This document shows, in pieces, positions 1 through 64,000 of a stretch of 64,000 nt of DNA (position 1 is its first letter; every line of letters starts with the position of its first letter). This DNA is from Nitrospira sp. (GTDB lineage: Bacteria > Nitrospirota > Nitrospiria > Nitrospirales > Nitrospiraceae), in assembly GCA_030123565.1 (NCBI GenBank), contig CP126122.1, positions 3,982,800 through 4,046,799 on the forward strand, in the 5' to 3' direction. The position numbers and the translations under genes were made by a program. The notes under the pieces were generated by a model that was not told the DNA's origin, searched no databases, and saw only the letters and a list, made by a program, of their open reading frames with translations.

Positions 1-1366
1 CTTCGGTGCCCGGTTTCACCAACAACGGGTGCGAGGCAAGTTGCGCGATGTTGGTATTGGCCGAGTCCACGACGATGACCTGGGCGTTGTAAACCCGGAT
101 CGCCTCCTTGATACGGACGGAGGTCAACGGATTGGTTTCCGTGATGTTGGAGCCGATCACGAGCACGGCTTTGGCTTTGGTCAGGTCTTCCCAATCATTG
201 AGCGGCCGGCCGATGCCGACGGCATGGCGCACGGCATGGACGTAATTCAGATGGCCGTAGCGGGCACTGCTGTCGAGTTGATTTGTCCTGAACCCGGCGC
301 GCATGAGCTTCTGGAACAGGTAGAGTTCCTCGTTGGTGCAACGGGCGGTGATGAGCCCGGCGATCGATTCCGGCCCGTGTTTGCGATGGATTTCTGACAG
401 CCGATCGATCAGGGTCTGCATGCTGTCGAGCCAGGGCGTTTCCGTCAACGTCTCGCCCTTGCGGACAAGGGGCTGCCGAAGTCGTTGCTCACTGTCGATA
501 TATTGAAACCCGAACCGCCCTCGAACACAGAGCCCACCATGCCCCTTGGCGGTTTCCGCCCGGTCGCCCCATTTATTCTTCCAGGACAGCGGCGAGGTGA
601 CGCGAACCACTTCGGTGTCTTTGGTTTCGAGATGCATCTGGCAGCCGTCACCGCAATAATTGCAGGTGGTCGTGGTTTTCTTCATCTGCCACGGCTTGTA
701 GAGGTATTTGGAATACTTGTTCGTGATGGCGCCGACGGGGCACACGGCCAGGCAATCGCCGCAGAATTCGCAAGAGAGCGGTTGATCGCCCTTGGCGACG
801 ACCTGGTTGAAGCCGCCCTTCTTCATGAACTGCAAGGCGTCGATCATCAAGACGTCTTTGCAGACGTTGATGCACTCGGCGCAGGCGATGCAGCGATTCA
901 TGTTGAAATCGAGCACCAGGCTCCGCGTGTCTTCGGGGATGAACTTTTGCTTGGCGTTGGCGAGGTTCGTCACGCCGTGCTGAAACGCCATATCCTGGAG
1001 TTCGCAATGGCCGTCGGCGTCGCAGACGGGGCAGTCCAATGGGTGGACGGACAGGTGCTTCTCGACCGCTTTTTTTCTGGCCGCAAATAGATCCTCGCCC
1101 TCCGTACGGATGACCATGCCGGCCGTGGCTTTGGCGGTGCAGGACCGGACCGGGGCCTTTTTCCCTTCCTGCATGACCAGGCACATGCCGCAGGAGCCGA
1201 AGGGATCGAAGGTATAGTGGTAGCACATGGCGGGAATGATCTTGCCCGTGCTGGCAATGACGTCATAGAGTGAAACACCGTCTTTGGCCGTTACCGTCCG
1301 TCCGTCGATGGACAGTTCGATCGTGGCGGCTTCGACGTCCGGATTGGTCGCTGGTTTCAAACCCAT
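1..1366 (-). CDS. nuoG: NADH-quinone oxidoreductase subunit G (partial, runs off the left edge)
   Basis: Electron-transfer subunit of the peripheral arm of respiratory complex I, of the molybdopterin-oxidoreductase superfamily. The 455 codons visible from an ATG at 1366 begin with a [2Fe-2S] ferredoxin domain (Cys48, Cys59, Cys62, Cys76). A His108/Cys112/Cys115/Cys121 cluster motif follows, then two four-cysteine ferredoxin motifs (CIACAECINVC and CEFCGDCLAVC), then the CNYCGDGC motif that opens the molybdopterin-type domain. The C-terminus lies beyond the window. It sits 88 bp downstream of nuoD on the same strand. Subunits E and F, which normally lie between D and G, are absent here. Identification is firm. 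Whether this complex uses NADH cannot be decided without the NADH-binding subunits. Confidence 0.93.
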   Translation of the reverse strand, partial: MGLKPATNPDVEAATIELSIDGRTVTAKDGVSLYDVIASTGKIIPAMCYHYTFDPFGSCGMCLVMQEGKKAPVRSCTAKATAGMVIRTEGEDLFAARKKAVEKHLSVHPLDCPVCDADGHCELQDMAFQHGVTNLANAKQKFIPEDTRSLVLDFNMNRCIACAECINVCKDVLMIDALQFMKKGGFNQVVAKGDQPLSCEFCGDCLAVCPVGAITNKYSKYLYKPWQMKKTTTTCNYCGDGCQMHLETKDTEVVRVTSPLSWKNKWGDRAETAKGHGGLCVRGRFGFQYIDSEQRLRQPLVRKGETLTETPWLDSMQTLIDRLSEIHRKHGPESIAGLITARCTNEELYLFQKLMRAGFRTNQLDSSARYGHLNYVHAVRHAVGIGRPLNDWEDLTKAKAVLVIGSNITETNPLTSVRIKEAIRVYNAQVIVVDSANTNIAQLASHPLLVKPGTE

Positions 1367-1454
1367 TGAGTTACCTCAGGTCAGAAGTAAAAGGGCAAAA
1401 GTAAAAAATCTGCGGCCTCACTTTTTCCTTCCTACTTCGCACTTTGTCCTTGGC

Positions 1455-2702
1455 TCACCGGTCGCATTCGCCCATGACGATGTCGTACGTGCCGAAGATC
1501 GTCACGGCGTCTGCGATCATGTAGCCTTTCGACATATGGTCGAAGGCGCCCATGTGGATAAACGAGGGGGCGCGGATTTTCAGCCGGTACGGTTTTCCTC
1601 CGCCCGTGCTGACGATGTAGAAACCCAACTCACCCTTGTGCGCTTCGGTCCCGCAATAGATTTCTCCCGGAGGGGCGTTGAAGCCCTGCGAGAACAATTT
1701 GAACTGTTGAATCATGGACTCCAGATTCGTGAACACCCGCTCTTTCGGTGGAAGGGTCACGCTGGGCACGTCCGCCATGATGGGCCCGTCCTGGATCTGT
1801 TCCAGACATTGGCGGATGATCTTGACGCTCTCATAGAGTTCCTGCACGCGAATCCAATATCGATCGTAGGTGTCGCCGTTCTTTCCGACCGGCACGCTGA
1901 ACTCGCATTTGGGATAGGCAGAATAGGGTTCGTATTTGCGGAGATCATAATCGACGCCGGATCCCCGCAGGGTCGGCCCGCTCAATCCGAAGCTCAACGC
2001 ATCTTCGGCTGAAATCACCGCGACTCCCTTGGTCCGCGCGAGCCAGATGCGGTTTTTTTCCAGAAAGATCACATATTCATCGATCTTCGGCGGGAAGTAA
2101 TCCAGGAACTGCTTGAGTTTGGCGAACAGCGACGGGGTGAAGTCCCGCTCGACCCCGCCAATGCGGTACCAGCTGGTCGTGAGACGGGCGCCGCAGAGTT
2201 CATCGAACCAGTCCAGCAGGATTTCGCGGTCCCGGAAGCAATAGAAGAAAACGGTCATGGCCCCGATGTCGAGGGCCTGCGTGCCGAGCCAGAACTGATG
2301 TCCGATGATGCGCTGGATTTCCGCGACGATGGTGCGAAGGTATTCGGCGCGCTCCGGCACCGTGATGTTCATCAGTTTTTCGACGGCGCGACAATAGGCG
2401 AAGTTATTGTACATCGCGCAGACGTAATCGAGGCGATCGGTGTGCGGGATGAACTGGTGGTAGGTCCCTTCCTCGGCCAATTTCTCCACGCCGCGGTGGA
2501 GAAAGCCCATCACTGGGGTCGACTTGACCAGTCGCTCTCCCTCCAACTCCAGGATGACCTTCAACACGCCGTGGGTGCTGGGGTGTTGCGGTCCCATGTT
2601 GAGCAGCAGCTCCTCGGTCCTGAGCGTCGGCAGTGACTCGCTCTCGGGATGCTCGGGGTCGACCTTATAGACGGTGGTTCTCTGGTCTTCGAACTGTGCC
2701 AT
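1455..2702 (-). CDS. nuoD: NADH-quinone oxidoreductase subunit D
   Basis: The 49-kDa subunit of complex I, which forms the quinone-binding cavity together with NuoB at the membrane-facing end of the peripheral arm. The 415 aa protein has the typical family length. It carries the signature MGPQHPSTHGVLK near residue 36 and the conserved stretch MGFLHRGVEKL that follows. The C-terminus ends in the family's typical D-I-V-M-G-E-C-D-R. It lies 33 bp downstream of nuoC in a nuoABCD run. There is no fused NuoC domain, so C and D are separate genes, unlike in E. coli. Confidence 0.97.
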   Translation of the reverse strand: MAQFEDQRTTVYKVDPEHPESESLPTLRTEELLLNMGPQHPSTHGVLKVILELEGERLVKSTPVMGFLHRGVEKLAEEGTYHQFIPHTDRLDYVCAMYNNFAYCRAVEKLMNITVPERAEYLRTIVAEIQRIIGHQFWLGTQALDIGAMTVFFYCFRDREILLDWFDELCGARLTTSWYRIGGVERDFTPSLFAKLKQFLDYFPPKIDEYVIFLEKNRIWLARTKGVAVISAEDALSFGLSGPTLRGSGVDYDLRKYEPYSAYPKCEFSVPVGKNGDTYDRYWIRVQELYESVKIIRQCLEQIQDGPIMADVPSVTLPPKERVFTNLESMIQQFKLFSQGFNAPPGEIYCGTEAHKGELGFYIVSTGGGKPYRLKIRAPSFIHMGAFDHMSKGYMIADAVTIFGTYDIVMGECDR

Positions 2703-2735
2703 GATCCTTCAGCGGTCTGGTCCAGGAAAGTCGCC

Positions 2736-3233
2736 CTAACGGGCAGGCTCATCCAAAAAGTCGAACGTGTCGCGCCACCCCCTGCCGCGCAGCGGGAAAT
2801 CTTTGCGCAAGGGATACCCTTCTTCGTATTCGTCCGGCATCAAAATACGGCGCAGGTCCGGATGGTTGCGAAACCGAATCCCCATCATGTCGTAGACTTC
2901 GCGTTCCATGAAGTCGGCGCCCTTCCACACGTCGGTCAAGGAATCCACGATGCAATCTGATTCGGGAACCCGCGTCTTCAGACGGATACGCCGGCGAGTC
3001 CGAATCGAATAGACTTCGTACACGACTTCGAAACGCTCCTCGTCGTCGGGCCAGTCTACCGAACTCACATGGACGATGTAATCGAACAGCAGCGAGGGAT
3101 CGTCCCGCAGAAACCGCGCCACGTCATGCAACGCTTCCCGCTTGACCGTGACGGCCACATCTCCACGCCACTCCGCCGCCTTGACAAAGGCGCCGGGGAA
3201 GGTTTCCTCGATACGTGTGGCCAGTTGATTCAT
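2736..3233 (-). CDS. nuoC: NADH-quinone oxidoreductase subunit C
   Basis: The 30-kDa subunit of complex I, a structural partner of NuoD in the peripheral arm. The protein is 165 aa. Residues around 110-150 hold the family signature (ADFMEREVYDMMGIRFRNHP, then RRILMPDEYEEGYPLRKDFPL). It is followed after 33 bp by nuoD and preceded after 18 bp by nuoB, consistent with one transcript. Nothing unusual is seen. Confidence 0.96.
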   Translation of the reverse strand: MNQLATRIEETFPGAFVKAAEWRGDVAVTVKREALHDVARFLRDDPSLLFDYIVHVSSVDWPDDEERFEVVYEVYSIRTRRRIRLKTRVPESDCIVDSLTDVWKGADFMEREVYDMMGIRFRNHPDLRRILMPDEYEEGYPLRKDFPLRGRGWRDTFDFLDEPAR

Positions 3234-3251
3234 CGGACTCGTTCCTGCTCG

Positions 3252-3779
3252 TCAGACCTTCAGGGCTTCCTTCACTTCTTTCGGCTGTGCGAGGAACACA
3301 CGCTTTTGCATGATGCGCTCTTGCAGTTTCAGAATGCCGTCGAACAGAGCCTCAGGCGTCGGCGGGCAACCGGGAACATAGATGTCGACCGGCACGAATC
3401 GATCGACGCCCTGTACTACGCTGTAACTGTCGTAAATATTGCCCGATGTTGCACAGGATCCCATGGCGATCACATACTTCGGCTCCGGCATCTGGTCATA
3501 GATCTTCCGAATCACCGGGGCCATGCGGCGGCAGACTGTGCCAGCCACAATCATGAGATCGGATTGGCGGGGAGAAGCACGAAAGACCCCGGCTCCGTAT
3601 CGATCCATGTCATAACGGGATGAGACGGCGGCGATCATTTCAATGGCGCAACAGGCCAGACCGAATGTCATCGGCCATAAGGAGCCCTTCCTGGCCCAAT
3701 TGACGGCCTTCTCGACCGTCATGGTGATGACGTCGGGACTCCCGTCCTTGTCTCGGATCCCCAGTTGAATCAATCCCAT
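3252..3779 (-). CDS. nuoB: NADH-quinone oxidoreductase subunit B
   Basis: PSST subunit of complex I, which binds the terminal [4Fe-4S] cluster N2 that passes electrons to quinone. In the 175 aa protein the tandem cysteines of LACCAIEM, the cysteine of MGSCATSG and the cysteine of VPGCPPTP give the four cluster ligands. Its first codons overlap the 3' end of nuoA by 10 bp, which suggests translational coupling. All key residues are present. Confidence 0.97.
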
Positions 3780-4153
3780 TCTAAAGCTCCTTTTCGCCAG
3801 GCATAGACATAGGCGACGAGGAAGAGACCGATGAAGATCAACATTTCCACGAGACCGATGAGACCGATCTTATTGAATACGACGGCCCAGGGATAGAGAA
3901 AGATGACCTCCACGTCGAAAATCACGAAGAGCATGGCGAAGATGTAGTAGCGCACGGGAAACGGCATCCGGGCATCGGAAAACGGCTCGGATCCACACTC
4001 ATAGGCGGACAGCTTCTCCGGCTCCGGATATTTCGGCTGCACGAAATAGCTGATCAGCAGCGTGCCGACGCCGAACGCAAGGGCGACGAACACGAACACC
4101 AAAATAGGAAAATATCGGCTCAGGTACTCTAAGAGGAGCTCGGAACCGGCCAT
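3770..4153 (-). CDS. nuoA: NADH-quinone oxidoreductase subunit A
   Basis: Small membrane subunit of complex I at the junction of the membrane and peripheral arms. From the ATG at 4153 the product is 127 aa with three hydrophobic segments (about residues 10-30, 62-85 and 92-115). It carries the conserved acidic loop [20 protein letters not shown] and the membrane motif [16 protein letters not shown] codon at 4168 would add five residues, but the ATG is preferred because a GAGG lies about 10 nt upstream. It is the first gene of the nuo operon. Confidence 0.95.
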
Positions 4154-4207
4154 GGGCTCGAACCTCAACAGGTTTGAGGGCTTATAGGGCTTATAAAGGA
4201 GGTCGGA

Positions 4208-4237
4208 ATCTTAGCCCCTGCCCATTTTTAATAGCAA
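4208..4237 (-). promoter_or_regulatory. candidate sigma-70-type promoter of the nuo operon
   Basis: On the minus strand, TTGCTA (4232-4237) and TAAGAT (4208-4213) are separated by 18 bp and lie about 55 bp upstream of the nuoA start. They are reasonable but not perfect -35 and -10 matches. No transcription data support them. Confidence 0.4.
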
Positions 4238-4738
4238 GCGCACAAAGGACCTAGGGTTCTCGTCCCGAAAGTCCTAGAAAGTGAATACTGTCCAGGAGTT
4301 GGGAGAAGAAGCGACGTAGGATGCTTATGATCGTCTGCTGCTTCCGTCGTTCTTGGGCGGTAGAGAAACGTTCACGGGGGAGCGACCATTGGCGCCGCGC
4401 GGCATCATTTTATCGGCCGGTGTCCTCAAGTCATTCGGTGGGGCCCCGGCACTGATGTCCCACTCAGAGGCCATGGGCGTCGACGGTCGAACCTTCGTCC
4501 TGCGAGGCATTTGGGTATTGATTCGCCGTTTCTCCGCTTCCACGTCATCCCTCACCTTGTTGGAAACCGCGAGCTTGTTTCCGCATTGCGTCTACGTCGG
4601 CGCACGTGTATGGCGAATAGTCAGCACGATAACACCCGATGCGCGCATGAATCAAACCCTCCGAGGCCGGCGCGCTTCTTGACAACCCCTTGCTGTTTGC
4701 TAAGGTTGCTACAGGCAACCCTCCTAGGTGTAATCAAT
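4238..4738. other. 500-bp divergent intergenic region
   Basis: Gap between the divergently transcribed nuoA and the OmpA-domain gene. It probably carries both promoters. A 76-codon minus-strand frame (4325-4555, GTG start) is open here. It has no clear ribosome-binding site and encodes a low-complexity basic Pro/Arg-rich sequence, so I do not call it a gene. A cluster of T and A near 4683-4740 precedes the OmpA-domain gene. Confidence 0.4.
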
Positions 4739-6193
4739 ATGAGTACATTGTCATCCATGCGCACCGGTTTGATCGTCCTGTCCTGCTGTCTCGGAGTCGT
4801 GAGGGCCGTTCCAGTTCATGCCCAAGACGCCCAAAGCGTTCGACTGGGGGAAGCAGCCCTGACCTATGCCGCCGGATCGATCCGGCAGGACATGCCGATC
4901 GAAGGCGTCGTCAATGTGATCACCGGGGACAACCAAATGTCCGGCAACCGGATGATGATCGGCTGGACCGGGACCGATACGCTCTATCTCAAGTTGAAGA
5001 ATCCCGGCGCTGCGGCCCTCGGCGATCTGTACACCGTCTATCGCCGATCGCGCAAAGTGTTTCACCCCGTAACCAAGCAGTACATGGGCTATATCATCAA
5101 CCGGCTGGGGGTGGTGCAAGTCATTCAAGTGGATCCTCTGTTGGTCGGCGTGAGGGTCGTCCGATCCTATGCCCCGTTCTCGCCCGGCGATCCGGTCGTG
5201 CGGTTCACTCCGCCTTCTGCGGAAGAATTTGTCGATATCCCCTCATCGGCGAGCGACATCGTGGGGATGGTCGTCGATTTGCAGTCCGATAAGAACATGT
5301 CGCTCGTGGCGCAATGGAATCTGGTGTATATCGACAAAGGGCAAGAAGACGGTCTCCGTCCCGGCGAGTATCTTGAGGTGTTCCGGACGGGCGGCGGATT
5401 GCCTGAGCGCAAAATCGGCGAAGTAAAGGTCCTTTCGACCGAGCCCCACACGGCCACCGGGTTGTTATCCAAATCCACAGCGCGGGTTCTGGTCGGCGAT
5501 CGCATTCGGTCCAAACGTGCTTCCACTGTCGAGGCGATGCAACCCGAGAGTGAGGATGCCGATTTTCATGATATAGCCACGGCACAGTCGGTGCCGGCCG
5601 GGAGGGTGGAGGCCGAATCACCCCCGTCGAGCGAGTCCCGTGTCATGAGCAAAGCGCGATTCGAACGAGGTCTTGGCGGCAAGATCAACCTCGATGATCT
5701 GGTGAATCAGCTGGAATATGAATCAGGAGAAGTGAAGGTGAAGCCGGCCGGCCTACCGGTTCTCGAGCAGCTGACGGAGTATTTGAAGAGCGCCGCCGTT
5801 CATCAGCTGGTTCGGGTGGAAGGTCACGCCGATAGTATGGAAATCGGCCCATCGCTCAAGGGACACTTTCCGACGAATTGGGAACTGTCCAAGGCGCGTG
5901 CGGCGGGAATCGTGCGGTACCTGATCGAACAGGGCGGAATGGATTCGGCACAACTGTCCGCCGTGGGCTACGGGTCGAGTCGCCCTGTAGCCAGCAATGC
6001 GACCGACGAGGGCCGCAAGAAAAATCGCCGGATCGAGGTCGTGATGTATTCACCGGAAGACAAGCCGCAGGCACAACCGGTGAAAGAAACGGTGAGCGAG
6101 AGCCGATCGAATCCATCTCAGTCGACCTATAGCCAGATGGGCATGACGCCGGACGATGCGGCAGTGGTCCCATCGGTTCCGGCAGCCCCGTAA
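4739..6193 (+). CDS. secreted protein with C-terminal OmpA peptidoglycan-binding domain
   Basis: Predicted 484 aa envelope protein. The ATG at 4739 opens a hydrophobic signal segment ending near VPVHAQ; a second ATG six codons later would also give a signal peptide. Residues about 30-280 form a beta-rich region with two LysM/FlgT-like stretches (GDLYTVYRRSRKV and EDGLRPGEYLEVFR), which resemble domains seen in other envelope proteins. A Ser/Pro linker follows. The C-terminal ~120 residues are an OmpA/MotB domain with RVEGHADS, NWELSKARA and KKNRRIEVV, the usual peptidoglycan-contact elements. Likely anchored to the cell wall. A strong hairpin follows the stop. The N-terminal function is unknown. 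Confidence 0.82.
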   Translation: MSTLSSMRTGLIVLSCCLGVVRAVPVHAQDAQSVRLGEAALTYAAGSIRQDMPIEGVVNVITGDNQMSGNRMMIGWTGTDTLYLKLKNPGAAALGDLYTVYRRSRKVFHPVTKQYMGYIINRLGVVQVIQVDPLLVGVRVVRSYAPFSPGDPVVRFTPPSAEEFVDIPSSASDIVGMVVDLQSDKNMSLVAQWNLVYIDKGQEDGLRPGEYLEVFRTGGGLPERKIGEVKVLSTEPHTATGLLSKSTARVLVGDRIRSKRASTVEAMQPESEDADFHDIATAQSVPAGRVEAESPPSSESRVMSKARFERGLGGKINLDDLVNQLEYESGEVKVKPAGLPVLEQLTEYLKSAAVHQLVRVEGHADSMEIGPSLKGHFPTNWELSKARAAGIVRYLIEQGGMDSAQLSAVGYGSSRPVASNATDEGRKKNRRIEVVMYSPEDKPQAQPVKETVSESRSNPSQSTYSQMGMTPDDAAVVPSVPAAP

Positions 6194-6198
6194 TCATG

Positions 6199-6238
6199 AC
6201 CGGCGGTCGACTTCCTCCACAGGAAGTTGACCGCCGGT
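6199..6238 (+). terminator. strong hairpin terminator
   Basis: An 18-bp stem (6199-6216 with 6221-6238, one G-U pair) closes a CCAC loop just after the stop of the OmpA-domain gene. The downstream T-run is short and interrupted, so a factor-independent role is likely but not certain. Confidence 0.7.
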
Positions 6239-6362
6239 TGTTCCTTCTCCCTTACTACATCCCTCTTCCTGTCACAGCTGCTGCTTCTCGTACGGCCTGT
6301 TCTAAAAAGCCCCTCTGCCGATCCGTCGTTGTTGCCTCGATCCGCTGTTGCTAGAATGGCGC

Positions 6363-8666
6363 ATGTCCGACCAGCGTTCCTCCGTGAGCCAGCCGGTTTC
6401 TGTCGCTGCTGTTCCTGCCTATGTTGACGTGGTAGTGCCCCGCAGGCTCCATCATCCCTTCACCTATGAGATCCCTGCGGATCTCAAGGGCAAGGTGATC
6501 ATCGGACAACCGGTGATCGTTCCATTCGGTTCCCGAAACCTTCAGGGACTGGTCGTTGCGGTGTACGCCCGGCCTCCACAGGGCGCGCCGAACCGAGGAT
6601 TGAAAGCGATCCGCTCGCTGGCCGAGGCGTCGCAGGGTCACCATTTGACTCCTGCGCAACTGGATCTGAGCCGCTGGGTGGCAAAACGCTATGCCGCACC
6701 ATGGGGGCAATGTATCAAACTTATCTTACCCCCTGTTCATCAGGCCGGCCGGATTCAATCACGATACCTGCTGACGGAGCAGGGTTTGGCCTATCGCTCT
6801 TCCGTCGGGGGAGTAGGAGAGGTCGAGGCGCAGGTGCTGCAACGGCTCTCTCGTCGTCCCAAGGGCATCACGGCAGCCACCCTTGAACGTGACGGCAAGT
6901 CCTCTGTGATCTCAGCGTTGCGGGCGCTGATTCGCAAAGGATTGGTCCTTCGTCGGGAGGATGTCGTTCTGCATCGCGCCTCCCGTCCCAAGAAGAACGC
7001 GACTAACCGTATGGGGCAGGCTCCTTCTGCAGGGTTGGCGTTCGACGTCCCGCCTCCGATCGAAGCGGCCTCTTGGCCGGCTACCATGGAGGAAGCGTTG
7101 TCGCGAGACACCTTCGTTTCCTTGTTGGTGCAGGGGGTTCGTGACACGAGGGTCTGGTGTCTTGTGCAGGCCGCCCGAGAGACGATTCGTCGTGGGCGAT
7201 CGGTATTGGTTATCACGGGCGATGTCGAGAATGCGAGTCGGTTGGCCGGCGTCCTGACGGCAGCGGGAGAACATCCTCGTCTCTTGCATAGCGGGTTATC
7301 GGCCAAGGAGCGCGCGGCCATGTGGCAGGCGGTGCAGGATCGTTCGGCGACGATCCTCATCGGGACCCGCATGGCGGTCTTCGCGCCCATTGAAGGCCTC
7401 GGATTGGTGTGGGTGGAAGGAGAGGACGACCCCTCGCTCAAGGAGGAGCAGGTGCCTCGGTACCATGCGCGAGAGGTGGCACAGCGGCGTGCTGTCTGCG
7501 ATCGAGCGGTGCTCGTGCTGGCTTCGAACCATCCGTCTCTTGAAAGTTGGTCGGCGGTCCGGCAAGGCCAGATGACCGCTTGTGTCTATCGAGATCCGGC
7601 AGCCTGTCCGAACGTACAGATCATCGACCGGAAGGAACAGTCAAATGAACAGTCGTCCGGAACGTTGTTGTCGCCTCCCCTGTGTGACGGTATTCGAGAA
7701 GCCTTGCGGCAGAAGGCCCTGGCCATCCTGTTTCTGAATCGCAAAGGGTTTGCGAGTGTCTTGCATTGCCGGGATTGTGGAGCCATGCCGCAATGTGATG
7801 CGTGCAGCGTCGCGGTGACGTTTTACAAACGTCACAATCATGTGCGCTGCCATTACTGTGGACGGGTCAAGCCGGTGCCGGATCATTGCCTGCAATGTCA
7901 CTCTCTCAAGTTGGAGCCGGTCGGGGCCGGCACGGAGCGGATCGAGGAATCAGTCAGACGAATGTTCCCTCAGGCGCGCGTCGGTCGTGTGGACGGCGAG
8001 ACGATCCGCCGCCCGGCCGATGCACAGGCCTTCCAGCATCTGCTTGCCGCCGGCGAGATCGACATCGTGGTTGGAACGCAGATGTTGTTCCGATTGAGTC
8101 TTCCGCGACAGGCCTCGTTCGTCGCGGTGCCGGATGCGGATGCCGGTTTGCATATCCCGGACTTTCGCTCGGCGGAACGGACATATCATGGCCTGGTCGA
8201 TGCGGTTGAGTTGGCCAAGCCCGCTCATGCCGGAGGAGCGGTTCTGGTGCAGACTCGCTTCACGGACCATCCTGCGATGGTGGCCCTTGCCCACGGTGAT
8301 GAGTCGGTGTTTCTCGAACAAGAACTGTCGTTTCGGCAGATGTTGCAGTACCCGCCCTCTACGCATCTCGTCCGGCTCGACGTGTCTGGGACGGTCGAAC
8401 CGGCGGTGGCCCGGGCAGCCGATCGCTGGGCGACGTTGTTACGGACGGAGGTCGCTCGTCATAAAGGGGAGATCATCATCCTTGGACCGTCTCCTTCGCC
8501 CTATGCCTTGGCCAGGGGCCGGTATTGTCGGCAGATTCTGGTCAAATCGATCTCGGTCGAGGCGGGAAGTGAGATGGTCGTACGGACACGTGAGATTCTT
8601 GAAAGGGAGTCGCGGCAGGGGGGACTCCGGTTCGATATCGATGTCGAACCCGTTGCCATGACCTGA
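6363..8666 (+). CDS. priA: PriA-like primosomal protein N' with degenerate helicase motifs
   Basis: Replication-restart protein that recognises stalled forks and loads the replicative helicase. The product is 767 aa from the ATG at 6363. The N-terminal DNA-binding domain (VPRRLHHPFTYEIP) is normal. All eight zinc-binding cysteines are present as four CxxC pairs (469/472, 478/481, 496/499, 509/512). The helicase motifs are not. The Walker A loop is GVRDTRVW with no GSGKT; the DEEH box reads EGED; SATPS reads SNHPS; the motif VI arginine finger (normally AGRAGR) reads VELAKP. Known PriA ATPase mutants keep fork binding and primosome assembly, so I infer a loader without helicase activity. An alternative start five codons upstream (6348) is possible. 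Confidence 0.9.
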   Translation: MSDQRSSVSQPVSVAAVPAYVDVVVPRRLHHPFTYEIPADLKGKVIIGQPVIVPFGSRNLQGLVVAVYARPPQGAPNRGLKAIRSLAEASQGHHLTPAQLDLSRWVAKRYAAPWGQCIKLILPPVHQAGRIQSRYLLTEQGLAYRSSVGGVGEVEAQVLQRLSRRPKGITAATLERDGKSSVISALRALIRKGLVLRREDVVLHRASRPKKNATNRMGQAPSAGLAFDVPPPIEAASWPATMEEALSRDTFVSLLVQGVRDTRVWCLVQAARETIRRGRSVLVITGDVENASRLAGVLTAAGEHPRLLHSGLSAKERAAMWQAVQDRSATILIGTRMAVFAPIEGLGLVWVEGEDDPSLKEEQVPRYHAREVAQRRAVCDRAVLVLASNHPSLESWSAVRQGQMTACVYRDPAACPNVQIIDRKEQSNEQSSGTLLSPPLCDGIREALRQKALAILFLNRKGFASVLHCRDCGAMPQCDACSVAVTFYKRHNHVRCHYCGRVKPVPDHCLQCHSLKLEPVGAGTERIEESVRRMFPQARVGRVDGETIRRPADAQAFQHLLAAGEIDIVVGTQMLFRLSLPRQASFVAVPDADAGLHIPDFRSAERTYHGLVDAVELAKPAHAGGAVLVQTRFTDHPAMVALAHGDESVFLEQELSFRQMLQYPPSTHLVRLDVSGTVEPAVARAADRWATLLRTEVARHKGEIIILGPSPSPYALARGRYCRQILVKSISVEAGSEMVVRTREILERESRQGGLRFDIDVEPVAMT

Positions 8667-8672
8667 GGTGAT

Positions 8673-9107
8673 TCAGGCACCGGCCCGTTTCTTTTTGGGC
8701 CGGACGGGCGCAGACTCTCTTCCGGGCGGTGGCGCTTCCCCTTCCCGCACGCGCTTGAAGAGTCCAAAGGCGAACGTAACCCAGAAGACCGATGAGAAGA
8801 GACCGAAGAGCACGGCGTTCAGAATCGTGCCCATCTGTTCCTCGGTCGGCTGGCCCCCTCCCGACCGTATTTGAACCATAGTCGCGATCGGCCAGGCCAT
8901 GCTTTCAATGCCGAGCCCCAAGGTGGCCCAGGCCCAGACGGCTCCGATGGTCCTTCCCTTCCACCAGAGAAACGCGATCGCAGCCGCGGCGAAGACCAGC
9001 GTCCAGATCGGATCGGCCTGCTCCCACATCACGAATGCCCCGATGGCGACAACGATTCCGCCCAGCAGCGCGTGTAATTGCGGAGTCCACCACGTCATGA
9101 TGACCAA
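8673..9107 (-). CDS. small integral membrane protein of unknown function
   Basis: 144 aa. Four hydrophobic segments (about residues 10-28, 33-50, 55-78 and 92-116) are followed by a basic Pro/Lys tail (PVRPKKKRAGA) that is probably cytoplasmic. The ATG at 9098 (MTWW) is an alternative to 9107. It converges with priA, the two stops being 6 bp apart. I do not recognise a family. The arrangement suggests a four-helix inner-membrane protein. Confidence 0.6.
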   Translation of the reverse strand: MVIMTWWTPQLHALLGGIVVAIGAFVMWEQADPIWTLVFAAAAIAFLWWKGRTIGAVWAWATLGLGIESMAWPIATMVQIRSGGGQPTEEQMGTILNAVLFGLFSSVFWVTFAFGLFKRVREGEAPPPGRESAPVRPKKKRAGA

Positions 9108-9216
9108 ATCGTTCCAATGAAAGGGAACACGATGCGGGCGCTAGTGTGCGGATCGGTCGACCGGAAGTCAACGTGGTGCTCAGGAGAATGAGGGAGAGGA
9201 GAAGGGGAGCCGCCGG

Positions 9217-9588
9217 TCAGCCGGCAATCTCGGCTTGGACGGCATCCAGGAGCTGTTTCATCTCGAAGGGTTTCTGGAGCGTGCGGCGAGCCCCGAGCAT
9301 GCGGGCCACGTCCAGGAAGTTGAGGATGCCGATCATGTCGCTTCCGCCCGTGATGGCCACGATCCTGGCCTTCGGAAATTCCCGACGGAGCGTCAGGATG
9401 CTCTCGAGACCGTCCTGGTCCGGCATGAGAATATCCATGATGACCAGGTCCGCCGGCGATTGGCGGTAACGAGCCAACCCCTCCTTGCCGTCGGACGCCT
9501 CGTGGACGTGATAGCCAGCCTGTTCAAGGGTTTCACGAATGAGCCGGCGGATGGCCTCTTCGTCATCCACGATTAAAACCGATGGCAT
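9217..9588 (-). CDS. stand-alone response-regulator receiver protein (CheY-like)
   Basis: Single-domain phosphoacceptor of 123 aa with no output domain. Acidic residues Asp8/Asp9, the phosphorylation site Asp52 (VIMDILMP), Thr80 (AITGG) and Lys106 (QKPF) are all in place. It lies 117 bp downstream of the PAS histidine kinase on the same strand, which makes that kinase its likely partner. With no DNA-binding or enzymatic domain it probably acts through protein contact or a phosphorelay. The target is not evident from the neighbourhood. Confidence 0.9.
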   Translation of the reverse strand: MPSVLIVDDEEAIRRLIRETLEQAGYHVHEASDGKEGLARYRQSPADLVIMDILMPDQDGLESILTLRREFPKARIVAITGGSDMIGILNFLDVARMLGARRTLQKPFEMKQLLDAVQAEIAG

Positions 9589-9705
9589 ATGGTTCCTCCT
9601 AAGAGTCCTGTTGGCTGAGATTCAGGCTGATGGGGTGTTGTGTCGATGAAACGACCGATGTGAGTTCTCCGATGCAGGCGATGCCGTTGCACCGCTACTA
9701 TAAAT

Positions 9706-11295
9706 TTACCGTTCCTTGTCTAGCTCGGCAAGGGATTCCTTCAGTCCCGCAGGGCCGGCCGGTCCTTCCTGGATAGGCTCGGTGACGATCACCGAATTGG
9801 GGTGGAGCATCGCGGGCAGGTAGACTTCTATGGTGGTCCCCTGACCGACCGTACTGGTTGCGTGGAGGGTGCCTCCATGTTCACTCACGATGCTCTGCAC
9901 GCCGGCCAGTCCCGTTCCGGCTCCATGTTCCGCTGAGGTGGCGGTGAAGAACGGATCGAACAGCCGAGCCTGCCTGTCGCGGCCCAGGCCTTCGCCGGGA
10001 TCCGAGACCGTGAGGCGCACGTATTGCCCCGGGGCGAGCGGGAGGGCTTGGCCGCTCCCCGTGGTGCCCAGACGGATATTGTCGAGGCGCACTTCCAAGA
10101 TTCCGCCGGTCGCTTTCATGGCCTGTTCGCAGTGAGCCAGCAGACTGACGCACACGTGGTGGATCTGGGTCGGATCGGCAAACACAGGCTTGGTCGCGCC
10201 ATGGATCCATTCGCGGACGCTGATGTTGTCCGGCAACCTTCCCCTCAGGATCCGAAGGGTTTCTTTCAGGAGGATATCCAGGGAAATCGGTTGCTTGGTG
10301 CTTTCTGCCTGGCGACCGAACACGAGCATTTGCATGACAAGATCTCTGGCCCGCTTCGATGCGAGGATGACTTGCTGGACATGTCCATGGACACGGCTGT
10401 CCGGCACTAATGAGGGGAGGGCGAGGTCCGAGAATCCCAGGATGGCGGTCAGGCAATTGTTCAATTCGTGGGCGATGCCGCCGGCCAGTGTCGCAACGGC
10501 TTCCATTTTTTTGGCGTGGTGTAATCGAGCAGCGGTCTCTTTCTGTGCCGTGATGTCGGTGACCATCACCTGGACGGCCGGTTGCCCGTCGAAGCTGACA
10601 GGGGTTGCGACCACCTCCACGTCGATGATGGTCCCGTCGGGCCGTGTAAAACGTCGTTCCATCGGCGTCGCAGGTTTCGGTGCTGTCGCGAGGGCCGGCG
10701 AGGACTGCTCTTCGAAGAATTCTTTCGGGAAGAACTCCGACAGCGGTCGGCCTGCGATACCCTGTGCCGCGGTGATTCCGAACAGTCGGATCCCGGCTTC
10801 ATTGATGAAGAGGATTGTGCCGGCAGAGTAGGCGAGGATCGCATGGGGCGACAGCTGAATCAGGCTGCGGTACCATTCCTCGCTCACCTGCAGGGCCTCC
10901 AGTGCCGGTTGTCGCGGGGTGACTTCGCGGACCATTCCCACATATCCGGTCGAAGCTCCTGTTTCGGTACGTAAGGGAAAGGCTTCCACCTTAACCCGGC
11001 ATATCGATCCGTCGGCTCGGTTGAAGTGAAACTCGCGAGAAAAACTTCGACCCTCGGTCGCGGCCTGAGACCATTCGGCACGGATGGGATCGTGATCTTC
11101 GGGCGAGAGGACGGTGAGCCAGTGGTTTCCTGTCGCCTGTGAGTCGGCAAGGCCGGCCATGCGGCGAAACTGTTCGTTGAGATATAACGTGCGGCCCTGA
11201 GGGTCCGTCAGAAAGATACCGATGGAAGCGTGACCGGAAAGAGTCCGGACAAGAGCTTCGAGGGCGGTGGCTTCTTTCGCGGGGGGAGAAAGCAT
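9706..11295 (-). CDS. PAS-PAS sensor histidine kinase with altered N-box
   Basis: 529 aa protein with no obvious membrane segment, so probably cytoplasmic. Two PAS domains (about 12-128 and 135-250) precede a HisKA dimerisation domain with phospho-acceptor His276 (GGIAHELNN) and a HATPase domain. The D-box (DPGEGLG, from Asp432) and the G-box (GAGTGL, about 458-463) are present. The N-box, expected as NLxxNAxxAM, reads SLLAHCEQAM (384-393), so both Mg-ATP-coordinating asparagines are replaced. Kinase activity may therefore be weak or lost. The downstream gene encodes a lone receiver. The ligand of the PAS domains is unknown. Confidence 0.88.
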   Translation of the reverse strand: MLSPPAKEATALEALVRTLSGHASIGIFLTDPQGRTLYLNEQFRRMAGLADSQATGNHWLTVLSPEDHDPIRAEWSQAATEGRSFSREFHFNRADGSICRVKVEAFPLRTETGASTGYVGMVREVTPRQPALEALQVSEEWYRSLIQLSPHAILAYSAGTILFINEAGIRLFGITAAQGIAGRPLSEFFPKEFFEEQSSPALATAPKPATPMERRFTRPDGTIIDVEVVATPVSFDGQPAVQVMVTDITAQKETAARLHHAKKMEAVATLAGGIAHELNNCLTAILGFSDLALPSLVPDSRVHGHVQQVILASKRARDLVMQMLVFGRQAESTKQPISLDILLKETLRILRGRLPDNISVREWIHGATKPVFADPTQIHHVCVSLLAHCEQAMKATGGILEVRLDNIRLGTTGSGQALPLAPGQYVRLTVSDPGEGLGRDRQARLFDPFFTATSAEHGAGTGLAGVQSIVSEHGGTLHATSTVGQGTTIEVYLPAMLHPNSVIVTEPIQEGPAGPAGLKESLAELDKER

Positions 11296-11533
11296 CCGTC
11301 AATCCGACCGAGCTCACGCACTACCCCATTCTATAGGACGAACGCACTGGACCCTCGGAATGAAACTCTTCTCGAAACGAGTGGGCGAATGCACTGAGTA
11401 GACTATTGTAGTCGGTTGTCCGTCCGTGATCGAGTGCGCACTCATTACGTAATGAATAGAGATGCAGGGTTCAAATCATACCACTAAGCCGAACAAGGTC
11501 GTTAGGGCTGATTGATATTCAGCAAGGTAATTT

Positions 11534-11553
11534 GGCCCTATGATGATAGGGCC
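11534..11553 (+). terminator. perfect 7-bp hairpin
   Basis: GGCCCTA (11534-11540) and TAGGGCC (11547-11553) enclose a TGATGA loop, with a short T/A-rich stretch on either side. It may be a small terminator or an unrelated structured element; no gene ends right beside it. Confidence 0.35.
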
Positions 11554-11843
11554 ATTTGTACGTATCTGGCTGGATAGGACCGGGCGGAGCTCATCTCACC
11601 CGGACGGCAACACTAATGTGATGTGGAGAGAGCCGTACGTGAGGTGGAGTTGTCGAACGGTTCCGGAAGGCAGTGGCGATGGACCGGCAACAGACTGCAA
11701 CCTCTGGTTGGTTCCGTTGATCCCAATTCAGCGGCTGCCGGATCACGGGAATCGATTGCCCTTCAAGTGAAGTGGACTACGGGCTGATGAAGAGTGTCTG
11801 GGGAGATGGCCGAGCGTGCCGATTCGATCCCATACGTCCGACA

Positions 11844-11862
11844 CGGGCAATCGATATGCCCG
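11844..11862 (-). terminator. hairpin downstream of tRNA-Leu(GAG)
   Basis: CGGGCA and TGCCCG enclose a 7-nt loop, 23 nt beyond the CCA end of the tRNA in its direction of transcription. GATTCGA and TCGAATC flank it. There is no T-run, so termination is only suggested. Confidence 0.4.
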
Positions 11863-11885
11863 CTCGAATCATACTGGTATGGAGT

Positions 11886-11969
11886 TGGTGCCGAAGGCGG
11901 GACTTGAACCCGCACGGCTTGCGCCACACGCCCCTCAAACGTGCGTGTCTGCCATTCCACCACTTCGGC
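11886..11969 (-). tRNA. tRNA-Leu (anticodon GAG)
   Basis: Read on the minus strand, the 84-nt sequence folds as a class II tRNA. The acceptor stem is GCCGAAG/CTTCGGC, the anticodon loop is TTGAGGG, the variable arm is long, and the T-arm is GCGGGTTCAAGTCCCGC. The 3' ACCA is encoded. It closely resembles E. coli tRNA-Leu(GAG). Confidence 0.95.
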
Positions 11970-12195
11970 GACCGAATTCGTCTCTGCCGATACATGAAGC
12001 GAGCCGCCTCCTCGCCGAGGTCGGTGATCACGAACGTTCTCACGCGCATCTGCGACAGGCTTCAGAGGAAGCGCATTATAGAAGTGGTCCAAAATGCTTG
12101 TCAATCAACTAGTTGTCCGGTAGAATCTGGTGCGTGTTGCGCGGGCACGACACACACCTCTCCGCCCACAAAAAAACGGCGGACCAAATTCCGAG

Positions 12196-12891
12196 ATGAC
12201 CTCCCTCTCAATCCCACAGAGTTCGCGTACGAGTCGGCAGACGGACATCGCGGCGCTCTTCGACGTCGATAACACGCTACTGCCTGGACAGGCGAGTGAA
12301 GTCCGGTTTTTTCGCTTTCTGTGGAGGCGTGGCTTGGTCGGATGGCGTGAGTTTCGGGAGAGTGTGGGGTGGGTGCTTCGTCACGCGCCTCCCGTTTCGT
12401 TGCAACCGCTACGGGAGCGGAAACTCTACCTGGCGGGAAAGCCCGCGGTCGAGGTAGAGTCGATGGCAGAGGAATTCTGTCGCGCCGAGATTTTTCCTCG
12501 TCTCTCGGCGCAAGGGCTGTCTCGCATGGACGAACATCGGCGGGCCGGGCATCACATCGTGCTGGTGACCGGTTCACTGGACTTTCTCATGGCCCCGCTT
12601 GCGACGTTGCTGGAGGTGCCGACCGTGTTGGCGGCCAAACTGGAACAGCGGCATGACCGGTTTACCGGCTCGGTCTGCGCTCCGCTTCCCTATGGACCGG
12701 GTAAGCGAGAGTTGATCGTCCGGTTGACGCGACAATCCCGCATCGATCTGTCGCAATCGTTTGCCTATGGCGACAGCCCCGGCGATGTCGAGATTCTCCA
12801 AATGGTGGGCCATCCGTTGGTGGTGAATCCCATTCGCGGCATGGCCTCTATCGCGCGACGGCATGGATGGCCCGTGACCACATGGAAATGA
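12196..12891 (+). CDS. HAD-IB family hydrolase (phosphoserine-phosphatase-like)
   Basis: 231 aa from the ATG at 12196. Motif I is FDVDNT with nucleophile Asp23 and acid/base Asp25. Motif II is VTGS. The motif III lysine precedes the motif IV acidic pair GDSPGDVEIL near residue 195. A helical cap (about 35-105) lies between motifs I and II, as in the IB subfamily that includes phosphoserine phosphatase and some membrane-lipid phosphatases. The substrate cannot be told. It stands alone 50 bp upstream of queE on the same strand. Confidence 0.85.
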   Translation: MTSLSIPQSSRTSRQTDIAALFDVDNTLLPGQASEVRFFRFLWRRGLVGWREFRESVGWVLRHAPPVSLQPLRERKLYLAGKPAVEVESMAEEFCRAEIFPRLSAQGLSRMDEHRRAGHHIVLVTGSLDFLMAPLATLLEVPTVLAAKLEQRHDRFTGSVCAPLPYGPGKRELIVRLTRQSRIDLSQSFAYGDSPGDVEILQMVGHPLVVNPIRGMASIARRHGWPVTTWK

Positions 12892-12941
12892 GCCGACCGG
12901 TCATCGCAACGGTGACTCACTGATCCGCTGAATCAATCCAC

Positions 12942-13580
12942 ATGATCAAGGTGACGGAAATTTTTCACAGCATCCAGGGTGAGTCCACCCATGCCGGTCG
13001 CCCCTGCGCCTTCATCCGCTTGACCGGTTGTCCGCTCCGCTGCACCTGGTGCGACACGGCCTATGCCTTTTACGGTGGGCGTGATATGACGATGGACGAG
13101 ATCGTGGAGCAGGTCCGGGCCTTCGATTGTCGCCTGGTGGAGGTGACCGGAGGGGAACCGCTTAGTCAGCCCGGCTCGCCGGCGCTGCTGACCCGGCTCT
13201 GTAATGACGGATTCGAGGTGCTTCTGGAAACCAGTGGGGCGATCGATACGGCCGCTGTGGATCTCCGGGTGCAGGTGATTTTGGATGTCAAGTGCCCGGG
13301 CAGCGGGATGACCGACCGGATGCATTGGCCGAACCTCGACCGGCTCTCCTCGAAGGATGAAGCGAAGTTCGTGATCAAAGATCGAGTCGACTATGAATGG
13401 GCGCGGGAGGTGGTCTGTCGCCGGGATCTTTCGACGCGCTGCACCGTGTTGTTCAGTCCCGTCTTCGACGAGATGGATCCACGGCAATTGGCGGAGTGGG
13501 TGTTGGCCGACAGGCTGCCGGTGCGGTTTCAGCTGCAAATGCACAAGTACATTTGGGCACCTTCTATGCGTGGGGTATAG
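12942..13580 (+). CDS. queE: 7-carboxy-7-deazaguanine synthase
   Basis: Radical SAM enzyme that converts 6-carboxy-tetrahydropterin to 7-carboxy-7-deazaguanine in queuosine biosynthesis. The 212 aa protein has the cluster motif Cys30-x3-Cys34-x2-Cys37 and begins with the family signature EIFHSIQGE. A glycine-rich SAM-binding motif (EVTGGEPL) follows. The C-terminal element FQLQMHKYIW is typical. No other queuosine genes are in the window. It is followed after 90 bp by pepA. Confidence 0.95.
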   Translation: MIKVTEIFHSIQGESTHAGRPCAFIRLTGCPLRCTWCDTAYAFYGGRDMTMDEIVEQVRAFDCRLVEVTGGEPLSQPGSPALLTRLCNDGFEVLLETSGAIDTAAVDLRVQVILDVKCPGSGMTDRMHWPNLDRLSSKDEAKFVIKDRVDYEWAREVVCRRDLSTRCTVLFSPVFDEMDPRQLAEWVLADRLPVRFQLQMHKYIWAPSMRGV

Positions 13581-13670
13581 GGGATGTCGAGAACCATTGG
13601 TCAAGGGGCCCGAATAAAAAGTCTCCTGCGAACGGTTGACCGGTTTCGTGGAGACAAGGAGTTCATTCGA

Positions 13671-15191
13671 ATGAAGATGATGCAGGTTCAGGGGCTGGTG
13701 GGACAGGCGGAAAACGAGGCAGCTGAGGTGCTGGTGTTGTTCCGTTGCGAAGGTGAATCTGGGCTCACGCGAGAAGCAGCCGCCGTCGATGCACAACTCG
13801 GGGGACAGCTTGCCGAATTGATCAAGCGCGGAGAATTCGAAGGCAAACTCGGCGAGGCATTGCTGCTCCATACGCAAGGCAAGGCCAAGGCGAAACGGCT
13901 GTTGTTGGCAGGGTTGGGGAAGGAAAAGGACCTGCGGCTCGATGCGTTCCGTCAAGCGCTGGGCTCCGCGGTCAAACGTGTGCGCCAGGCCAAGGTGCGT
14001 TCGTTCGCCGTGGTGATGCCGGAAACGCTGCCTCATGAGAGTTCCGTTCTGGATGTGGCCCAGGCCTTGGTCGAGGGGGCCGTGCTCGGCAACTATCAAT
14101 TCACGGCCTATCGCAGCGACAACGGGAGCAAGCCGGTCGATGTCGAGCGTCTGACACTGTACACGTTGCAGCGGTCGCAACTTGCCCAGATGACCGAAGG
14201 CATCCGGCGCGGGGTGGCTACCGCCGAGGCCACGGTCCTCGTCCGCGACCTGTGCAACCATCCGTCCAACGTGATGACGCCGACCCGCATCGTCCATGAA
14301 GCCAGGGCCGTGGCGAAAGAATCGGGTGTGCGGCTGAAGGTCCTCGAACAAAAAGACATGGAACGGCTCGGGATGGGTGCGCTGCTCGGTGTGGCCAGGG
14401 GCAGCCACGAACCGCCGAAGTTCATCATCCTTGAATATCAGAGCGCGAAGGCGAAGAAGGCGGAGCGACCGGTCGTGCTGGTCGGCAAAACGATCACGTT
14501 CGACACCGGCGGCATCTCGCTCAAACCGGCTGAGAACATGGAGCATATGAAGGCCGATATGACGGGCGGCGCCGAGGTCTTGGCGACGATGCGGGCGGCA
14601 GCGAGACTGAAGTTGCCGCTGCATTTGATCAGTATCTTGCCGGTGGCTGAAAACATGCCGGGTGGGCGAGCCATGAAGCCCGGCGATATCGTCACCACCC
14701 TCTCCGGCAAAACCGTCGAAGTGCAGAACACCGATGCCGAGGGGCGGTTGATTCTGGCCGACGGACTGGCCTATGCCACCCGCTACAAACCGGCGGTGTT
14801 GATCGATATCGCGACCTTGACCGGCGCCTGTGTGGTGGCGCTGGGTCAATTCGCCATCGGGATGTTCGGCAACAACGACCAGTTGAAAGGGCAGGTTCGG
14901 AAAGCCGGGCTGCAGGCCGGTGAACGTGTCTGGGAGATGCCCCTGTGGGAAGAATATTTCGAGCAACTGCGCAGCGACGTGGCCGACATGCGGAATATCG
15001 GCGGTCGGGGCGGAGGCATGATCACCGCCGCCCTGTTCCTGAGCAAGTTCGTCGGCGACTGCCCATGGGTCCACCTCGATATTGCCAGTACCGATTGGAG
15101 CGAACGCGAACGGGCCTATCTCCCCAAGGGACCGACCGGGATCGGGACGCGGCTGCTCATTCAATTCCTGATCGATCGCACGTTGAAATGA
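13671..15191 (+). CDS. pepA: leucyl (cytosol) aminopeptidase, M17 family
   Basis: Di-metal exopeptidase that removes N-terminal residues from peptides. The start is the ATG at 13671, preceded by AAGGAG 10 nt upstream; the frame is open further upstream but without a better site. The product is 506 aa, normal for M17. Metal ligands and catalytic residues are all present: Lys273, Asp278, Lys285, Asp296, and the signature NTDAEGRL (353-360) with Asp355, Glu357 and Arg359. Probably a cytoplasmic hexamer. Confidence 0.95.
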   Translation: MKMMQVQGLVGQAENEAAEVLVLFRCEGESGLTREAAAVDAQLGGQLAELIKRGEFEGKLGEALLLHTQGKAKAKRLLLAGLGKEKDLRLDAFRQALGSAVKRVRQAKVRSFAVVMPETLPHESSVLDVAQALVEGAVLGNYQFTAYRSDNGSKPVDVERLTLYTLQRSQLAQMTEGIRRGVATAEATVLVRDLCNHPSNVMTPTRIVHEARAVAKESGVRLKVLEQKDMERLGMGALLGVARGSHEPPKFIILEYQSAKAKKAERPVVLVGKTITFDTGGISLKPAENMEHMKADMTGGAEVLATMRAAARLKLPLHLISILPVAENMPGGRAMKPGDIVTTLSGKTVEVQNTDAEGRLILADGLAYATRYKPAVLIDIATLTGACVVALGQFAIGMFGNNDQLKGQVRKAGLQAGERVWEMPLWEEYFEQLRSDVADMRNIGGRGGGMITAALFLSKFVGDCPWVHLDIASTDWSERERAYLPKGPTGIGTRLLIQFLIDRTLK

Positions 15192-15278
15192 ACGGAATCT
15201 GTTGATGGATTGATCTGATGTTTGAGCGAACGGAACTCAAACCGTCAGTCAAGCAACAGATCAACAGATGGGAATGTT

Positions 15279-16430
15279 ATGACATTGCGCGAACAGATCG
15301 GCCAACTCTTCATGATGGGCTTTACCGGGACCACGGTCACGAAGGACCTGGCTTCGTTTCTGAAAGCGCATCAGCCCGGCGGGGTCATTTTTTTTAAGCG
15401 CAACCTCGAATCGGTTCAGCAGATCGTCGACCTCACCAACGGATTGCAGAAACTGTCGCCCGGTTCCCCGCTGCTCATTGCGATCGATCAAGAAGGCGGC
15501 CGGGTGTCGCGCTTGCCGGGCGAGTTTACGATTTTCCCCCCCTGCGAGCAGCTGGGGCGGTGCAACTCCTATGAACTGGCCTATTCTGCCGCTGCCACCG
15601 TTGCGAAAGAGTTGCGGGCCGTCGGGATCAACATGAACATGGCCCCCGTGCTCGATGTGAACAGCAACCTCGACAATCCCGTGATAGGCGATCGATCGTT
15701 CGGGGCCACGCCCGATATCGTGGCTGAGATGGGCTTGGCCACCATTGCAGGATTGCAGGACAATAAGGTGGTCGCCTGCGGCAAACACTTCCCGGGCCAT
15801 GGAGACACGGCGACGGATTCCCATAAGGAACTGCCGGTGGTCGATGCAGGGCTTCAACGATTACGTGACGTAGAGTTTCCCCCGTTTCAACAGGCGATTC
15901 GCCATGGCGTGGCGAGCCTGATGACGGCCCATGTCCTCTATCGGACCTTGGACCCGGCCGCTCCGGCGACGTTGTCGCCGGCGGTGATGCAGCGCCTGCT
16001 GCGCGAGGAGTTTCGCTACGAGGGGGTCCTCTTCACCGACGACCTGGAGATGCATGCCATCATCGATCACGACGGGATCGGCGAGGCGGCTGTCCGCGCG
16101 TTTGTGGCCGGCTGCGATGTCCTGTTGATCTGCAAGGACGAGGAGCGGGTCGCGACGGCCATGCAGGCGATGGAGCATGCCGTGAACGACGGTCGGATCA
16201 CCCAAGACAGGCTGGAGCAGTCGTTGGCTCGGGTCGCTCGGTTGAAGGCGCGTTATCTCCAACCCTATAAGCCGGTGATGATTTCCGAGGCACGGATGAT
16301 CGTCGGGTGCCGTTCGCACAAGGCCCTCCTCGATTCGTTGCGGAAGTCCTATGGGCGCCTCCCCAAACCTCAATCAGTCGATGCCAACCAGCCGACACCG
16401 GCTCATGATTCCCCTGTGACACATGTCTGA
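15279..16430 (+). CDS. nagZ: beta-N-acetylhexosaminidase (GH3)
   Basis: Cytoplasmic glycosidase that removes N-acetylglucosamine from anhydromuropeptides in cell-wall recycling. The 383 aa product from the ATG at 15279 has the NagZ signature KHFPGHGDT (169-177, with catalytic His174 and Asp176) and the nucleophile Asp254 in FTDDLEM. The substrate-binding stretch IDQEGGRVSR is also present. The C-terminal ~50 residues extend past the barrel and are Pro/Gln-rich, which is longer than the E. coli enzyme. No signal peptide is seen. Confidence 0.93.
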   Translation: MTLREQIGQLFMMGFTGTTVTKDLASFLKAHQPGGVIFFKRNLESVQQIVDLTNGLQKLSPGSPLLIAIDQEGGRVSRLPGEFTIFPPCEQLGRCNSYELAYSAAATVAKELRAVGINMNMAPVLDVNSNLDNPVIGDRSFGATPDIVAEMGLATIAGLQDNKVVACGKHFPGHGDTATDSHKELPVVDAGLQRLRDVEFPPFQQAIRHGVASLMTAHVLYRTLDPAAPATLSPAVMQRLLREEFRYEGVLFTDDLEMHAIIDHDGIGEAAVRAFVAGCDVLLICKDEERVATAMQAMEHAVNDGRITQDRLEQSLARVARLKARYLQPYKPVMISEARMIVGCRSHKALLDSLRKSYGRLPKPQSVDANQPTPAHDSPVTHV

Positions 16431-16511
16431 GTCCGGATGTTCCGCTGGATTTTCATCCGGCGATCTGATTCACTACCGGATCGCGTGATCGGTCCCTCAC
16501 AGTGAGGCAAC

Positions 16512-16898
16512 ATGGCGATTAAAAAAGGCGATATCTTGGACGAACGAAAACGGTTCCCCGATTCTTGCGGTCTCGTGATCAAGTTTGCGGGCGGCGGTGA
16601 GGGATTCCGGAAGATCTTCTGTTGCGGCCACGAGTTGACCGAGGAGGATCTGGTGCCTGATATCCTCCCGTCGAGAGGCCGTAAGAAAGGGACGTTGTTG
16701 CCTGGGGCCATGTTGGAAGAAAAACGACAGTTTCCTGACTCCTGCGAACTGCGCGTTATGGTGCTCGACGGGGGAGCCGGGCTTCAAGGGATCGATTGTT
16801 GCGGCCATACCATCACGGCCGGTGCGGTCCACGATTTGAAATTCGGTCAACCGCCGGGAGAATCCCCGATTCCTACCGGTCCGGCAGGACAGGCTTGA
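16512..16898 (+). CDS. two-repeat desulforedoxin-like metal-binding protein (novel arrangement)
   Basis: 128 aa built of two copies of a ~38-residue unit (about 6-43 and 65-102) joined by a basic linker. Each unit has the pattern RFPDSC or QFPDSC, a Gly-rich turn, then CCGH. The metal-ligand candidates are Cys19/Cys37/Cys38/His40 and Cys78/Cys96/Cys97/His99, with identical spacing. The shape (CGxVxKxxxGG...CCG) resembles desulforedoxin and the N-terminus of desulfoferrodoxin. The first cysteine of their CxxC is missing and a histidine follows CCG. A small zinc or iron protein is inferred. Its TGA overlaps the ATG of the PsiE-like gene, so the two are probably translationally coupled. Confidence 0.7.
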   Translation: MAIKKGDILDERKRFPDSCGLVIKFAGGGEGFRKIFCCGHELTEEDLVPDILPSRGRKKGTLLPGAMLEEKRQFPDSCELRVMVLDGGAGLQGIDCCGHTITAGAVHDLKFGQPPGESPIPTGPAGQA

Positions 16899-17422
16899 TG
16901 CAACCGTCTGTCTCCCCCGGCTCGATGGAGCGGTCACGCCGAGCAGCCACCATGCAGTCGCTGCTCAGGTTTATGGACCAGTTGGACCGGTTGGGGTACG
17001 TCGCAGCCGGGTTCAGTCTGCTTGTCTTGGGCATGGTGATTTTCGCCCACGCCTGGTATGCCTTCCTGCTGCGGCCGGTGCAGGTCGGTCTGTTGCCCGC
17101 CGGGCTCAAGTTGTTGAATGATCTTCTCCTGGTGATCATTCTCCTGGAATTGTTTCGGACGGTCGTGCGGTTTCTCCAAACGGAGGTGCTGGAGTTGGAG
17201 CCCTACCTGGCGGTCGGTATCATCGCCTGTACGAGAAGGGTACTGACGGCCAGTGCGGAATTGTCTCACCAGCTTGAACTGGCGGCGCGTGAGACCAGAC
17301 AGGAGCTCTTTCAGCAGTACCTGATGGATGTCGGCCTGAACGTGACCGTCATCATCGTGCTCATTTGGGCCGTCTATCTCCTCCGCAAGCGCCCCACTCC
17401 TCAGCACCCTACCTCGGCGTAA
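16898..17422 (+). CDS. PsiE-like membrane protein (phosphate-starvation-inducible family)
   Basis: 174 aa protein with four hydrophobic helices (about 35-58, 66-86, 98-118 and 148-166). The stretch DLLLVIILLELFRTVVRFL matches the conserved core of the PsiE family, whose function is unknown. The start codon at 16898 overlaps the stop of the preceding small metal-binding-type gene. A later ATG (16952, MQSLLRF) is also possible. A role in phosphate stress is known only from the E. coli family member and is not shown here. Confidence 0.75.
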   Translation: MQPSVSPGSMERSRRAATMQSLLRFMDQLDRLGYVAAGFSLLVLGMVIFAHAWYAFLLRPVQVGLLPAGLKLLNDLLLVIILLELFRTVVRFLQTEVLELEPYLAVGIIACTRRVLTASAELSHQLELAARETRQELFQQYLMDVGLNVTVIIVLIWAVYLLRKRPTPQHPTSA

Positions 17423-17518
17423 CCTCGTCCTGTTAGCATGGAACAGCAGGGAATCGACAGGTCGTTCTTGCCCTCTTCCGGCCTCTTATGGCATCATGCA
17501 CCTCCTTTTGGAGGCAGG

Positions 17519-17986
17519 GTGGCCACATTGCTCGAATATGTGGGATCGGTGCATATCTACCTCGGGCCCTATCGAGGGAACCCCATTGCGTTGTATTTGA
17601 AACGCACGGAAGCAGGGTGCCAGATCGGACCGCGGGCTTATCCATGGAATGACGTGGTGGGGTCTGGCGAGACGCCGAACAAAGCCGCCGCGGATTTCGA
17701 AGAAAAATGGAAGGGCAAAGGACTGGCCGCCGATATGTATTCTGGTCCCTCCTGGGAGGGAGGGATTAAACCGGAGAAGCCCGCTCCACCCAAGCCAGCC
17801 GCTCCTCCTAAACCTGCGGCTGCTCCCGCATCAGGGGCAGCTGCTCCAGCGACCGGTGCCACGCCTGCCGCACCTGCTTCTCCTTCGCCTGCGGCGGCTA
17901 CGAAGCCGGCCGCTCCTCAGACTGCAGCCCCTGCATCGGTTGCCCCCAAGGCCGATCCGGTCGCTCCGACCGAATCGTCTTCCTAA
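17519..17986 (+). CDS. hypothetical protein with Pro/Ala-rich tail
   Basis: 155 aa from a GTG at 17519 with GGAGG 6 nt upstream. An upstream ATG at 17438 would add 27 residues of less typical composition. The first ~85 residues form a compact region (VHIYLGPYRGNPIALYLKR, YPWNDVVGSGETPNKA) of unknown family. The last ~75 are a low-complexity Pro-Ala-Lys repeat, often seen in linkers or envelope tethers. No signal peptide is clear. Gene reality is likely; function is unknown. Confidence 0.6.
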   Translation: MATLLEYVGSVHIYLGPYRGNPIALYLKRTEAGCQIGPRAYPWNDVVGSGETPNKAAADFEEKWKGKGLAADMYSGPSWEGGIKPEKPAPPKPAAPPKPAAAPASGAAAPATGATPAAPASPSPAAATKPAAPQTAAPASVAPKADPVAPTESSS

Positions 17987-18011
17987 CCTTCATTCCATAT
18001 TTCTCGTTGTC

Positions 18012-19469
18012 TCAGTCGATCGATTGCGCCGGTTGGGGGATCGAGGCCTGTTCTTCGGCTTGCCGCGCGGCCAGTTTGCTATGGCGAACGCCATAGGTCG
18101 CATAGACCAGGATGCCGATGATGGTCCACCCGAAGAACCGGGCCCAGGTCATCCAGGGGAGGAAATACATCAGGCCCAGGCAGGCCAATATTCCCAAGAT
18201 GGGAACGACAGGCATGAAGGGGATGCGGAAGGGGCGATGGTGGTTCGGCTTGGTGTACCGAAGCACAATGATGCCGGCGCAAACCAGCACAAAGGCGAAG
18301 AGGGTGCCGATGTTCGTCATGTCGGCCGCTTCGCCGATCGGAATGAGCGCGGCCATGACGGCGACCGCCACACCGGTCAGGTAGGTCGCATGGTGGGGTG
18401 TCCGAAAGGTCGGGTGGACCGCTGAGAGCCAAGGGCCGAGGAGTCCGTCTCTGGACATGGCGAAAAAGACGCGAATCTGGCCGAGCATCATCACGACCAG
18501 GACGCTGGTGATGCCGGCCACCGCTCCGGTCGCCACGATGGCGGCCCCCCATTGAAATCCTGCCACTCGCAACGCTTCGGCCACCGGTGCGTGGATGTCG
18601 ATCTTTGAGTAGGGCACCAAACCGGTCAGGACTGCGGCTACGGAGATATACAGCAGCGTGCAAATCCCCAACGACGCGAAAATTCCGATGGGTAAATCCC
18701 GTTGAGGGTTTTTGGCCTCCTCCGCCGTGGTGGACACGGCGTCGAACCCGATATAGGCGAAGAAGACGATGGCGGCGGCTGCGCCCACACCGGCAAAGCC
18801 GAAGGGCATGAACGGCGACCAATTGGCCCTGTCGATCGACGAGGCGCCGACGGTGATAAAAAACGCAATCACGGCCAGCTTGATGAGGACGATGGTACAG
18901 GTCGCCCGTGCACTTTCCTTCACCCCGACGACCAAGATACCAGTGACCAGGAGAACGATGATCGCGGCAGGGAGATTCGCGATACCTCCATCCGTACCGG
19001 GGGCATGGGTGGCCCAGTATGGGAGTTCGATGCCGCAGAGTTTCAGGATGTTGTTGAAATAGCCGGACCACCCGATGGCGACCGCCACGCAGGCGACGCC
19101 ATATTCCAGGATCAAATTCCAGCCCGTCAGCCAGGCCAGAAACTCTCCGAGCGTCGCATAGGAATAGGTGTAGGCGCTGCCGGCCACAGGAATCATCGCG
19201 GCGAATTCGGCGTAGCAGAGGGCGGCGAGGGCACAGGTGATGCCCGACAGAATGAAGGACAGAACGATCCCCGGTCCCGCTCCTGGCCGGTGCGCATCGC
19301 CGACGATCGCCGTGCCGATCAGTACGAAGATTCCGGTGCCGATAATGGCTCCGATGCCGAGCCCGGTCAGGTCCCAGGCCGTCAGGGTCCGTTTCAGGCG
19401 ATGTTCTGGAGCGTCGGAATCAGCGAGGATTCGTTCGATGGATTTGATGCGAAACAGCGGATTGCTCAC
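18012..19469 (-). CDS. amino acid permease, APC superfamily
   Basis: 485 aa inner-membrane transporter with about twelve hydrophobic helices. The N-terminal motif GLGIGAIIGTGIFVL is the substrate-binding unwound region of helix 1 in the cationic amino-acid transporter branch of the APC superfamily. Helix 6 (FFAYIGFDAVSTTAEEAKNPQRDLP) is also typical. Probably imports an amino acid with a proton or by exchange; specificity is not predictable. It converges with the Pro/Ala-rich gene, the stops being 26 bp apart. Confidence 0.9.
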   Translation of the reverse strand: MSNPLFRIKSIERILADSDAPEHRLKRTLTAWDLTGLGIGAIIGTGIFVLIGTAIVGDAHRPGAGPGIVLSFILSGITCALAALCYAEFAAMIPVAGSAYTYSYATLGEFLAWLTGWNLILEYGVACVAVAIGWSGYFNNILKLCGIELPYWATHAPGTDGGIANLPAAIIVLLVTGILVVGVKESARATCTIVLIKLAVIAFFITVGASSIDRANWSPFMPFGFAGVGAAAAIVFFAYIGFDAVSTTAEEAKNPQRDLPIGIFASLGICTLLYISVAAVLTGLVPYSKIDIHAPVAEALRVAGFQWGAAIVATGAVAGITSVLVVMMLGQIRVFFAMSRDGLLGPWLSAVHPTFRTPHHATYLTGVAVAVMAALIPIGEAADMTNIGTLFAFVLVCAGIIVLRYTKPNHHRPFRIPFMPVVPILGILACLGLMYFLPWMTWARFFGWTIIGILVYATYGVRHSKLAARQAEEQASIPQPAQSID

Positions 19470-19572
19470 TCAGCGCCCTCTCTTCCTGTGGCATCACGTC
19501 CATTTCCGCTGTCATGGCCGGACGAGCATCCAGTCATGGTTGCTCCCCAAGTATAGCAGGTGGAGCATAGGG

Positions 19573-20310
19573 TTACGGTCGACGGGAGGCTGCGCGCAAG
19601 AAAGCCTGGAAGAGTCGCCGGTGCAGCAGGTGACGCTCGAACAGGAATTCAGGGTGCCATTGCAAGCCCAAGAAGAATCGGTGCTCAGGGTGTTCGATCG
19701 CCTCGACGATCCCGTCGGGAGCGGTGGCACTGGCAATGAGGGCGCGCCCGACTCTTTTCACCGATTGGTGATGGGAGCTATTCACCCGCATGCGGGCACG
19801 TTTGACGATACGGCTCAGAAGACTGCCGGTGGCGATCGACACGCTGTGGGACAGATGGGTCGCCGTTGTAGGCTGCCGGTGTTGCAACGCCTCGTTCACC
19901 TGGGCGGGAATATCCTGATAGAGGCTTCCCCCACAGGCGACGTTCATGGCTTGCATGCCTCCGCAGATGGCGAGGGTCGGGATGTCGTGGCGTAGGGCCA
20001 GGCGGACCAAGTCCAACTCGAAGTCGGAGCGCCGCTCGGCCACGATCGGAAACTTGTATCGCTGCCGCTCTCCATACAGGGCCGGGGCCAAATCCGGTCC
20101 GCTGCCGGTCAAGAGCAGTCCGTCGACTTCCTGGAGAAGGCGCCGACGCGAGACACGGTCTGCGACGAGCGGTAAAATCAACGGCACGCCGCCGAGTTCC
20201 TCGACGGCACGGACGTACCGAGCCCGTAGAAAATAGGTGGGCTCTTTGCCGCCCCATTCCTGACGATCGCCGGCATTGAAGTCGGGCGTGACTCCGATGA
20301 CGGGTTTCAT
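19573..20310 (-). CDS. peptidase C26 / gamma-glutamyl-gamma-aminobutyrate hydrolase-like protein
   Basis: Class I glutamine-amidotransferase-like hydrolase of 245 aa from the ATG at 20310. It begins with PVIGVTPDF, holds the catalytic cysteine in LAICGGMQAMNVACGG (family consensus ICRGxQ, here Gly for Arg) and the His-x-Glu pair in LQWHPEF. The family cleaves gamma-glutamyl amide bonds, for example in putrescine degradation. The substrate here is unknown. Its start lies 1 bp from the stop of the upstream gene at 20312. Confidence 0.85.
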   Translation of the reverse strand: MKPVIGVTPDFNAGDRQEWGGKEPTYFLRARYVRAVEELGGVPLILPLVADRVSRRRLLQEVDGLLLTGSGPDLAPALYGERQRYKFPIVAERRSDFELDLVRLALRHDIPTLAICGGMQAMNVACGGSLYQDIPAQVNEALQHRQPTTATHLSHSVSIATGSLLSRIVKRARMRVNSSHHQSVKRVGRALIASATAPDGIVEAIEHPEHRFFLGLQWHPEFLFERHLLHRRLFQAFLRAASRRP

Positions 20311-20311
20311 G

Positions 20312-20773
20312 CTAGCGGATCGGTTCCAGGGGGAGCGGTGCCGGTTCCTGCGCAGGATACTCGGCGGAGTCCCGTGCCGGCTCAGCCGGGACGCCGAGGA
20401 AACGAATGGGCTTATCGCCCTTGAGGTGTTCCGGTGTGATGATGTAGGTGCCGTACATGCTGGGAATCCAAATATTCTTTGCCGTTTGTTCACTGCCTCC
20501 CGAGAAACCATAGGCCAATCCGCCGACCACCCCTCCTCCGATTGCGAAGGCCAATTTGAGGGGGAAGTAAAGAATGGTCGCCAGGGCCGATCCTGCTTGA
20601 ATCCCCACACCAGATGGACTGGCATCATTCGACGAGACTGGCACGTTGGACTCTTGCGCGGAAAGAGGCGCGACGAGGATGGCCAAAGAACAGGTCATGA
20701 CCAGGCTCAGGACGATGGCGTTCGACCAGAGGCTGTGTCGTCTTTTGGTGGACATGTTGGCAGAGACATTCAC
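20312..20773 (-). CDS. secreted or membrane-anchored hypothetical protein
   Basis: 153 aa (or 147 from the ATG at 20755). An N-terminal hydrophobic stretch (about 18-38) ending LSAQ looks like a signal peptide. A second Gly/Ala-rich hydrophobic segment (about 60-90) contains GGGVVGGLAYGFSGG, resembling glycine-zipper membrane segments. A Pro-rich C-terminus follows. It is nearly contiguous with the C26 hydrolase gene on the same strand. No family is recognised. Confidence 0.65.
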   Translation of the reverse strand: MNVSANMSTKRRHSLWSNAIVLSLVMTCSLAILVAPLSAQESNVPVSSNDASPSGVGIQAGSALATILYFPLKLAFAIGGGVVGGLAYGFSGGSEQTAKNIWIPSMYGTYIITPEHLKGDKPIRFLGVPAEPARDSAEYPAQEPAPLPLEPIR

Positions 20774-20927
20774 GTTGGGCGCCTCCTTCGTGCTGAAGTT
20801 CCGATTTCGTATAAAGAAAATGAATGCCGATGGGCCCTGTACGATTGCGATTGATCTTTGGTGGTTATAACAAATTCACCCCCATTTTCAAACCCCTTCC
20901 GCTTCTGCGGTGAACGTGCCTTTTCGA

Positions 20928-21386
20928 TTAGACGTCGGATACCTCTCCTAGATCGAGCTCCAGGCGGATTCGGTCGATGATCCGGTCTGGCTCTTCGTCG
21001 ATGAGGCGATCCAGCTCAGCGCTGAACGCCTCCGCGGCGATGATCTGATTATCTTGTTCCAGCCCTGCCCGCAGGGCCAAGTTGAGCTTGCAGGCGCAAA
21101 GAGCTTGGACGAACAGGTCGTCGGTTCGGCGCATCAGGTCGTCTCGATCTTCCTGCCCGACGCTCTGCAGGATCTCCCCGAGCGAGGCTTGATAGCCGAT
21201 CCGTTCACGGATCTCTGTGAGGTGGTTCCGGGCGACATCCACTGCGACTTGTACGCCGCCTTTCCAGCTCCGTTTCTTCACATTGAAGACGCATCGCAGG
21301 TGATCCGGCCGATGCTCGACCGCTTCCGGCCCAAAAAAAAAGGTCACGCGGTAATGGGCAAGATCTGATGGAGGGGGGATGATCAT
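20928..21386 (-). CDS. hypothetical cytoplasmic protein
   Basis: 152 aa from the ATG at 21386 (MIIPPPSDL). It has a mixed alpha/beta appearance and a C-terminus rich in acidic and isoleucine residues. There is no signal peptide or membrane segment. It is divergent from the M24 peptidase gene by about 90 bp. I do not recognise a family. Confidence 0.6.
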   Translation of the reverse strand: MIIPPPSDLAHYRVTFFFGPEAVEHRPDHLRCVFNVKKRSWKGGVQVAVDVARNHLTEIRERIGYQASLGEILQSVGQEDRDDLMRRTDDLFVQALCACKLNLALRAGLEQDNQIIAAEAFSAELDRLIDEEPDRIIDRIRLELDLGEVSDV

Positions 21387-21475
21387 AGGCAACGGGTCTT
21401 GATTGTACCATTGGGCGACACGTGGAAGACAGCGTGATTGCACGGTGGTATCGCTCCGGAAATGACGCTATGATG

Positions 21476-22699
21476 GCGGCCATGGACGCGTCGGTTCGGT
21501 ACAATGCAAGGGTGGGCCGCATTCAGCAGGCCATTCGAGATCAGCCAGGGCTCGATGGCTGGCTATTCTATGACTTTCGTCATCTCGATCCCATTGCCTA
21601 CCGAGTGCTGTTGCTGGACCAGTCGCTGCATGTGACGAGGCGCTGGTACTACTGGGTTCCGGCACAGGGCATGCCGGTCAAGTTGCAACATCGTATCGAG
21701 CTCCATGTCTTGGATGGCTTGCCGGGGGAAGTACGGTCGTATGTGTCCTGGCGAGAACAACAGTCGGCACTCGGCTCCTTCCTCCAGTCCGCCAAGCGGA
21801 TTGCCATGCAATATTCACCGATGAATGCCGTTCCGTACCTGTCGCGCGTGGATGCCGGTACGATCGAGCTTGTGCGCAGTCTGGGCGTGGAGGTGGTGAC
21901 CTCCGCCGATTTGGTGCAGCAATTCGAAGCGGTGTGGGATGAGGCGCAACTGGCTTCTCATCAGGTGGCGGCCGAAGGGTTGCGGGCGATTGTGGACGAG
22001 GCGTTTGCGTTTGTCGGGAGTTCGCTTGCCGGGGGTCGTGATCTCACTGAGTACGGACTGCAGCAATATATTCTTTCCCGGATGCAGACTCATGGCCTGG
22101 TGACCTCAAGTCCGCCGATTGCCGCGGTGAATGCCCATAGTGCAGACCCTCACTATGCGCCGACCTCCAAGGGGTCGGCTCCCATCAGGCGGGGCGACTT
22201 GGTCTTGATCGACCTGTGGGCCAAACAGCCAGACCCCGGAGCGGTCTATGCGGACATCACCTGGACCGGATTCATCGGGCAGCCTGTGCCATCCCGGCAT
22301 CAGGAGGTGTTCCAGGTGGTCCGGCTGGCGCGGGATACAGCCGTGACATTCGTGCAAAGCCGCGTCCGGTCCGGCACGTTCCCCTACGGGTGGGAGGTGG
22401 ACGATGTCTGCAGGCAGGTGATCCGGGACGCGGGCTATGGAGAGTATTTTGTACACCGGACCGGTCACTCGATCGGCGAAGAGGTGCACGGCAACGGGGC
22501 CAACATCGACAACCTGGAAACGCAGGATGCCCGCCGGTTATTGCCCGGCACCTGTTTCTCGATTGAGCCGGGGATCTACTTGCCGGGAGAATTCGGCATC
22601 CGCAGCGAACTGGATGTGTATCTCTCCCAGAAAGAGGCGGTGGTGTACGGGCAACCGGTCCAGACCGACCTTGTCGCGATCTCCATTCCTGCCTCGTAG
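21476..22699 (+). CDS. M24 family metallopeptidase (aminopeptidase P-like)
   Basis: Di-metal peptidase with the pita-bread fold, probably a Xaa-Pro aminopeptidase or dipeptidase. About 407 aa from an ATG near 21476; an earlier in-frame start at 21422 has no better support. The metal ligands are visible in order: Asp in LIDLWAK, Asp in ADITWTG, His in HRTGHSIGEEVHG, Glu in SIEPGIY, Glu in IRSELDVY. The N-terminal ~170 residues form the creatinase-like domain. An IS3-family element has inserted 5 bp after its stop. Confidence 0.88.
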   Translation, partial: AAMDASVRYNARVGRIQQAIRDQPGLDGWLFYDFRHLDPIAYRVLLLDQSLHVTRRWYYWVPAQGMPVKLQHRIELHVLDGLPGEVRSYVSWREQQSALGSFLQSAKRIAMQYSPMNAVPYLSRVDAGTIELVRSLGVEVVTSADLVQQFEAVWDEAQLASHQVAAEGLRAIVDEAFAFVGSSLAGGRDLTEYGLQQYILSRMQTHGLVTSSPPIAAVNAHSADPHYAPTSKGSAPIRRGDLVLIDLWAKQPDPGAVYADITWTGFIGQPVPSRHQEVFQVVRLARDTAVTFVQSRVRSGTFPYGWEVDDVCRQVIRDAGYGEYFVHRTGHSIGEEVHGNGANIDNLETQDARRLLPGTCFSIEPGIYLPGEFGIRSELDVYLSQKEAVVYGQPVQTDLVAISIPAS

Positions 22700-22935
22700 A
22701 TGCTTGAGGTTCCCCCCATTGTTTGGACAGATGTTCTCCGACAATAAGCTCATGGAGCTTGGTCTTGTCTCCTCCTCCTTTCATGCGGGATTCTTTTCCC
22801 GCTGTTGCGTTCTGCAAAAGCCAGCAGAGAACCCCGCGGGCGCGATTTTTAACCACGTGCCGGCTCCCGACGACGCTCCAGGATCGGTTATAGGAGGCGA
22901 TCGTCTGTCGGTCCATACCGGAGTCGCCCCCTGGT

Positions 22936-23763
22936 TCACTCGAAATGCACCTCCGCCGGAGTCCGTCGGCCGAGGCTCTGGTGTCGTCGTGCTGTGTTAT
23001 AGAACGCAAAGTAACGATGCAACCCCTGCCAGGCCTCCGTTCCGTCGGCGTAGTCCCGTAGATAGACCTCCTCGTACTTCACACTCCGCCAGAGCCGCTC
23101 CACAAAGACGTTGTCCAGCGCCCGGCCGCGCCCGGCCATGCTGATCCAGATCTTGGCCTCGGCCAGTCGCCCCGTGAAGGCCGCGCCGGTAAATTGCGCG
23201 CCTTGGTCCGTGTTGAAGATCGTGGGCTGGCCGCTCGCCAGCGCCTGGTCCACGGCCTCCAGGCAGAACCGCGCCTCCAGTGTGTTTGACAACGCCCAGG
23301 CCAACACGTACCGACTGTACCAGTCCAGCACGGCCACCAGATACAAGAATCCGCGCCGCATCGGCACATACGTGATATCCGCACACCACACGTAGTTGGG
23401 CCGGTCCACCACCAGATCCCGCAGCAAATACGGGTACACCGCATGTGCGGGATGCGGCTGGCTGGTGTGCGGGCCCGGTACCACCGCCTGCAGATTCATG
23501 AGGCGCATCAGGCGGGCGACGCGCTTGTGGTTGACCCCATGGCCCAGGGTTCGCAACCAATCTGTCATTCGCGGGACCCCATAAAATGGGCGCTTCAAGA
23601 ACAGTTCGTCGATCAACCGCATCAGCATCAGGTTCTCTTCGCGCTCGGGCACCGGCTCATAATAGTGCGTCGAGCGGGCCACGCCCACCAACGCACACCG
23701 TTGTACCATCGACACCGTCGTGCACTCCGCGTGCAACCAGCCGCGTCGGTCCGCCAGCGACAC
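22936..23763 (-). CDS. IS3-family transposase OrfB (DDE integrase)
   Basis: 275 aa from a GTG at 23763. The N-terminal helix-turn-helix part (VGVARSTHYYEP) is followed by the retroviral-type integrase core with the catalytic triad: Asp in WCADITYV, Asp in FNTDQGAQF and Glu in NVFVERLW. All three are intact. The reading frame is open upstream past a run of seven A residues shared with orfA. It is in the +1 (equivalently -2) frame relative to orfA, not the usual -1. Confidence 0.92.
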   Translation of the reverse strand: MSLADRRGWLHAECTTVSMVQRCALVGVARSTHYYEPVPEREENLMLMRLIDELFLKRPFYGVPRMTDWLRTLGHGVNHKRVARLMRLMNLQAVVPGPHTSQPHPAHAVYPYLLRDLVVDRPNYVWCADITYVPMRRGFLYLVAVLDWYSRYVLAWALSNTLEARFCLEAVDQALASGQPTIFNTDQGAQFTGAAFTGRLAEAKIWISMAGRGRALDNVFVERLWRSVKYEEVYLRDYADGTEAWQGLHRYFAFYNTARRHQSLGRRTPAEVHFE

Positions 23764-24043
23764 GCTCAGAGCTTTTTTTGAGCCACTCCAGTTCCATCTT
23801 CAGGCGGCCGATTTCCTGGTACAGCGGCGCCGTCACCACCTCCTCGCTTCGGCCCGGGCCCCCCAGCCCCCGCCGAAACACCTCCGGTGCCCCGTCCAGT
23901 AACTGCCGCTTCCAGTGAGCAATCACCGTCGGATGAACGCCGTGGGCCGCACTCAATTCACTCAGCGTCCGCACCCCTTTGATCGCCTCCACCGCCACCC
24001 GCGCTTTGAACGCCTCCGTATGTGTCTTCCGCTTCTGGGCCAT
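23657..24043 (-). CDS. IS3-family transposase OrfA (HTH protein), frame extended past the slippery run
   Basis: DNA-binding part of the transposase: HTEAFKARVAVEAIKG and the helix-turn-helix SAAHGVHPTVIAHWK, then the leucine-zipper region IGRLKMELEWLKK. In relatives OrfA ends at or fuses to OrfB right after the lysines. Here the run of seven A (23773-23779) lets the frame continue 40 codons into OrfB sequence, giving 128 aa. One base more or fewer in the run would restore a usual arrangement. Confidence 0.85.
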   Translation of the reverse strand: MAQKRKTHTEAFKARVAVEAIKGVRTLSELSAAHGVHPTVIAHWKRQLLDGAPEVFRRGLGGPGRSEEVVTAPLYQEIGRLKMELEWLKKSSERVAGGPTRLVARGVHDGVDGTTVCVGGRGPLDALL

Positions 24044-24164
24044 GTGTCTCTCCCGGTTTTTGAGTGGGTCGTTCTACCACCATCTTGGCATCACGACCTG
24101 TCCAAAAACGGGGGTAACTTCAGCTGGAACCTCTTTCTGGATGGTATAGGCTCGTCGGCCTTTC

Positions 24165-24194
24165 TTGACACCCTTTGCATCGGGCGGCTATCGT
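24165..24194 (+). promoter_or_regulatory. candidate promoter of the tatA-like gene
   Basis: A perfect -35 TTGACA (24165-24170) and TATCGT (24189-24194) with 18-bp spacing, 70 bp upstream of the tatA-like start and 42 bp beyond the end of the IS element. Confidence 0.5.
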
Positions 24195-24263
24195 GGTATG
24201 TCGGAGCGCATGGGCGGCATTTCGGCGGTGAGTGGCCCATCTTGCCGAGGAAGGATATCGAAC

Positions 24264-25112
24264 ATGTTTGGCACCATGGGATTCTCCGAATTGATTATTA
24301 TCCTGGTTATCGTGTTGATCATTTTTGGGGCGGGAAAACTTCCGCAAATCGGCGAAGGCGTGGGCAAGGCCCTCAGGGGATTTAAGAAGGAAGTGAACGA
24401 CATCCCACCTCCGGAAGCCATCACTGAACAGGGTGATGCGGTTCCTGCTCAAACTCAGGCACAACCAGTGGCAGAGATTGCCCAGGCAGCTCAGCCGTCA
24501 ACGGTTCCGTCGGCTGCACCTGCTCCGCAAGCCACTGCTCCATACAAACCGGGCCCTGAATTGACTCCCGGCACCACAGCGGCTCTGATGGCGGCAGCAG
24601 GGCCTCAGGGGCCGCAAACGGCCCAACCGATCAAGCCTCGGGTCGCCACCGGCGTACAGGGCCAGGCGACAACGGGATCGGTCACAGCCCATGGTCATCA
24701 ACCTCCGACGATGGAGGACCGCATGGCGGCTCCTTCGCCAGTGATGAGGGCACAGTACCCGCCGCTTCCTGCCGGCGCCCAGAGCAAACCGGTTGCGAAA
24801 CGGCCGTCCGCCATTGTCAATAAGGATGCCGTGGCTCGGGTCCAGGCAGCCCAAGCTGCCTTGCGCGCGAAGGCCGCACAACCTCAGGCGGCCGGCGTGT
24901 CCCCCCAGGACATGCAAAACTTGGGAGAGGGACTGGGGGATGTTGTACGGACCTTCCGGCAAGCGGTGGCCGATGTGCGGGGCTCGATCGATCCTGAAAT
25001 GCGAACGATCAGGGCGGAGATGGATTCGGCGCAGAAAGAGTTGGAACAGTCGATCGAGGCAGCCAAGCAGGCGCCAGTGCTGGACGAAGATCCTCCCGCA
25101 AAACCTGCCTAG
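24264..25112 (+). CDS. tatA: TatA/TatB-like translocase protein with a long C-terminal extension
   Basis: Component of twin-arginine protein export. The ATG at 24264 opens MFGTMGFSELIIILVIVLIIFGAGKLPQIGEGVGKALRGFKKE. This is a complete TatA unit: short N-terminus, one membrane helix (about 8-22), the FGAGKLP hinge and an amphipathic helix. TatA proteins are usually 60-100 aa; this one is 282. The added part is a Pro/Ala/Gln-rich linker (about 60-205) and a predicted helical C-terminus (about 215-275, with regularly placed charges). The extension resembles TatB in having a longer tail. No tatC is in the window. Confidence 0.85.
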   Translation: MFGTMGFSELIIILVIVLIIFGAGKLPQIGEGVGKALRGFKKEVNDIPPPEAITEQGDAVPAQTQAQPVAEIAQAAQPSTVPSAAPAPQATAPYKPGPELTPGTTAALMAAAGPQGPQTAQPIKPRVATGVQGQATTGSVTAHGHQPPTMEDRMAAPSPVMRAQYPPLPAGAQSKPVAKRPSAIVNKDAVARVQAAQAALRAKAAQPQAAGVSPQDMQNLGEGLGDVVRTFRQAVADVRGSIDPEMRTIRAEMDSAQKELEQSIEAAKQAPVLDEDPPAKPA

Positions 25113-25156
25113 CCTATAGGCCGGGAACCCCTATCCATACGAGGCCTGTCCACATC

Positions 25157-25936
25157 GTGCCGTCGAGGTTTTCACTCCACCTCTTCTTTTGGCTCCTGTC
25201 CTCGTCCATGCTGGCGGGGTGCTATGTCGATGCGCCGCCGGCAGCGCCGGATGTGATGGCTGCGCGGCTGGGGGAATTGCTTGCCGATCCAGACCCGAAC
25301 ATGCGACGCACTGCGGTGGAAGCCTTGGGGAAAATCGGCCATGCCTCGGCGAATTCCGGGCTGCTTTCCGCACTCAACGATCAAGACGCTCGTGTGCGGA
25401 CGGCTGCCGCCCTCTCGTTGGGCCGATTGGGTGACGGAGAAAGCGGGACGGCGCTCGTAGGTCGTTTGGCCGATTCGGCAGAGGCGGTCCGGGAGGCTTC
25501 CGCCGTGGCGCTCGGTGAGATTGAAGCATCGCCGGCACATGAGCAACGGATTCTCCGGGTGCTTCGCCATGCAGAAGGTTTTGGTCGTGCGGCTGCGAGC
25601 CGCGCTTTGGTGGGATTGGATAGGGTCTCATTTTCGACCGATCTGGTGGGTGCTCTTCGCGATTCAGACCCGATAGTCCGTCAGGGAATCGCAGCGGCTC
25701 TAGGAGAGACCGGGGATATGCGTGCGGTTCCGCATCTGCTGTCGCTCGTGCGAAAGGATGCGGCCGCCGGCGTACGGTCTGAGGCGGCATTTCGACTCGG
25801 AAAAATCGGTGATGAACGCGTCATGGCCGATCTGGCAGCGGTTGCTGACACAGATTCAGTTGTGGCAGTCCGTGGGTGGGCACGGTGGGCGATGCAACAG
25901 ATCAGGCAATCGCACGAGTCCGGTTCAGGGCAGTGA
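25157..25936 (+). CDS. HEAT-repeat lipoprotein
   Basis: 259 aa from a GTG. A signal peptide ends in the lipobox LAGC (Cys22), so it is probably anchored in the outer or inner membrane. The mature part is made of about six alpha-helical HEAT/PBS-lyase-like repeats such as PNMRRTAVEALGKIGHASA and ARVRTAAALSLGRLGDGES. These form a protein-interaction scaffold. The 3' end overlaps the convergent PilZ gene by 35 bp. Partner unknown. Confidence 0.82.
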   Translation: MPSRFSLHLFFWLLSSSMLAGCYVDAPPAAPDVMAARLGELLADPDPNMRRTAVEALGKIGHASANSGLLSALNDQDARVRTAAALSLGRLGDGESGTALVGRLADSAEAVREASAVALGEIEASPAHEQRILRVLRHAEGFGRAAASRALVGLDRVSFSTDLVGALRDSDPIVRQGIAAALGETGDMRAVPHLLSLVRKDAAAGVRSEAAFRLGKIGDERVMADLAAVADTDSVVAVRGWARWAMQQIRQSHESGSGQ

Positions 25937-26420
25937 CGAGGTCGATGAGCCGCTTCTGTGCGTCCTGATCGATCTCCGTAAATTGGACACCCATTCCTGG
26001 AAACAGTAGGTATCGTTCCGGTTTTGAGCGCGTCCAGGCGACCTTCGCACGGGTTTCAAATTTCTCTCCCGGTCGGTCCGGCAAGGCAAATTCTACTTTC
26101 AATTCTGTGCCGGGTGGCAGCGGAGCACCGCTTTCGATAAACATTCCGCCGCCGCCGATGCCGCCAGTGAGGCTGTCGAAGTGTCTGCCGTCGGGGGTGA
26201 CGCAATGGACCTTGATGGCGAGCGGGGCTCGTGGATGGGCACGGCTATGCGCGAAACGGGTGTCTTCATCGATTGAGAGCATGTGCTCGATCAATGCGCC
26301 CCAGCCAAGTACGCCAAGGCGTTGTCCCCTTTCATCGAAAAGGGACACCGTTTCTTGGTCGCAATCGATGCCGAGGGTCTTTCCTTGATGCTCGCGGGTG
26401 GCGGTGACGGGAAATTTCAT
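25902..26420 (-). CDS. PilZ-domain protein (paralogue 1)
   Basis: 172 aa. The N-terminal ~55 residues are a small domain shared with the next gene (MKFPV...GKTLGIDCDQETVSLFDERG). The C-terminal PilZ domain has the Arg60-x3-Arg64 motif. Its second c-di-GMP motif, normally [D/N]xSxxG, reads GGIGGGG with neither the acidic residue nor the serine. Binding to c-di-GMP is therefore doubtful. It is the second of two tandem paralogues. Confidence 0.82.
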   Translation of the reverse strand: MKFPVTATREHQGKTLGIDCDQETVSLFDERGQRLGVLGWGALIEHMLSIDEDTRFAHSRAHPRAPLAIKVHCVTPDGRHFDSLTGGIGGGGMFIESGAPLPPGTELKVEFALPDRPGEKFETRAKVAWTRSKPERYLLFPGMGVQFTEIDQDAQKRLIDLVTALNRTRAIA

Positions 26421-26490
26421 CTCGGACTCAGATCGTTCAGGCGCTTATGGCATGTCCTGCACTGGAATCGAAGCGCCGTCTCGTGGGCGG

Positions 26491-27015
26491 TTATGGTGAG
26501 TCGTTCTGCGGAACACCTTTGACCGAATGGACCAGGCTCAGGACTCGATTCCGTGCCTCCGGGGCGATATCGATAAAGCGTACTCCCATTCCAGGGCTAA
26601 ATGTGTATTGGTCGGCTTTCGGGCAGACCCAGGCGATGACCCCCCTCGCCGAAAGCCATTCGCTGGGATTCTCAGGCAGCGTAAACTCCATCGTGAGCTT
26701 TGTTCCGACAGCCAACGGAGTGGCGCTTTCGATGAACAGCCCGCCGCCGCCGATTCCGCCCGCTCGGCTCTCGAATTGGGTGCCTTCCGGCGTATTGTAC
26801 TTGACCCGGATGGAGAGTGAGATGCGGGGCTCCGAGCGGGCCTCACGTGATTGTGGGGGCTTCCGATAGGTCAGGATCTGATCGACGAGGAAGTCCCAGG
26901 CCAAGCTCCCCATAGGCTCGCCGTTGATGCCGACCAGGGTGATTATTTCCTTGGCAGCATCGACTTCGATCGTCTTGCCCTTGTGTCTGTTGCTGGATAC
27001 GACCGGGAATTTCAC
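26491..27015 (-). CDS. PilZ-domain protein (paralogue 2)
   Basis: 174 aa, similar in length and layout to its neighbour: MKFPV N-terminus, Arg60-x3-Arg64 and the same GGIGGGG replacement of the second nucleotide-binding motif. It lies 70 bp upstream of paralogue 1 on the same strand, so the pair probably arose by tandem duplication and is co-transcribed. A role in motility, adhesion or exopolysaccharide control is typical for PilZ proteins but not shown here. Confidence 0.82.
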   Translation of the reverse strand: MKFPVVSSNRHKGKTIEVDAAKEIITLVGINGEPMGSLAWDFLVDQILTYRKPPQSREARSEPRISLSIRVKYNTPEGTQFESRAGGIGGGGLFIESATPLAVGTKLTMEFTLPENPSEWLSARGVIAWVCPKADQYTFSPGMGVRFIDIAPEARNRVLSLVHSVKGVPQNDSP

Positions 27016-27165
27016 GCGCGCAGTCCTTAGACTCAGGCTACGTTCTGGTCAGCCGGCACCTTTATGCAAGTATAGCGCACAGATTCGTCTTGTCGACAAA
27101 AACCTGCGTTGGGGGGGATTTCGACCTGGGATGATAAATGGTGGGGGAACACGCGAAGACGAAAT

Positions 27166-27187
27166 GAGGGGGCGCACGCCCCCCCTC
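27166..27187 (-). terminator. G/C-rich hairpin after clpX
   Basis: GAGGGGG and CCCCCTC arms face each other about 43 bp downstream of the clpX stop in its direction of transcription, followed by ATTTC. It is a plausible terminator of the tig-clpP-clpX transcript. Confidence 0.55.
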
Positions 27188-27229
27188 GCACAATGGTTGA
27201 TCAGACGAGCAAAGAGGGCCGATTGGCGA

Positions 27230-28486
27230 TTAGGCGCTTTTTACGTCCTTGTCTTGCTCGAAGATGCGGATCGGAGCGTGCTTGCCGCTGATCGAGTCTT
27301 CGGTGATCACGACTTCCTTGATCTGCTTCTGAGACGGGGCGTCGTACATCACGTCGAGCATGGCCTCTTCGAGAATCGCGCGTAGCCCGCGCGCACCGGT
27401 TTTTTGCGTAAATGCCTTTCGTGCGATGGCGCTCAAGGCCCCTTCGGTAAACCGCAACTTCACTTTTTCGAATGAAAGCAGCTTTTCATACTGTTTGGTG
27501 AGGGCGTTTCTGGGCTCGGTGAGAATGCGGATCAGTGCCTTCTCATCGAGCTCATCGAGGGTGGCGACGACCGGTAGACGGCCGATGAATTCAGGGATCA
27601 AGCCGTATTTCAAAAGGTCTTCCGGTTGGACATGCGGCAACAATTCTCCCAATCGAATATCGTTGCGGCCGCGAACGTCGGCTCCGAAACCCATCGATTT
27701 TCGGTTGAGGCGTTGTTCGATAATGTGTTCCAACCCGACGAACGCGCCGCCGCAAATGAAGAGAATATTCGAGGTGTTCACCTGAATGAATTCCTGATGC
27801 GGATGCTTGCGTCCTCCTTGAGGAGGGACGTTTGCGACCGTACCCTCGATGAGCTTGAGGAGCGCCTGCTGAACGCCTTCACCCGAGACGTCCCGTGTGA
27901 TGGACGGGCTGTCGCTTTTTCTGCTGATCTTGTCGATTTCGTCGATGTACACGATCCCGCGTTCGGCCCGCTCGACGTCGTAATCCGCCGCTTGCAGGAG
28001 CTTGAGGATGATGTTTTCAACATCTTCTCCGACATAGCCTGCTTCGGTGAGGGTGGTGGCATCGGCAAGGGTGAAGGGTACGTCCAGGAACTTAGCCAAA
28101 GTTTGAGCCAGCAAGGTCTTGCCTGTACCGGTAGGCCCGACCATCAGGATGTTGCCTTTTTGAAGTTCGACGTCGTCGACGTCCTTCTCTTTGGAAGAAA
28201 TTCGTTTGTAGTGATTGTGAACGGCGACGGAGAGAATTCTCTTGGCGCGGTCCTGCCCGACGACATACTGATCGAGGTGGTGTTTGATTTCGGCAGGTTT
28301 CTTCAGTTTGGAGGATATTTCCTCTTTGGCCTCTTCCCAATCCTCCGCAATGATGTCGTTGCAAAGGTTGACGCATTCGTCGCAAATATAGACTGTCGGA
28401 CCGGCGATGAGCTTGCGCACTTCGTCTCGGCTTTTCCCGCAGAATGAACAACGCAGGTGCCGATCAATCTTTTCTTGCTTGGCCAT
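27230..28486 (-). CDS. clpX: ATP-dependent Clp protease ATP-binding subunit ClpX
   Basis: AAA+ unfoldase that feeds tagged proteins into ClpP. 418 aa, typical length. The zinc-binding N-domain has Cys13/Cys16 and Cys35/Cys38. The Walker A motif is GPTGTGKT, the Walker B is IVYIDEIDK, and the pore loop is GYVGEDVEN. Sensor and arginine elements follow. Third gene of the conserved tig-clpP-clpX order, 25 bp after clpP. Confidence 0.98.
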
Positions 28487-28511
28487 GCTGCCTCCTGTAC
28501 ACCAAGGTCAA

Positions 28512-29147
28512 CTAGCTCTTGCCGCCGTCCTTCCCTGAATCCGTCGACCCGACGGGCTTGAGGCTCTTCAGGGGACGTGTGATGACTTCATCGATCAGAC
28601 CATAACGTTTGGCTTCCTCGCCCGACATGAAGTAGTCCCGCTCGGTATCTTGTGCGATTTTATCGAGAGGTTGGCCGGTGTGTTTGGCCATGATTTCGTT
28701 CAGGCGCTCACGGATCTTCAGTATTTCCCGCGCATGAATATCGATCTCGGTTGCCTGGCCCTGGAACCCTCCCATCGGCTGATGGATCATGACGCGAGCG
28801 TTGGGCAACGCATAGCGCTTGCCCTTGGTGCCGGCCGTCAGAAGGAATGCTCCCATGCTGGCGGCTTGACCCAAGCAGATCGTGGTAATGGGGGGTTTGA
28901 CGTATTGCATGGTATCGTAGATGCCGAGTCCGGCCGTCACGCTTCCGCCGGGTGAATTGATATACAGATTGATATCCTTTTCAGGGTCCTCAGCTTCCAG
29001 AAACAACAATTGCGCGATAATCAGGTTTGCAAATACGTCGTCGATCGGTGCCCCGAGAAAGATGATGCGATCTTTGAGAAGGCGCGAGTAGATGTCATAG
29101 GCGCGTTCACCACGGTTCGTTTGTTCGATGACAATCGGAACTAGCAT
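28512..29147 (-). CDS. clpP: ATP-dependent Clp protease proteolytic subunit
   Basis: Serine protease that forms the double-heptamer chamber used by ClpX. 211 aa. The catalytic triad is Ser97 (GQAASMGA), His122 (MIHQPMGG) and Asp171 (DTERDYFM). The N-terminal loop region is short. Lies between tig and clpX on the same strand. Confidence 0.98.
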
Positions 29148-29274
29148 TCAACTGAATCCTTTCCGCTAGAGGTCTTACGGCTGGAAACTCCTTAGTCTAT
29201 CATACTCGTGCACCTTGGACTGGGCGACCTCCGCAGGGGAATCTCCTGTACGGCGAGGCCGTGTAGCGATTCCG

Positions 29275-30600
29275 CTAGCCCTGAATCATTGCGTGGCGAT
29301 AGACAAAATCCAACGCCTTGTCGGCCAAGATTCTGGCTCGAAGGTCATCCAGGGTGTCTTGTCCTCCGGCCTGAATCATGCGGCGAATTTCGTCGACGGA
29401 GAGTTTGACCTCGGCGGCGAGTCTCGCAATTTCGTTGTTGAGATCGTCATTCGTGACTGTGATGCCTTCCTTCGCGGCAAGCGCTTCAAGGATGAGTCCG
29501 ACCTTCACGCGCCGTTCAGCCTCCGGGCGATACTCCTCCTGGAGTTTGGCGGTGTCCTCCGTCCGAGGTGCGGCGGTCGAACCGTCAGGATCTTCGCCTG
29601 ATCTGCGTTGAGAAGACTGCAGTTGTTGCCGAACCATGGCCGACAATTCCCGCTCAACCAACGTGCCAGGAAGGTCGAAATGGTGGGTTTCTGCCAGACG
29701 CTTCAAGATCGTCTCTTTATAGGAAGCCTCGATATCCTTCTTGAGAGCCCGTTCCATTTCAGCGCGCAGCTTGTCCCGAATTTCCTGTAGGGATTGGTAG
29801 GGACCACAGTCCTTCGCGAATTCGTCGTCCAGGTCAGGAAGGCGTCGCTGCTTCACCGACTTGATCGTGCAGCGGAACGTCACGGTCTTGCCGGCGACAC
29901 GTGCATCGGGGTGTGTGGCAGGATAGGCTTGCGGGACTGTAACCGTCTCGCCTTCCTTTTTGCCGAGGAGGTGAGCTTCGATGTCGACACCCAGAATCGA
30001 CGCATGCGAACCCATTTTGTGCAGGTGCCCCTCTTTTGTCGTCCCCTCTAGCGGCCTGCCATCCAATGTCCCCTCAACGTCTAGTACGGCATAGTCCCCC
30101 TCAGCCAAGGCCGTTCCTGCGGGAGCTGGATGCAATTGAGCCATCTGCTCACGGAGCACCTCGATCGCTTTCTGAACCTGTTCGTCTGTGACGGTGCGTT
30201 GGTCCTGCTTGAGCGAGATCGGGTTCGGAGCCTTGTAGTCGCGCAGTTCGATCGTCGGCTTGATTTCGACCGTTGCCGTAAAACTGAAGGGTGTGTCTTT
30301 CTTGACTTTGACCCGTTCCAACGGCGGGATTTCCACCAGTACCGGGACGATGCCTGCTTGGCGGATGGCCCGATCGTAATAATCGGGGACCAGACTGCGA
30401 ATGACGTCTTCTTCGACGGTCTTTGCATAGCGCTTTTCCAATAACTGCAGCGGGGCCTTGCCTGGACGGAAACCTGGGATATGAACCTGTCGGTTCAATT
30501 CAGAGTAGGCTTGGACGAAGCGGAGATTGACTTCGTCCGCCGGAACTTCGATCTTGAGAGCCCGCTTCATGGGGCCGAGTTCGGTCATTTCCATTTTCAT
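29275..30600 (-). CDS. tig: trigger factor
   Basis: Ribosome-associated chaperone and peptidyl-prolyl isomerase. 441 aa with the three family parts. The N-terminal ribosome-binding domain contains the signature GFRPGKAP (about 43-50). The FKBP-type domain is central. The C-terminal helical chaperone arms end near residue 440. An unusual acidic/Ser-rich insert near residues 335-355 (SSQRRSGEDPDGSTAAPRTE) lies in the C-terminal part. A tRNA-Leu gene lies 59 bp upstream on the same strand. Confidence 0.96.
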   Translation of the reverse strand: MKMEMTELGPMKRALKIEVPADEVNLRFVQAYSELNRQVHIPGFRPGKAPLQLLEKRYAKTVEEDVIRSLVPDYYDRAIRQAGIVPVLVEIPPLERVKVKKDTPFSFTATVEIKPTIELRDYKAPNPISLKQDQRTVTDEQVQKAIEVLREQMAQLHPAPAGTALAEGDYAVLDVEGTLDGRPLEGTTKEGHLHKMGSHASILGVDIEAHLLGKKEGETVTVPQAYPATHPDARVAGKTVTFRCTIKSVKQRRLPDLDDEFAKDCGPYQSLQEIRDKLRAEMERALKKDIEASYKETILKRLAETHHFDLPGTLVERELSAMVRQQLQSSQRRSGEDPDGSTAAPRTEDTAKLQEEYRPEAERRVKVGLILEALAAKEGITVTNDDLNNEIARLAAEVKLSVDEIRRMIQAGGQDTLDDLRARILADKALDFVYRHAMIQG

Positions 30601-30659
30601 AGGTCTGCTCGCGTCCTCCGCGTACGAAAAATTGTTGGCGTCACTTAGGGCCTTTCAGC

Positions 30660-30742
30660 TGGTGCGAGAGGGGGGACTTGAACCCCCACGGTTACCCACG
30701 GGCTCCTAAGACCCGCGCGTCTGCCAGTTCCGCCACTCTCGC
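30660..30742 (-). tRNA. tRNA-Leu (anticodon UAG)
   Basis: 83-nt class II tRNA on the minus strand: acceptor GCGAGAG/CTCTCGC, anticodon loop CTTAGGA, long variable arm, T-arm GGGGGTTCAAGTCCCCC, encoded ACCA. It precedes tig on the same strand. Confidence 0.95.
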
Positions 30743-31087
30743 GCGACGCCGAGCACCATTTGCCCGATGGTGAGGCATGCGAACCGTGTCTGCGTGTGGG
30801 AAGACCCGTTGGATAATGGCATTTTGTACCGTCGAACGAGGATACCTGTCAACCCATACGCAGGCAGGGCCTGCCCGCCGTCACGTCCTCCGTTCCGATG
30901 CAGAGAGCGTCCATTCATGAAGCACCTACGGGGTGGATAGGGGTAGGTGGCCGTTCATGCTCACCACTCTGGGTGACCGAGAGCCGTGGGTAGTGTCTCG
31001 ATGTCAATGAGCAGTATAATGATCAATCGATCCGGTCGTGTCTTGGTTGCCCGCATACGCCTGCTTTTGGTGAGGGAGGAATCATCC
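30743..31087. other. 345-bp divergent intergenic region
   Basis: Lies between tRNA-Leu(UAG) and the HEAT-repeat gene. No gene is seen. A perfect -10 box TATAAT at 31015-31020 lies 67 bp before the HEAT start, with a poor -35. The region beyond the tRNA 5' end probably holds the tRNA promoter. Confidence 0.4.
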
Positions 31088-32173
31088 ATGAAACGGATTC
31101 ATTCGATCGCCGCCACGGCTCTGTTCGTTCTCTTTCTGGGGTCGTTCTCCTCCGGTTGGGCCTATCGGGACTATTTTACCGAGGAACAAAAAGCGCAATT
31201 GGCGCGTATCCAGACCGTTCTTGTTGAGGCCATCGCCTTGACCGATAAGGGCGCCGGCAATGCCGAAGCGATCAAGGACGTCGTCATGCGACGGATGGGC
31301 GAGTTGGGTTACGTGGTCACGTCGGACCCCGCCCACGCTCACGATGTCGTGTTACGAGTGAAATGCGAGCAGCGCAAGACCTGGGAAGGCACCGCCTCCG
31401 CGGGAGGTGACAATGACCTGCCGGATGCTCCCTCTCGTTTGTGGAAAGGGCCGGCCTGCCAGCTGACCTACGTTCTGGGAGGAATGAAGATCAAGTGGCA
31501 GAAGGAGGTCCGCACGGAATTCGAAGATGCCGCTCAAGCCGCCCAATCGGCCCATGCCAGTGAACCCGGTGTGTATGCGATGGGTGCATTGCGCGATGAG
31601 CTGGTAAAGTACGAGTTTCCATTGCTGTTGACGGCCGAATGGGGGCAGCCGGACCGGCTGCTGAAACTTCTGGACTCTCCGGGAACCACCCAGTTGCGTA
31701 AGCTCAAGATCATTTCCCTGTTGGGTGAGATGGTGGCGGATGAGGCGCTGCCTCGTCTGAAGGAGGCGCTCAAGGACAAGGATCTGGCCGGGCAAGCGGC
31801 GGTGGCGTTGGGCAACATGGGGAAGGACGGAATTCCCTTGCTCGTCGATATCTTGAAACACTCGAAGCAACCGGAATTGCAGGCCGCCGCGGCAAAGGGG
31901 TTGGGCGATCTCGGCAATATCCATAGCGATCCGACGGTGGTCCCTCCGTTGCTCGAAATGTTGGATGCGCCGGGTATCGATATCGCCGTACAAACGGAAA
32001 TCGCATGGGCCTTGGGACGGGTACCGGATCGGCGATCGGTCGAGCCGCTGTTCGCCCTGGACAGGAAGTTGCAGAAGATTCGGAAGGACCCCCCAGATCC
32101 CCAGATTAAAAAGCTCAAGGAAGCCGTGTTCTGGTCGATCAAGCAGGTGTATACGGAAGATCAGTACAGCTGA
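31088..32173 (+). CDS. exported HEAT-repeat protein
   Basis: 361 aa from the ATG at 31088, chosen for GGAGGA 8 nt upstream. The signal peptide ends around SSGWA. Residues about 30-190 form a region of unknown fold with conserved-looking CEQRKTW and WKGPACQLTY. The C-terminal half has four to five HEAT/PBS-type repeats (for example LPRLKEALKDKDLAGQAAVALGNMG). Probably periplasmic; a scaffold role is inferred from the repeats only. The downstream sigma-54 activator begins 71 bp later. Confidence 0.75.
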   Translation: MKRIHSIAATALFVLFLGSFSSGWAYRDYFTEEQKAQLARIQTVLVEAIALTDKGAGNAEAIKDVVMRRMGELGYVVTSDPAHAHDVVLRVKCEQRKTWEGTASAGGDNDLPDAPSRLWKGPACQLTYVLGGMKIKWQKEVRTEFEDAAQAAQSAHASEPGVYAMGALRDELVKYEFPLLLTAEWGQPDRLLKLLDSPGTTQLRKLKIISLLGEMVADEALPRLKEALKDKDLAGQAAVALGNMGKDGIPLLVDILKHSKQPELQAAAAKGLGDLGNIHSDPTVVPPLLEMLDAPGIDIAVQTEIAWALGRVPDRRSVEPLFALDRKLQKIRKDPPDPQIKKLKEAVFWSIKQVYTEDQYS

Positions 32174-32244
32174 CCTGCGATTGACAATCTCCGGGTCGCT
32201 CCCTATCGTGCTCCAGGTCGGCGGTCGCCGGCTTGGAGTACGAC

Positions 32245-33819
32245 ATGAGCGCCTCATCTCCCTCCCCGTCTTCCCAGGGCTCGCGCGCCGTTTTCGAGCA
32301 TATTGCCCTCCAGATGGTTTCCAGCCTAGACCTTCAAGTCGTATTGACGACCATCACCCAAGGTTTGGTTCATGAAATCGACGCTGCCTTCGCGAGGATC
32401 TGGTTCTTGGGTCCGGCGGACCTCTGCGGGCATTGCTATAAATCCGCGGATTGTACGAACCGCGTACGTTGTCTGCATCTGGTTGCCAGCGCCGGTATGT
32501 ATACCAACCTGAACGGCGAGTATTGGCGTATTCCACTCGGAGCGCTCAAGATCGGCAAGATCGCGCAGGGTTGGGGAGCGCTCTATACAAACGACGTGTT
32601 GGGCGACGATCGATTGCCGAATAAGGAGTGGATGCGAGAGAACCGACTCTGTTCGTTTGCCGGCTTTCCGCTGATTTTCCGCGGCGAACTCCTGGGGGGC
32701 CTTGCGATGTTCGGGCGGCGGCCGCTGAGCGACGAGGAATTCGGGCGCATGGTCGTCTTTGCTCACGAAGCGGCGATCGCCATTAAAAACGCGCAGCTCT
32801 TCGAAGAAGTGGAACGGCTCAAAAACCGGCTCCAGGCCGAAAATCTCTATTTAAGAGAAGAGCTCGGACTTCACCACAATTTTGAGCAGATTATCGGCGA
32901 TAGCCCGGTCATGAAGACCGTGTTTCGCAAGGTGGAACAGGTGGCACCGATCGATTCGACTGTGCTGATCCTCGGCGAGACTGGAACGGGAAAGGAGCTG
33001 ATTGCGCGAGCTATCCATAATCTCAGTCCCCGTAGGGCACGTGCCCTTGTCAAGGTGAACTGTGCTGCCATTCCTGCAGAGCTTGTCGAGAGCGAACTGT
33101 TCGGCCACGAGAAAGGATCCTTCTCCGGGGCGTGGTCCAAACGTATCGGCCGATTTGAATTGGCGGAGGGGGGGACGATCTTTCTCGACGAAATCGGCGA
33201 GTTGGCGGCTGAGGCACAGGTGAAACTGCTCCGCGTGCTGCAAGAACGGGAATTCGACCGGGTGGGCAGCCAGAAGCCGACCAAAGTGGATGTGCGAGTG
33301 ATCGCCGCCACCAACCGCGACTTACGGCAGGCGGTACAGGCAGGGAGCTTTCGAGACGACCTGCTCTATCGCCTGGATGTCTCTCCCATTGAGGTGCCGC
33401 CGTTGCGTGCAAGACCCTCGGATATTCCCTTGCTTGTCCGGTTCTACGCCGATAAGTTCGGGAAGAAGTTCGGTAAGAAATTAGAGGATGTCTCGCAGCG
33501 TACCATGGAACGGCTCACGCAATATGCATGGCCCGGGAATGTACGCGAGTTGGAACACGTGATTGAGCGGGCTGTGATTCTCTCTCAGGGATCCTTGCTC
33601 CGGATCGACGAGTCGTTCCTGCACATGCCGGTCGGTGGGTCGACATTTACAGGAACTCTTGTAGATGTTGAAAGGGCCTTTCTCATCCAAGTGCTCAGCG
33701 ACACTGACTGGGTCGTGGAAGGTGATCAAGAGGCTGCAGTTCGCGTCGGGCTCCATCCCAATACGTTGCGATCCCGCATGAAGAAAATGGGGATCAAGAA
33801 GCCTCGTCGCACGAGCTAA
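32245..33819 (+). CDS. sigma-54-dependent activator with GAF domain and cysteine cluster
   Basis: Bacterial enhancer-binding protein of 524 aa. The N-terminal GAF domain (about 15-185) holds the motif Cys61-x2-Cys64-x5-Cys70-x5-Cys76, which suggests a metal or Fe-S sensor. The AAA+ core (about 215-450) has GETGTGKE (Walker A) and [11 protein letters not shown] (Walker B). The sigma-54 contact loop is GSFSGA rather than GAFTGA. The C-terminus is a Fis-type helix-turn-helix ([19 protein letters not shown]). It lies directly upstream of tandem palindromes and a -24/-12 promoter, the probable targets. Confidence 0.92.
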
Positions 33820-33834
33820 CCCTGCCTTCCATCA

Positions 33835-33850
33835 CTACGAGATTTCGTGG
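33835..33850. promoter_or_regulatory. candidate upstream activator site 1
   Basis: CTACGA-N4-TCGTGG, a near-perfect dyad 16 bp long, 16 bp after the stop of the sigma-54 activator gene. Same half-sites and spacing as site 2. Confidence 0.55.
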
Positions 33851-33852
33851 AG

Positions 33853-33868
33853 CTACGATATGTCGTAG
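33853..33868. promoter_or_regulatory. candidate upstream activator site 2
   Basis: CTACGA-N4-TCGTAG, a perfect dyad (extended by G and C to 18 bp), 18 bp centre-to-centre from site 1 and about 100 bp upstream of the -24/-12 element. The position is typical for enhancer sites of sigma-54 activators. Confidence 0.65.
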
Positions 33869-33966
33869 CATGCCTGCCCGCACCCTGCGAGCCCTCAAAC
33901 CGCGTACAGCAGTCAATGCGCCAAGATTTCCATACGTTGACTCTACAGGCCGTTACATTATGCGAG

Positions 33967-33981
33967 TGGCATCTCCTTTGC
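33967..33981 (+). promoter_or_regulatory. candidate sigma-54 (-24/-12) promoter
   Basis: TGGCATCTCCTTTGC fits the consensus TGGCAC-N5-TTGC with exact GG-to-GC spacing; only the C at position 6 differs in the first block. It lies 75 bp upstream of the DsrE-like gene. Confidence 0.75.
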
Positions 33982-34055
33982 GGTGATACATGGCGCTGCA
34001 TGCTTGCATGCACGAGTCCTAGGTCGGCATTTCAAACGTCGAGGAGGGAGAATCC

Positions 34056-34433
34056 ATGAAAACTGCTATCATCATCGTATCTGATCCAAAACACGGCTCT
34101 GAAGAGGCACTCGAGCTGGTGTGTAATGCGCTTGCCCTGGCATCCGAATGTAAGCAAAAGGGGGATCAGGTCGTGGTGGTCTTCAATGGCACCGGCACGC
34201 GGTGGCCGGCCGAACTCTCAAAGATATCGCATCCGGCTAGCGGTCTCTACAATTCAGTTCGCGATGTGGTTCAGGGGGGATCATGCGGGTGCGCGGAGGT
34301 CTTCGGTGCCAAGGAGGGTCTGCAATCATGCGGTGTTCCGATGGTGAAGGATCGTGCGCCAGCTGGGACGGCTGGGCTCCTCCTGAGTCTTCGCCGGTAC
34401 CTTGCAGAAGGATGGCAGACGGTCGGGTTTTGA
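34056..34433 (+). CDS. DsrE-like small protein
   Basis: 125 aa, no signal peptide. The N-terminal MKTAIIIVSDPKHGSEEALELVCNALALA and the following beta-alpha pattern resemble the DsrE/DsrF family, whose members relay sulfur or act in redox reactions. A GGSCGCAEVFGA segment near 75-86 supplies two close cysteines, and a third lies in LQSCGVP. A good ribosome-binding site (GGAGGGAG) precedes the ATG. First gene behind the sigma-54 promoter. The assignment is by fold pattern, so moderate. Confidence 0.65.
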   Translation: MKTAIIIVSDPKHGSEEALELVCNALALASECKQKGDQVVVVFNGTGTRWPAELSKISHPASGLYNSVRDVVQGGSCGCAEVFGAKEGLQSCGVPMVKDRAPAGTAGLLLSLRRYLAEGWQTVGF

Positions 34434-34450
34434 GGTATGGAGGGGAAATA

Positions 34451-35089
34451 ATGACGATGACATATCTTGCTCTTACATTCACCGAATCAGTGCGCCGGAC
34501 GCAGTCCGCATACTATGGGCAGGCCTTCAAAATTGGGGATGTCCCAGCGAGTGATTCATTGGGCGCGGCGGAAACAGAATTCATTGCTGCTCGTGACAGC
34601 TTTTATTTGGGCACGGTGAGCGAAAATGGCTGGCCCTACATTCAGCATCGTGGCGGGCCAGCCGGATTTCTACGGGTTCTGAATTCGACGACCCTCGCGT
34701 TCGCCGACTATAGGGGGAATCGGCAATTACTCACTACGGGGAACCTCTCTTTCAATGACTGGGTCGCACTGTTCCTGATGAATTACCCGAAGCGCGAGCG
34801 GTTGAAGCTGCTCGGCCATGCCCGTCTAGAGGATGCTCGAGCCCATCCTGAGCTTGTAGCGCAGATGCCGGATCCAAGTATGACCGCTCGCGTGGAACGT
34901 GTGGTCTTTATTGATGTTGTGTCGTTCGACTGGAACTGTACAAAGCATATCACGCCACGGTACACGCCGGCAGAGATCGAAGAACTTGCCGGTCCGTTGA
35001 GGGCGCGGATCGACGAGCTCGAGGCGGAACTTCGCGCTGTGAAAGCAGGGGCGACTCTGGTAAGAGAACACGCTCGTGCTTTGAAGTGA
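34451..35089 (+). CDS. pyridoxamine 5'-phosphate oxidase-like flavoprotein
   Basis: 212 aa from the ATG at 34451. The central region DSFYLGTVSENGWPYIQHRGGPAGFLRVL is the FMN-binding motif of PNPOx-like split-barrel proteins. A C-terminal coiled helix (EELAGPLRARIDELEAELRAVK) is added. Cofactor and substrate cannot be told from sequence. It starts 17 bp after the DsrE-like gene, consistent with an operon. Confidence 0.82.
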   Translation: MTMTYLALTFTESVRRTQSAYYGQAFKIGDVPASDSLGAAETEFIAARDSFYLGTVSENGWPYIQHRGGPAGFLRVLNSTTLAFADYRGNRQLLTTGNLSFNDWVALFLMNYPKRERLKLLGHARLEDARAHPELVAQMPDPSMTARVERVVFIDVVSFDWNCTKHITPRYTPAEIEELAGPLRARIDELEAELRAVKAGATLVREHARALK

Positions 35090-35151
35090 CCGAACGCACG
35101 ACCCGATGAGCGGTACGTAGGTCGGGCGAATGACAACGAAGGGGGAGGACT

Positions 35152-36396
35152 ATGCAGCCTGTCTCGCGAAGGCGTTTCTTGCAGTGGTCGGCCATGACCG
35201 GCGGTGCATTGCTCTTCAGCGATGTGGGTGAGTACCTGCTCGGATTACCTCGCCAAAGATCGGCGGCCTACGCCGCAGAGCCGATCAAGATCGGTATCCT
35301 CGATCCGCTATCGAGCCCCTATAAGACCTCGTCTATCCATGATGTCCATGGGGCCAATGTGGCGGTGGATCTTTTCAATAAACGCGGCGGTGTGTTGGGT
35401 CGGCAGGTCGTGATCGTAGAAGCGGACGATGCATCCAATCCGGACACGGCGCTGAAGGTCGCGACCAAGTTCATTAAGGAAGACCGTGTCGATGTGCTCA
35501 TGGGTACCTTCAATGGTGACTGTGCCTTGACCGTCAGCGCCCTCGCACAGAAGGAAGACAAGCTGTTCATGGTGACGGGCGCCCATCTTCCTGAATTGAC
35601 CGGAGCCGCGTGCAACTCACACACCTTCGTGTTCATGCCGAATGCCTCTATGATGTCACAGGCGGTCGTTCCACATCTGGTGAAGGCTTACGGCACCCGC
35701 TGGTACATGGTGACGACCGGCACATTGGACGGCAAAGCCATGTCCCAAGCTATGGTCACGGCCGGTCAGGCTCACGGGGTGGAATTTGTGGGTGAGACAG
35801 TGATGCCCTTCGATTCGACGGAGTTCACCTCGGCGCTGACAGCGGCAAGGGACAAGCATCCGACTCTCATTGTACTCAATCTCTATGGGTGGGACTTGGT
35901 TCATGCCTTGAAGGCCTACACGAAATTGGAATTGACGAAGGAGAAGATCGGCGTGGGTGGAATGATCGCGGGTGAACAAATTGGCCGTCCCCTCGGTTAT
36001 GCCGACAATGCCGGCATCTGGGGGCTGATTTGGGACCCGAAGATCAACACCGACGGATCCAAACGGTTCATTCAGGGCGTGGTCGAGAAGTACAACCACA
36101 CACCGACCTCACGCTGCTATCTTGGCTATGCCGCCATGACGCAGATTCTTGAAGCCATCCAGCGAGCCGGCACTACAGAGGCCCATGCGCTCATCAAGGC
36201 TCTGGAAGGGCATGAGTTCGACGGTCTGAAGGAAGGGCGATCCTACTTTCGGGCCTCCGACCATCAGCATGTGCAGGATGTGCTTGTGGGACAGGCTTAC
36301 GGGAAGGAACTGGGGCTCGGCCACTATAAGATTCTGGCCACGGTTCCTGGTGACGGCATCGCGTCGAGCGTGCAGAGCCCTCCTTGCCGACTGTAA
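35152..36396 (+). CDS. Tat-exported substrate-binding protein, branched-chain amino acid/urea type
   Basis: 414 aa periplasmic solute-binding protein of the Peripla_BP_6 type (LivJ/UrtA-like). A twin-arginine signal (SRRRFLQ) runs to about AAYAAEP. The mature part starts IKIGILDPLSSPYKTSSIHDVHGANVAVDLFNKRGGVLGRQVVIVEAD, typical for the family. No transporter permease or ATPase gene follows. The protein may therefore act with a distant transporter or as a sensor partner of the upstream regulator. Third gene of the sigma-54 operon; an AAGGGGGAG ribosome site precedes it. Confidence 0.88.
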   Translation: MQPVSRRRFLQWSAMTGGALLFSDVGEYLLGLPRQRSAAYAAEPIKIGILDPLSSPYKTSSIHDVHGANVAVDLFNKRGGVLGRQVVIVEADDASNPDTALKVATKFIKEDRVDVLMGTFNGDCALTVSALAQKEDKLFMVTGAHLPELTGAACNSHTFVFMPNASMMSQAVVPHLVKAYGTRWYMVTTGTLDGKAMSQAMVTAGQAHGVEFVGETVMPFDSTEFTSALTAARDKHPTLIVLNLYGWDLVHALKAYTKLELTKEKIGVGGMIAGEQIGRPLGYADNAGIWGLIWDPKINTDGSKRFIQGVVEKYNHTPTSRCYLGYAAMTQILEAIQRAGTTEAHALIKALEGHEFDGLKEGRSYFRASDHQHVQDVLVGQAYGKELGLGHYKILATVPGDGIASSVQSPPCRL

Positions 36397-36460
36397 GAGC
36401 GACCGGCAACGATACGGGCCGGAGCCGCCACCTGTGCAGGCTTCCAGCCGAGAGCCGGGT

Positions 36461-38227
36461 CTAGTGAGAGGGGCCGAACGCTGCGAGCTGCGCACTGTTA
36501 CGGGTTGTTTCAGGGGGCGCCGCGGCGACGGCGGGGCCTTGGACGATGACCAGTTCCAGTCGGCGGTTTTTCTGGCGGCCCTGTTCGGTGGCGTTTGAAG
36601 CGACTGGCTTCGAGTCGGCCAGGCCCACGGCCTTGGTCCTGTCGGCCGGCATTCCGCCGTTGATCAATGCCCGGCGGGCATTTTCTGCACGTGCCCAGGA
36701 GAGCGCTTTGTTGTCCGGGAAGGTTTTCTGCAGCGCTTTGTTGATCGCTTGATTATCCGTATGTCCTGCCACCTGTACGAACTTGTCCGAGAGCTGTCCC
36801 AACAGCGTGCCGATCCGCTTCAGCGTGGTCATACCTTCCGGCGTCAGCGCGGCATCACCTGGTGTGAACAGCCAGCTGGCTCCCAACGCAACGGTCAACC
36901 GGTTTCCGTCCTGTTTGACGGTGATGGCCCTGTGTTCCGCGTCGCCCGGCAGCACTTTGAGGAGTTCCTCCTTCATGGCGGCGACGCTTCCCTTTCGAGT
37001 ATCCGATTGGGAGGTCGGTCCTTGTGTCGGAATGCCGTTGCGTCCATCATCTTTTCCGGTTGCGGTAGGCTTCTCAGGGGAGGCCTGTCCTGCCACCTCG
37101 CCGGGCGACGGTTTGGGCTGGCCGAGGTCTCTAGGGTGTGTGCCAGACTCGGACGAGACTGTCGCGCGGACGGCGGGGGGCACTCGCTGCGATTCGGCTC
37201 CCGAGCCGCTGTTCGCAGGCGGTTGTTCGGCAGGAGCGAGGCGTTGATTGGTGGAGTCCCCGCCCCGTTGTGCGTTGGCGAACTGGCCGCCTTTTTGTCG
37301 TGCGAGTAGTGCTCCGGTCTTTTCGTTCACCTGCTGTTCGAGGGCTGCGATGCGATGCCTCGCCTGATAGACTTCCGCGACCATGGCGTTGTATTGGGGA
37401 ACCAACTTGCTCCGTTCTTTTTCCCGTTCCATGAGCCGAGAGCGAGTCGTGTCAAACGCCTGTTCTCGTTCCCTGAGCTGTTGATCGAGCGCAGCGACGC
37501 GGGTTTTCAAGGATCCGATCGTTGCGGTGGCGGTTTGCAGCTGGGCCGTGAGGCTGTCCCGCTCAGTGGTTCCGGCGCGAAGGGTGCGAAGGTCGTTGTC
37601 TTGACGGGCGACCTGTGTTTCCAGCTCCGTAATCCGCCGCCTGGCTCCCTCAAGATTGGCGACGACTGTCGCATGGGTCTGGAGGGCTGCCAGGTCCTTT
37701 TCTCGCGAAGCGATCTGTTGTTCGAGGGTCGTGATGCGCTGACGTGCCTGGTTCAATTCGCCGGTCGTGGCAATCAGTTGCCCGGTGAGTCTATCGCGTT
37801 CCGGGGCGAGCTTCCTCAGGTCGGCGAGGTCTTTTTCTCGCGACGCGATCTGTTGTTCGAGCGTCGCGACGCGTTGACGCGCCTGATTCAATTCGTTGGT
37901 CGCCGCAGCCAATTGTCCGGAGAGTCTGTCACGTTCAGGGGTGAGTTTCCTCAGGTCGGCGAGTTCGGCTTCTTTGGCGCTCAGTATTTGGTCATAGGAC
38001 GCAGCGACCGGTTGGATCTCGCGATCCGCCAGCTTGCTTTCGAGGTCGCGATTGCGGTCATGGAATTCCCCCAACGTGACCAGCAACTGCTCCCGCTCCT
38101 GTTGAAGGGCCAGGAGTTTCGTCTCCACCGGTGATGGGTTCGATGCGATGGACTGAACCCGAGGGGTGGTTTCACATCCTGCGGCAAGGGAACCGAGAAC
38201 AATGAGCGTCCATGTAGCTCGTCTCAT
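36461..38227 (-). CDS. coiled-coil lipoprotein with OmpA domain
   Basis: 588 aa from the ATG at 38227 (GGGAGAG upstream). A signal peptide ends at the lipobox AAGC (Cys18). Residues ~35-300 are a long coiled coil with two nearly identical tandem 45-residue repeats (94-138 and 139-183) centred on QARQRVATLEQQIASREKDL. A Pro/Ser-rich linker follows. The C-terminal OmpA/MotB domain (about 455-570) has VAGHTDNQ and RQKNRRLELVI. Probably spans the periplasm from an outer-membrane anchor to peptidoglycan. Confidence 0.87.
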   Translation of the reverse strand: MRRATWTLIVLGSLAAGCETTPRVQSIASNPSPVETKLLALQQEREQLLVTLGEFHDRNRDLESKLADREIQPVAASYDQILSAKEAELADLRKLTPERDRLSGQLAAATNELNQARQRVATLEQQIASREKDLADLRKLAPERDRLTGQLIATTGELNQARQRITTLEQQIASREKDLAALQTHATVVANLEGARRRITELETQVARQDNDLRTLRAGTTERDSLTAQLQTATATIGSLKTRVAALDQQLREREQAFDTTRSRLMEREKERSKLVPQYNAMVAEVYQARHRIAALEQQVNEKTGALLARQKGGQFANAQRGGDSTNQRLAPAEQPPANSGSGAESQRVPPAVRATVSSESGTHPRDLGQPKPSPGEVAGQASPEKPTATGKDDGRNGIPTQGPTSQSDTRKGSVAAMKEELLKVLPGDAEHRAITVKQDGNRLTVALGASWLFTPGDAALTPEGMTTLKRIGTLLGQLSDKFVQVAGHTDNQAINKALQKTFPDNKALSWARAENARRALINGGMPADRTKAVGLADSKPVASNATEQGRQKNRRLELVIVQGPAVAAAPPETTRNSAQLAAFGPSH

Positions 38228-38397
38228 AAGGTCTCTCCCTGGCAAAGGGGGGAAGGTGGCGCGGGCCGCACGGGGCCGACCGTCGTCCGGGAGAAGTCGA
38301 AGGGGTCAACGGGAGGGGACGATCGGGGCGACGCCGACGGATGTCGATCAGCCGGTTTGAGCAATGCGTGCCTAGCGACTCTGGTTAGAACAATGCC

Positions 38398-38440
38398 TGC
38401 CCCAAGAACATGGCGGGCACTCTAGCCTGTTCTTGAGGCA
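38398..38440 (-). terminator. inverted repeat downstream of the second OmpA lipoprotein gene
   Basis: 13-bp arms (38398-38410 and 38428-38440, one G-U pair) surround a 17-nt loop, 33 bp after the stop at 38474 in its direction of transcription. No T-run follows. Confidence 0.5.
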
Positions 38441-38473
38441 GATGCAAGGTCTGGGCTCGCGGCCCCCCGCTCG

Positions 38474-39676
38474 TTAGTGCTTGACGACGATTTCGACCCG
38501 GCGATTTTTTTGCCGTCCTTCGGCCGTCGAATTGCTGGCGATCGGCCGACTGTCGGCATGACCCAGGGCTTCAATCTTTTCCACGGCCATGCCGCCGTCG
38601 GTCAGCGCTTGCCGCGCGCTTTCGGCGCGCGCTTGGGAAAGTTCCAAATTGGTCGGGAACTTTTTGGCCAAGGCTCCCCGGATCGGCACGTTGTCCGTGT
38701 GGCCTGCCACATGGATCGTACGGTCGGGATATTGCTTCAGTACGCCGCCGATGCGGTGCAGGACGTCCACCCCTCCCGGCTTGAGCGTCGCTTCGCCGGA
38801 ATCGAAGAGCAGCGTCGTGGCCAGGCCGAGGGTGAGCTGGTCGCCCAGCTGTTTCATGGTCACGTTGCCCTTCGCGACTTCGGCCTGGAGGAGTTTCGAC
38901 AGGTCGTCTTTGGCCTGCGCGAGGGTGGTCTTCTGTTGATCAAGGGCGCCTTTCAGGCCGGCCATTTCCTGGTCTCTTCGCGCGAGTTCGCTGTCCAGGT
39001 CTGCGGCCCGTTGTTTGGCCGCCGCCAGGTCGGCCACGAGTTTTTCCCGTTCGCCCGCGGCGCCTTTCAATGCCGCCAGCTCGTGATCCCTGAGCTCCAA
39101 TTGACGTTCGAGGTCGGCAATGCGTTGTTTCGCCGATGCGAGTTCGGAAGAGAGACGATCTCGATCGCCGGCGCTGCCCTTGAGGGCGGCAAGTTCCTGA
39201 TCTTTCGAAGACAGTTGCCCTTGTAACGCGGCCAACTCCGCAGCGAGGCGGTCCTTGTCTCCGGCACTCGTCCGCAACGCGGCGAGTTCGCTGTCTTTGG
39301 CTGAGAGCTGGCGTTCGGTGTCGGACAGTTGGCCGGCCAACCGATCCTTGTCGCCCGCCGCGCTGCGAAGCGAGGATAATTCGCGATCGCGCTGGCCGAT
39401 CTGAGATTCAAGTTCGCCGATGCGGGTCTTGGCCCGGTCGAGATCCCCCGTCAAGGAGGAGCGAAGCCGGTCCAGTTCCGCGTCACGCTCAGCGTTCTGG
39501 CGCTGCAGGTCGGCGATGGTGCCTTCTCGCGGATCCGGCTTCGGCGGAATCGGCCGTGCGACCGCCTTCATTTCATTCAGGGCCCTGCTGGCCGAGTCGT
39601 TGGGCGCATGGGGCGCCGCACAGGCTGCGGCAAGCAGCGCAGTCAGTACCATGGGAACGATACGAACGTCTTTCAT
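38474..39676 (-). CDS. coiled-coil lipoprotein with OmpA domain (second copy)
   Basis: 400 aa from the ATG at 39676 preceded by AAGGAGG. The signal peptide ends near LLAAAC. Residues ~45-250 are a coiled coil with repeated units such as AGDKDRLAAELAALQGQLSS. The OmpA/MotB domain (about 285-400) contains HVAGHTDNVP and RQKNRRVEIVV. It resembles the neighbouring protein in architecture but is shorter. Both point minus and are separated by 246 bp. Likely a cell-wall tether. Confidence 0.86.
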   Translation of the reverse strand: MKDVRIVPMVLTALLAAACAAPHAPNDSASRALNEMKAVARPIPPKPDPREGTIADLQRQNAERDAELDRLRSSLTGDLDRAKTRIGELESQIGQRDRELSSLRSAAGDKDRLAGQLSDTERQLSAKDSELAALRTSAGDKDRLAAELAALQGQLSSKDQELAALKGSAGDRDRLSSELASAKQRIADLERQLELRDHELAALKGAAGEREKLVADLAAAKQRAADLDSELARRDQEMAGLKGALDQQKTTLAQAKDDLSKLLQAEVAKGNVTMKQLGDQLTLGLATTLLFDSGEATLKPGGVDVLHRIGGVLKQYPDRTIHVAGHTDNVPIRGALAKKFPTNLELSQARAESARQALTDGGMAVEKIEALGHADSRPIASNSTAEGRQKNRRVEIVVKH

Positions 39677-39750
39677 GCGATCCTCCTTACATAACATCGA
39701 GGCCGTCGGTAGGTTTCTGACGGCCTCGATCACCGATGCGAACGAGTAGG

Positions 39751-40176
39751 TCAACGGCGTTGATTCTTCAAGAGATCCCGAATTTCCGTGAGCAACACTT
39801 CTTCCTTGGGCGGGGCGGGAAGCGGTCCGGGAGGGGCTTCTTTTTTGAAACGGTTCATTTGCTTGACCACCATGAAAATCACGAAGGCGAGAATCGTAAA
39901 ATCGAGCACGGTTTGCAGGAAGACGCCGTAGTTGATGGTGGCTGCTCCGGCGGCTTTGGCCGCCGCCAACGATTTCCCCTTGGCCTCCTCGGTCAAGGGG
40001 ATAAACAGACTCGAGAAGTCGACCTTGCCCAGCAGGAGGCCGAGGGGAGGCATCAAAATATCGCTGACGACGGACGACACGATTTTCCCGAACGCGCCGC
40101 CGATGATGACCCCCACGGCCATGTCGAGCACGTTGCCCTTCACGGCAAATTCTTTGAACTCACCCAGCATGCTCAT
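39751..40176 (-). CDS. mscL: large-conductance mechanosensitive channel
   Basis: Stretch-gated channel that releases solutes under hypo-osmotic shock. 141 aa from the ATG at 40176, preceded by AAGGAGGAG. The N-terminal helix [31 protein letters not shown] and the first membrane helix carry the conserved channel-lining glycines and alanines. The second membrane helix is near 80-105, followed by a cytoplasmic basic tail with [14 protein letters not shown]. Confidence 0.96.
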
Positions 40177-40226
40177 CGTGTCTCCTCCTTGCTCGAACAG
40201 ATTAAGTGCCCTGCCCGCCTTCCGCC

Positions 40227-41333
40227 CTACTGTTTGCGGCTGGTGTCGAAACTGTAGCCGAGTGTGATGAGGTACAGGTTGTCCGTATCCGAAATGCCTC
40301 GCGGCGGGTTTTTGTTGTACCGCAGCGTCCATTGAAACCCGCTCACCAAGCCGCCGAAGATCTTGAATCGCAACCCGGAGTCAGCCGTGATGTAGAGATC
40401 ATTCGAATTGGCAATGGACTGAAAGCCTTCCTGAAAGTGGTACAACGAAACCTGGTCCCCGCCCCAGAGCGGCCAGTTCCATTTCACGGCCCAGCGTCCG
40501 CGGGTGCTGGTTTTGTCCGCCGCGATTTTGAAATCCTCGTTGAAATAGGCCGCGCCGGCTTCGGCATAGAGGGTCATATCCTTGAAGATGCCGGAAAGGT
40601 CGCCGCGATCAAGAAACTGGTAGCCTGGACCTGTCGCGAGTGCGGTTCGCAGTTTGAGGTCTTGGAACGTATCCTGTTCGAAATAGGAGGAGGCGAACCA
40701 ATACAACCGTTTCGTCAGAAAGAAGTCAAGCTTGATGGTGCCCCGGCTGTTGCGGACGAGCAGGTTTCCGCGGTCGTCGCCGTATACGTAACGGCCCAGG
40801 ATTGTGAGCCGCAACGATTCACCGCGAGCCGCGAATTCTCCGATCAGACTCGCGTTCCGAAGGTGGCTGTTCCCGGAGGCCTGGGAAAAGCCGGCTTGCA
40901 AACTGCCCGTATAGATGACCGACGGCTGATTCACGCCGATGACCGAATCGAGGGGGACCGCCATCGGGGTTCCGGTCGGCGCAGCCTTGAGCAGCACCAT
41001 ACCGGGCTCGCCGGCCTCGGCGGTGCCGACGATCACCGTGCCTTCCTTGAGACTGAACGGCACAGGGTGACTCACGACGATCTGCGCGATGTTCGGCCAC
41101 ATGACCTTGACGATGTCGTCACCGACCCCGAAAGCGGTCTTGATGTGGAGTTCGCCCGCGATCATGCCGAGGACGCGTCCATAAATCACGCTGCCGTCTT
41201 TCAGGGTCACGATGTCCGGTGCCGGCGCCGCGTCTGGCGCCGCCGGCGCATCGGCCGCGTGAACTCCCGCATGCAGCAGGACGAGAAGGATCATGGAGAT
41301 CATCGAGATCATCGAGATCAGTGGTCGCTTCAT
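40227..41333 (-). CDS. DUF481-type outer-membrane beta-barrel protein
   Basis: 368 aa from the ATG at 41333, preceded by AAAGGAG. A signal peptide ends near GVHAAD. Residues ~55-110 form a small beta domain ([25 protein letters not shown]). The rest is alternating amphipathic strands ending [15 protein letters not shown], the pattern of the DUF481/YdiY family. The signal peptide contains three in-frame 9-bp repeats encoding Ile-Ser-Met. Downstream is mscL, so a link to osmotic stress is possible. Confidence 0.85.
41289..41315 (-). repeat. three 9-bp tandem repeats inside a signal-peptide coding region
   Basis: Unit GATCATSGA repeated three times at 41289-41315 (plus-strand reading), plus a partial copy. 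It encodes the repeated Ile-Ser-Met of the DUF481 protein's signal peptide. A gain or loss of a unit would keep the frame. Confidence 0.8.
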
Positions 41334-41691
41334 TCGGGTTTCTGGCTCCTTTGCAACTTTCCGAACGGTGTGAATGTGGGTGCGTGCACGAAAATTCCGT
41401 GGTTGTATAAATGATTCTGCGTACGAGATCAACTCTCAGTGAGCGCAAGGACTTCTTTTCTTCCGTTTTGGTCCGCGCCGGTTTCCGACCTTCCGGCCTG
41501 GTAAAGCGGCACCGGCAGCCGCTTTCGATCGCCCTACGTACATGATGGTATGCACAGCTTTATCAGTAGCGGGAATGATGAGCGACCGGTGTGGTGGTCC
41601 GATCCACGGTGGAGATCCACGGGGGCGGAGTGGGGCAAAATGAGACGCCGCCAGGGAGGGAAATGCCGGTCTGTGTATCGTCGACCATGGA
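41334..41691. other. 358-bp intergenic region with a hairpin
   Basis: Lies between the DUF481 gene start and the LuxR-type gene stop, both on the minus strand. No gene is seen. It carries a hairpin at 41503-41525 (arms AAAGCGGC and GCCGCTTT, loop of 7), a plausible terminator of the LuxR-type gene, and presumably the promoter of the DUF481 gene nearer 41340-41400. Confidence 0.4.
41503..41525 (-). terminator. hairpin after the LuxR-type regulator gene
   Basis: 8-bp arms AAAGCGGC/GCCGCTTT around a 7-nt loop. Read on the minus strand it ends in CTTTACC, a short T-rich tail. Confidence 0.45.
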
Positions 41692-41976
41692 TCACCTCGC
41701 TGAGTCGAATCTCCGCGGCGGCTTGTTTGCCCTCGGGGATGGGTTCACCCGCAGGATTCCTTTTAAGAGCGCGACGCGCAGCAGTTGGGCCATGTTGGAT
41801 ACGCGGAATTTTCTCATGAGGTTGGAGCGATGGGATTCGACGGTCTTGGTGGTGATGCCCAGCCGGGGTGCGATTTCCTGGGTGGTGAGCCCGGCCCAGA
41901 TGAGGTCGAGGATTTCTCGCTCCCGCGCCGTCGGTTCCGCAGGACGTTCTGTTGTGCACGGTACCAATGTGCCCAT
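41692..41976 (-). CDS. LuxR/NarL-type helix-turn-helix regulator without receiver
   Basis: 94 aa DNA-binding protein consisting of little more than a LuxR-type domain. The signature REREILDLIWAGLTTQEIAPRLGITTKTVESHRSNLMRKF is complete. No receiver or ligand domain is fused. AAGGAGA precedes the ATG at 41976. The next upstream gene on the same strand is a sigma-54 activator. A weak -24/-12-like element lies in the gap between them. Target genes are unknown. Confidence 0.88.
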   Translation of the reverse strand: MGTLVPCTTERPAEPTAREREILDLIWAGLTTQEIAPRLGITTKTVESHRSNLMRKFRVSNMAQLLRVALLKGILRVNPSPRANKPPRRFDSAR

Positions 41977-42018
41977 GGAGGTCTCCTTCGTGAACTTTTC
42001 TTACGAGAGAATCCTTTT

Positions 42019-42033
42019 ACAAAGAACATGCCG
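42019..42033 (-). promoter_or_regulatory. weak sigma-54-like element before the LuxR-type gene
   Basis: Minus-strand CGGCATGTTCTTTGT has GG and G at the right spacing for a -24/-12 promoter but lacks the first T and the -12 C. It is 43 bp upstream of the start. Offered only as a possibility. Confidence 0.25.
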
Positions 42034-42192
42034 CTTCCATCGGCAGAGCATGGGGCCTGGTTTGTCGAGGAGTTAGGGTACGCATCAATCCGATATCCGG
42101 AGAGGCCTCGCGTCGATGAGACACGGCCCTTGTCTCAGGCTGTGTCATGAAGAGACAGTCGTCACAACCAGGGAGCCGGTGAATCGCAAGGA

Positions 42193-43989
42193 CTAATCGG
42201 TGGGCAGGTCGAGGTTGGTGAGGCGTCGATAAAAGGTCGCCCGGCTCATACCCAGAGCGCGGGCTGCTTCAGTGCGATTTCCGTGCGCATGCCGAAGGGC
42301 GGCGAGGATGCGACTTCGCTCATCGGTTGGAAGTTCTGGGATCGGTGAAGTACTGAACGGTCTCTCGTTGCGGATCTCGATCGGGAGGTCGTCCGGTTCA
42401 AGGGTGTCGCCGGTACAGTGGATGATCGCACACTCGATGGCGCTTTTGAGTTCACGGACATTGCCCGGCCAGTGATAGTCGAGCAGCATGGCCAGAGCGG
42501 CGGGACTCGTCCGGCCGACCGCTTTTCCCATGGCGGTCTGTGCGTCGCTCAGAAATTTGGTCGCGAGCAGCGGGATATCTTCCTTCCGCTCACGTAGCGA
42601 GGGGAGGTGAATCCGGGCGACTCGGATTCGGTAGAACAGATCGGCTCGAAAGGCGCCTTTTGCAACATCCTGGTTCAAATCGTGGTGGGTTGCGGCCAAT
42701 ACCCGCACGTTCACCTTCCTGGGACGGGTTTCTCCCAGCCTGGTCACCTCTTTTTCCTGCAGCACTCGCAGGAGGCTGGTTTGCACATGGTGGGGAATGT
42801 CGCCGATTTCGTCCAGGAACAGGGTTCCACCGTGGGCCGCTTCGAACAGGCCTTGGTGGTCGTCGATCGCGCCGGTGAAGGCCCCCTTCCTATGCCCGAA
42901 CAGTTGGCTTCCCAGAAGGGAATCCGTCAAGCCGGCACAATTGGCGGCGATAAACGGCCCATCTCGCCGGGAACTGGCATTGTGGAGCGCGCGCGCCACC
43001 AGTTCCTTTCCCGTTCCGGTGTCTCCATCGATCAGGACGGTCGCGTCCACCCCGGCGAGGTCCTGAATTTGCTGGTAGACCCGGACCATGCCGGGGCTTT
43101 TTCCGATAAGGTCGTGGAACCGCGCCTTCTCTTCCAGCAGACGTCGGAGTTGATGAACTTCGGTGCGGTCGTGCAACAGGAGCAGTTTCGTTTTCCCATC
43201 CCGCGGATCGTCCTGGACCTCTATATCGAGCCAGAGTCGGCGACCGCCCGGGGCCTCGATCGAGCAGGAGATCCGCTCACGACGCGCGTCGGGGGTTTGT
43301 ATCTTGGTCTGCAAGGCCAGACGATCGGTTTTGGCCATATGCAAGAGCCTATCCCAGGACAGGAGGTGCGGGGCTGGTTCAGGAAGGTCCAGCAGGCGGG
43401 CAGCCCCGCGGCTGAGGAATCGGACCCTGCCTCCTTCGTCGATCAGCAGAATCGCCAGGCCGAGGTGCTGCAGGATTGCGAGCACGTCGTCCTTGACCAA
43501 TTCCGTTTCTTCCAGCTTGGTGGTGAGTTCCTGTTGCGTCCGCCGGTGGCGTCGGTGCTCGTCATGCCGGTGCAGCATCTGTTCTCGCGCTGCTTGGAGC
43601 AACGTCCTCTGCTGGTCGTACTCGGCGACACCCTGTTGCAGCAGCAGGAGGTTGTGATGCCCATGGCGAAGGGCTGTGGCTTCCAGATGCCACGAATGGC
43701 CGGACGAATCCTCTTCCGTCCAGAACCCCGACCGGGCTGTGGCTCCCTCTTCCCGACACCAGGTCTCTGCAGCATCCGTCAGAAAGTTATGGAGCATGGG
43801 GGATTCCGCCCCGATCGTCACGTGGCCTGTCCGGGCCACCTGGGGATACAGGCTCAGGAACCAGGCTGGGGGCTGTCCGATGGGGCGAAAGCGACTCCCT
43901 CCCTCCTGTTCGAGGATGGCGACCTGGAATGACTTGAACAGGTCGGCGAAGAACGATGCCGGTTGAGGGTCTGGGACCTGATGGGCCAT
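42193..43989 (-). CDS. sigma-54-dependent activator with PAS domain
   Basis: 598 aa enhancer-binding protein. The N-terminal ~170 residues are a sensory region followed by a coiled segment. A PAS domain (about 170-275) begins AILQHLGLAILLIDEGGRVRFLS. The AAA+ core has GDTGTGKE, an intact GAFTGA loop and GGTLFLDEIGD. A C-terminal Fis helix-turn-helix ends NRTEAARALGMSRATFYRRL. It starts 15 bp after the GTPase gene on the same strand, so it is probably part of that operon and may control it or read its state. Confidence 0.92.
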   Translation of the reverse strand: MAHQVPDPQPASFFADLFKSFQVAILEQEGGSRFRPIGQPPAWFLSLYPQVARTGHVTIGAESPMLHNFLTDAAETWCREEGATARSGFWTEEDSSGHSWHLEATALRHGHHNLLLLQQGVAEYDQQRTLLQAAREQMLHRHDEHRRHRRTQQELTTKLEETELVKDDVLAILQHLGLAILLIDEGGRVRFLSRGAARLLDLPEPAPHLLSWDRLLHMAKTDRLALQTKIQTPDARRERISCSIEAPGGRRLWLDIEVQDDPRDGKTKLLLLHDRTEVHQLRRLLEEKARFHDLIGKSPGMVRVYQQIQDLAGVDATVLIDGDTGTGKELVARALHNASSRRDGPFIAANCAGLTDSLLGSQLFGHRKGAFTGAIDDHQGLFEAAHGGTLFLDEIGDIPHHVQTSLLRVLQEKEVTRLGETRPRKVNVRVLAATHHDLNQDVAKGAFRADLFYRIRVARIHLPSLRERKEDIPLLATKFLSDAQTAMGKAVGRTSPAALAMLLDYHWPGNVRELKSAIECAIIHCTGDTLEPDDLPIEIRNERPFSTSPIPELPTDERSRILAALRHAHGNRTEAARALGMSRATFYRRLTNLDLPTD

Positions 43990-44004
43990 GGCAACGGCTG
44001 AACG

Positions 44005-44514
44005 TTAGACGGTTCCTCGCTCCTTGGCAAGGGCATGGGTGAGCGCGGCAAAGGCCTGCTCCACGCCCTGGCCGGTCTTGGCGCTTGCCGTAATCACCAT
44101 CCATCCGCGCTGTGTCAGTTCAGCTAAATCTCGCTCCTCCACCTCCCATTCTGTCGAGAGGTCTGATTTGTTGACGATGACGACAAAGGGGACTGGGCCA
44201 AGGACGTCGGTGGCTGTCCGCTGCAGGTGCAGAGCGACCTCCAAGGTGTCTCGCCGCATCCCATCGATCACGAGGAGGTATCCGGAGGAGCCCCGTAGAT
44301 ACGACAGGCGAAGCTTTTGGAAATCATCCTCGCCATAGAGGTCCCAGATCACCAAGTTGACCGATCGGTCGCCCACCGCTACCGTCTTCTTATCGACCTT
44401 GACGCCGATGGTCGTCTGGTACTGTTCCGAGAAGAGGCTGGTGACGAACCGTTGGACGAGACTGGTTTTCCCCACCGCGAAGGCGCCCAACATGCAAATT
44501 TTCCGATCGAGCAT
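44005..44514 (-). CDS. Ras-like small GTPase
   Basis: 169 aa, all five GTPase motifs: G1 GAFAVGKT (10-17), G2 Thr35, G3 WDLYG (57-61), G4 NKSD (115-118), G5 SAK (144-146). Residue 62, where Ras has catalytic Gln61, is Glu. This is often seen in bacterial Ras-superfamily proteins and suggests low intrinsic hydrolysis that needs a partner. No lipidation signal. It lies 11 bp after the membrane-spanning OmpA gene and 15 bp before the sigma-54 activator. It is not MglA-like in its switch regions. The regulator is probably encoded in the adjacent OmpA protein. Confidence 0.92.
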   Translation of the reverse strand: MLDRKICMLGAFAVGKTSLVQRFVTSLFSEQYQTTIGVKVDKKTVAVGDRSVNLVIWDLYGEDDFQKLRLSYLRGSSGYLLVIDGMRRDTLEVALHLQRTATDVLGPVPFVVIVNKSDLSTEWEVEERDLAELTQRGWMVITASAKTGQGVEQAFAALTHALAKERGTV

Positions 44515-44525
44515 CTGCGACTGCC

Positions 44526-46253
44526 TCAGGGGAACGGGGCGACGGTGATCTGAAAGGAGACCCGGCGGTCCAGGGCGTCATTCGTCGTCGAATGTCGAGA
44601 GAGGGCCGAAACTGTGCCGATGCCATCGGCACGGAACTTCACCCTGCCGAAGTCGCCGGGGCGCAGGGCGTCGAGCACAGCCTGGGCTCGGGCCTCGCTC
44701 AGCCGTTGGTTCGTTTCAGATTGGCCGAGGGCATCGGCTTGGCCGGTGATGTGAACCAGCACCGAGGTATCGACCATCCGCGCCAGACCGTCCACGCGAC
44801 GGAGAACTTCCGCCAGATGCCGAACTTCACGGAGTTGATCGGTGGAAAGCGGCGCGCCGACTCCTGACTCGAACAGGATCCAGGCGCCTGTCACTTCTTG
44901 TGTCAGTTGGGTCAGGGTTTGAGAGATCGCGCCGCGGTCATCGTACAGGCTCACGCCGGGTATCAACCGTGCCAGGGCGCGGCTCTGCTGCAACCATTCC
45001 ACAAGCGCCACACCGTCGGCGACGAGTCGAGAAGAGTCCATCGCCAACTGCAGACCGGCTGGAGGAGCCAGCAAGATTCTGGCTCGTTTCAGTACGAGGT
45101 CCGGATCGAGGGCATAGTAGGGACTCCAGGAGCCGACGACTCGGTCGGGACGCAAGCCGCTTTCTTGAAGCAGCGAGGCAGGATCGGCGGCCAGTGGATC
45201 CCGGAGACCGTTGACTCTCCAGCGACCCCCTTCGGTTCCAGTCGAGGTCACGACGAGACCCGGTTCGCTCCTGATCCGATCCAGGTACGCCTGCCACTGC
45301 TCTCGTTCCCGATAGGCCGAGAATCCCCAAATGGCCGCACCAGACAGGAGCCCCACGAGAAGCATCCAAACGAGAGGAGACATCGTTCGTGCGCGCGACT
45401 CAAATTGTGCCTGTAAACAATCCTCCAGGAGCGGTTTCGCGCCGGTAAAGGACGACGCATCGCCGACGAAGGCTGCCAGCGCCTCCTGGCGTTCCCTGTG
45501 CAGGCGATCCAATGTCTCCTGCAGGTGCAGGCGCAGGGATTCCGGAGGAGTCCCGCGAATGACGGCGGCGAGGATGGCCGCCGATCCCTGTTCGATCCAG
45601 ACCGTGAGCTCGCCGACCTGCAGGGTGTTCAAGGATTCGCCGGGAGCGGCGCCGAAGGAATCCTGCACGAAGCTGCGAATGGCGGACAACATGCCGGAGA
45701 CGAGCGTCTGGTCCTGCACGGCCACCGACTCGCCGGCTGCATGGGCGAGGAGCAGACCGGAATCCTTGTGGATGAGGAACACCTGCTCGATTCGGTAGAG
45801 GAGCGTGTGGAGCAACACGATTTCGGCAAACGGCTTGCCGGTACGGAACGATTCGAAGCGCCACCGCAGGCTTCGAATGGACAGGCTGTGTTCGACGGTT
45901 TGATTGAGGGACTGCACCATGCTGCGGAGCGCGTTGGCGATGGCTTGGCGGATGGCCGGCATCATGATCGGGGCGATGGCCTCCGCAATCATGTGCGGCC
46001 GTTTTCTGACGGACCGGCTCAGTGCATCCGACACGTGGGGGGTGAGGGCCTGCGTGAGTTGTGTGTCCCCCTCGCCGCGCAGCTCGATCGCATCCGGCAG
46101 GACTCGACTGAGGTTCCGCGCCGTGAGGTCGATACGTTCGACCTGTTCCTGCAACCGTTCCAGACGTGATTGTTCGGGAGCCAGCAGAAGACTGCGCAGC
46201 TCCGAATAATCGTCCCCTCCTGAAGGCGTCTGGTCTTGAGGCGAGCGTGCCAT
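44526..46253 (-). CDS. membrane-spanning protein: cytosolic roadblock/longin-like region, one helix, periplasmic OmpA domain
   Basis: 575 aa with no signal peptide. Residues 1-130 are helical and coiled. Residues ~140-235 show the beta-alpha pattern of a profilin-like fold (VFLIHKDSGLLLAH...LVSGMLSAIRSFV...GELTVWIEQGSAAILAAVIRG), similar to roadblock/longin domains that bind small GTPases. One membrane helix is at ~291-312. The periplasmic part (313-455) may have a BON-like subdomain. An OmpA domain (455-572) carries ITGQADALGQSETNQRLSEARA. Placed directly upstream of the GTPase gene. A cytosol-to-wall coupling function is inferred. Confidence 0.8.
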   Translation of the reverse strand: MARSPQDQTPSGGDDYSELRSLLLAPEQSRLERLQEQVERIDLTARNLSRVLPDAIELRGEGDTQLTQALTPHVSDALSRSVRKRPHMIAEAIAPIMMPAIRQAIANALRSMVQSLNQTVEHSLSIRSLRWRFESFRTGKPFAEIVLLHTLLYRIEQVFLIHKDSGLLLAHAAGESVAVQDQTLVSGMLSAIRSFVQDSFGAAPGESLNTLQVGELTVWIEQGSAAILAAVIRGTPPESLRLHLQETLDRLHRERQEALAAFVGDASSFTGAKPLLEDCLQAQFESRARTMSPLVWMLLVGLLSGAAIWGFSAYREREQWQAYLDRIRSEPGLVVTSTGTEGGRWRVNGLRDPLAADPASLLQESGLRPDRVVGSWSPYYALDPDLVLKRARILLAPPAGLQLAMDSSRLVADGVALVEWLQQSRALARLIPGVSLYDDRGAISQTLTQLTQEVTGAWILFESGVGAPLSTDQLREVRHLAEVLRRVDGLARMVDTSVLVHITGQADALGQSETNQRLSEARAQAVLDALRPGDFGRVKFRADGIGTVSALSRHSTTNDALDRRVSFQITVAPFP

Positions 46254-46339
46254 CCTGTTTCCGGATTCAGGCTGTCCGGTGCATGGCTTTGAAGCGGAGC
46301 CTGCCGGGAGGTTCGTGACGGGCGAGGCTCCGGGCGACG

Positions 46340-46945
46340 TTATCGATTCGACGCGGAATCGTCATCCGAGAGCCTCTGTGAGAGTGCCTGAAACAGCGCG
46401 GCAAGGGAGGCTCGATCGGTTTTTTGAGCGGACAGGCGCTGAACGGCCGTTTCGACTGCCGCAGAAAGTTCCGCATGTTTGTGACCGAAGTCTTCCCGGA
46501 GTGCGGTCGCTTCCGACTGCAGGTCGGTTCGAAGCTTTCGATGGGCCTGCTCGCTCTGGTCTTCCAGTTGGGCGGTACTGGACTGGAGGACTCCTGTCAA
46601 TGACTCCAACTCCTTGGTCACCTGGTCGACGCTCGTGGCGCGGGTGTGCTGCTCGTTGGCCAGATGGGCGGTCAGGGTTTCGACTTCTGTCCGAATGTGT
46701 TGCTCCAGCTGGTCAAACCGTTGCTTGAGATCGTTCCGCAACTGGGCGGCTTCCGCCAACAGTTGCGCTTCGAGTCTGGTGAATCGTCGCTCGTGGTCGC
46801 GTACTTGAGCCCCAAAGAGGATGTCGCGGATCTTGTCGAGGTTCTTTCCCTCGGAAGAACCTTCGATGGGAGATGCGTCGGCGACCTGTTCGGCGAGGCT
46901 GTCTCCGGCCTGTTGACCGTGACTGAGATTCGCGGAGCTGCTCAT
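46340..46945 (-). CDS. coiled-coil protein of the GTPase cluster
   Basis: 201 aa from the ATG at 46945 (a TTG at 46951 would add two residues), with GAGGGAGA upstream. Highly helical and charged from about residue 40 to 190, with heptad-like patterns. Low-complexity N-terminus. No signal peptide or membrane helix. A short motif near residue 35 (NLDKIRDILFGAQVRDHERRF) looks like a conserved binding peptide. First gene of the cluster on the minus strand. Function unknown; possibly an effector or scaffold of the GTPase. Confidence 0.75.
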   Translation of the reverse strand: MSSSANLSHGQQAGDSLAEQVADASPIEGSSEGKNLDKIRDILFGAQVRDHERRFTRLEAQLLAEAAQLRNDLKQRFDQLEQHIRTEVETLTAHLANEQHTRATSVDQVTKELESLTGVLQSSTAQLEDQSEQAHRKLRTDLQSEATALREDFGHKHAELSAAVETAVQRLSAQKTDRASLAALFQALSQRLSDDDSASNR

Positions 46946-46990
46946 GACCAATCTCCCTCAACAGAGTGGGGTAAGCTTGGAAAGCGATGG

Positions 46991-47020
46991 ATGATAGCAC
47001 CTTCTTGTGGACAGCAACAA
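46991..47020 (-). promoter_or_regulatory. candidate promoter of the GTPase cluster
   Basis: Minus-strand TTGTTG (47015-47020) and TATCAT (46991-46996), 18 bp apart, 46 bp before the coiled-coil gene start. Confidence 0.4.
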
Positions 47021-47041
47021 GAAAACAGGGGTCGGGTAGGC

Positions 47042-47060
47042 TGTCGTACGTAGTACGACA
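47042..47060. repeat. perfect palindrome between mscS-like and coiled-coil genes
   Basis: TGTCGTAC-GTA-GTACGACA, 8-bp arms, just after the MscS-like gene stop and 22 bp upstream of the candidate promoter of the GTPase cluster. It could be an operator or part of a terminator. Confidence 0.6.
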
Positions 47061-47075
47061 AGCGGGCAGCCGCGA

Positions 47076-47876
47076 TCAGGTTTGGGTCAGCAAGCGCACT
47101 TCCTGCTGTGGGAAGGGGATGTCGATACCCTCTTGCCGGAACTGTTCGAGAATCGCCTGATTGATTTCCGCTTGAGCAGAACCGACGTGAGCGACCGCCA
47201 CCCAGGGACGAACGGAAATCATGACGGCGGAATCCCCAAAACTCACGACCCCGACCACCGGCGCCGGCTCTCTCAGGACCTGCGGATGCCGCTCCAGGAG
47301 TTCGCGAAGAATCCGCAGGGTCTTCGGGATATCGGTCCGATAGGACACGCCGACGGACAAATCGAGTTGCCGCACCGATCCAAAATTGTGGAGGATTTCG
47401 CCGACGACTTTTCGATTGGGAATGACGATGCGGGAACGGTCCGGATGCAGGAGGGTGGTGGTGAAGATATCGATCTTCGCGACGTCGCCGTGGACGCCCA
47501 GCAGCGCCACATGTTCCCCGACCCGGTAGGGTTTCGTGAAGATAATCGACAGACCGGCTACCACATTGCTCAAGACGCCTTGCAGGGCGAGGCCCACGCC
47601 GAGTCCTGCCACCCCGAGTCCTGCGATCAGCGGGGCGATTTGCAGGCCGAGCTGATCCAGCGCGATGAGGAGACCCAGGATGACCACCAGGGCCTTGACG
47701 AGACGCAGGAACAGGAGGCGCAGGGGCGGCTCGAGATCCTGCTGATTGAGCCATCGTTCGAAGAGCCGGCCGACCGATTTGGCGGCGAACAGGGCGACAA
47801 TGAAGACGACGACGGCTCCCATGATCCGGAAGCCGTACTGCACGATATATTGAGTGACCAGGTTCGCCAACGACAT
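47076..47876 (-). CDS. MscS-family mechanosensitive channel
   Basis: 266 aa channel with three N-terminal hydrophobic segments. The pore helix GLGVAGLGVGLALQGVLSNVVAGLSII carries the small-residue spacing of MscS. The cytoplasmic vestibule follows (YRVGEHVALLGVHGDVAKIDIFTTTLLHPDRSRIVIPNRKV). Opens under membrane tension to release solutes. It lies 17 bp after the AsmA-type gene on the same strand. Confidence 0.93.
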   Translation of the reverse strand: MSLANLVTQYIVQYGFRIMGAVVVFIVALFAAKSVGRLFERWLNQQDLEPPLRLLFLRLVKALVVILGLLIALDQLGLQIAPLIAGLGVAGLGVGLALQGVLSNVVAGLSIIFTKPYRVGEHVALLGVHGDVAKIDIFTTTLLHPDRSRIVIPNRKVVGEILHNFGSVRQLDLSVGVSYRTDIPKTLRILRELLERHPQVLREPAPVVGVVSFGDSAVMISVRPWVAVAHVGSAQAEINQAILEQFRQEGIDIPFPQQEVRLLTQT

Positions 47877-47893
47877 GGTGCCTCCCGTGGCTG

Positions 47894-50002
47894 TTACCGT
47901 CCGAGCAACCCCTTCAGCAGGTCCTTGCCCTGTTGTTTGAGATCATCCGGTTTCGCGGAACCCTTCAGGATGTCCCCGATGGCGCCCTTGACCTTTTCCT
48001 TGACCTGCTCCTGCACCTTTCCGGCAAACATTTTGGTGTCGAGCCCGTAGGCGGGGGATTGTGTGCTCCCGGTAATGAGCAACGGGAGCGAGAGGCGGCC
48101 ACCGGACATGGCGACCTTGGCGATCGGCGACCCCGCGGCAATTTTCTGGCTTAAGGCTTGGGAGAGGGTCAGGTTCAGTTTCATGTTGAGGGACTGATCG
48201 AGGCCGATCGTGCCGCCGCCCGTCGCCTGAAAATCATGGCTGTCCATGAGGAGCCGTTGGACGGCGATCAGCCCCTGCTTGATGGCGAACTCGCTTTCGA
48301 TCGTAGAAAAGGCCGTGGTCTTGACGTTCTCCAGCGAGACCCCGACCACCTTGAGCAACGTGGCCACCTCCTGGAGCAGATTGATCCCTTCGATCTTGCC
48401 ATCCTTCACCGCCACGCGACCGGTTCCGGCGAGTGCCTTCACGAGGTCGGGCTGGGTGAATCCGCGTCCGGCCAACGCCAGCTCTGCTCCGGCCGTGCCG
48501 CTGATGGAAACCTGGTCGGTGCCGACGGCCTGGAGGGCCGGTCCGAGTTGGAGGCCTTGCAGAGAAACCTTGCCGCTGAAGGGCGGCGCCGGGGTTCCGA
48601 GGCCGAGGGTCCCTTGCGTGCGCAGGAATCCGCCGAAGAGTTGGAGCGACAGATTGTTGAGGCGCGCCTCCTGCCCCTTCATCTCCGCCGTGGCCTGGAG
48701 GTCCTTGATCTCCACCGGCTTTTTCAGCGGAAGTGCGACAGGAAGGTCGGCGGTGTTGACGAGTTTTGAGCCGACCGTGACCTTGGCCAGCCCGCCCAGG
48801 ACCGACCCCTTCACATCGAGACGCGAGCTGCCCATGGACACGATCAGCCCAAGGTCCGGGACCTCCGCCAGTTCAAGGGGCGCGGCTCCTTCCTTGGGCG
48901 GATACTTGGTGCGCAGGCTCACATGCAGGTCTTTCAGCTCGACCGGTTTGGTGAGGGCGACTGCAACCGGCAGGTCCGATGAATTGATGCCGGCCGACGC
49001 AGCCGTCAGATTCGCCGTGCCTTTGGCCGCGGTGCCTTTCACATTGACGGCGGAGCCGCCCATCACCACAGTCAGGCCAAGATCGGTTACATCGACCTGG
49101 TTGGCGGGAGGGCTGTCGGGCTGCAGTGGGTATGGGGCATGGAGGCTGAGGTGCAGGTCCTTCACCTGGACCGGCTTCGTCAATGGGAGCTTCACGGGCA
49201 GATCGGCCGAGTCGATCTGTAGCGCGGTGAGGGTGGCGTCCAGACTTCCGCCTACGGCGCGACCCTTGAGGTTCACTGCGATCTTGCCCGCGCCGAGGTT
49301 GAAGGTGAACGATTTGATGTCGAGGGTTTCCACGAGCGGTCCGAACGTCCCATCGAGTCGCACCGGAAGGTTATGGGGCTGTACTGTCGCCCCTAGGTGC
49401 ACGATGGGGTTCTCCCCGAGGTGGACCGAGGTGAGCAGAAACTCGAGGTCGTTGACGGTGTATTCGGTCGGTTTCTGGGTGGACTCGTCGCGATAGGTCA
49501 ATTTTCCTCCGTCGATCGATACCCGATCCACGGCAAAGAGCGCCAGGGCTTGGAGCGGACTGCCGGCCGGCTGTCCTGGCGCCTCCGGTTTCGAGGGAAC
49601 TGGTGGAGCCGGAGCTTTTGAGCCGAGAGTGGAGACGTTCAATTGGCCCTGGGCGTTTTTCAGGACAGTGATGACCGGGTCGCGCAGGGTGATCTCCTCC
49701 ACATCGACCTTGCCCCCAAGCAGTGGAAGAAGTTTCACGCCGACATCCAGTGAGGACAGGGAGGCGAAGGGGCCGGAGCGGAAGGCCGGATCGTCCTGGA
49801 CGAGAAATCCGCCGATACGGGCGCCGATGCGCGGCCAGATGGTGAGGCGGATGTCCTTGAGTTCGACTTTGCGGTTCAGCGCCTCTTCGATCAACGGGCG
49901 GTACCGGTCCTGATACCTGTTCAGATCGATGAGGAACGGCAAGGCGACGATCAGGATGATGAGCAACAGGATGACCACACCGATCCCGATCAGGATTTTC
50001 AT
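47894..50002 (-). CDS. AsmA-family protein
   Basis: 702 aa from the ATG at 50002; the frame is open further upstream but lies over the tRNA and SRP region. One N-terminal membrane helix (about 4-25), then a very long beta-rich periplasmic part with AsmA-type repeats. The middle has three similar ~115-residue units (each with SADLPVKLPLTKPVQVKDLHLSL or a variant). The C-terminus (about 555-690) matches the AsmA_2 region. The family is linked to lipid transport and outer-membrane assembly. Exact role unknown. Confidence 0.87.
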   Translation of the reverse strand: MKILIGIGVVILLLIILIVALPFLIDLNRYQDRYRPLIEEALNRKVELKDIRLTIWPRIGARIGGFLVQDDPAFRSGPFASLSSLDVGVKLLPLLGGKVDVEEITLRDPVITVLKNAQGQLNVSTLGSKAPAPPVPSKPEAPGQPAGSPLQALALFAVDRVSIDGGKLTYRDESTQKPTEYTVNDLEFLLTSVHLGENPIVHLGATVQPHNLPVRLDGTFGPLVETLDIKSFTFNLGAGKIAVNLKGRAVGGSLDATLTALQIDSADLPVKLPLTKPVQVKDLHLSLHAPYPLQPDSPPANQVDVTDLGLTVVMGGSAVNVKGTAAKGTANLTAASAGINSSDLPVAVALTKPVELKDLHVSLRTKYPPKEGAAPLELAEVPDLGLIVSMGSSRLDVKGSVLGGLAKVTVGSKLVNTADLPVALPLKKPVEIKDLQATAEMKGQEARLNNLSLQLFGGFLRTQGTLGLGTPAPPFSGKVSLQGLQLGPALQAVGTDQVSISGTAGAELALAGRGFTQPDLVKALAGTGRVAVKDGKIEGINLLQEVATLLKVVGVSLENVKTTAFSTIESEFAIKQGLIAVQRLLMDSHDFQATGGGTIGLDQSLNMKLNLTLSQALSQKIAAGSPIAKVAMSGGRLSLPLLITGSTQSPAYGLDTKMFAGKVQEQVKEKVKGAIGDILKGSAKPDDLKQQGKDLLKGLLGR

Positions 50003-50166
50003 CGCGTCCCTCCGCTGAAGATGGTTCCGCAGTATAGGAATGCGCGCAAGGTGGGTCAATGGCCGTGCGGCGACTGCTTGCGTTCCAAAGAGCTTGCCTT
50101 GCCGCTCAAAAACCTGCGTGATAAGATGCCGTCCCTTGAAGTCGTGCGATGAAGTCGTCCGATCGC

Positions 50167-50256
<90 letters not shown>

Positions 50257-50323
50257 AACAGAGCTTGCTCGACCGCGAGCCATCCGATGATTCTTGGCGA
50301 GCGGAGAAGACCCTCTTGTGATA

Positions 50324-50424
50324 GGGGCCGGGCCCTGTGCAACAGAACCCTGTGAACCCCGCCAGGTCCGGAAGGAAGCAACGGTAAGCGGTCCGTTCTG
50401 TGTGCCGCAGGATCACCTGGCCCC
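50324..50424 (+). ncRNA. ffs: signal recognition particle RNA (4.5S-type)
   Basis: About 101 nt. Ends GGGGCC and GGCCCC pair. The conserved apical part AGGTCCGGAAGGAAGCAACG and the opposite GTAAGCGGTCCG with the GGAA loop are canonical for bacterial 4.5S RNA, the RNA of the particle that targets inner-membrane proteins with Ffh. Confidence 0.95.
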
Positions 50425-50442
50425 GCTAACTTCAAAATGAGA

Positions 50443-50519
50443 AATGATGAATGTGGAATGTTGAATTGACGGACGCGGACGAACAGAAATTCCTCACTTC
50501 TCATTCCTAATTCATCATT
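50443..50519. repeat. AT-rich inverted repeat between SRP RNA and dnaX
   Basis: Arms 50443-50460 and 50502-50519 (18 bp with two mismatches, core AATGATGAAT/ATTCATCATT) around a 41-nt loop. This stretch is clearly more AT-rich than its surroundings. It may be a mobile-type repeat or a transcript structure. Confidence 0.6.
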
Positions 50520-50534
50520 GGGAGCACCGCGACG

Positions 50535-52409
50535 TTGGATTATCAGGTCTCAGCCCGCAAATACCGGCCGGGGACGTTCGATGATGTGATCGGGCAGGGC
50601 CACGTCGTGCAGACGTTGATGAACTCGATCGCCACGAAACGGATCGCCCACGCCTTTCTGTTCTCCGGCACGCGCGGCGTCGGCAAGACGACGGTGGCGC
50701 GGATCTTGGCCAAGGCGCTCAATTGCGAACAGGGACCGACGGGAACGCCCTGCAACACCTGTGCGAATTGTGTGGAGATTACGCAGGGGACGTCGGTCGA
50801 TGTGGTCGAGATCGACGGGGCGTCGAACACCGGCGTCGACGATGTCCGCGAAATTCGCGAGAACGTCAAATTCACTCCATTCCGGGGGCAGTATCGGGTC
50901 TACATCATCGACGAAGTGCACATGCTCTCCAACTCGGCGTTCAATGCGTTGTTGAAGACGCTGGAGGAGCCTCCCGCTCACGTTGTGTTCATCTTCGCGA
51001 CGACGGAAATTCATAAGATTCCCGCCACCATCCTTTCGCGCTGCCAACATTACAACTTCCGCCGCATCTCCAAAGCCGAGATTGCGCGGCGGCTTCGCCA
51101 TGTCGCAGAGCAAGACGGGCTGACCATCGAGGACCGCAGTCTGATGGCCCTGGCGCGCGCCAGCGAAGGCAGCATGCGGGATGGGCTCAGTCTGCTGGAT
51201 CAAATCATTGCGTTCGGCGGCAAGGCGATTCGCCATCAGGATCTCGAAACCCTGCTGGGCGCGGTGCCTCAGGAGCGGGTGCGGGCCATGGTCGAGGCGG
51301 TGATCGAACAGGATAGTCCCAAGGCATTGCAGGTGATCGCCGGGTTGTTGGATCAAGGCCATGATCTGCGCGCCTACTGCGCCGACCTGGTGGAGTATGT
51401 GCGGAACATGCTGGTGGCGGCGGTGGTGCCGTCAGGACCGGAATTGCGCGGGCTCATCGAGGCGTCGGAAGAAGATCTGACTCAGCTGGCCGACGATGCG
51501 CAGCGGTTCACCGTCGAGCAACTACAAGAATTGTTTCGGCTCTGTGCGGCGGCAGAAGACAGTTTGCGGACGAGCGTCCATCCGCGATTTGTGTTGGAAA
51601 CGGCGGCGGTGCGAGCCACCCGCCTCTTGCGAGCTTCCGATGGTCCGGCGGCATCGATCGGCCTGGCTTCTCAACCGGGTGCAGCTGCCTCCACCGGCCG
51701 AGGGAGCGCCCAATCGCAAGCCTCTTCGCAGTCGCCTGACCGGCCGGCGCAACCGGGTGCGATGAGGGGCGACAGCCCCAAGGGAAACCAAGAGGCCGGG
51801 AAGAAGGCCCCTGCCGTGAGCGGCGGGCCGGCAAGGGCTCCATCAGTCGTTCGCCCTCCTGAAGCAGCCGCCCCTGGCAAGATTCCAGCGCCCCGGACGG
51901 TGCCTCCGTCGATCGCCCCGCTTCCATCTGAGCCGGTTCGGCAGGAACGTGAGGCGACGTCCCCTTCCGAGGTATCGCCTGCTGCAGTAGACGTGAACTG
52001 GGAGCAATTCCAAGAGGCAGTGACGGCGAATCATCCGAATATCGCGCCGTTTCTTGAAATGGGACGGTTGGTCGGGATGGAAGGGTCGTTGATCACGTTG
52101 GGGTTTGCCAAGCAAGCGACTACAGCGCGATCGATGCTGGAAAAGGAAGACAATCTTCGAGCGTTGGCGACGCTTGGGGAACGGCTCTATGGTTGTCCGT
52201 TACGAATCAGAATCGTCGAGGTCGCGGAACAGGAACCGGGGAGCGCCCCCACGATGAAGCAGCTGCGGGTTGCGAAGGAGCAAGAGCAACGCCTGATCTT
52301 GACCCAGCGGGCCAAGGCTCATCCCCTGGTCAAACAAGCCCTGGAGATGTTCGGCGGAGACCTGGCGGAGGTTCGGACGACCGCTCCGGTGCAGGAGGTG
52401 CAGGAATGA
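50535..52409 (+). CDS. dnaX: DNA polymerase III subunit gamma/tau
   Basis: Clamp-loader ATPase of the replicative polymerase. 624 aa from a TTG start (MDYQVSARKYRP). The Walker A motif is GTRGVGKTT; the zinc motif is CNTCANC plus an upstream cysteine; Walker B is IIDEVHML and the SRC motif is ATILSRC. A Pro/Ser-rich linker (about 375-490) and a tau-like C-terminal domain (about 490-615) follow. No obvious slippery run for a short gamma form is seen. The stop overlaps the ATG of ybaB. Confidence 0.97.
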   Translation: MDYQVSARKYRPGTFDDVIGQGHVVQTLMNSIATKRIAHAFLFSGTRGVGKTTVARILAKALNCEQGPTGTPCNTCANCVEITQGTSVDVVEIDGASNTGVDDVREIRENVKFTPFRGQYRVYIIDEVHMLSNSAFNALLKTLEEPPAHVVFIFATTEIHKIPATILSRCQHYNFRRISKAEIARRLRHVAEQDGLTIEDRSLMALARASEGSMRDGLSLLDQIIAFGGKAIRHQDLETLLGAVPQERVRAMVEAVIEQDSPKALQVIAGLLDQGHDLRAYCADLVEYVRNMLVAAVVPSGPELRGLIEASEEDLTQLADDAQRFTVEQLQELFRLCAAAEDSLRTSVHPRFVLETAAVRATRLLRASDGPAASIGLASQPGAAASTGRGSAQSQASSQSPDRPAQPGAMRGDSPKGNQEAGKKAPAVSGGPARAPSVVRPPEAAAPGKIPAPRTVPPSIAPLPSEPVRQEREATSPSEVSPAAVDVNWEQFQEAVTANHPNIAPFLEMGRLVGMEGSLITLGFAKQATTARSMLEKEDNLRALATLGERLYGCPLRIRIVEVAEQEPGSAPTMKQLRVAKEQEQRLILTQRAKAHPLVKQALEMFGGDLAEVRTTAPVQEVQE

Positions 52410-52729
52410 AGAATCCGTTTGGAAACATGTCCAACATTTTGAAACAGGCTCAGGCCATGCAGGAACAGATGGCCAAGGTTCAGGAACAGGCGGCGGCCAA
52501 GACCGTGTCAGGAACCGCAGGCGGCGGGATCGTGACGGTGACGGTCAATGGAGCCATGGACCTGTTGAGCGTGAAGATCGATCCGGAGGTCGTGAAGGCC
52601 GGCGATGTCGATATGCTGCAGGATTTGGTGGTCGCCGCCGGCAACGATGCGCTGAAAAAGTCGCGCGAGATGATGGCTGAGGAAATGAAGGCCGTGACCG
52701 GCGGGATGAAGATTCCCGGCCTCTTTTGA
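52406..52729 (+). CDS. ybaB: nucleoid-associated YbaB/EbfC family protein
   Basis: 107 aa small DNA-binding protein. It starts MKNPFGNMSNILKQAQAMQEQMAKVQEQ and has the family core GGGIVTVTVNGAMDLLSVKIDPEVV. Its ATG at 52406 overlaps the dnaX stop by 4 bp (ATGA), implying coupling. Usual companion of dnaX and recR. Confidence 0.95.
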   Translation: MKNPFGNMSNILKQAQAMQEQMAKVQEQAAAKTVSGTAGGGIVTVTVNGAMDLLSVKIDPEVVKAGDVDMLQDLVVAAGNDALKKSREMMAEEMKAVTGGMKIPGLF

Positions 52730-52780
52730 CGCCGGCTGGTCGATCGCTCCGGCTGGGCGGCCCGGTGGAGCTACCGGTGG

Positions 52781-53392
52781 ATGTACAGCATGAGTGTTGA
52801 TCAGCAAGGACTGTTGGCGAAGCTGGTGCGAGAACTCGTGCGATTGCCCGGCATCGGGCAAAAAAGCGCGCAGCGGCTGGCCTTTCATTTGTTGAAGGCG
52901 GAACGGGACGATGCTTTGCGCTTGGCCGAGGCGATTCAGGCCGTGAAGGACGGGTTGTCGTTTTGTCGCCAATGCCGCAATATCGCCGAAGGGGAACTCT
53001 GCGAGTTCTGCCGGGACCAAAAGCGGGATCGGAGCAAGATCCTCGTGGTCGAGGAACCGAGCACGCTCTATGCCATCGAACGGGCCGGGGGGTATCGAGG
53101 CCTGTATCACGTCCTGCTCGGGACCCTGTCGCCTCTGGATGGCGTCGGGCCCTCGGACATTCGTGCCGAGGAATTGCTCGACCGGGTCAAGGCGGGAGGA
53201 GTGGAAGAGGTCATCGTCGCCACCAACCCCACCATCGAGGGCGAAGCGACCGCCATCTATTTGACCAGGTTGCTGAAGCCGCACCACGTGCGGGTCTCTC
53301 GGATTGCCTATGGAATTCCCGTCGGAATGGACATCGAGTACGCGGACGAAGTCACCCTTGTGAAGTCGATCGAAGGCAGGCGGGATCTCTGA
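52781..53392 (+). CDS. recR: recombination mediator RecR
   Basis: Works with RecF/RecO in loading RecA at gaps. 203 aa (or 200 from the ATG at 52790). A helix-hairpin-helix region (VRLPGIGQKSAQRLAFHLL), a C4 zinc finger (CRQCRNIAEGELCEFC) and a Toprim domain (ILVVEEPSTLYAIERAG, then ATNPTIEGEATAIYL) are all intact. Third in the dnaX-ybaB-recR order. Confidence 0.97.
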   Translation: MYSMSVDQQGLLAKLVRELVRLPGIGQKSAQRLAFHLLKAERDDALRLAEAIQAVKDGLSFCRQCRNIAEGELCEFCRDQKRDRSKILVVEEPSTLYAIERAGGYRGLYHVLLGTLSPLDGVGPSDIRAEELLDRVKAGGVEEVIVATNPTIEGEATAIYLTRLLKPHHVRVSRIAYGIPVGMDIEYADEVTLVKSIEGRRDL

Positions 53393-53541
53393 AGCAAGCA
53401 TCAGGTTTCAAGGGGAGATCAGAGCGGGAACGTCGGCCGCGGTCCTGCGAGGGCGTATCGGAGGAGAATCATTGACCCCCTTCATTTGAGACTGGTATAG
53501 TGAAATTTCCTTGTACGGTCTGGGGTGAGATCGAGTAGTCG

Positions 53542-53949
53542 ATGAAGACTCCTGCGAAGAAGACCACGACAGAGCGACGGAAGCCCGCCAAGCCGAATGG
53601 GGTGAAATATCCCGACATCTTGCGGGACCTTGAGGGCCAACGCGCGGCAATTTTGGCGGAAGCCGGAGTGGTGTTGACGAATCCGACCGGTTTGGAAATT
53701 TTTCCGGACGTGAGCGACCAGGCTTCAGCCGAGGCAGACCAACACTTTTCTTTTCGTATTCGAGAGCGGGAACGGAAACTGCTCAAAAAGATCGACGAAG
53801 CGCTGAATCGCCTCGCAACACAGACCTACGGCATTTGCGAGCGCTGCAACGGCGATATCCCCTACAAGCGCCTGAAAGCTCGTCCGGTCACCACGCTCTG
53901 TATCGAGTGCAAGACAAATCAGGAAGAAGAAGAGAAGTCTCGCCGTTGA
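53542..53949 (+). CDS. DksA/TraR-type zinc-finger protein
   Basis: 135 aa. The N-terminal basic region (MKTPAKKTTTERRKP) is followed by a coiled-coil hairpin. Its tip region reads PDVSDQASAEAD, close to the DksA tip sequence. The C4 zinc finger is Cys99-x2-Cys102 and Cys120-x2-Cys123. DksA-type proteins bind RNA polymerase in the secondary channel and modify the stringent response. It could be DksA itself or a paralogue. Confidence 0.87.
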   Translation: MKTPAKKTTTERRKPAKPNGVKYPDILRDLEGQRAAILAEAGVVLTNPTGLEIFPDVSDQASAEADQHFSFRIRERERKLLKKIDEALNRLATQTYGICERCNGDIPYKRLKARPVTTLCIECKTNQEEEEKSRR

Positions 53950-53976
53950 TCCCACTGTTTCTGCCGTCTACCCGTC

Positions 53977-55119
53977 CTAGTGTTTCAGCTCTTTCACACG
54001 TTTCTTGGCCAAGGCCGAGCGATCCTCCTCTTCCGGATCTCCCTCAACGATCGCCAGGTAGGTTTCGTATTCGGTGATGGCGCGACGGGGATTGTCACGT
54101 TCGATCGTTTCGGCCAGGTTGAACCGCGCCCTGGCATAGTTGGGGCGCAGCGACACGGCTTTCTCGAACGACGCGAGCGCGTTCTTCCTGTCGCCGAGTT
54201 TGGCGTAGACGGCGCCCAGGTTGTTCACGACTTCGGGTGTGTTGGGACGCAGCGTGAGCGATTGCAGCATTTCAGCCTTGGCCTTCTCCAGGTTGCCGGC
54301 GGCTTCCCATGACACGCCCAATCGATGGTGCAACTCGGCCTGCCAGACCTTGTTCGTGAAGCCGCTGGTCGCTGCCTTCTGATATGCATCGAGCGCGACC
54401 TTATCGTTCTTGGTCCCGCAATAGGCAAGCTGCGCCGTCTGGCCGCGGGCGAACTGTTGAAGGGATGAAAACGGCTCCTTGTCTTCCGCCCCCTGCCTGT
54501 CGAGGTGTTGTCCGCCTGGTTGCTGACCGGTCTGGCGGAGGCGGTCAAGAAATTCTTTGCGGTAGGGAGAAAACAGTTTCACGTAGGGATCGATCGTAAA
54601 GGAGGCTTCGAGGAGGCGCGGAGCGGATCGGTCGCCCAGCACAAGATACCGGGTCGTGGTTTTTTCGTCCCCCGTGTCGTAGAGGAGGCTGGTCTCCATA
54701 TTTTGTCGATCGGCCAGTTGCGCGACCGTCAGGTAGAACTCCAGGCTTGGTTTGAGCTGGGAAAGGGTATAGCGGAGCGTTTTATAGGGTGCGAGATCGA
54801 GCCCGGAGCGAAAGACGAACAATGTCCCGACCAATGTGCCGTCCTCGTCGAAGAAGTACGACTCCTCACCCTTGGAGAGACTCTGCTCCGGCGGGATTCG
54901 AAGTTCCTCGCCGCTGCCCCACGCTTGGGTGCTGGGAACGACCGAGGGGTGCTTCTCAAGGAAAGTTGCGCGTGAATCGCAGAGTTTTGTGGCCCTCAGC
55001 AGGTCGAGGTCGCTTTCCGAGGGCGGCAGCGGTGGGCGTGGCGGCGGCGGAGTCTCACAGCCGGCCCACAGTAGGCAGAGGGTGCAGAGTACGGACAGCA
55101 GGGATCGCCGACGATGCAT
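53977..55119 (-). CDS. TPR-repeat lipoprotein
   Basis: 380 aa from the ATG at 55119; in-frame starts at 55140 and 55167 are possible. A signal peptide ends at the lipobox LWAGC. The N-terminal ~200 residues have no recognised domain (SLSKGEESYFFDEDGTLVGTLFVF). The C-terminal part has about three TPR units (for example TPEVVNNLGAVYAKLGDRKNALASFEKAVSLRPN). A membrane-anchored scaffold is likely. It converges with the DksA-type gene, stops 27 bp apart. Confidence 0.83.
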   Translation of the reverse strand: MHRRRSLLSVLCTLCLLWAGCETPPPPRPPLPPSESDLDLLRATKLCDSRATFLEKHPSVVPSTQAWGSGEELRIPPEQSLSKGEESYFFDEDGTLVGTLFVFRSGLDLAPYKTLRYTLSQLKPSLEFYLTVAQLADRQNMETSLLYDTGDEKTTTRYLVLGDRSAPRLLEASFTIDPYVKLFSPYRKEFLDRLRQTGQQPGGQHLDRQGAEDKEPFSSLQQFARGQTAQLAYCGTKNDKVALDAYQKAATSGFTNKVWQAELHHRLGVSWEAAGNLEKAKAEMLQSLTLRPNTPEVVNNLGAVYAKLGDRKNALASFEKAVSLRPNYARARFNLAETIERDNPRRAITEYETYLAIVEGDPEEEDRSALAKKRVKELKH

Positions 55120-55274
55120 GGTCTGAATTCCAGGTCCCATTCCAAGGTAGCGAATGGGGCTGAGCATACCTTAAACGGCGAATCAGATGCGAATGGCAGT
55201 GTGTGGAGGGCAGGAAGGAGAAGGTCCTCCCTCACCGGCCGGAGTTGTCCTGGCCGGTGAGGCATCGGACGAGA

Positions 55275-55604
55275 TTATCGACGCTGCGAATCGATCATGG
55301 AGTCTTCGGCGGTATACCCGAAGAGATAGGGGGCGTGACGGCCGATGGCATACAGCGGGCGGTTCACGGTGTAGTCAACGACCTGACCGACCGGGTGAAG
55401 GATGAATCCCATCCAGCGGTAAGGGTTGTCGTTGGCCTGCGCCGCAGCGGCAGGATCGGAATAGACCAGCGAGGTACTGTCCATCGCACTATAAATGCTG
55501 AGCGGCGCATTGTAGGTTTGATCTTGCATGGTCGCTTGATTGGCGCTCGAACAGCCGGTCGTCATCACAAGTCCCAATATGATCGTTGCCACAGTCCCGC
55601 GCAT
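55275..55604 (-). CDS. small lipoprotein
   Basis: 109 aa from the ATG at 55604. The signal peptide ends in the lipobox MTTGC. The mature part is Ala/Tyr-rich with NPYRWMGFILHPVGQVVDYTVNRPLYAIGRHAPYLFGY, a Tyr/Pro-rich patch that recurs in similar small envelope lipoproteins. Function unknown. It stands alone. Confidence 0.72.
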   Translation of the reverse strand: MRGTVATIILGLVMTTGCSSANQATMQDQTYNAPLSIYSAMDSTSLVYSDPAAAAQANDNPYRWMGFILHPVGQVVDYTVNRPLYAIGRHAPYLFGYTAEDSMIDSQRR

Positions 55605-55782
55605 ACAATTCCTCTCTTTCTTCTGTAGGAACATTCGAAAAGACGAAGCCTGTTCCTCGTGAGAAAAGTCTAGCGCAGGGTGTCTATTCTGTCCAGTCGA
55701 GGGTTGCCTCCGGCCTTGCAGAGGATGAGAGAGTAGGGAGGTGTTATAGAAATGGAAAGGTGCTGTCGAGGGTTTGGAAGGA

Positions 55783-55857
55783 TGGTGGGCGATACTGGTA
55801 TCGAACCAGTGGCCTCTTCCGTGTGAAGGAAGCGCTCTCCCCCTGAGCTAATCGCCC
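55783..55857 (-). tRNA. tRNA-Val (anticodon CAC)
   Basis: 75-nt tRNA on the minus strand: acceptor GGGCGAT/ATCGCCC, D-arm TAGCTCAGGGGGAGAGC, anticodon loop TTCACAC, T-arm ACTGGTTCGATACCAGT, encoded ACCA. Confidence 0.95.
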
Positions 55858-56056
55858 ACGCGGCCAGAGTCTACCATGGTCCTGCGAAACGGAGCAACAA
55901 ACCCATGGGGTTTCCTGTATCCTTGCGCCCGGTCGCCGTTCTTCAATGTGTCGCGCTGCCGAGTGATTTCTCTCGGCTGGGCCGGCCGTTTCTTGACATC
56001 GAGAAAAGACGATTCTTACAATGGGCTTCCTTCCACATTTCAAAGGCTTCCCATCC

Positions 56057-57373
56057 ATGCGTGAAGACATTGTGATCATCGGCGGCGGCTTGGCTGGCTC
56101 GGAAGCGGCCTGGCAAGCGGCCAATCGTGGGGCCAAGGTGACCCTCTACGAAATGCGACCGAAAGAGATGACCAAGGCCCATAAGACCGGGGATTTGGCG
56201 GAATTAGTGTGCTCGAATTCCCTCGGGTCGGCCGACCCCCTCAACGCCCCCGGTATTTTGAAGGGTGAGATGCGCCGCTTGAATTCCCTGATCATTCGCG
56301 CGGCGGAGCAAGCGCGCGTGCCGGCCGGCTCGGCGTTGGCGGTGGATCGCGGGCAGTTCGCCCGTGCCATCACGCAGGCATTGGAAGGCCATCCCAATAT
56401 TCGGATCCTTCGCGAAGAGGTGACGGAGATCCCGCAGGATGCCGTCAGCATCGTTGCGACAGGCCCCTTGACCTCCGAGAAGTTGTCGAAGGCCATCAGC
56501 GACCTGACGCACGAACGGCATCTGTATTTCTTTGACGCGATTTCTCCCATCATCGATGCCGATTCCATCAACATGGACATCGTCTATCGAGCCTCGCGGT
56601 ACGGCAAGGGGGGCGATGACTACCTGAATTGTCCATTGGATGAAGCGGCCTATCATGCCTTGTACGAGGCGATGCTGGCGGCGGAGAAGGTTCAGCCGAA
56701 AGAATTTGAAAAGATCGCCTATTTCGAAAGTTGCATTCCGATCGAGGTCATGGCCGAGCGGGGTCGGGAGACCATGCAGTTCGGGCCGCTGAAGCCCGTT
56801 GGGTTGGAACATCCGAAGACAGGCCTGCGTCCCTATGCAGTGGTCCAATTGCGCACGGAGAATGTGCATGGGACCTGCTACAACATGGTCGGGTTCCAGA
56901 CCAAGCTGACTTACCCGGAGCAGCGCCGGGTCTTTCGCATGATTCCGGGGTTGGAACAGGCCGAGTTCCTGCGATTCGGCAGCCTGCATCGCAATACGTT
57001 CATCAATTCGCCGCAACTCCTGCGCGACACGTTGCAACTCAAGTCTCGAGGGACCGTCTTCTTTGCGGGGCAATTGGTCGGTGTGGAAGGCTACACGGAA
57101 TCCGCCGCCATGGGGGGGCTGGCCGGCATCAATGCCGCTCGAAGCCTGACCGGTGAGCCTCTCGTGACCCCGCCGCCGACCAGCGCCCATGGTTGTCTGA
57201 TGGCGCATATCACCAAGAGCGATCCGGCGCACTTTCAGCCGATGAATACGAATTTCGGCCTGTTCCCACCGGTCCCGGCCAAGACGCGCGACAAGGAGCA
57301 GAAGCGGCGTCTCATCCAACAACGAGCCGTTGAGGATTTTGACGCATGGATCGTGCAATCCGGGCTTTCTTAG
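56057..57373 (+). CDS. trmFO: tRNA (uracil-5-)-methyltransferase, folate- and FAD-dependent
   Basis: Methylates U54 of tRNA using methylenetetrahydrofolate and FADH2. 438 aa from the ATG at 56057 (the frame starts 12 codons earlier). The FAD-binding motif [13 protein letters not shown] opens the protein. The family-specific stretches [26 protein letters not shown] and [24 protein letters not shown] are present. The last 28 bp overlap the start of xerC. Confidence 0.96.
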
Positions 57374-58302
57374 AAGCCTTGGCCGTTCAGCAGGGCGCCT
57401 CACCCCAAACGATTCGTGCCTATAGGTCAGACTTGGCGCAGTTCCAGGCCTTCGCCCAGGAGTCCCTGAAGCATCGCGGGCCGTTGGTTCCCGAATCGGT
57501 GGAGCCGGCGTTGATCCGTGAGTTCCTCGCCGCCCGCGATCGTGAGGGCGACAAGAAGCCTTCCTTGGCGAGGAAACTGGCCTGTCTGCGCAGCTTCTTC
57601 CGGTACCTGGTTCGCGCCGGTCAACTGACGGTCAACCCGGCGGAGGAGGTGCGGGCGCCGAAATTGCCCAAACATCTTCCCTCCGTCCTCACGAAGGAGG
57701 ATGCCGGAGCCTTGATGGAATTTCCCATCGGTCAGGGGCGGGGCTCCTTGCGCGATCGGGCGATCCTGGAAACCCTCTATTCGACGGGGGCGCGGGTCAG
57801 CGAATTGGTCGGCATGAATTGCGACGACATCAGTCGCAGCGAAGGGGTCGTGCTGGTGCGAGGCAAGGGAGGCAAGGAACGCATCGTTCCACTCGGCAGC
57901 CTGGCCCTCGACGCCATTGACGCCTACCATGCGCAGGTTCCGAATGTGGCGGATCCTTCCTCTCATCGACTGTTAGGAACGACGGCCGTTTTCCGCAACA
58001 GCCGTGGCGGGCGATTGACCACCAGGACCATTGCGCGCATCGTGGCCAAATATTCCCGCCGGCTGACCGGCGGGACGATTCACCCCCATACCCTGCGCCA
58101 TTCGTTCGCGACGCATCTGCTGGATGGAGGGGCCGACTTGCGGGCGATCCAGGAAATGTTGGGGCATGCCTCGCTCAGTACCACGCAAAAATACACCCAC
58201 CTGGCGACGGACCAACTACTCGCACTGTACGACCGCACCCATCCCCGTGCAGTGAGCGCGATGGAGGCCAAGGGGGTTTCCAAGCAGAAGGGTTCGACAT
58301 GA
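57346..58302 (+). CDS. xerC: tyrosine recombinase XerC/XerD
   Basis: Site-specific recombinase that resolves chromosome dimers at dif. 318 aa. The N-terminal SAM-like core-binding domain (1-105) precedes the catalytic domain with Arg150, Lys174, His248, Arg251, His274 and Tyr283, the full active site. The short C-terminal tail is basic. It overlaps trmFO by 28 bp and hslV by 4 bp. The order trmFO-xerC-hslV-hslU also occurs in Bacillus, which supports the XerC assignment. Confidence 0.93.
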
Positions 58303-58835
58303 AAATTCGATCCACGACGGTGCTCTGTGTGAGGCGAGGCAGCCAGGTGACGATGGGCTGCGACGGGCAGGTCACGGTCGGCACCACGGTGATGAAGCAC
58401 AACGCCAAGAAAATGCGGCGCATGCATGGAGATGCCGTGCTGGCAGGCTTTGCCGGGGCGACGGCAGACGCCTTCACCCTGTTCGAAAAGTTCGAGGCCA
58501 AGTTGGCGGAGTATCGCGGCAACCTGACCAGGGCCGCCGTGGAACTGGCGAAAGATTGGCGGACCGATCGCGTATTGCGGCGGCTGGAGGCGCTGTTGGC
58601 CGTCGCCGATCTCGACCACTCCTTCATTATTTCCGGAACGGGAGATGTAGTCGAGCCGGAAGACGGCATCCTGGCGATCGGATCCGGAGGCCCCTATGCA
58701 TTGGCCGCCGCGCGGGCCTTGCTGGGACATTCCGAACTGGCCGCCGAGCACGTGGTCAGGGAATCGCTGACGATCGCCGGCGGGATCGACATTTATACCA
58801 ACCAACAGATTGTCATCGAATCGCTCTCACGTTAG
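58299..58835 (+). CDS. hslV: ATP-dependent protease subunit HslV
   Basis: Proteolytic partner of HslU, a proteasome-like dodecamer. 178 aa. The N-terminus MKIRS precedes the twin threonines; after processing Thr6 would be the nucleophile. The proteobacterial form needs only Met removed, so here a short propeptide is predicted. The core [17 protein letters not shown] and [17 protein letters not shown] are typical. The ATG overlaps the xerC stop. Confidence 0.95.
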
Positions 58836-58846
58836 GATCAGCCGCC

Positions 58847-60250
58847 ATGACGACCGACCCCACGCCCCGCCCGCTCAACGTGAACAGTTTGACGCCCCGG
58901 CAGATCGTCGAAGCGCTGGATCGGTATGTGATCGGCCAGCAGGATGCCAAGCGCATGGTGGCGATTGCGCTCCGTAATCGCTGGCGCCGCCAGCAACTCG
59001 CTCCCGAGTTGCGTGATGAGGTGATGCCGAAGAACATCATCATGATCGGGCCGACCGGCGTGGGGAAGACGGAAATCGCCAGGCGGCTGGCGAAGCTCGC
59101 CGAGGCGCCGTTCATCAAGGTCGAGGCCTCGAAATTCACCGAGGTCGGCTATGTCGGGCGGGATGTGGAATCGATCATTCGCGACCTGACCGAGCTGGCG
59201 ATCAATCTGGTGAAGACGAAACATCTGGAGGATGTCCAAGAGAAGGCCTCGCGGCTCGGGGAGGAACGGCTCCTCGATCTCCTGCTGCCCGGCGCGTCCC
59301 CGCGTTCCGCTCCGACCGGATTCGATTACGCGACGCAGCGCACCGACGCTCCGGAGGCGGCGGAATCGCCCGATGCCACCAGATCCAAACTCCGACTGCA
59401 ACTGCGGGAAGGCAAGCTGGATCAGCGATCCGTGGAAGTGGAGGTGAAGGAACGGGCGTTGCCGTTGGGGCTGATTTCCAACGCGGGAGGCATGGAGGAA
59501 CTGGAAGGAAATTTGCGCGACATGCTGGGCGGCATGTTTCAAGGGAAGAAAAAGAAGCGGCTGATGAAGGTGCCTGAGGCGCTGAAACACCTCACCCAGG
59601 AAGAGGCACAGAAACTCATCGACATGGACGAGGTGGTCCGGGAAGCCATCACGAAGGTCGAGCAGACCGGCATTGTTTTTCTGGACGAGATCGACAAGAT
59701 CGCCGGTCGCGAGCGCACGATGGGGCCGGATGTATCGCGTGAAGGGGTGCAGCGAGACCTGCTGCCGATCGTGGAAGGCTCCACCGTCAGCACCAAACAT
59801 GGCGCCGTCCAGACGGACCATATTCTCTTCATCGCCGCCGGCGCGTTTCATGTCGCCAAACCGTCGGATTTGATTCCCGAACTCCAGGGGCGCTTTCCCA
59901 TCCGCGTCGAGCTGGCGCCCCTCACTAAAGAAGATTTCGTACGCATCCTGACCGAGCCGCGCGGGTCACTGGTCCGCCAATATCACGCGTTGATGGCGAC
60001 GGAGGGCCTCACGGTCGAATTTACGGATGAGGGGTTGGCGGAGATCGCGGCGACCGCGGTGCAGGTCAACGAGCGCACGGAAAATATCGGGGCCCGGCGT
60101 CTCTTTACGATCATGGAGCGGTTGCTCGAACAGGTGTCGTTCGACGGACCGGAGATGCGCGAGAAGACCGTCGTCGTGGATGCGGCCTATGTGCGGGAAC
60201 GTCTGCAGAACATCGTGAAGGATCAAGACCTGAGTCGGTATATTTTGTGA
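58847..60250 (+). CDS. hslU: ATP-dependent protease ATPase subunit HslU
   Basis: AAA+ unfoldase of the HslUV protease. 467 aa from the ATG at 58847. Walker [10 protein letters not shown], Walker [10 protein letters not shown], pore motif GYVGRDVES. The variable I-domain (about 120-250) is present. The C-terminus ends DLSRYIL, the sequence that docks into HslV. It is 11 bp after hslV. Confidence 0.97.
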
Positions 60251-60281
60251 GCGGCAGGCCGGCGAGAGCGAGGAGCGAACG

Positions 60282-61178
60282 ATGAACAAACTGATCAAGA
60301 AAGCCGACGTGCTCATCGAGGCCTTGCCGTACATCCGCACTTTCAAGGGCAAGACCGTCGTGATCAAATACGGGGGGCATGCGATGACCGATGCCTCGCT
60401 CAAGGCGCGGTTCGCGCAGAACGTCGTCCTGTTGAAATACGTCGGGTTGAATCCGGTCATCGTGCACGGCGGCGGTCCTCAAATCGACCAGATGTTGGAT
60501 CGGTTGGGCATGGAGGCGAAATTTCGCCATGGGGTGCGGGTGACTGATGCCGCCACGATGGAGATCGTGGAGATGGTGCTGGCCGGCCGGATCAATATGG
60601 AAATCGTCGATCTCCTGAACCGGCACGGCGGACAGGCGGTCGGGCTCAGCGGCAAGGACGGCGGGTTGATGTTGACCAAGCCCTTGACGGCGAAGGCCTG
60701 GGCGGAGAGCATCGAAAAGGATATCGATGCCGGCGAAACCGATGCCGATTTCGGTTTCGTCGGTGACGTGAAGTCGATCGATCCCACGCTCCTCTTGAAA
60801 CTCCAGGAAGACAACTACATTCCGGTCATCGCGCCGATCGGGACCGATCGAGAGGGCAATACGTACAATATCAACGCCGACCTGGTGGCCGGAGCCATCG
60901 CCGCGGCGCTGAAGGCGGAAAAACTCGTGATGTTGACCGATGTGAAGGGCATCCGCGACGCCAATGGGCGACACCTCTCGACGGTCTCCCGCAAGGACGT
61001 GCAGCGCATGGTCAAGCGCGGCACCATCAGCGAGGGAATGCTGCCGAAGGTCCATGCTTGTCTGGATGCGCTGGCCGACGGCGTGGGTAAGGCGCACATC
61101 ATCGATGGCCGGGTGCCCCACGCCATTCTGTTGGAAATCTTTACCCACAAGGGCATCGGGACCGAGATCGTTGCATAA
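60282..61178 (+). CDS. argB: acetylglutamate kinase
   Basis: Phosphorylates N-acetylglutamate in arginine biosynthesis. 298 aa. The nucleotide and substrate motifs VIKYGGHAM, VHGGGPQID and NINADLVAGAIAAALKAEKLVMLTDVKGI are present. An N-terminal helix (MNKLIKKADVLIEALPYIRTF) as in feedback-inhibited hexameric enzymes is also present, so arginine control is likely. It is 31 bp after hslU. Confidence 0.97.
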   Translation: MNKLIKKADVLIEALPYIRTFKGKTVVIKYGGHAMTDASLKARFAQNVVLLKYVGLNPVIVHGGGPQIDQMLDRLGMEAKFRHGVRVTDAATMEIVEMVLAGRINMEIVDLLNRHGGQAVGLSGKDGGLMLTKPLTAKAWAESIEKDIDAGETDADFGFVGDVKSIDPTLLLKLQEDNYIPVIAPIGTDREGNTYNINADLVAGAIAAALKAEKLVMLTDVKGIRDANGRHLSTVSRKDVQRMVKRGTISEGMLPKVHACLDALADGVGKAHIIDGRVPHAILLEIFTHKGIGTEIVA

Positions 61179-61181
61179 CCC

Positions 61182-62036
61182 GTGACCCCACGGCTTCTCA
61201 CCCACCTGCAGGCACTGGTCGGCGAGCGGCATCCGGTGACGGCGCCGTCACACCTCCTCGCCGTCGAAGACTATCTGGCTGCGCAGTTCGCGTCCATGGG
61301 CTACCGGGTGACCAGCCATTCCTTCGAGTCCTCGAACGGAACCGCTCGCAATGTCGTGGCCACGCAGGAGGCGACTTCTGCGGTTTCTCATCTTCCACCG
61401 TTGCTGATCGGGGCTCATTACGATACGGTTTCCGGCTCGCCTGGGGCCGACGACAATGCAAGCGCGCTGGCGGTGTTGTTGGAAACGGCCCAGGTCATGA
61501 AGGACTCGTCATTCGAACGACCGCTTCGATTCGTCGCCTTCTGTCTTGAGGAGCAGGGCCTGTTGGGGAGTACCGCCTATGCGACCATGCTGCGACAGCA
61601 GCAGGAGACAATCGCCGGAGCGATCATCCTGGAATGTGTCGGCTATGCGCGGTCGGAAGAAGGGACCCAGCAGACCCCGCCCGGCGTGCCGCTGGCCGTT
61701 CCCACGGTCGGCAACTTCCTGGCCGTCGTCGGCAACCAGGCTTCACAGTCACTCACCGTGGCGGTCGAACAGGCGATGCGGTCGCATGTTGCGGTGGTGC
61801 CGTTGGTGGTGCCAGGCAACGGCGAATTGTTGCCGGATACCAGACGAAGCGACCATGCGGCGTTCTGGGAACAGGGATTTCCAGCAGTGATGTTGACCGA
61901 TACGGCGAATTTCAGGAACCCTCATTACCATCAGCCGACCGACCAGCTCGATACCTTGAACCTCGACTTCATGGGGCAAGTTGTGAACGGTCTCGCGGCG
62001 GTGGTGACTGAGTTGGCGAGTCATCCTTTCGCATAG
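61182..62036 (+). CDS. M28 family zinc peptidase
   Basis: 284 aa from a GTG 3 bp after argB. Metal-binding positions are visible: His in GAHYDTV, Asp in GADDNASALA, Glu-Glu in CLEEQGLLGS and His in PHYHQPTD. No signal peptide, so a cytoplasmic aminopeptidase is likely; substrate unknown. The short spacing suggests translation coupled to argB, but a link to arginine metabolism is not shown. Confidence 0.88.
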   Translation: MTPRLLTHLQALVGERHPVTAPSHLLAVEDYLAAQFASMGYRVTSHSFESSNGTARNVVATQEATSAVSHLPPLLIGAHYDTVSGSPGADDNASALAVLLETAQVMKDSSFERPLRFVAFCLEEQGLLGSTAYATMLRQQQETIAGAIILECVGYARSEEGTQQTPPGVPLAVPTVGNFLAVVGNQASQSLTVAVEQAMRSHVAVVPLVVPGNGELLPDTRRSDHAAFWEQGFPAVMLTDTANFRNPHYHQPTDQLDTLNLDFMGQVVNGLAAVVTELASHPFA

Positions 62037-62095
62037 CATTCACCCACCAAATTGACTAGACTCCGGCCAAGAGACCATTTCATACGGTTTGCAGG

Positions 62096-64000
62096 ATGCC
62101 AACCCAGCCGGAAGCTTTCTCTCGAGTTCTTATCGATCAGGCGTTGAAGGATAGTGGATGGAATCTACTCGATTCCAGACAGGTCTGCTTTGAATCGCAT
62201 GGTTCGAGCGGGCGCGCAGACTATGTTCTGAACGGGCCACATGGGCCGCTCTGCGCCTTAGAAGCAAAACGTCCCGACCTGGACCCCTACGATGCCAAAG
62301 AACAGGCTCGCGGCTATGCGGAAAATCTCAAAGCTCCATTCGTTCTTCTTTCGAACGGAACGATGCACTATTTCTGGAATTATACCCGCGCCGATCAACG
62401 CGATGCCTATCGCATCGAACGGCTTCCGTCTCCGACCGATCTCGAGCGGCTGCGCCTCAAAAATCTCCAGCCTCCGCAGCCGCTCGGCAGCGAGGTCATC
62501 GGACCCGATTACCTCCGACCCCTGAACCAAGACATCACAGTCCGTGGGTATCAAATCAAGGCACTTGATGAGATCGCCAAGCAATTCGACGGCAAGGGGC
62601 GTCGAAAATTCTTGCTGGAAATGGCTACCGGCACGGGGAAGACGCTGCTCTGTGCGGCACTCATCAGACGATTTCTTGTCACGCGCAATGCCGAGCGCGT
62701 CTTGTTTATCGTCGATCGCATCGAATTGGCCAAGCAGACAATGGAAGAATTCAATGTGGTGTTGCGCGAGTACAAGCCCGTCATTTTCAAGACCGCTCGG
62801 CGCAAGCCGATGGAGCTGCTGGGTTCGAGCATCGTCGTGGCCACCATCCAATCACTCCTGGTGGACCGGCGGTTCCGCACCGAATTTACACCGTTTCATT
62901 TTGACTTGGTCGTGAACGATGAGGCGCACCGATCCATTTATGGAGATGCACGGGAGGTGGTGCATTTTTTCCAGGCGACCCGCATAGGACTGACAGCTAC
63001 GCCTAAGGCGTATTTAAAAAACATCAACATCGAACAACTCGTTGAGGAGAATCCCAAAAGGCTGGAAGCGCGGCAATTGAGAGATACCTATCACTACTTC
63101 GGGTGCGAGCCCGGACGGCCGACGTTTCGCTACGACATCGTGGATGCGGTGAAAGACCCGGAAGGCCCGTTTCTCTGCCTGCCCAAGATCTTCAATATTA
63201 AGTCCGACATCACCACCCAGGCACTATCGGATAAAGGCTGGGCGGTCACCATCGATGAACGGGAGGAGAACTACAAGATCAGCGACCTGGAACGAAAGAT
63301 CTTCACTCCTGCACGCAATCGACTCATCTGCGAAAAGTTTTTCGAACACGCTCAGAAAGATCCGGAGGGCAAGCTGGGACGCTCGATCGTCTTTGCCGTC
63401 AATCAGACCCACGCGACCGCACTGACCAAGATGCTGAACGAGTTGCAACCTGGAATTGCGGTTACCATTACCTCCCGCATTCCAGAGGCCTCCGATATCG
63501 CAAAGGCGTTTCGTGATCGCAAGCGATCCGAGCGAGTCGCGGTGTCAGTGGACATGCTCTCGACCGGGTACAACTGCCGCGACTTGTTGAATATCGTATT
63601 GGCGCGGCCCGTGTTCTCGCCGACGGAATACATCCAGATCAAAGGACGCGGCACCAGGCGTTTCACCTTCCGCATCGGGAACACCGAGTACGAAAAACAG
63701 CACTTCTTCATGCTCGACTTCTGCGGCGTCGCCGAATACTTCGAGGAGCAATACGACTATACGATCCCACTCAAAGAGCCTTCGCCGGCTCGTAAGGCAG
63801 ACGGGCAGGGCGTGTATATGACCGGATCATCGCAGGGCCATAGCTTGGCCGCCGAGGCGGCGGGGGGTGAGCGAGAACAATCGACCAAACACGAGATTCC
63901 TGTCTGGACCGGACGTGATCTCGTCGTCTCGGAGGAAGTCCGCATCGTCGGGCCGAACGGCGAGAAGGTGGACGTGATGACATTCCGGGGCTCGTACGAG
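62096..64000 (+). CDS. hsdR: type I restriction enzyme R subunit (EcoEI-like), partial
   Basis: 635 codons are visible; the frame runs off the right edge. The N-terminal nuclease has the PD-(D/E)xK pattern Asp42, Glu56-Ala-Lys58 and the QARGY (QxxxY) motif. A helicase core follows with ATGTGKT (motif I), NDEAH (motif II), GLTATP (motif III) and IKGRGTRR (motif VI). It cleaves unmethylated DNA after translocation when joined by HsdM and HsdS. These are not in the window but could follow. It starts 60 bp after the peptidase gene, in a typical accessory position. Confidence 0.88.
   Translation, partial: MPTQPEAFSRVLIDQALKDSGWNLLDSRQVCFESHGSSGRADYVLNGPHGPLCALEAKRPDLDPYDAKEQARGYAENLKAPFVLLSNGTMHYFWNYTRADQRDAYRIERLPSPTDLERLRLKNLQPPQPLGSEVIGPDYLRPLNQDITVRGYQIKALDEIAKQFDGKGRRKFLLEMATGTGKTLLCAALIRRFLVTRNAERVLFIVDRIELAKQTMEEFNVVLREYKPVIFKTARRKPMELLGSSIVVATIQSLLVDRRFRTEFTPFHFDLVVNDEAHRSIYGDAREVVHFFQATRIGLTATPKAYLKNINIEQLVEENPKRLEARQLRDTYHYFGCEPGRPTFRYDIVDAVKDPEGPFLCLPKIFNIKSDITTQALSDKGWAVTIDEREENYKISDLERKIFTPARNRLICEKFFEHAQKDPEGKLGRSIVFAVNQTHATALTKMLNELQPGIAVTITSRIPEASDIAKAFRDRKRSERVAVSVDMLSTGYNCRDLLNIVLARPVFSPTEYIQIKGRGTRRFTFRIGNTEYEKQHFFMLDFCGVAEYFEEQYDYTIPLKEPSPARKADGQGVYMTGSSQGHSLAAEAAGGEREQSTKHEIPVWTGRDLVVSEEVRIVGPNGEKVDVMTFRGSYE

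Follow-up and report, generated by a model that had tools for sequence, protein, structure and literature searches.

A predicted PriA pseudohelicase across the order Nitrospirales, with probably recurrent loss of the motor in the phylum

The PriA helicase is conserved nearly everywhere, although Escherichia coli in the laboratory can do without it, and its purpose is an old question that is raised again by a priA-like gene of Nitrospira sp. whose helicase motifs are degenerate: what would the only PriA of a genome do without its motor? The gene lies at 6363..8666 on the plus strand of the window, the whole stretch of 64,000 nucleotides that was analysed, and all its features given below are on the same strand. 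A sequence-only reading of the window had claimed that motifs I, II, III and VI are altered while the DNA-binding domain and the eight zinc cysteines are kept, that this reflects selection for a non-helicase function and not decay, and that the outcome may have arisen independently of the actinobacterial PriA, which it named as a precedent.

The open reading frame runs without interruption from the ATG at 6363 to the TGA at 8666 and encodes 767 amino acids that score 381 bits against TIGR00595 (cut-off 230), the sole match in the genome. The source genome is complete (one contig, 4.6 Mb) and possesses one PriA, and the second priA for which the sequence-only reading proposed to look was not found in it. 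The protein carries the domain set of PriA (primosomal protein N'), with three Pfam domains above cut-off: the 3'-DNA-binding domain (3'BD; PF17764, 6426..6731, residues 22-123, E 5.7e-21), the zinc ribbon (PF18319) and the PriA C-terminal domain (PF18074, 8355..8651, residues 665-763, E 7.6e-12). The zinc-binding cysteine-rich region (7767..7898, residues 469-512) keeps all eight cysteines, at residues 469, 472, 478, 481, 496, 499, 509 and 512, and these are conserved in 78/78 PriAs of the order, so that the claimed retention of both modules is borne out. PRK05580 PriA models reach 443 bits, whereas the highest score with the actinobacterial PRK14873 models is 171 bits, below their cut-off of 812; the protein is not assigned to the actinobacterial PriA, and the sub-model cut-offs of PRK05580 are likewise unreached. 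These family scores rule out the acquisition of an actinobacterial-type gene and support an origin independent of Actinobacteria. Just upstream of priA, an open reading frame at 4511-6193 (+) encodes, by eye, an OmpA-like C-terminal region, and a bacterial small SRP RNA (50326-50425, +) and four tRNAs lie elsewhere in the window.

The helicase motifs were read by alignment to PriA from E. coli and Klebsiella. Motif I, or Walker A, at 7134..7163 reads GVRDTRVWCL against GVTGSGKTEVY and lacks a P-loop, with an arginine aligned to the catalytic lysine; since the loop is shorter by one residue, the alignment here is uncertain by that much. Motif II, or Walker B (7416..7430), reads EGEDD in place of DEEHD, motif III (7524..7538) reads SNHPS in place of SATPA/S, and motif VI (8205..8222) reads VELAKP in place of AGRAGR, with both arginines gone, as the sequence-only reading had stated; motif V (8073..8105), absent from its list, is also degenerate and reads GTQMLFRLSLP in place of GTQMLAKGHHF. 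Motif Ib (GTRMAVF, 7362..7382), the RYHAR stretch between motifs II and III (7458..7472), motif IV (FLNRKGF, 7731..7751) and the DFRSAER stretch (8160..8180) are kept. A scan of the whole 767-aa protein for GxxxxGK[ST] and DExH returned no occurrence of either, and so offers no usable Walker A lysine or DExx box elsewhere, which would have spoken against the claim. The protein thus lacks the Walker A GSGKT, the Walker B DEEH and the motif VI arginines of an active SF2 PriA helicase, and it has the degenerate Walker A and Walker B within an otherwise kept PriA that characterize the Deinococcus-type pseudohelicase. Judged by its motifs, it is a pseudohelicase that has lost the ATP-handling residues of motifs I, II, III, V and VI, and presumably the ATPase with them.

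The search for PriA covered 296 genomes from the phylum and 29 from the genus, and more than 100 phylum PriA loci were read, outside the order usually from a single genome or a few in each family. The named relatives of the window PriA are Nitrospira MAGs, to which it is 68-69% identical. GSGKT is missing in all of the approximately 78 PriAs read from the order Nitrospirales (families f1, f2 and f3), and no relative with normal motifs was found among those read in the genus, family and order; the loss of the motor therefore covers an order and not only the source genome. Since all relatives carry the loss, a sequencing error or frameshift in the window gene is ruled out. Within the same class, the motifs are canonical in f4, f5, f6, f7, f9 and f10 and lost in f8; elsewhere in the phylum, they are lost in f15, f21, f25, f26, f27, f28, f29, f30, f31, f33, f35 and f38 and kept in f12, f13, f14, f16, f17, f19, f20, f22, f32, f34, f36 and f39. 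Outside the phylum, 77/77 PriAs have the Walker A lysine and both arginines of motif VI; 75 of these rows came from a genome scan, and E. coli and Klebsiella supply the other two. The scan patterns exclude motifs I, II, III and VI, and its rows, ranked by similarity to the query, are a sample and not a census. All three residues are also present in 29/29 canonical Nitrospirota PriAs, which were classed as canonical by these very motifs. Against this baseline, chance is excluded as a cause of the motif loss. No PriA match was present in G105 and G257 (family f1, genus g2; 99% and 94% complete), where complete loss of PriA or an assembly gap is possible, suggesting that some lineages may do without even the scaffold.

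The replacements are conserved within Nitrospirales. The Walker A lysine column holds Arg in 65/77 sequences, Glu replaces the first Asp of DEEH in 50/78 within a conserved E-x-E-D/E pattern, the Thr of SAT in motif III is His in 67/78, and Arg584 of motif VI is Leu in 73/78. Invariant in all 78, along with the eight cysteines, are the GTR of motif Ib, the Asn and Arg of motif IV, Glu572 and Gln597, and the DFRxxE glutamate is invariant across the PriAs of the order. In the other large losing clade (n = 14), the lysine column holds Glu in 12/14, the motif III Thr is most often Cys (7/14) and Arg584 is mixed, so that the replacement residues at these three positions differ between the two large losing clades. 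At the motif Ib position that corresponds to T303 of E. coli PriA, all losing clades have Thr and canonical PriAs mostly Ala or Val, and this Thr, that of GTR, is possibly a shared adjustment of the losing clades. The pocket for the SSB tail, which in Klebsiella PriA includes Trp82, Tyr86 and Lys370, is poorly kept in Nitrospirales, with Trp82 in 34/77, Tyr86 in 21/78 and Lys370 mostly lost, suggesting that recruitment may differ from that in E. coli.

The losing genomes fall into at least two clades (starred branches) on the RpoB tree. AU tests were run on 33-row sets with a simpler model than the full trees, which have 58 and 77 rows, and on the 33-row RpoB set a constraint placing all losing genomes in one clade was rejected (p-AU 3e-6). 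The PriA tree built without the motif columns (77 rows, mixture model) keeps the two large losing groups apart and needs three changes, the third being G280 of family f37. On the reduced PriA tree, with G280 set aside, a single group of both large losing clades is tolerated (p-AU 0.42), and the gene tree alone is therefore compatible with gene transfer or long-branch attraction. A single origin of the pseudohelicase, after which the gene passed from one large losing clade to the other, would account for that result; it is nevertheless an unlikely history, given the separation of the groups on the mixture-model tree, the rejection of one clade by RpoB, and the differing replacements in the lysine column (Arg against Glu) and at Arg584. 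The grouping of f8 with Nitrospirales has a support of 29 on the full RpoB tree and 98 on the reduced tree, and the data also allow f8 to group with canonical f7 (p 0.22), so we are unsure whether the loss in f8 was common with that of Nitrospirales or separate. The RpoB frames of f20 (L280, L281 and L282) are about 1724-1730 aa long, some 400 longer than those of other genomes, and their profile match is split between positions of about 220 and 255, indicating a large insertion.

Family f37 offers a possible intermediate. Its PriAs from G203 and G309 keep GSGKT, DEEQ and STPS but read AEKVGTG or AERVGTG in motif VI, whereas that of G280 (L292, G280:C22:7807-9807) reads HIRPGIRKREIY in motif I, with a broken P-loop, and has a TAA stop in the linker, which may be an error because the f37 assemblies are fragmented. 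G203 and G309 to G280 possibly form an erosion series of partial motif loss. Together, these data point to recurrent loss of the PriA motor as the more probable history, with at least two independent losses in the phylum, one in Nitrospirales with or without f8 and one in the clade of 12 families, and with f37 part-way; the sole PriA would then serve purely as a platform for fork recognition and helicase loading.

Loss of the motor could also mean that the gene is decaying, or that its helicase half is a remnant without a role, and selection was compared between domains in this regard. Omega in close pairs is 0.05-0.29 for lobe 2 and the zinc module, 0.07-0.41 for lobe 1, 0.09-0.27 for the 3'BD and 0.2-0.6 for the winged-helix region, which is the least constrained; priA is under purifying selection, with omega well below 1 in every domain. 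The median ratio of dN in lobe 1 to that in lobe 2 is 1.69 in 33 non-overlapping pseudohelicase pairs against 0.92 in 52 canonical pairs, which share members and are more distant on average, suggesting that the ATP-binding lobe is relaxed relative to the rest yet still constrained. An AlphaFold model (62 sequences) has a pLDDT of 87.5 and a pTM of 0.85, and every one of its nine top PDB matches is a PriA, fork-DNA- and SSB-peptide-bound forms among them, indicating a PriA fold over the full length. Decay draws on the relaxed lobe and on the interrupted priA of G280, from another family, but it is very improbable: the frame is open and full-length across the order, the cysteines and many helicase-lobe residues outside ATP handling are invariant, a complete fold is predicted, and dN/dS largely refutes it. 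The same evidence upholds the earlier claim of selection as opposed to decay; its second half, a non-helicase function, does not stand as worded, as nothing points to a new function, and the protein probably has the same restart role without the helicase.

The sole PriA is probably a pseudohelicase platform for fork recognition and replisome reloading, with strands opened by other enzymes. It would recognize stalled or recombination-made forks by their structure and recruit the replicative helicase DnaB together with DciA, a DnaB-loading factor found in 51/51 genomes tested, and any duplex opening would fall to enzymes such as RecG or a helicase of the UvrD type. The source genome possesses a RecG above cut-off and two UvrD-type proteins. 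That it binds forks and recruits DnaB with no motor of its own is most likely by analogy to Deinococcus radiodurans PriA, which has no ATPase and does not unwind yet binds fork DNA and DnaB (PMC4504706), and to E. coli mutants without PriA ATPase, which are viable and primosome-competent (PMC4504706). PriC was above cut-off in 0/51 genomes tested, and its absence from losing and keeping genomes alike sets it aside as an alternative restart factor; a compensating gain of UvrD-type helicases is ruled out by copy numbers that overlap between losing and keeping genomes. In G251, whose PriA is also a pseudohelicase, RecG (G251:C1:1762921-1764940) is seemingly in pieces with a stop, and in G062 and G093 (f27 and f28), where the PriA motor is also lost, no RecG was above cut-off and the best matches are Mfd-like.

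Two further readings concern what the altered protein does. It may serve another role, such as regulation or another DNA transaction, and in favour of such repurposing is that the ATP site is altered as well as the pocket for the SSB tail; this is improbable, however, for the only PriA of a genome without PriC, with an unchanged domain set and fold, when the Deinococcus pseudohelicase retains fork and DnaB binding (PMC4504706). Slightly less probable still is that ATP is used through a remodelled pocket, as the order-wide conservation of the replacements (Arg, E-x-E-D/E and His) might suggest, because the P-loop glycines, the Walker A Lys and Thr and both motif VI arginines are all gone and K230R alone abolishes the ATPase of E. 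coli PriA (PMC4504706). Residual or altered nucleotide binding may persist in the Nitrospira PriA.

With a restart platform as the preferred reading, nitrifiers of the genus Nitrospira, which are ecologically important, probably restart forks without a PriA motor, and the automatic annotation 'replication restart helicase' is misleading for their PriA. A phylum in which clade-wide loss of the motor stands beside canonical and partly eroded sisters, with no PriC, constitutes a natural comparative experiment.

Among known systems, canonical PriA from E. coli and Klebsiella (PDB 6dgd, 4nl4 and 8fak) shares the domain order, zinc module and predicted fold of the Nitrospira protein (TM 0.69-0.72 by query, 0.76-0.82 by target), whereas the latter lacks the ATP site and keeps the SSB-tail pocket poorly. 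Actinobacterial PriA, from Tsukamurella (NZ_LR134460) and compared residue by residue outside the tree, likewise lacks motifs I, II, III and VI and keeps the eight cysteines, but has partly lost the residues of motifs IV and V and of the DFRxxER stretch that the Nitrospira PriA retains. The closer experimental precedent is not Actinobacteria, as had been proposed, but the Deinococcus-Thermus PriA pseudohelicase (Lopper 2015, PMC4504706), in which motifs I and II are likewise degenerate within a PriA architecture, whose Walker A Lys is replaced by Arg, as aligned in 65/77 Nitrospirales sequences, and which is proposed to keep a restart role. The comparison covers motifs I and II; in the Nitrospira protein the degeneration extends to motifs III, V and VI, and the present case differs in lying in another phylum and in being order-wide with probably a second clade. 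A literature search of partial coverage returned nothing that connects Nitrospira with the loss of PriA motifs, a result that speaks only weakly for novelty. The Nitrospirales PriA is a new, probably independent case of a known kind of pseudohelicase, and what is new here is the extent of motor loss in this phylum and its likely repeated origin.
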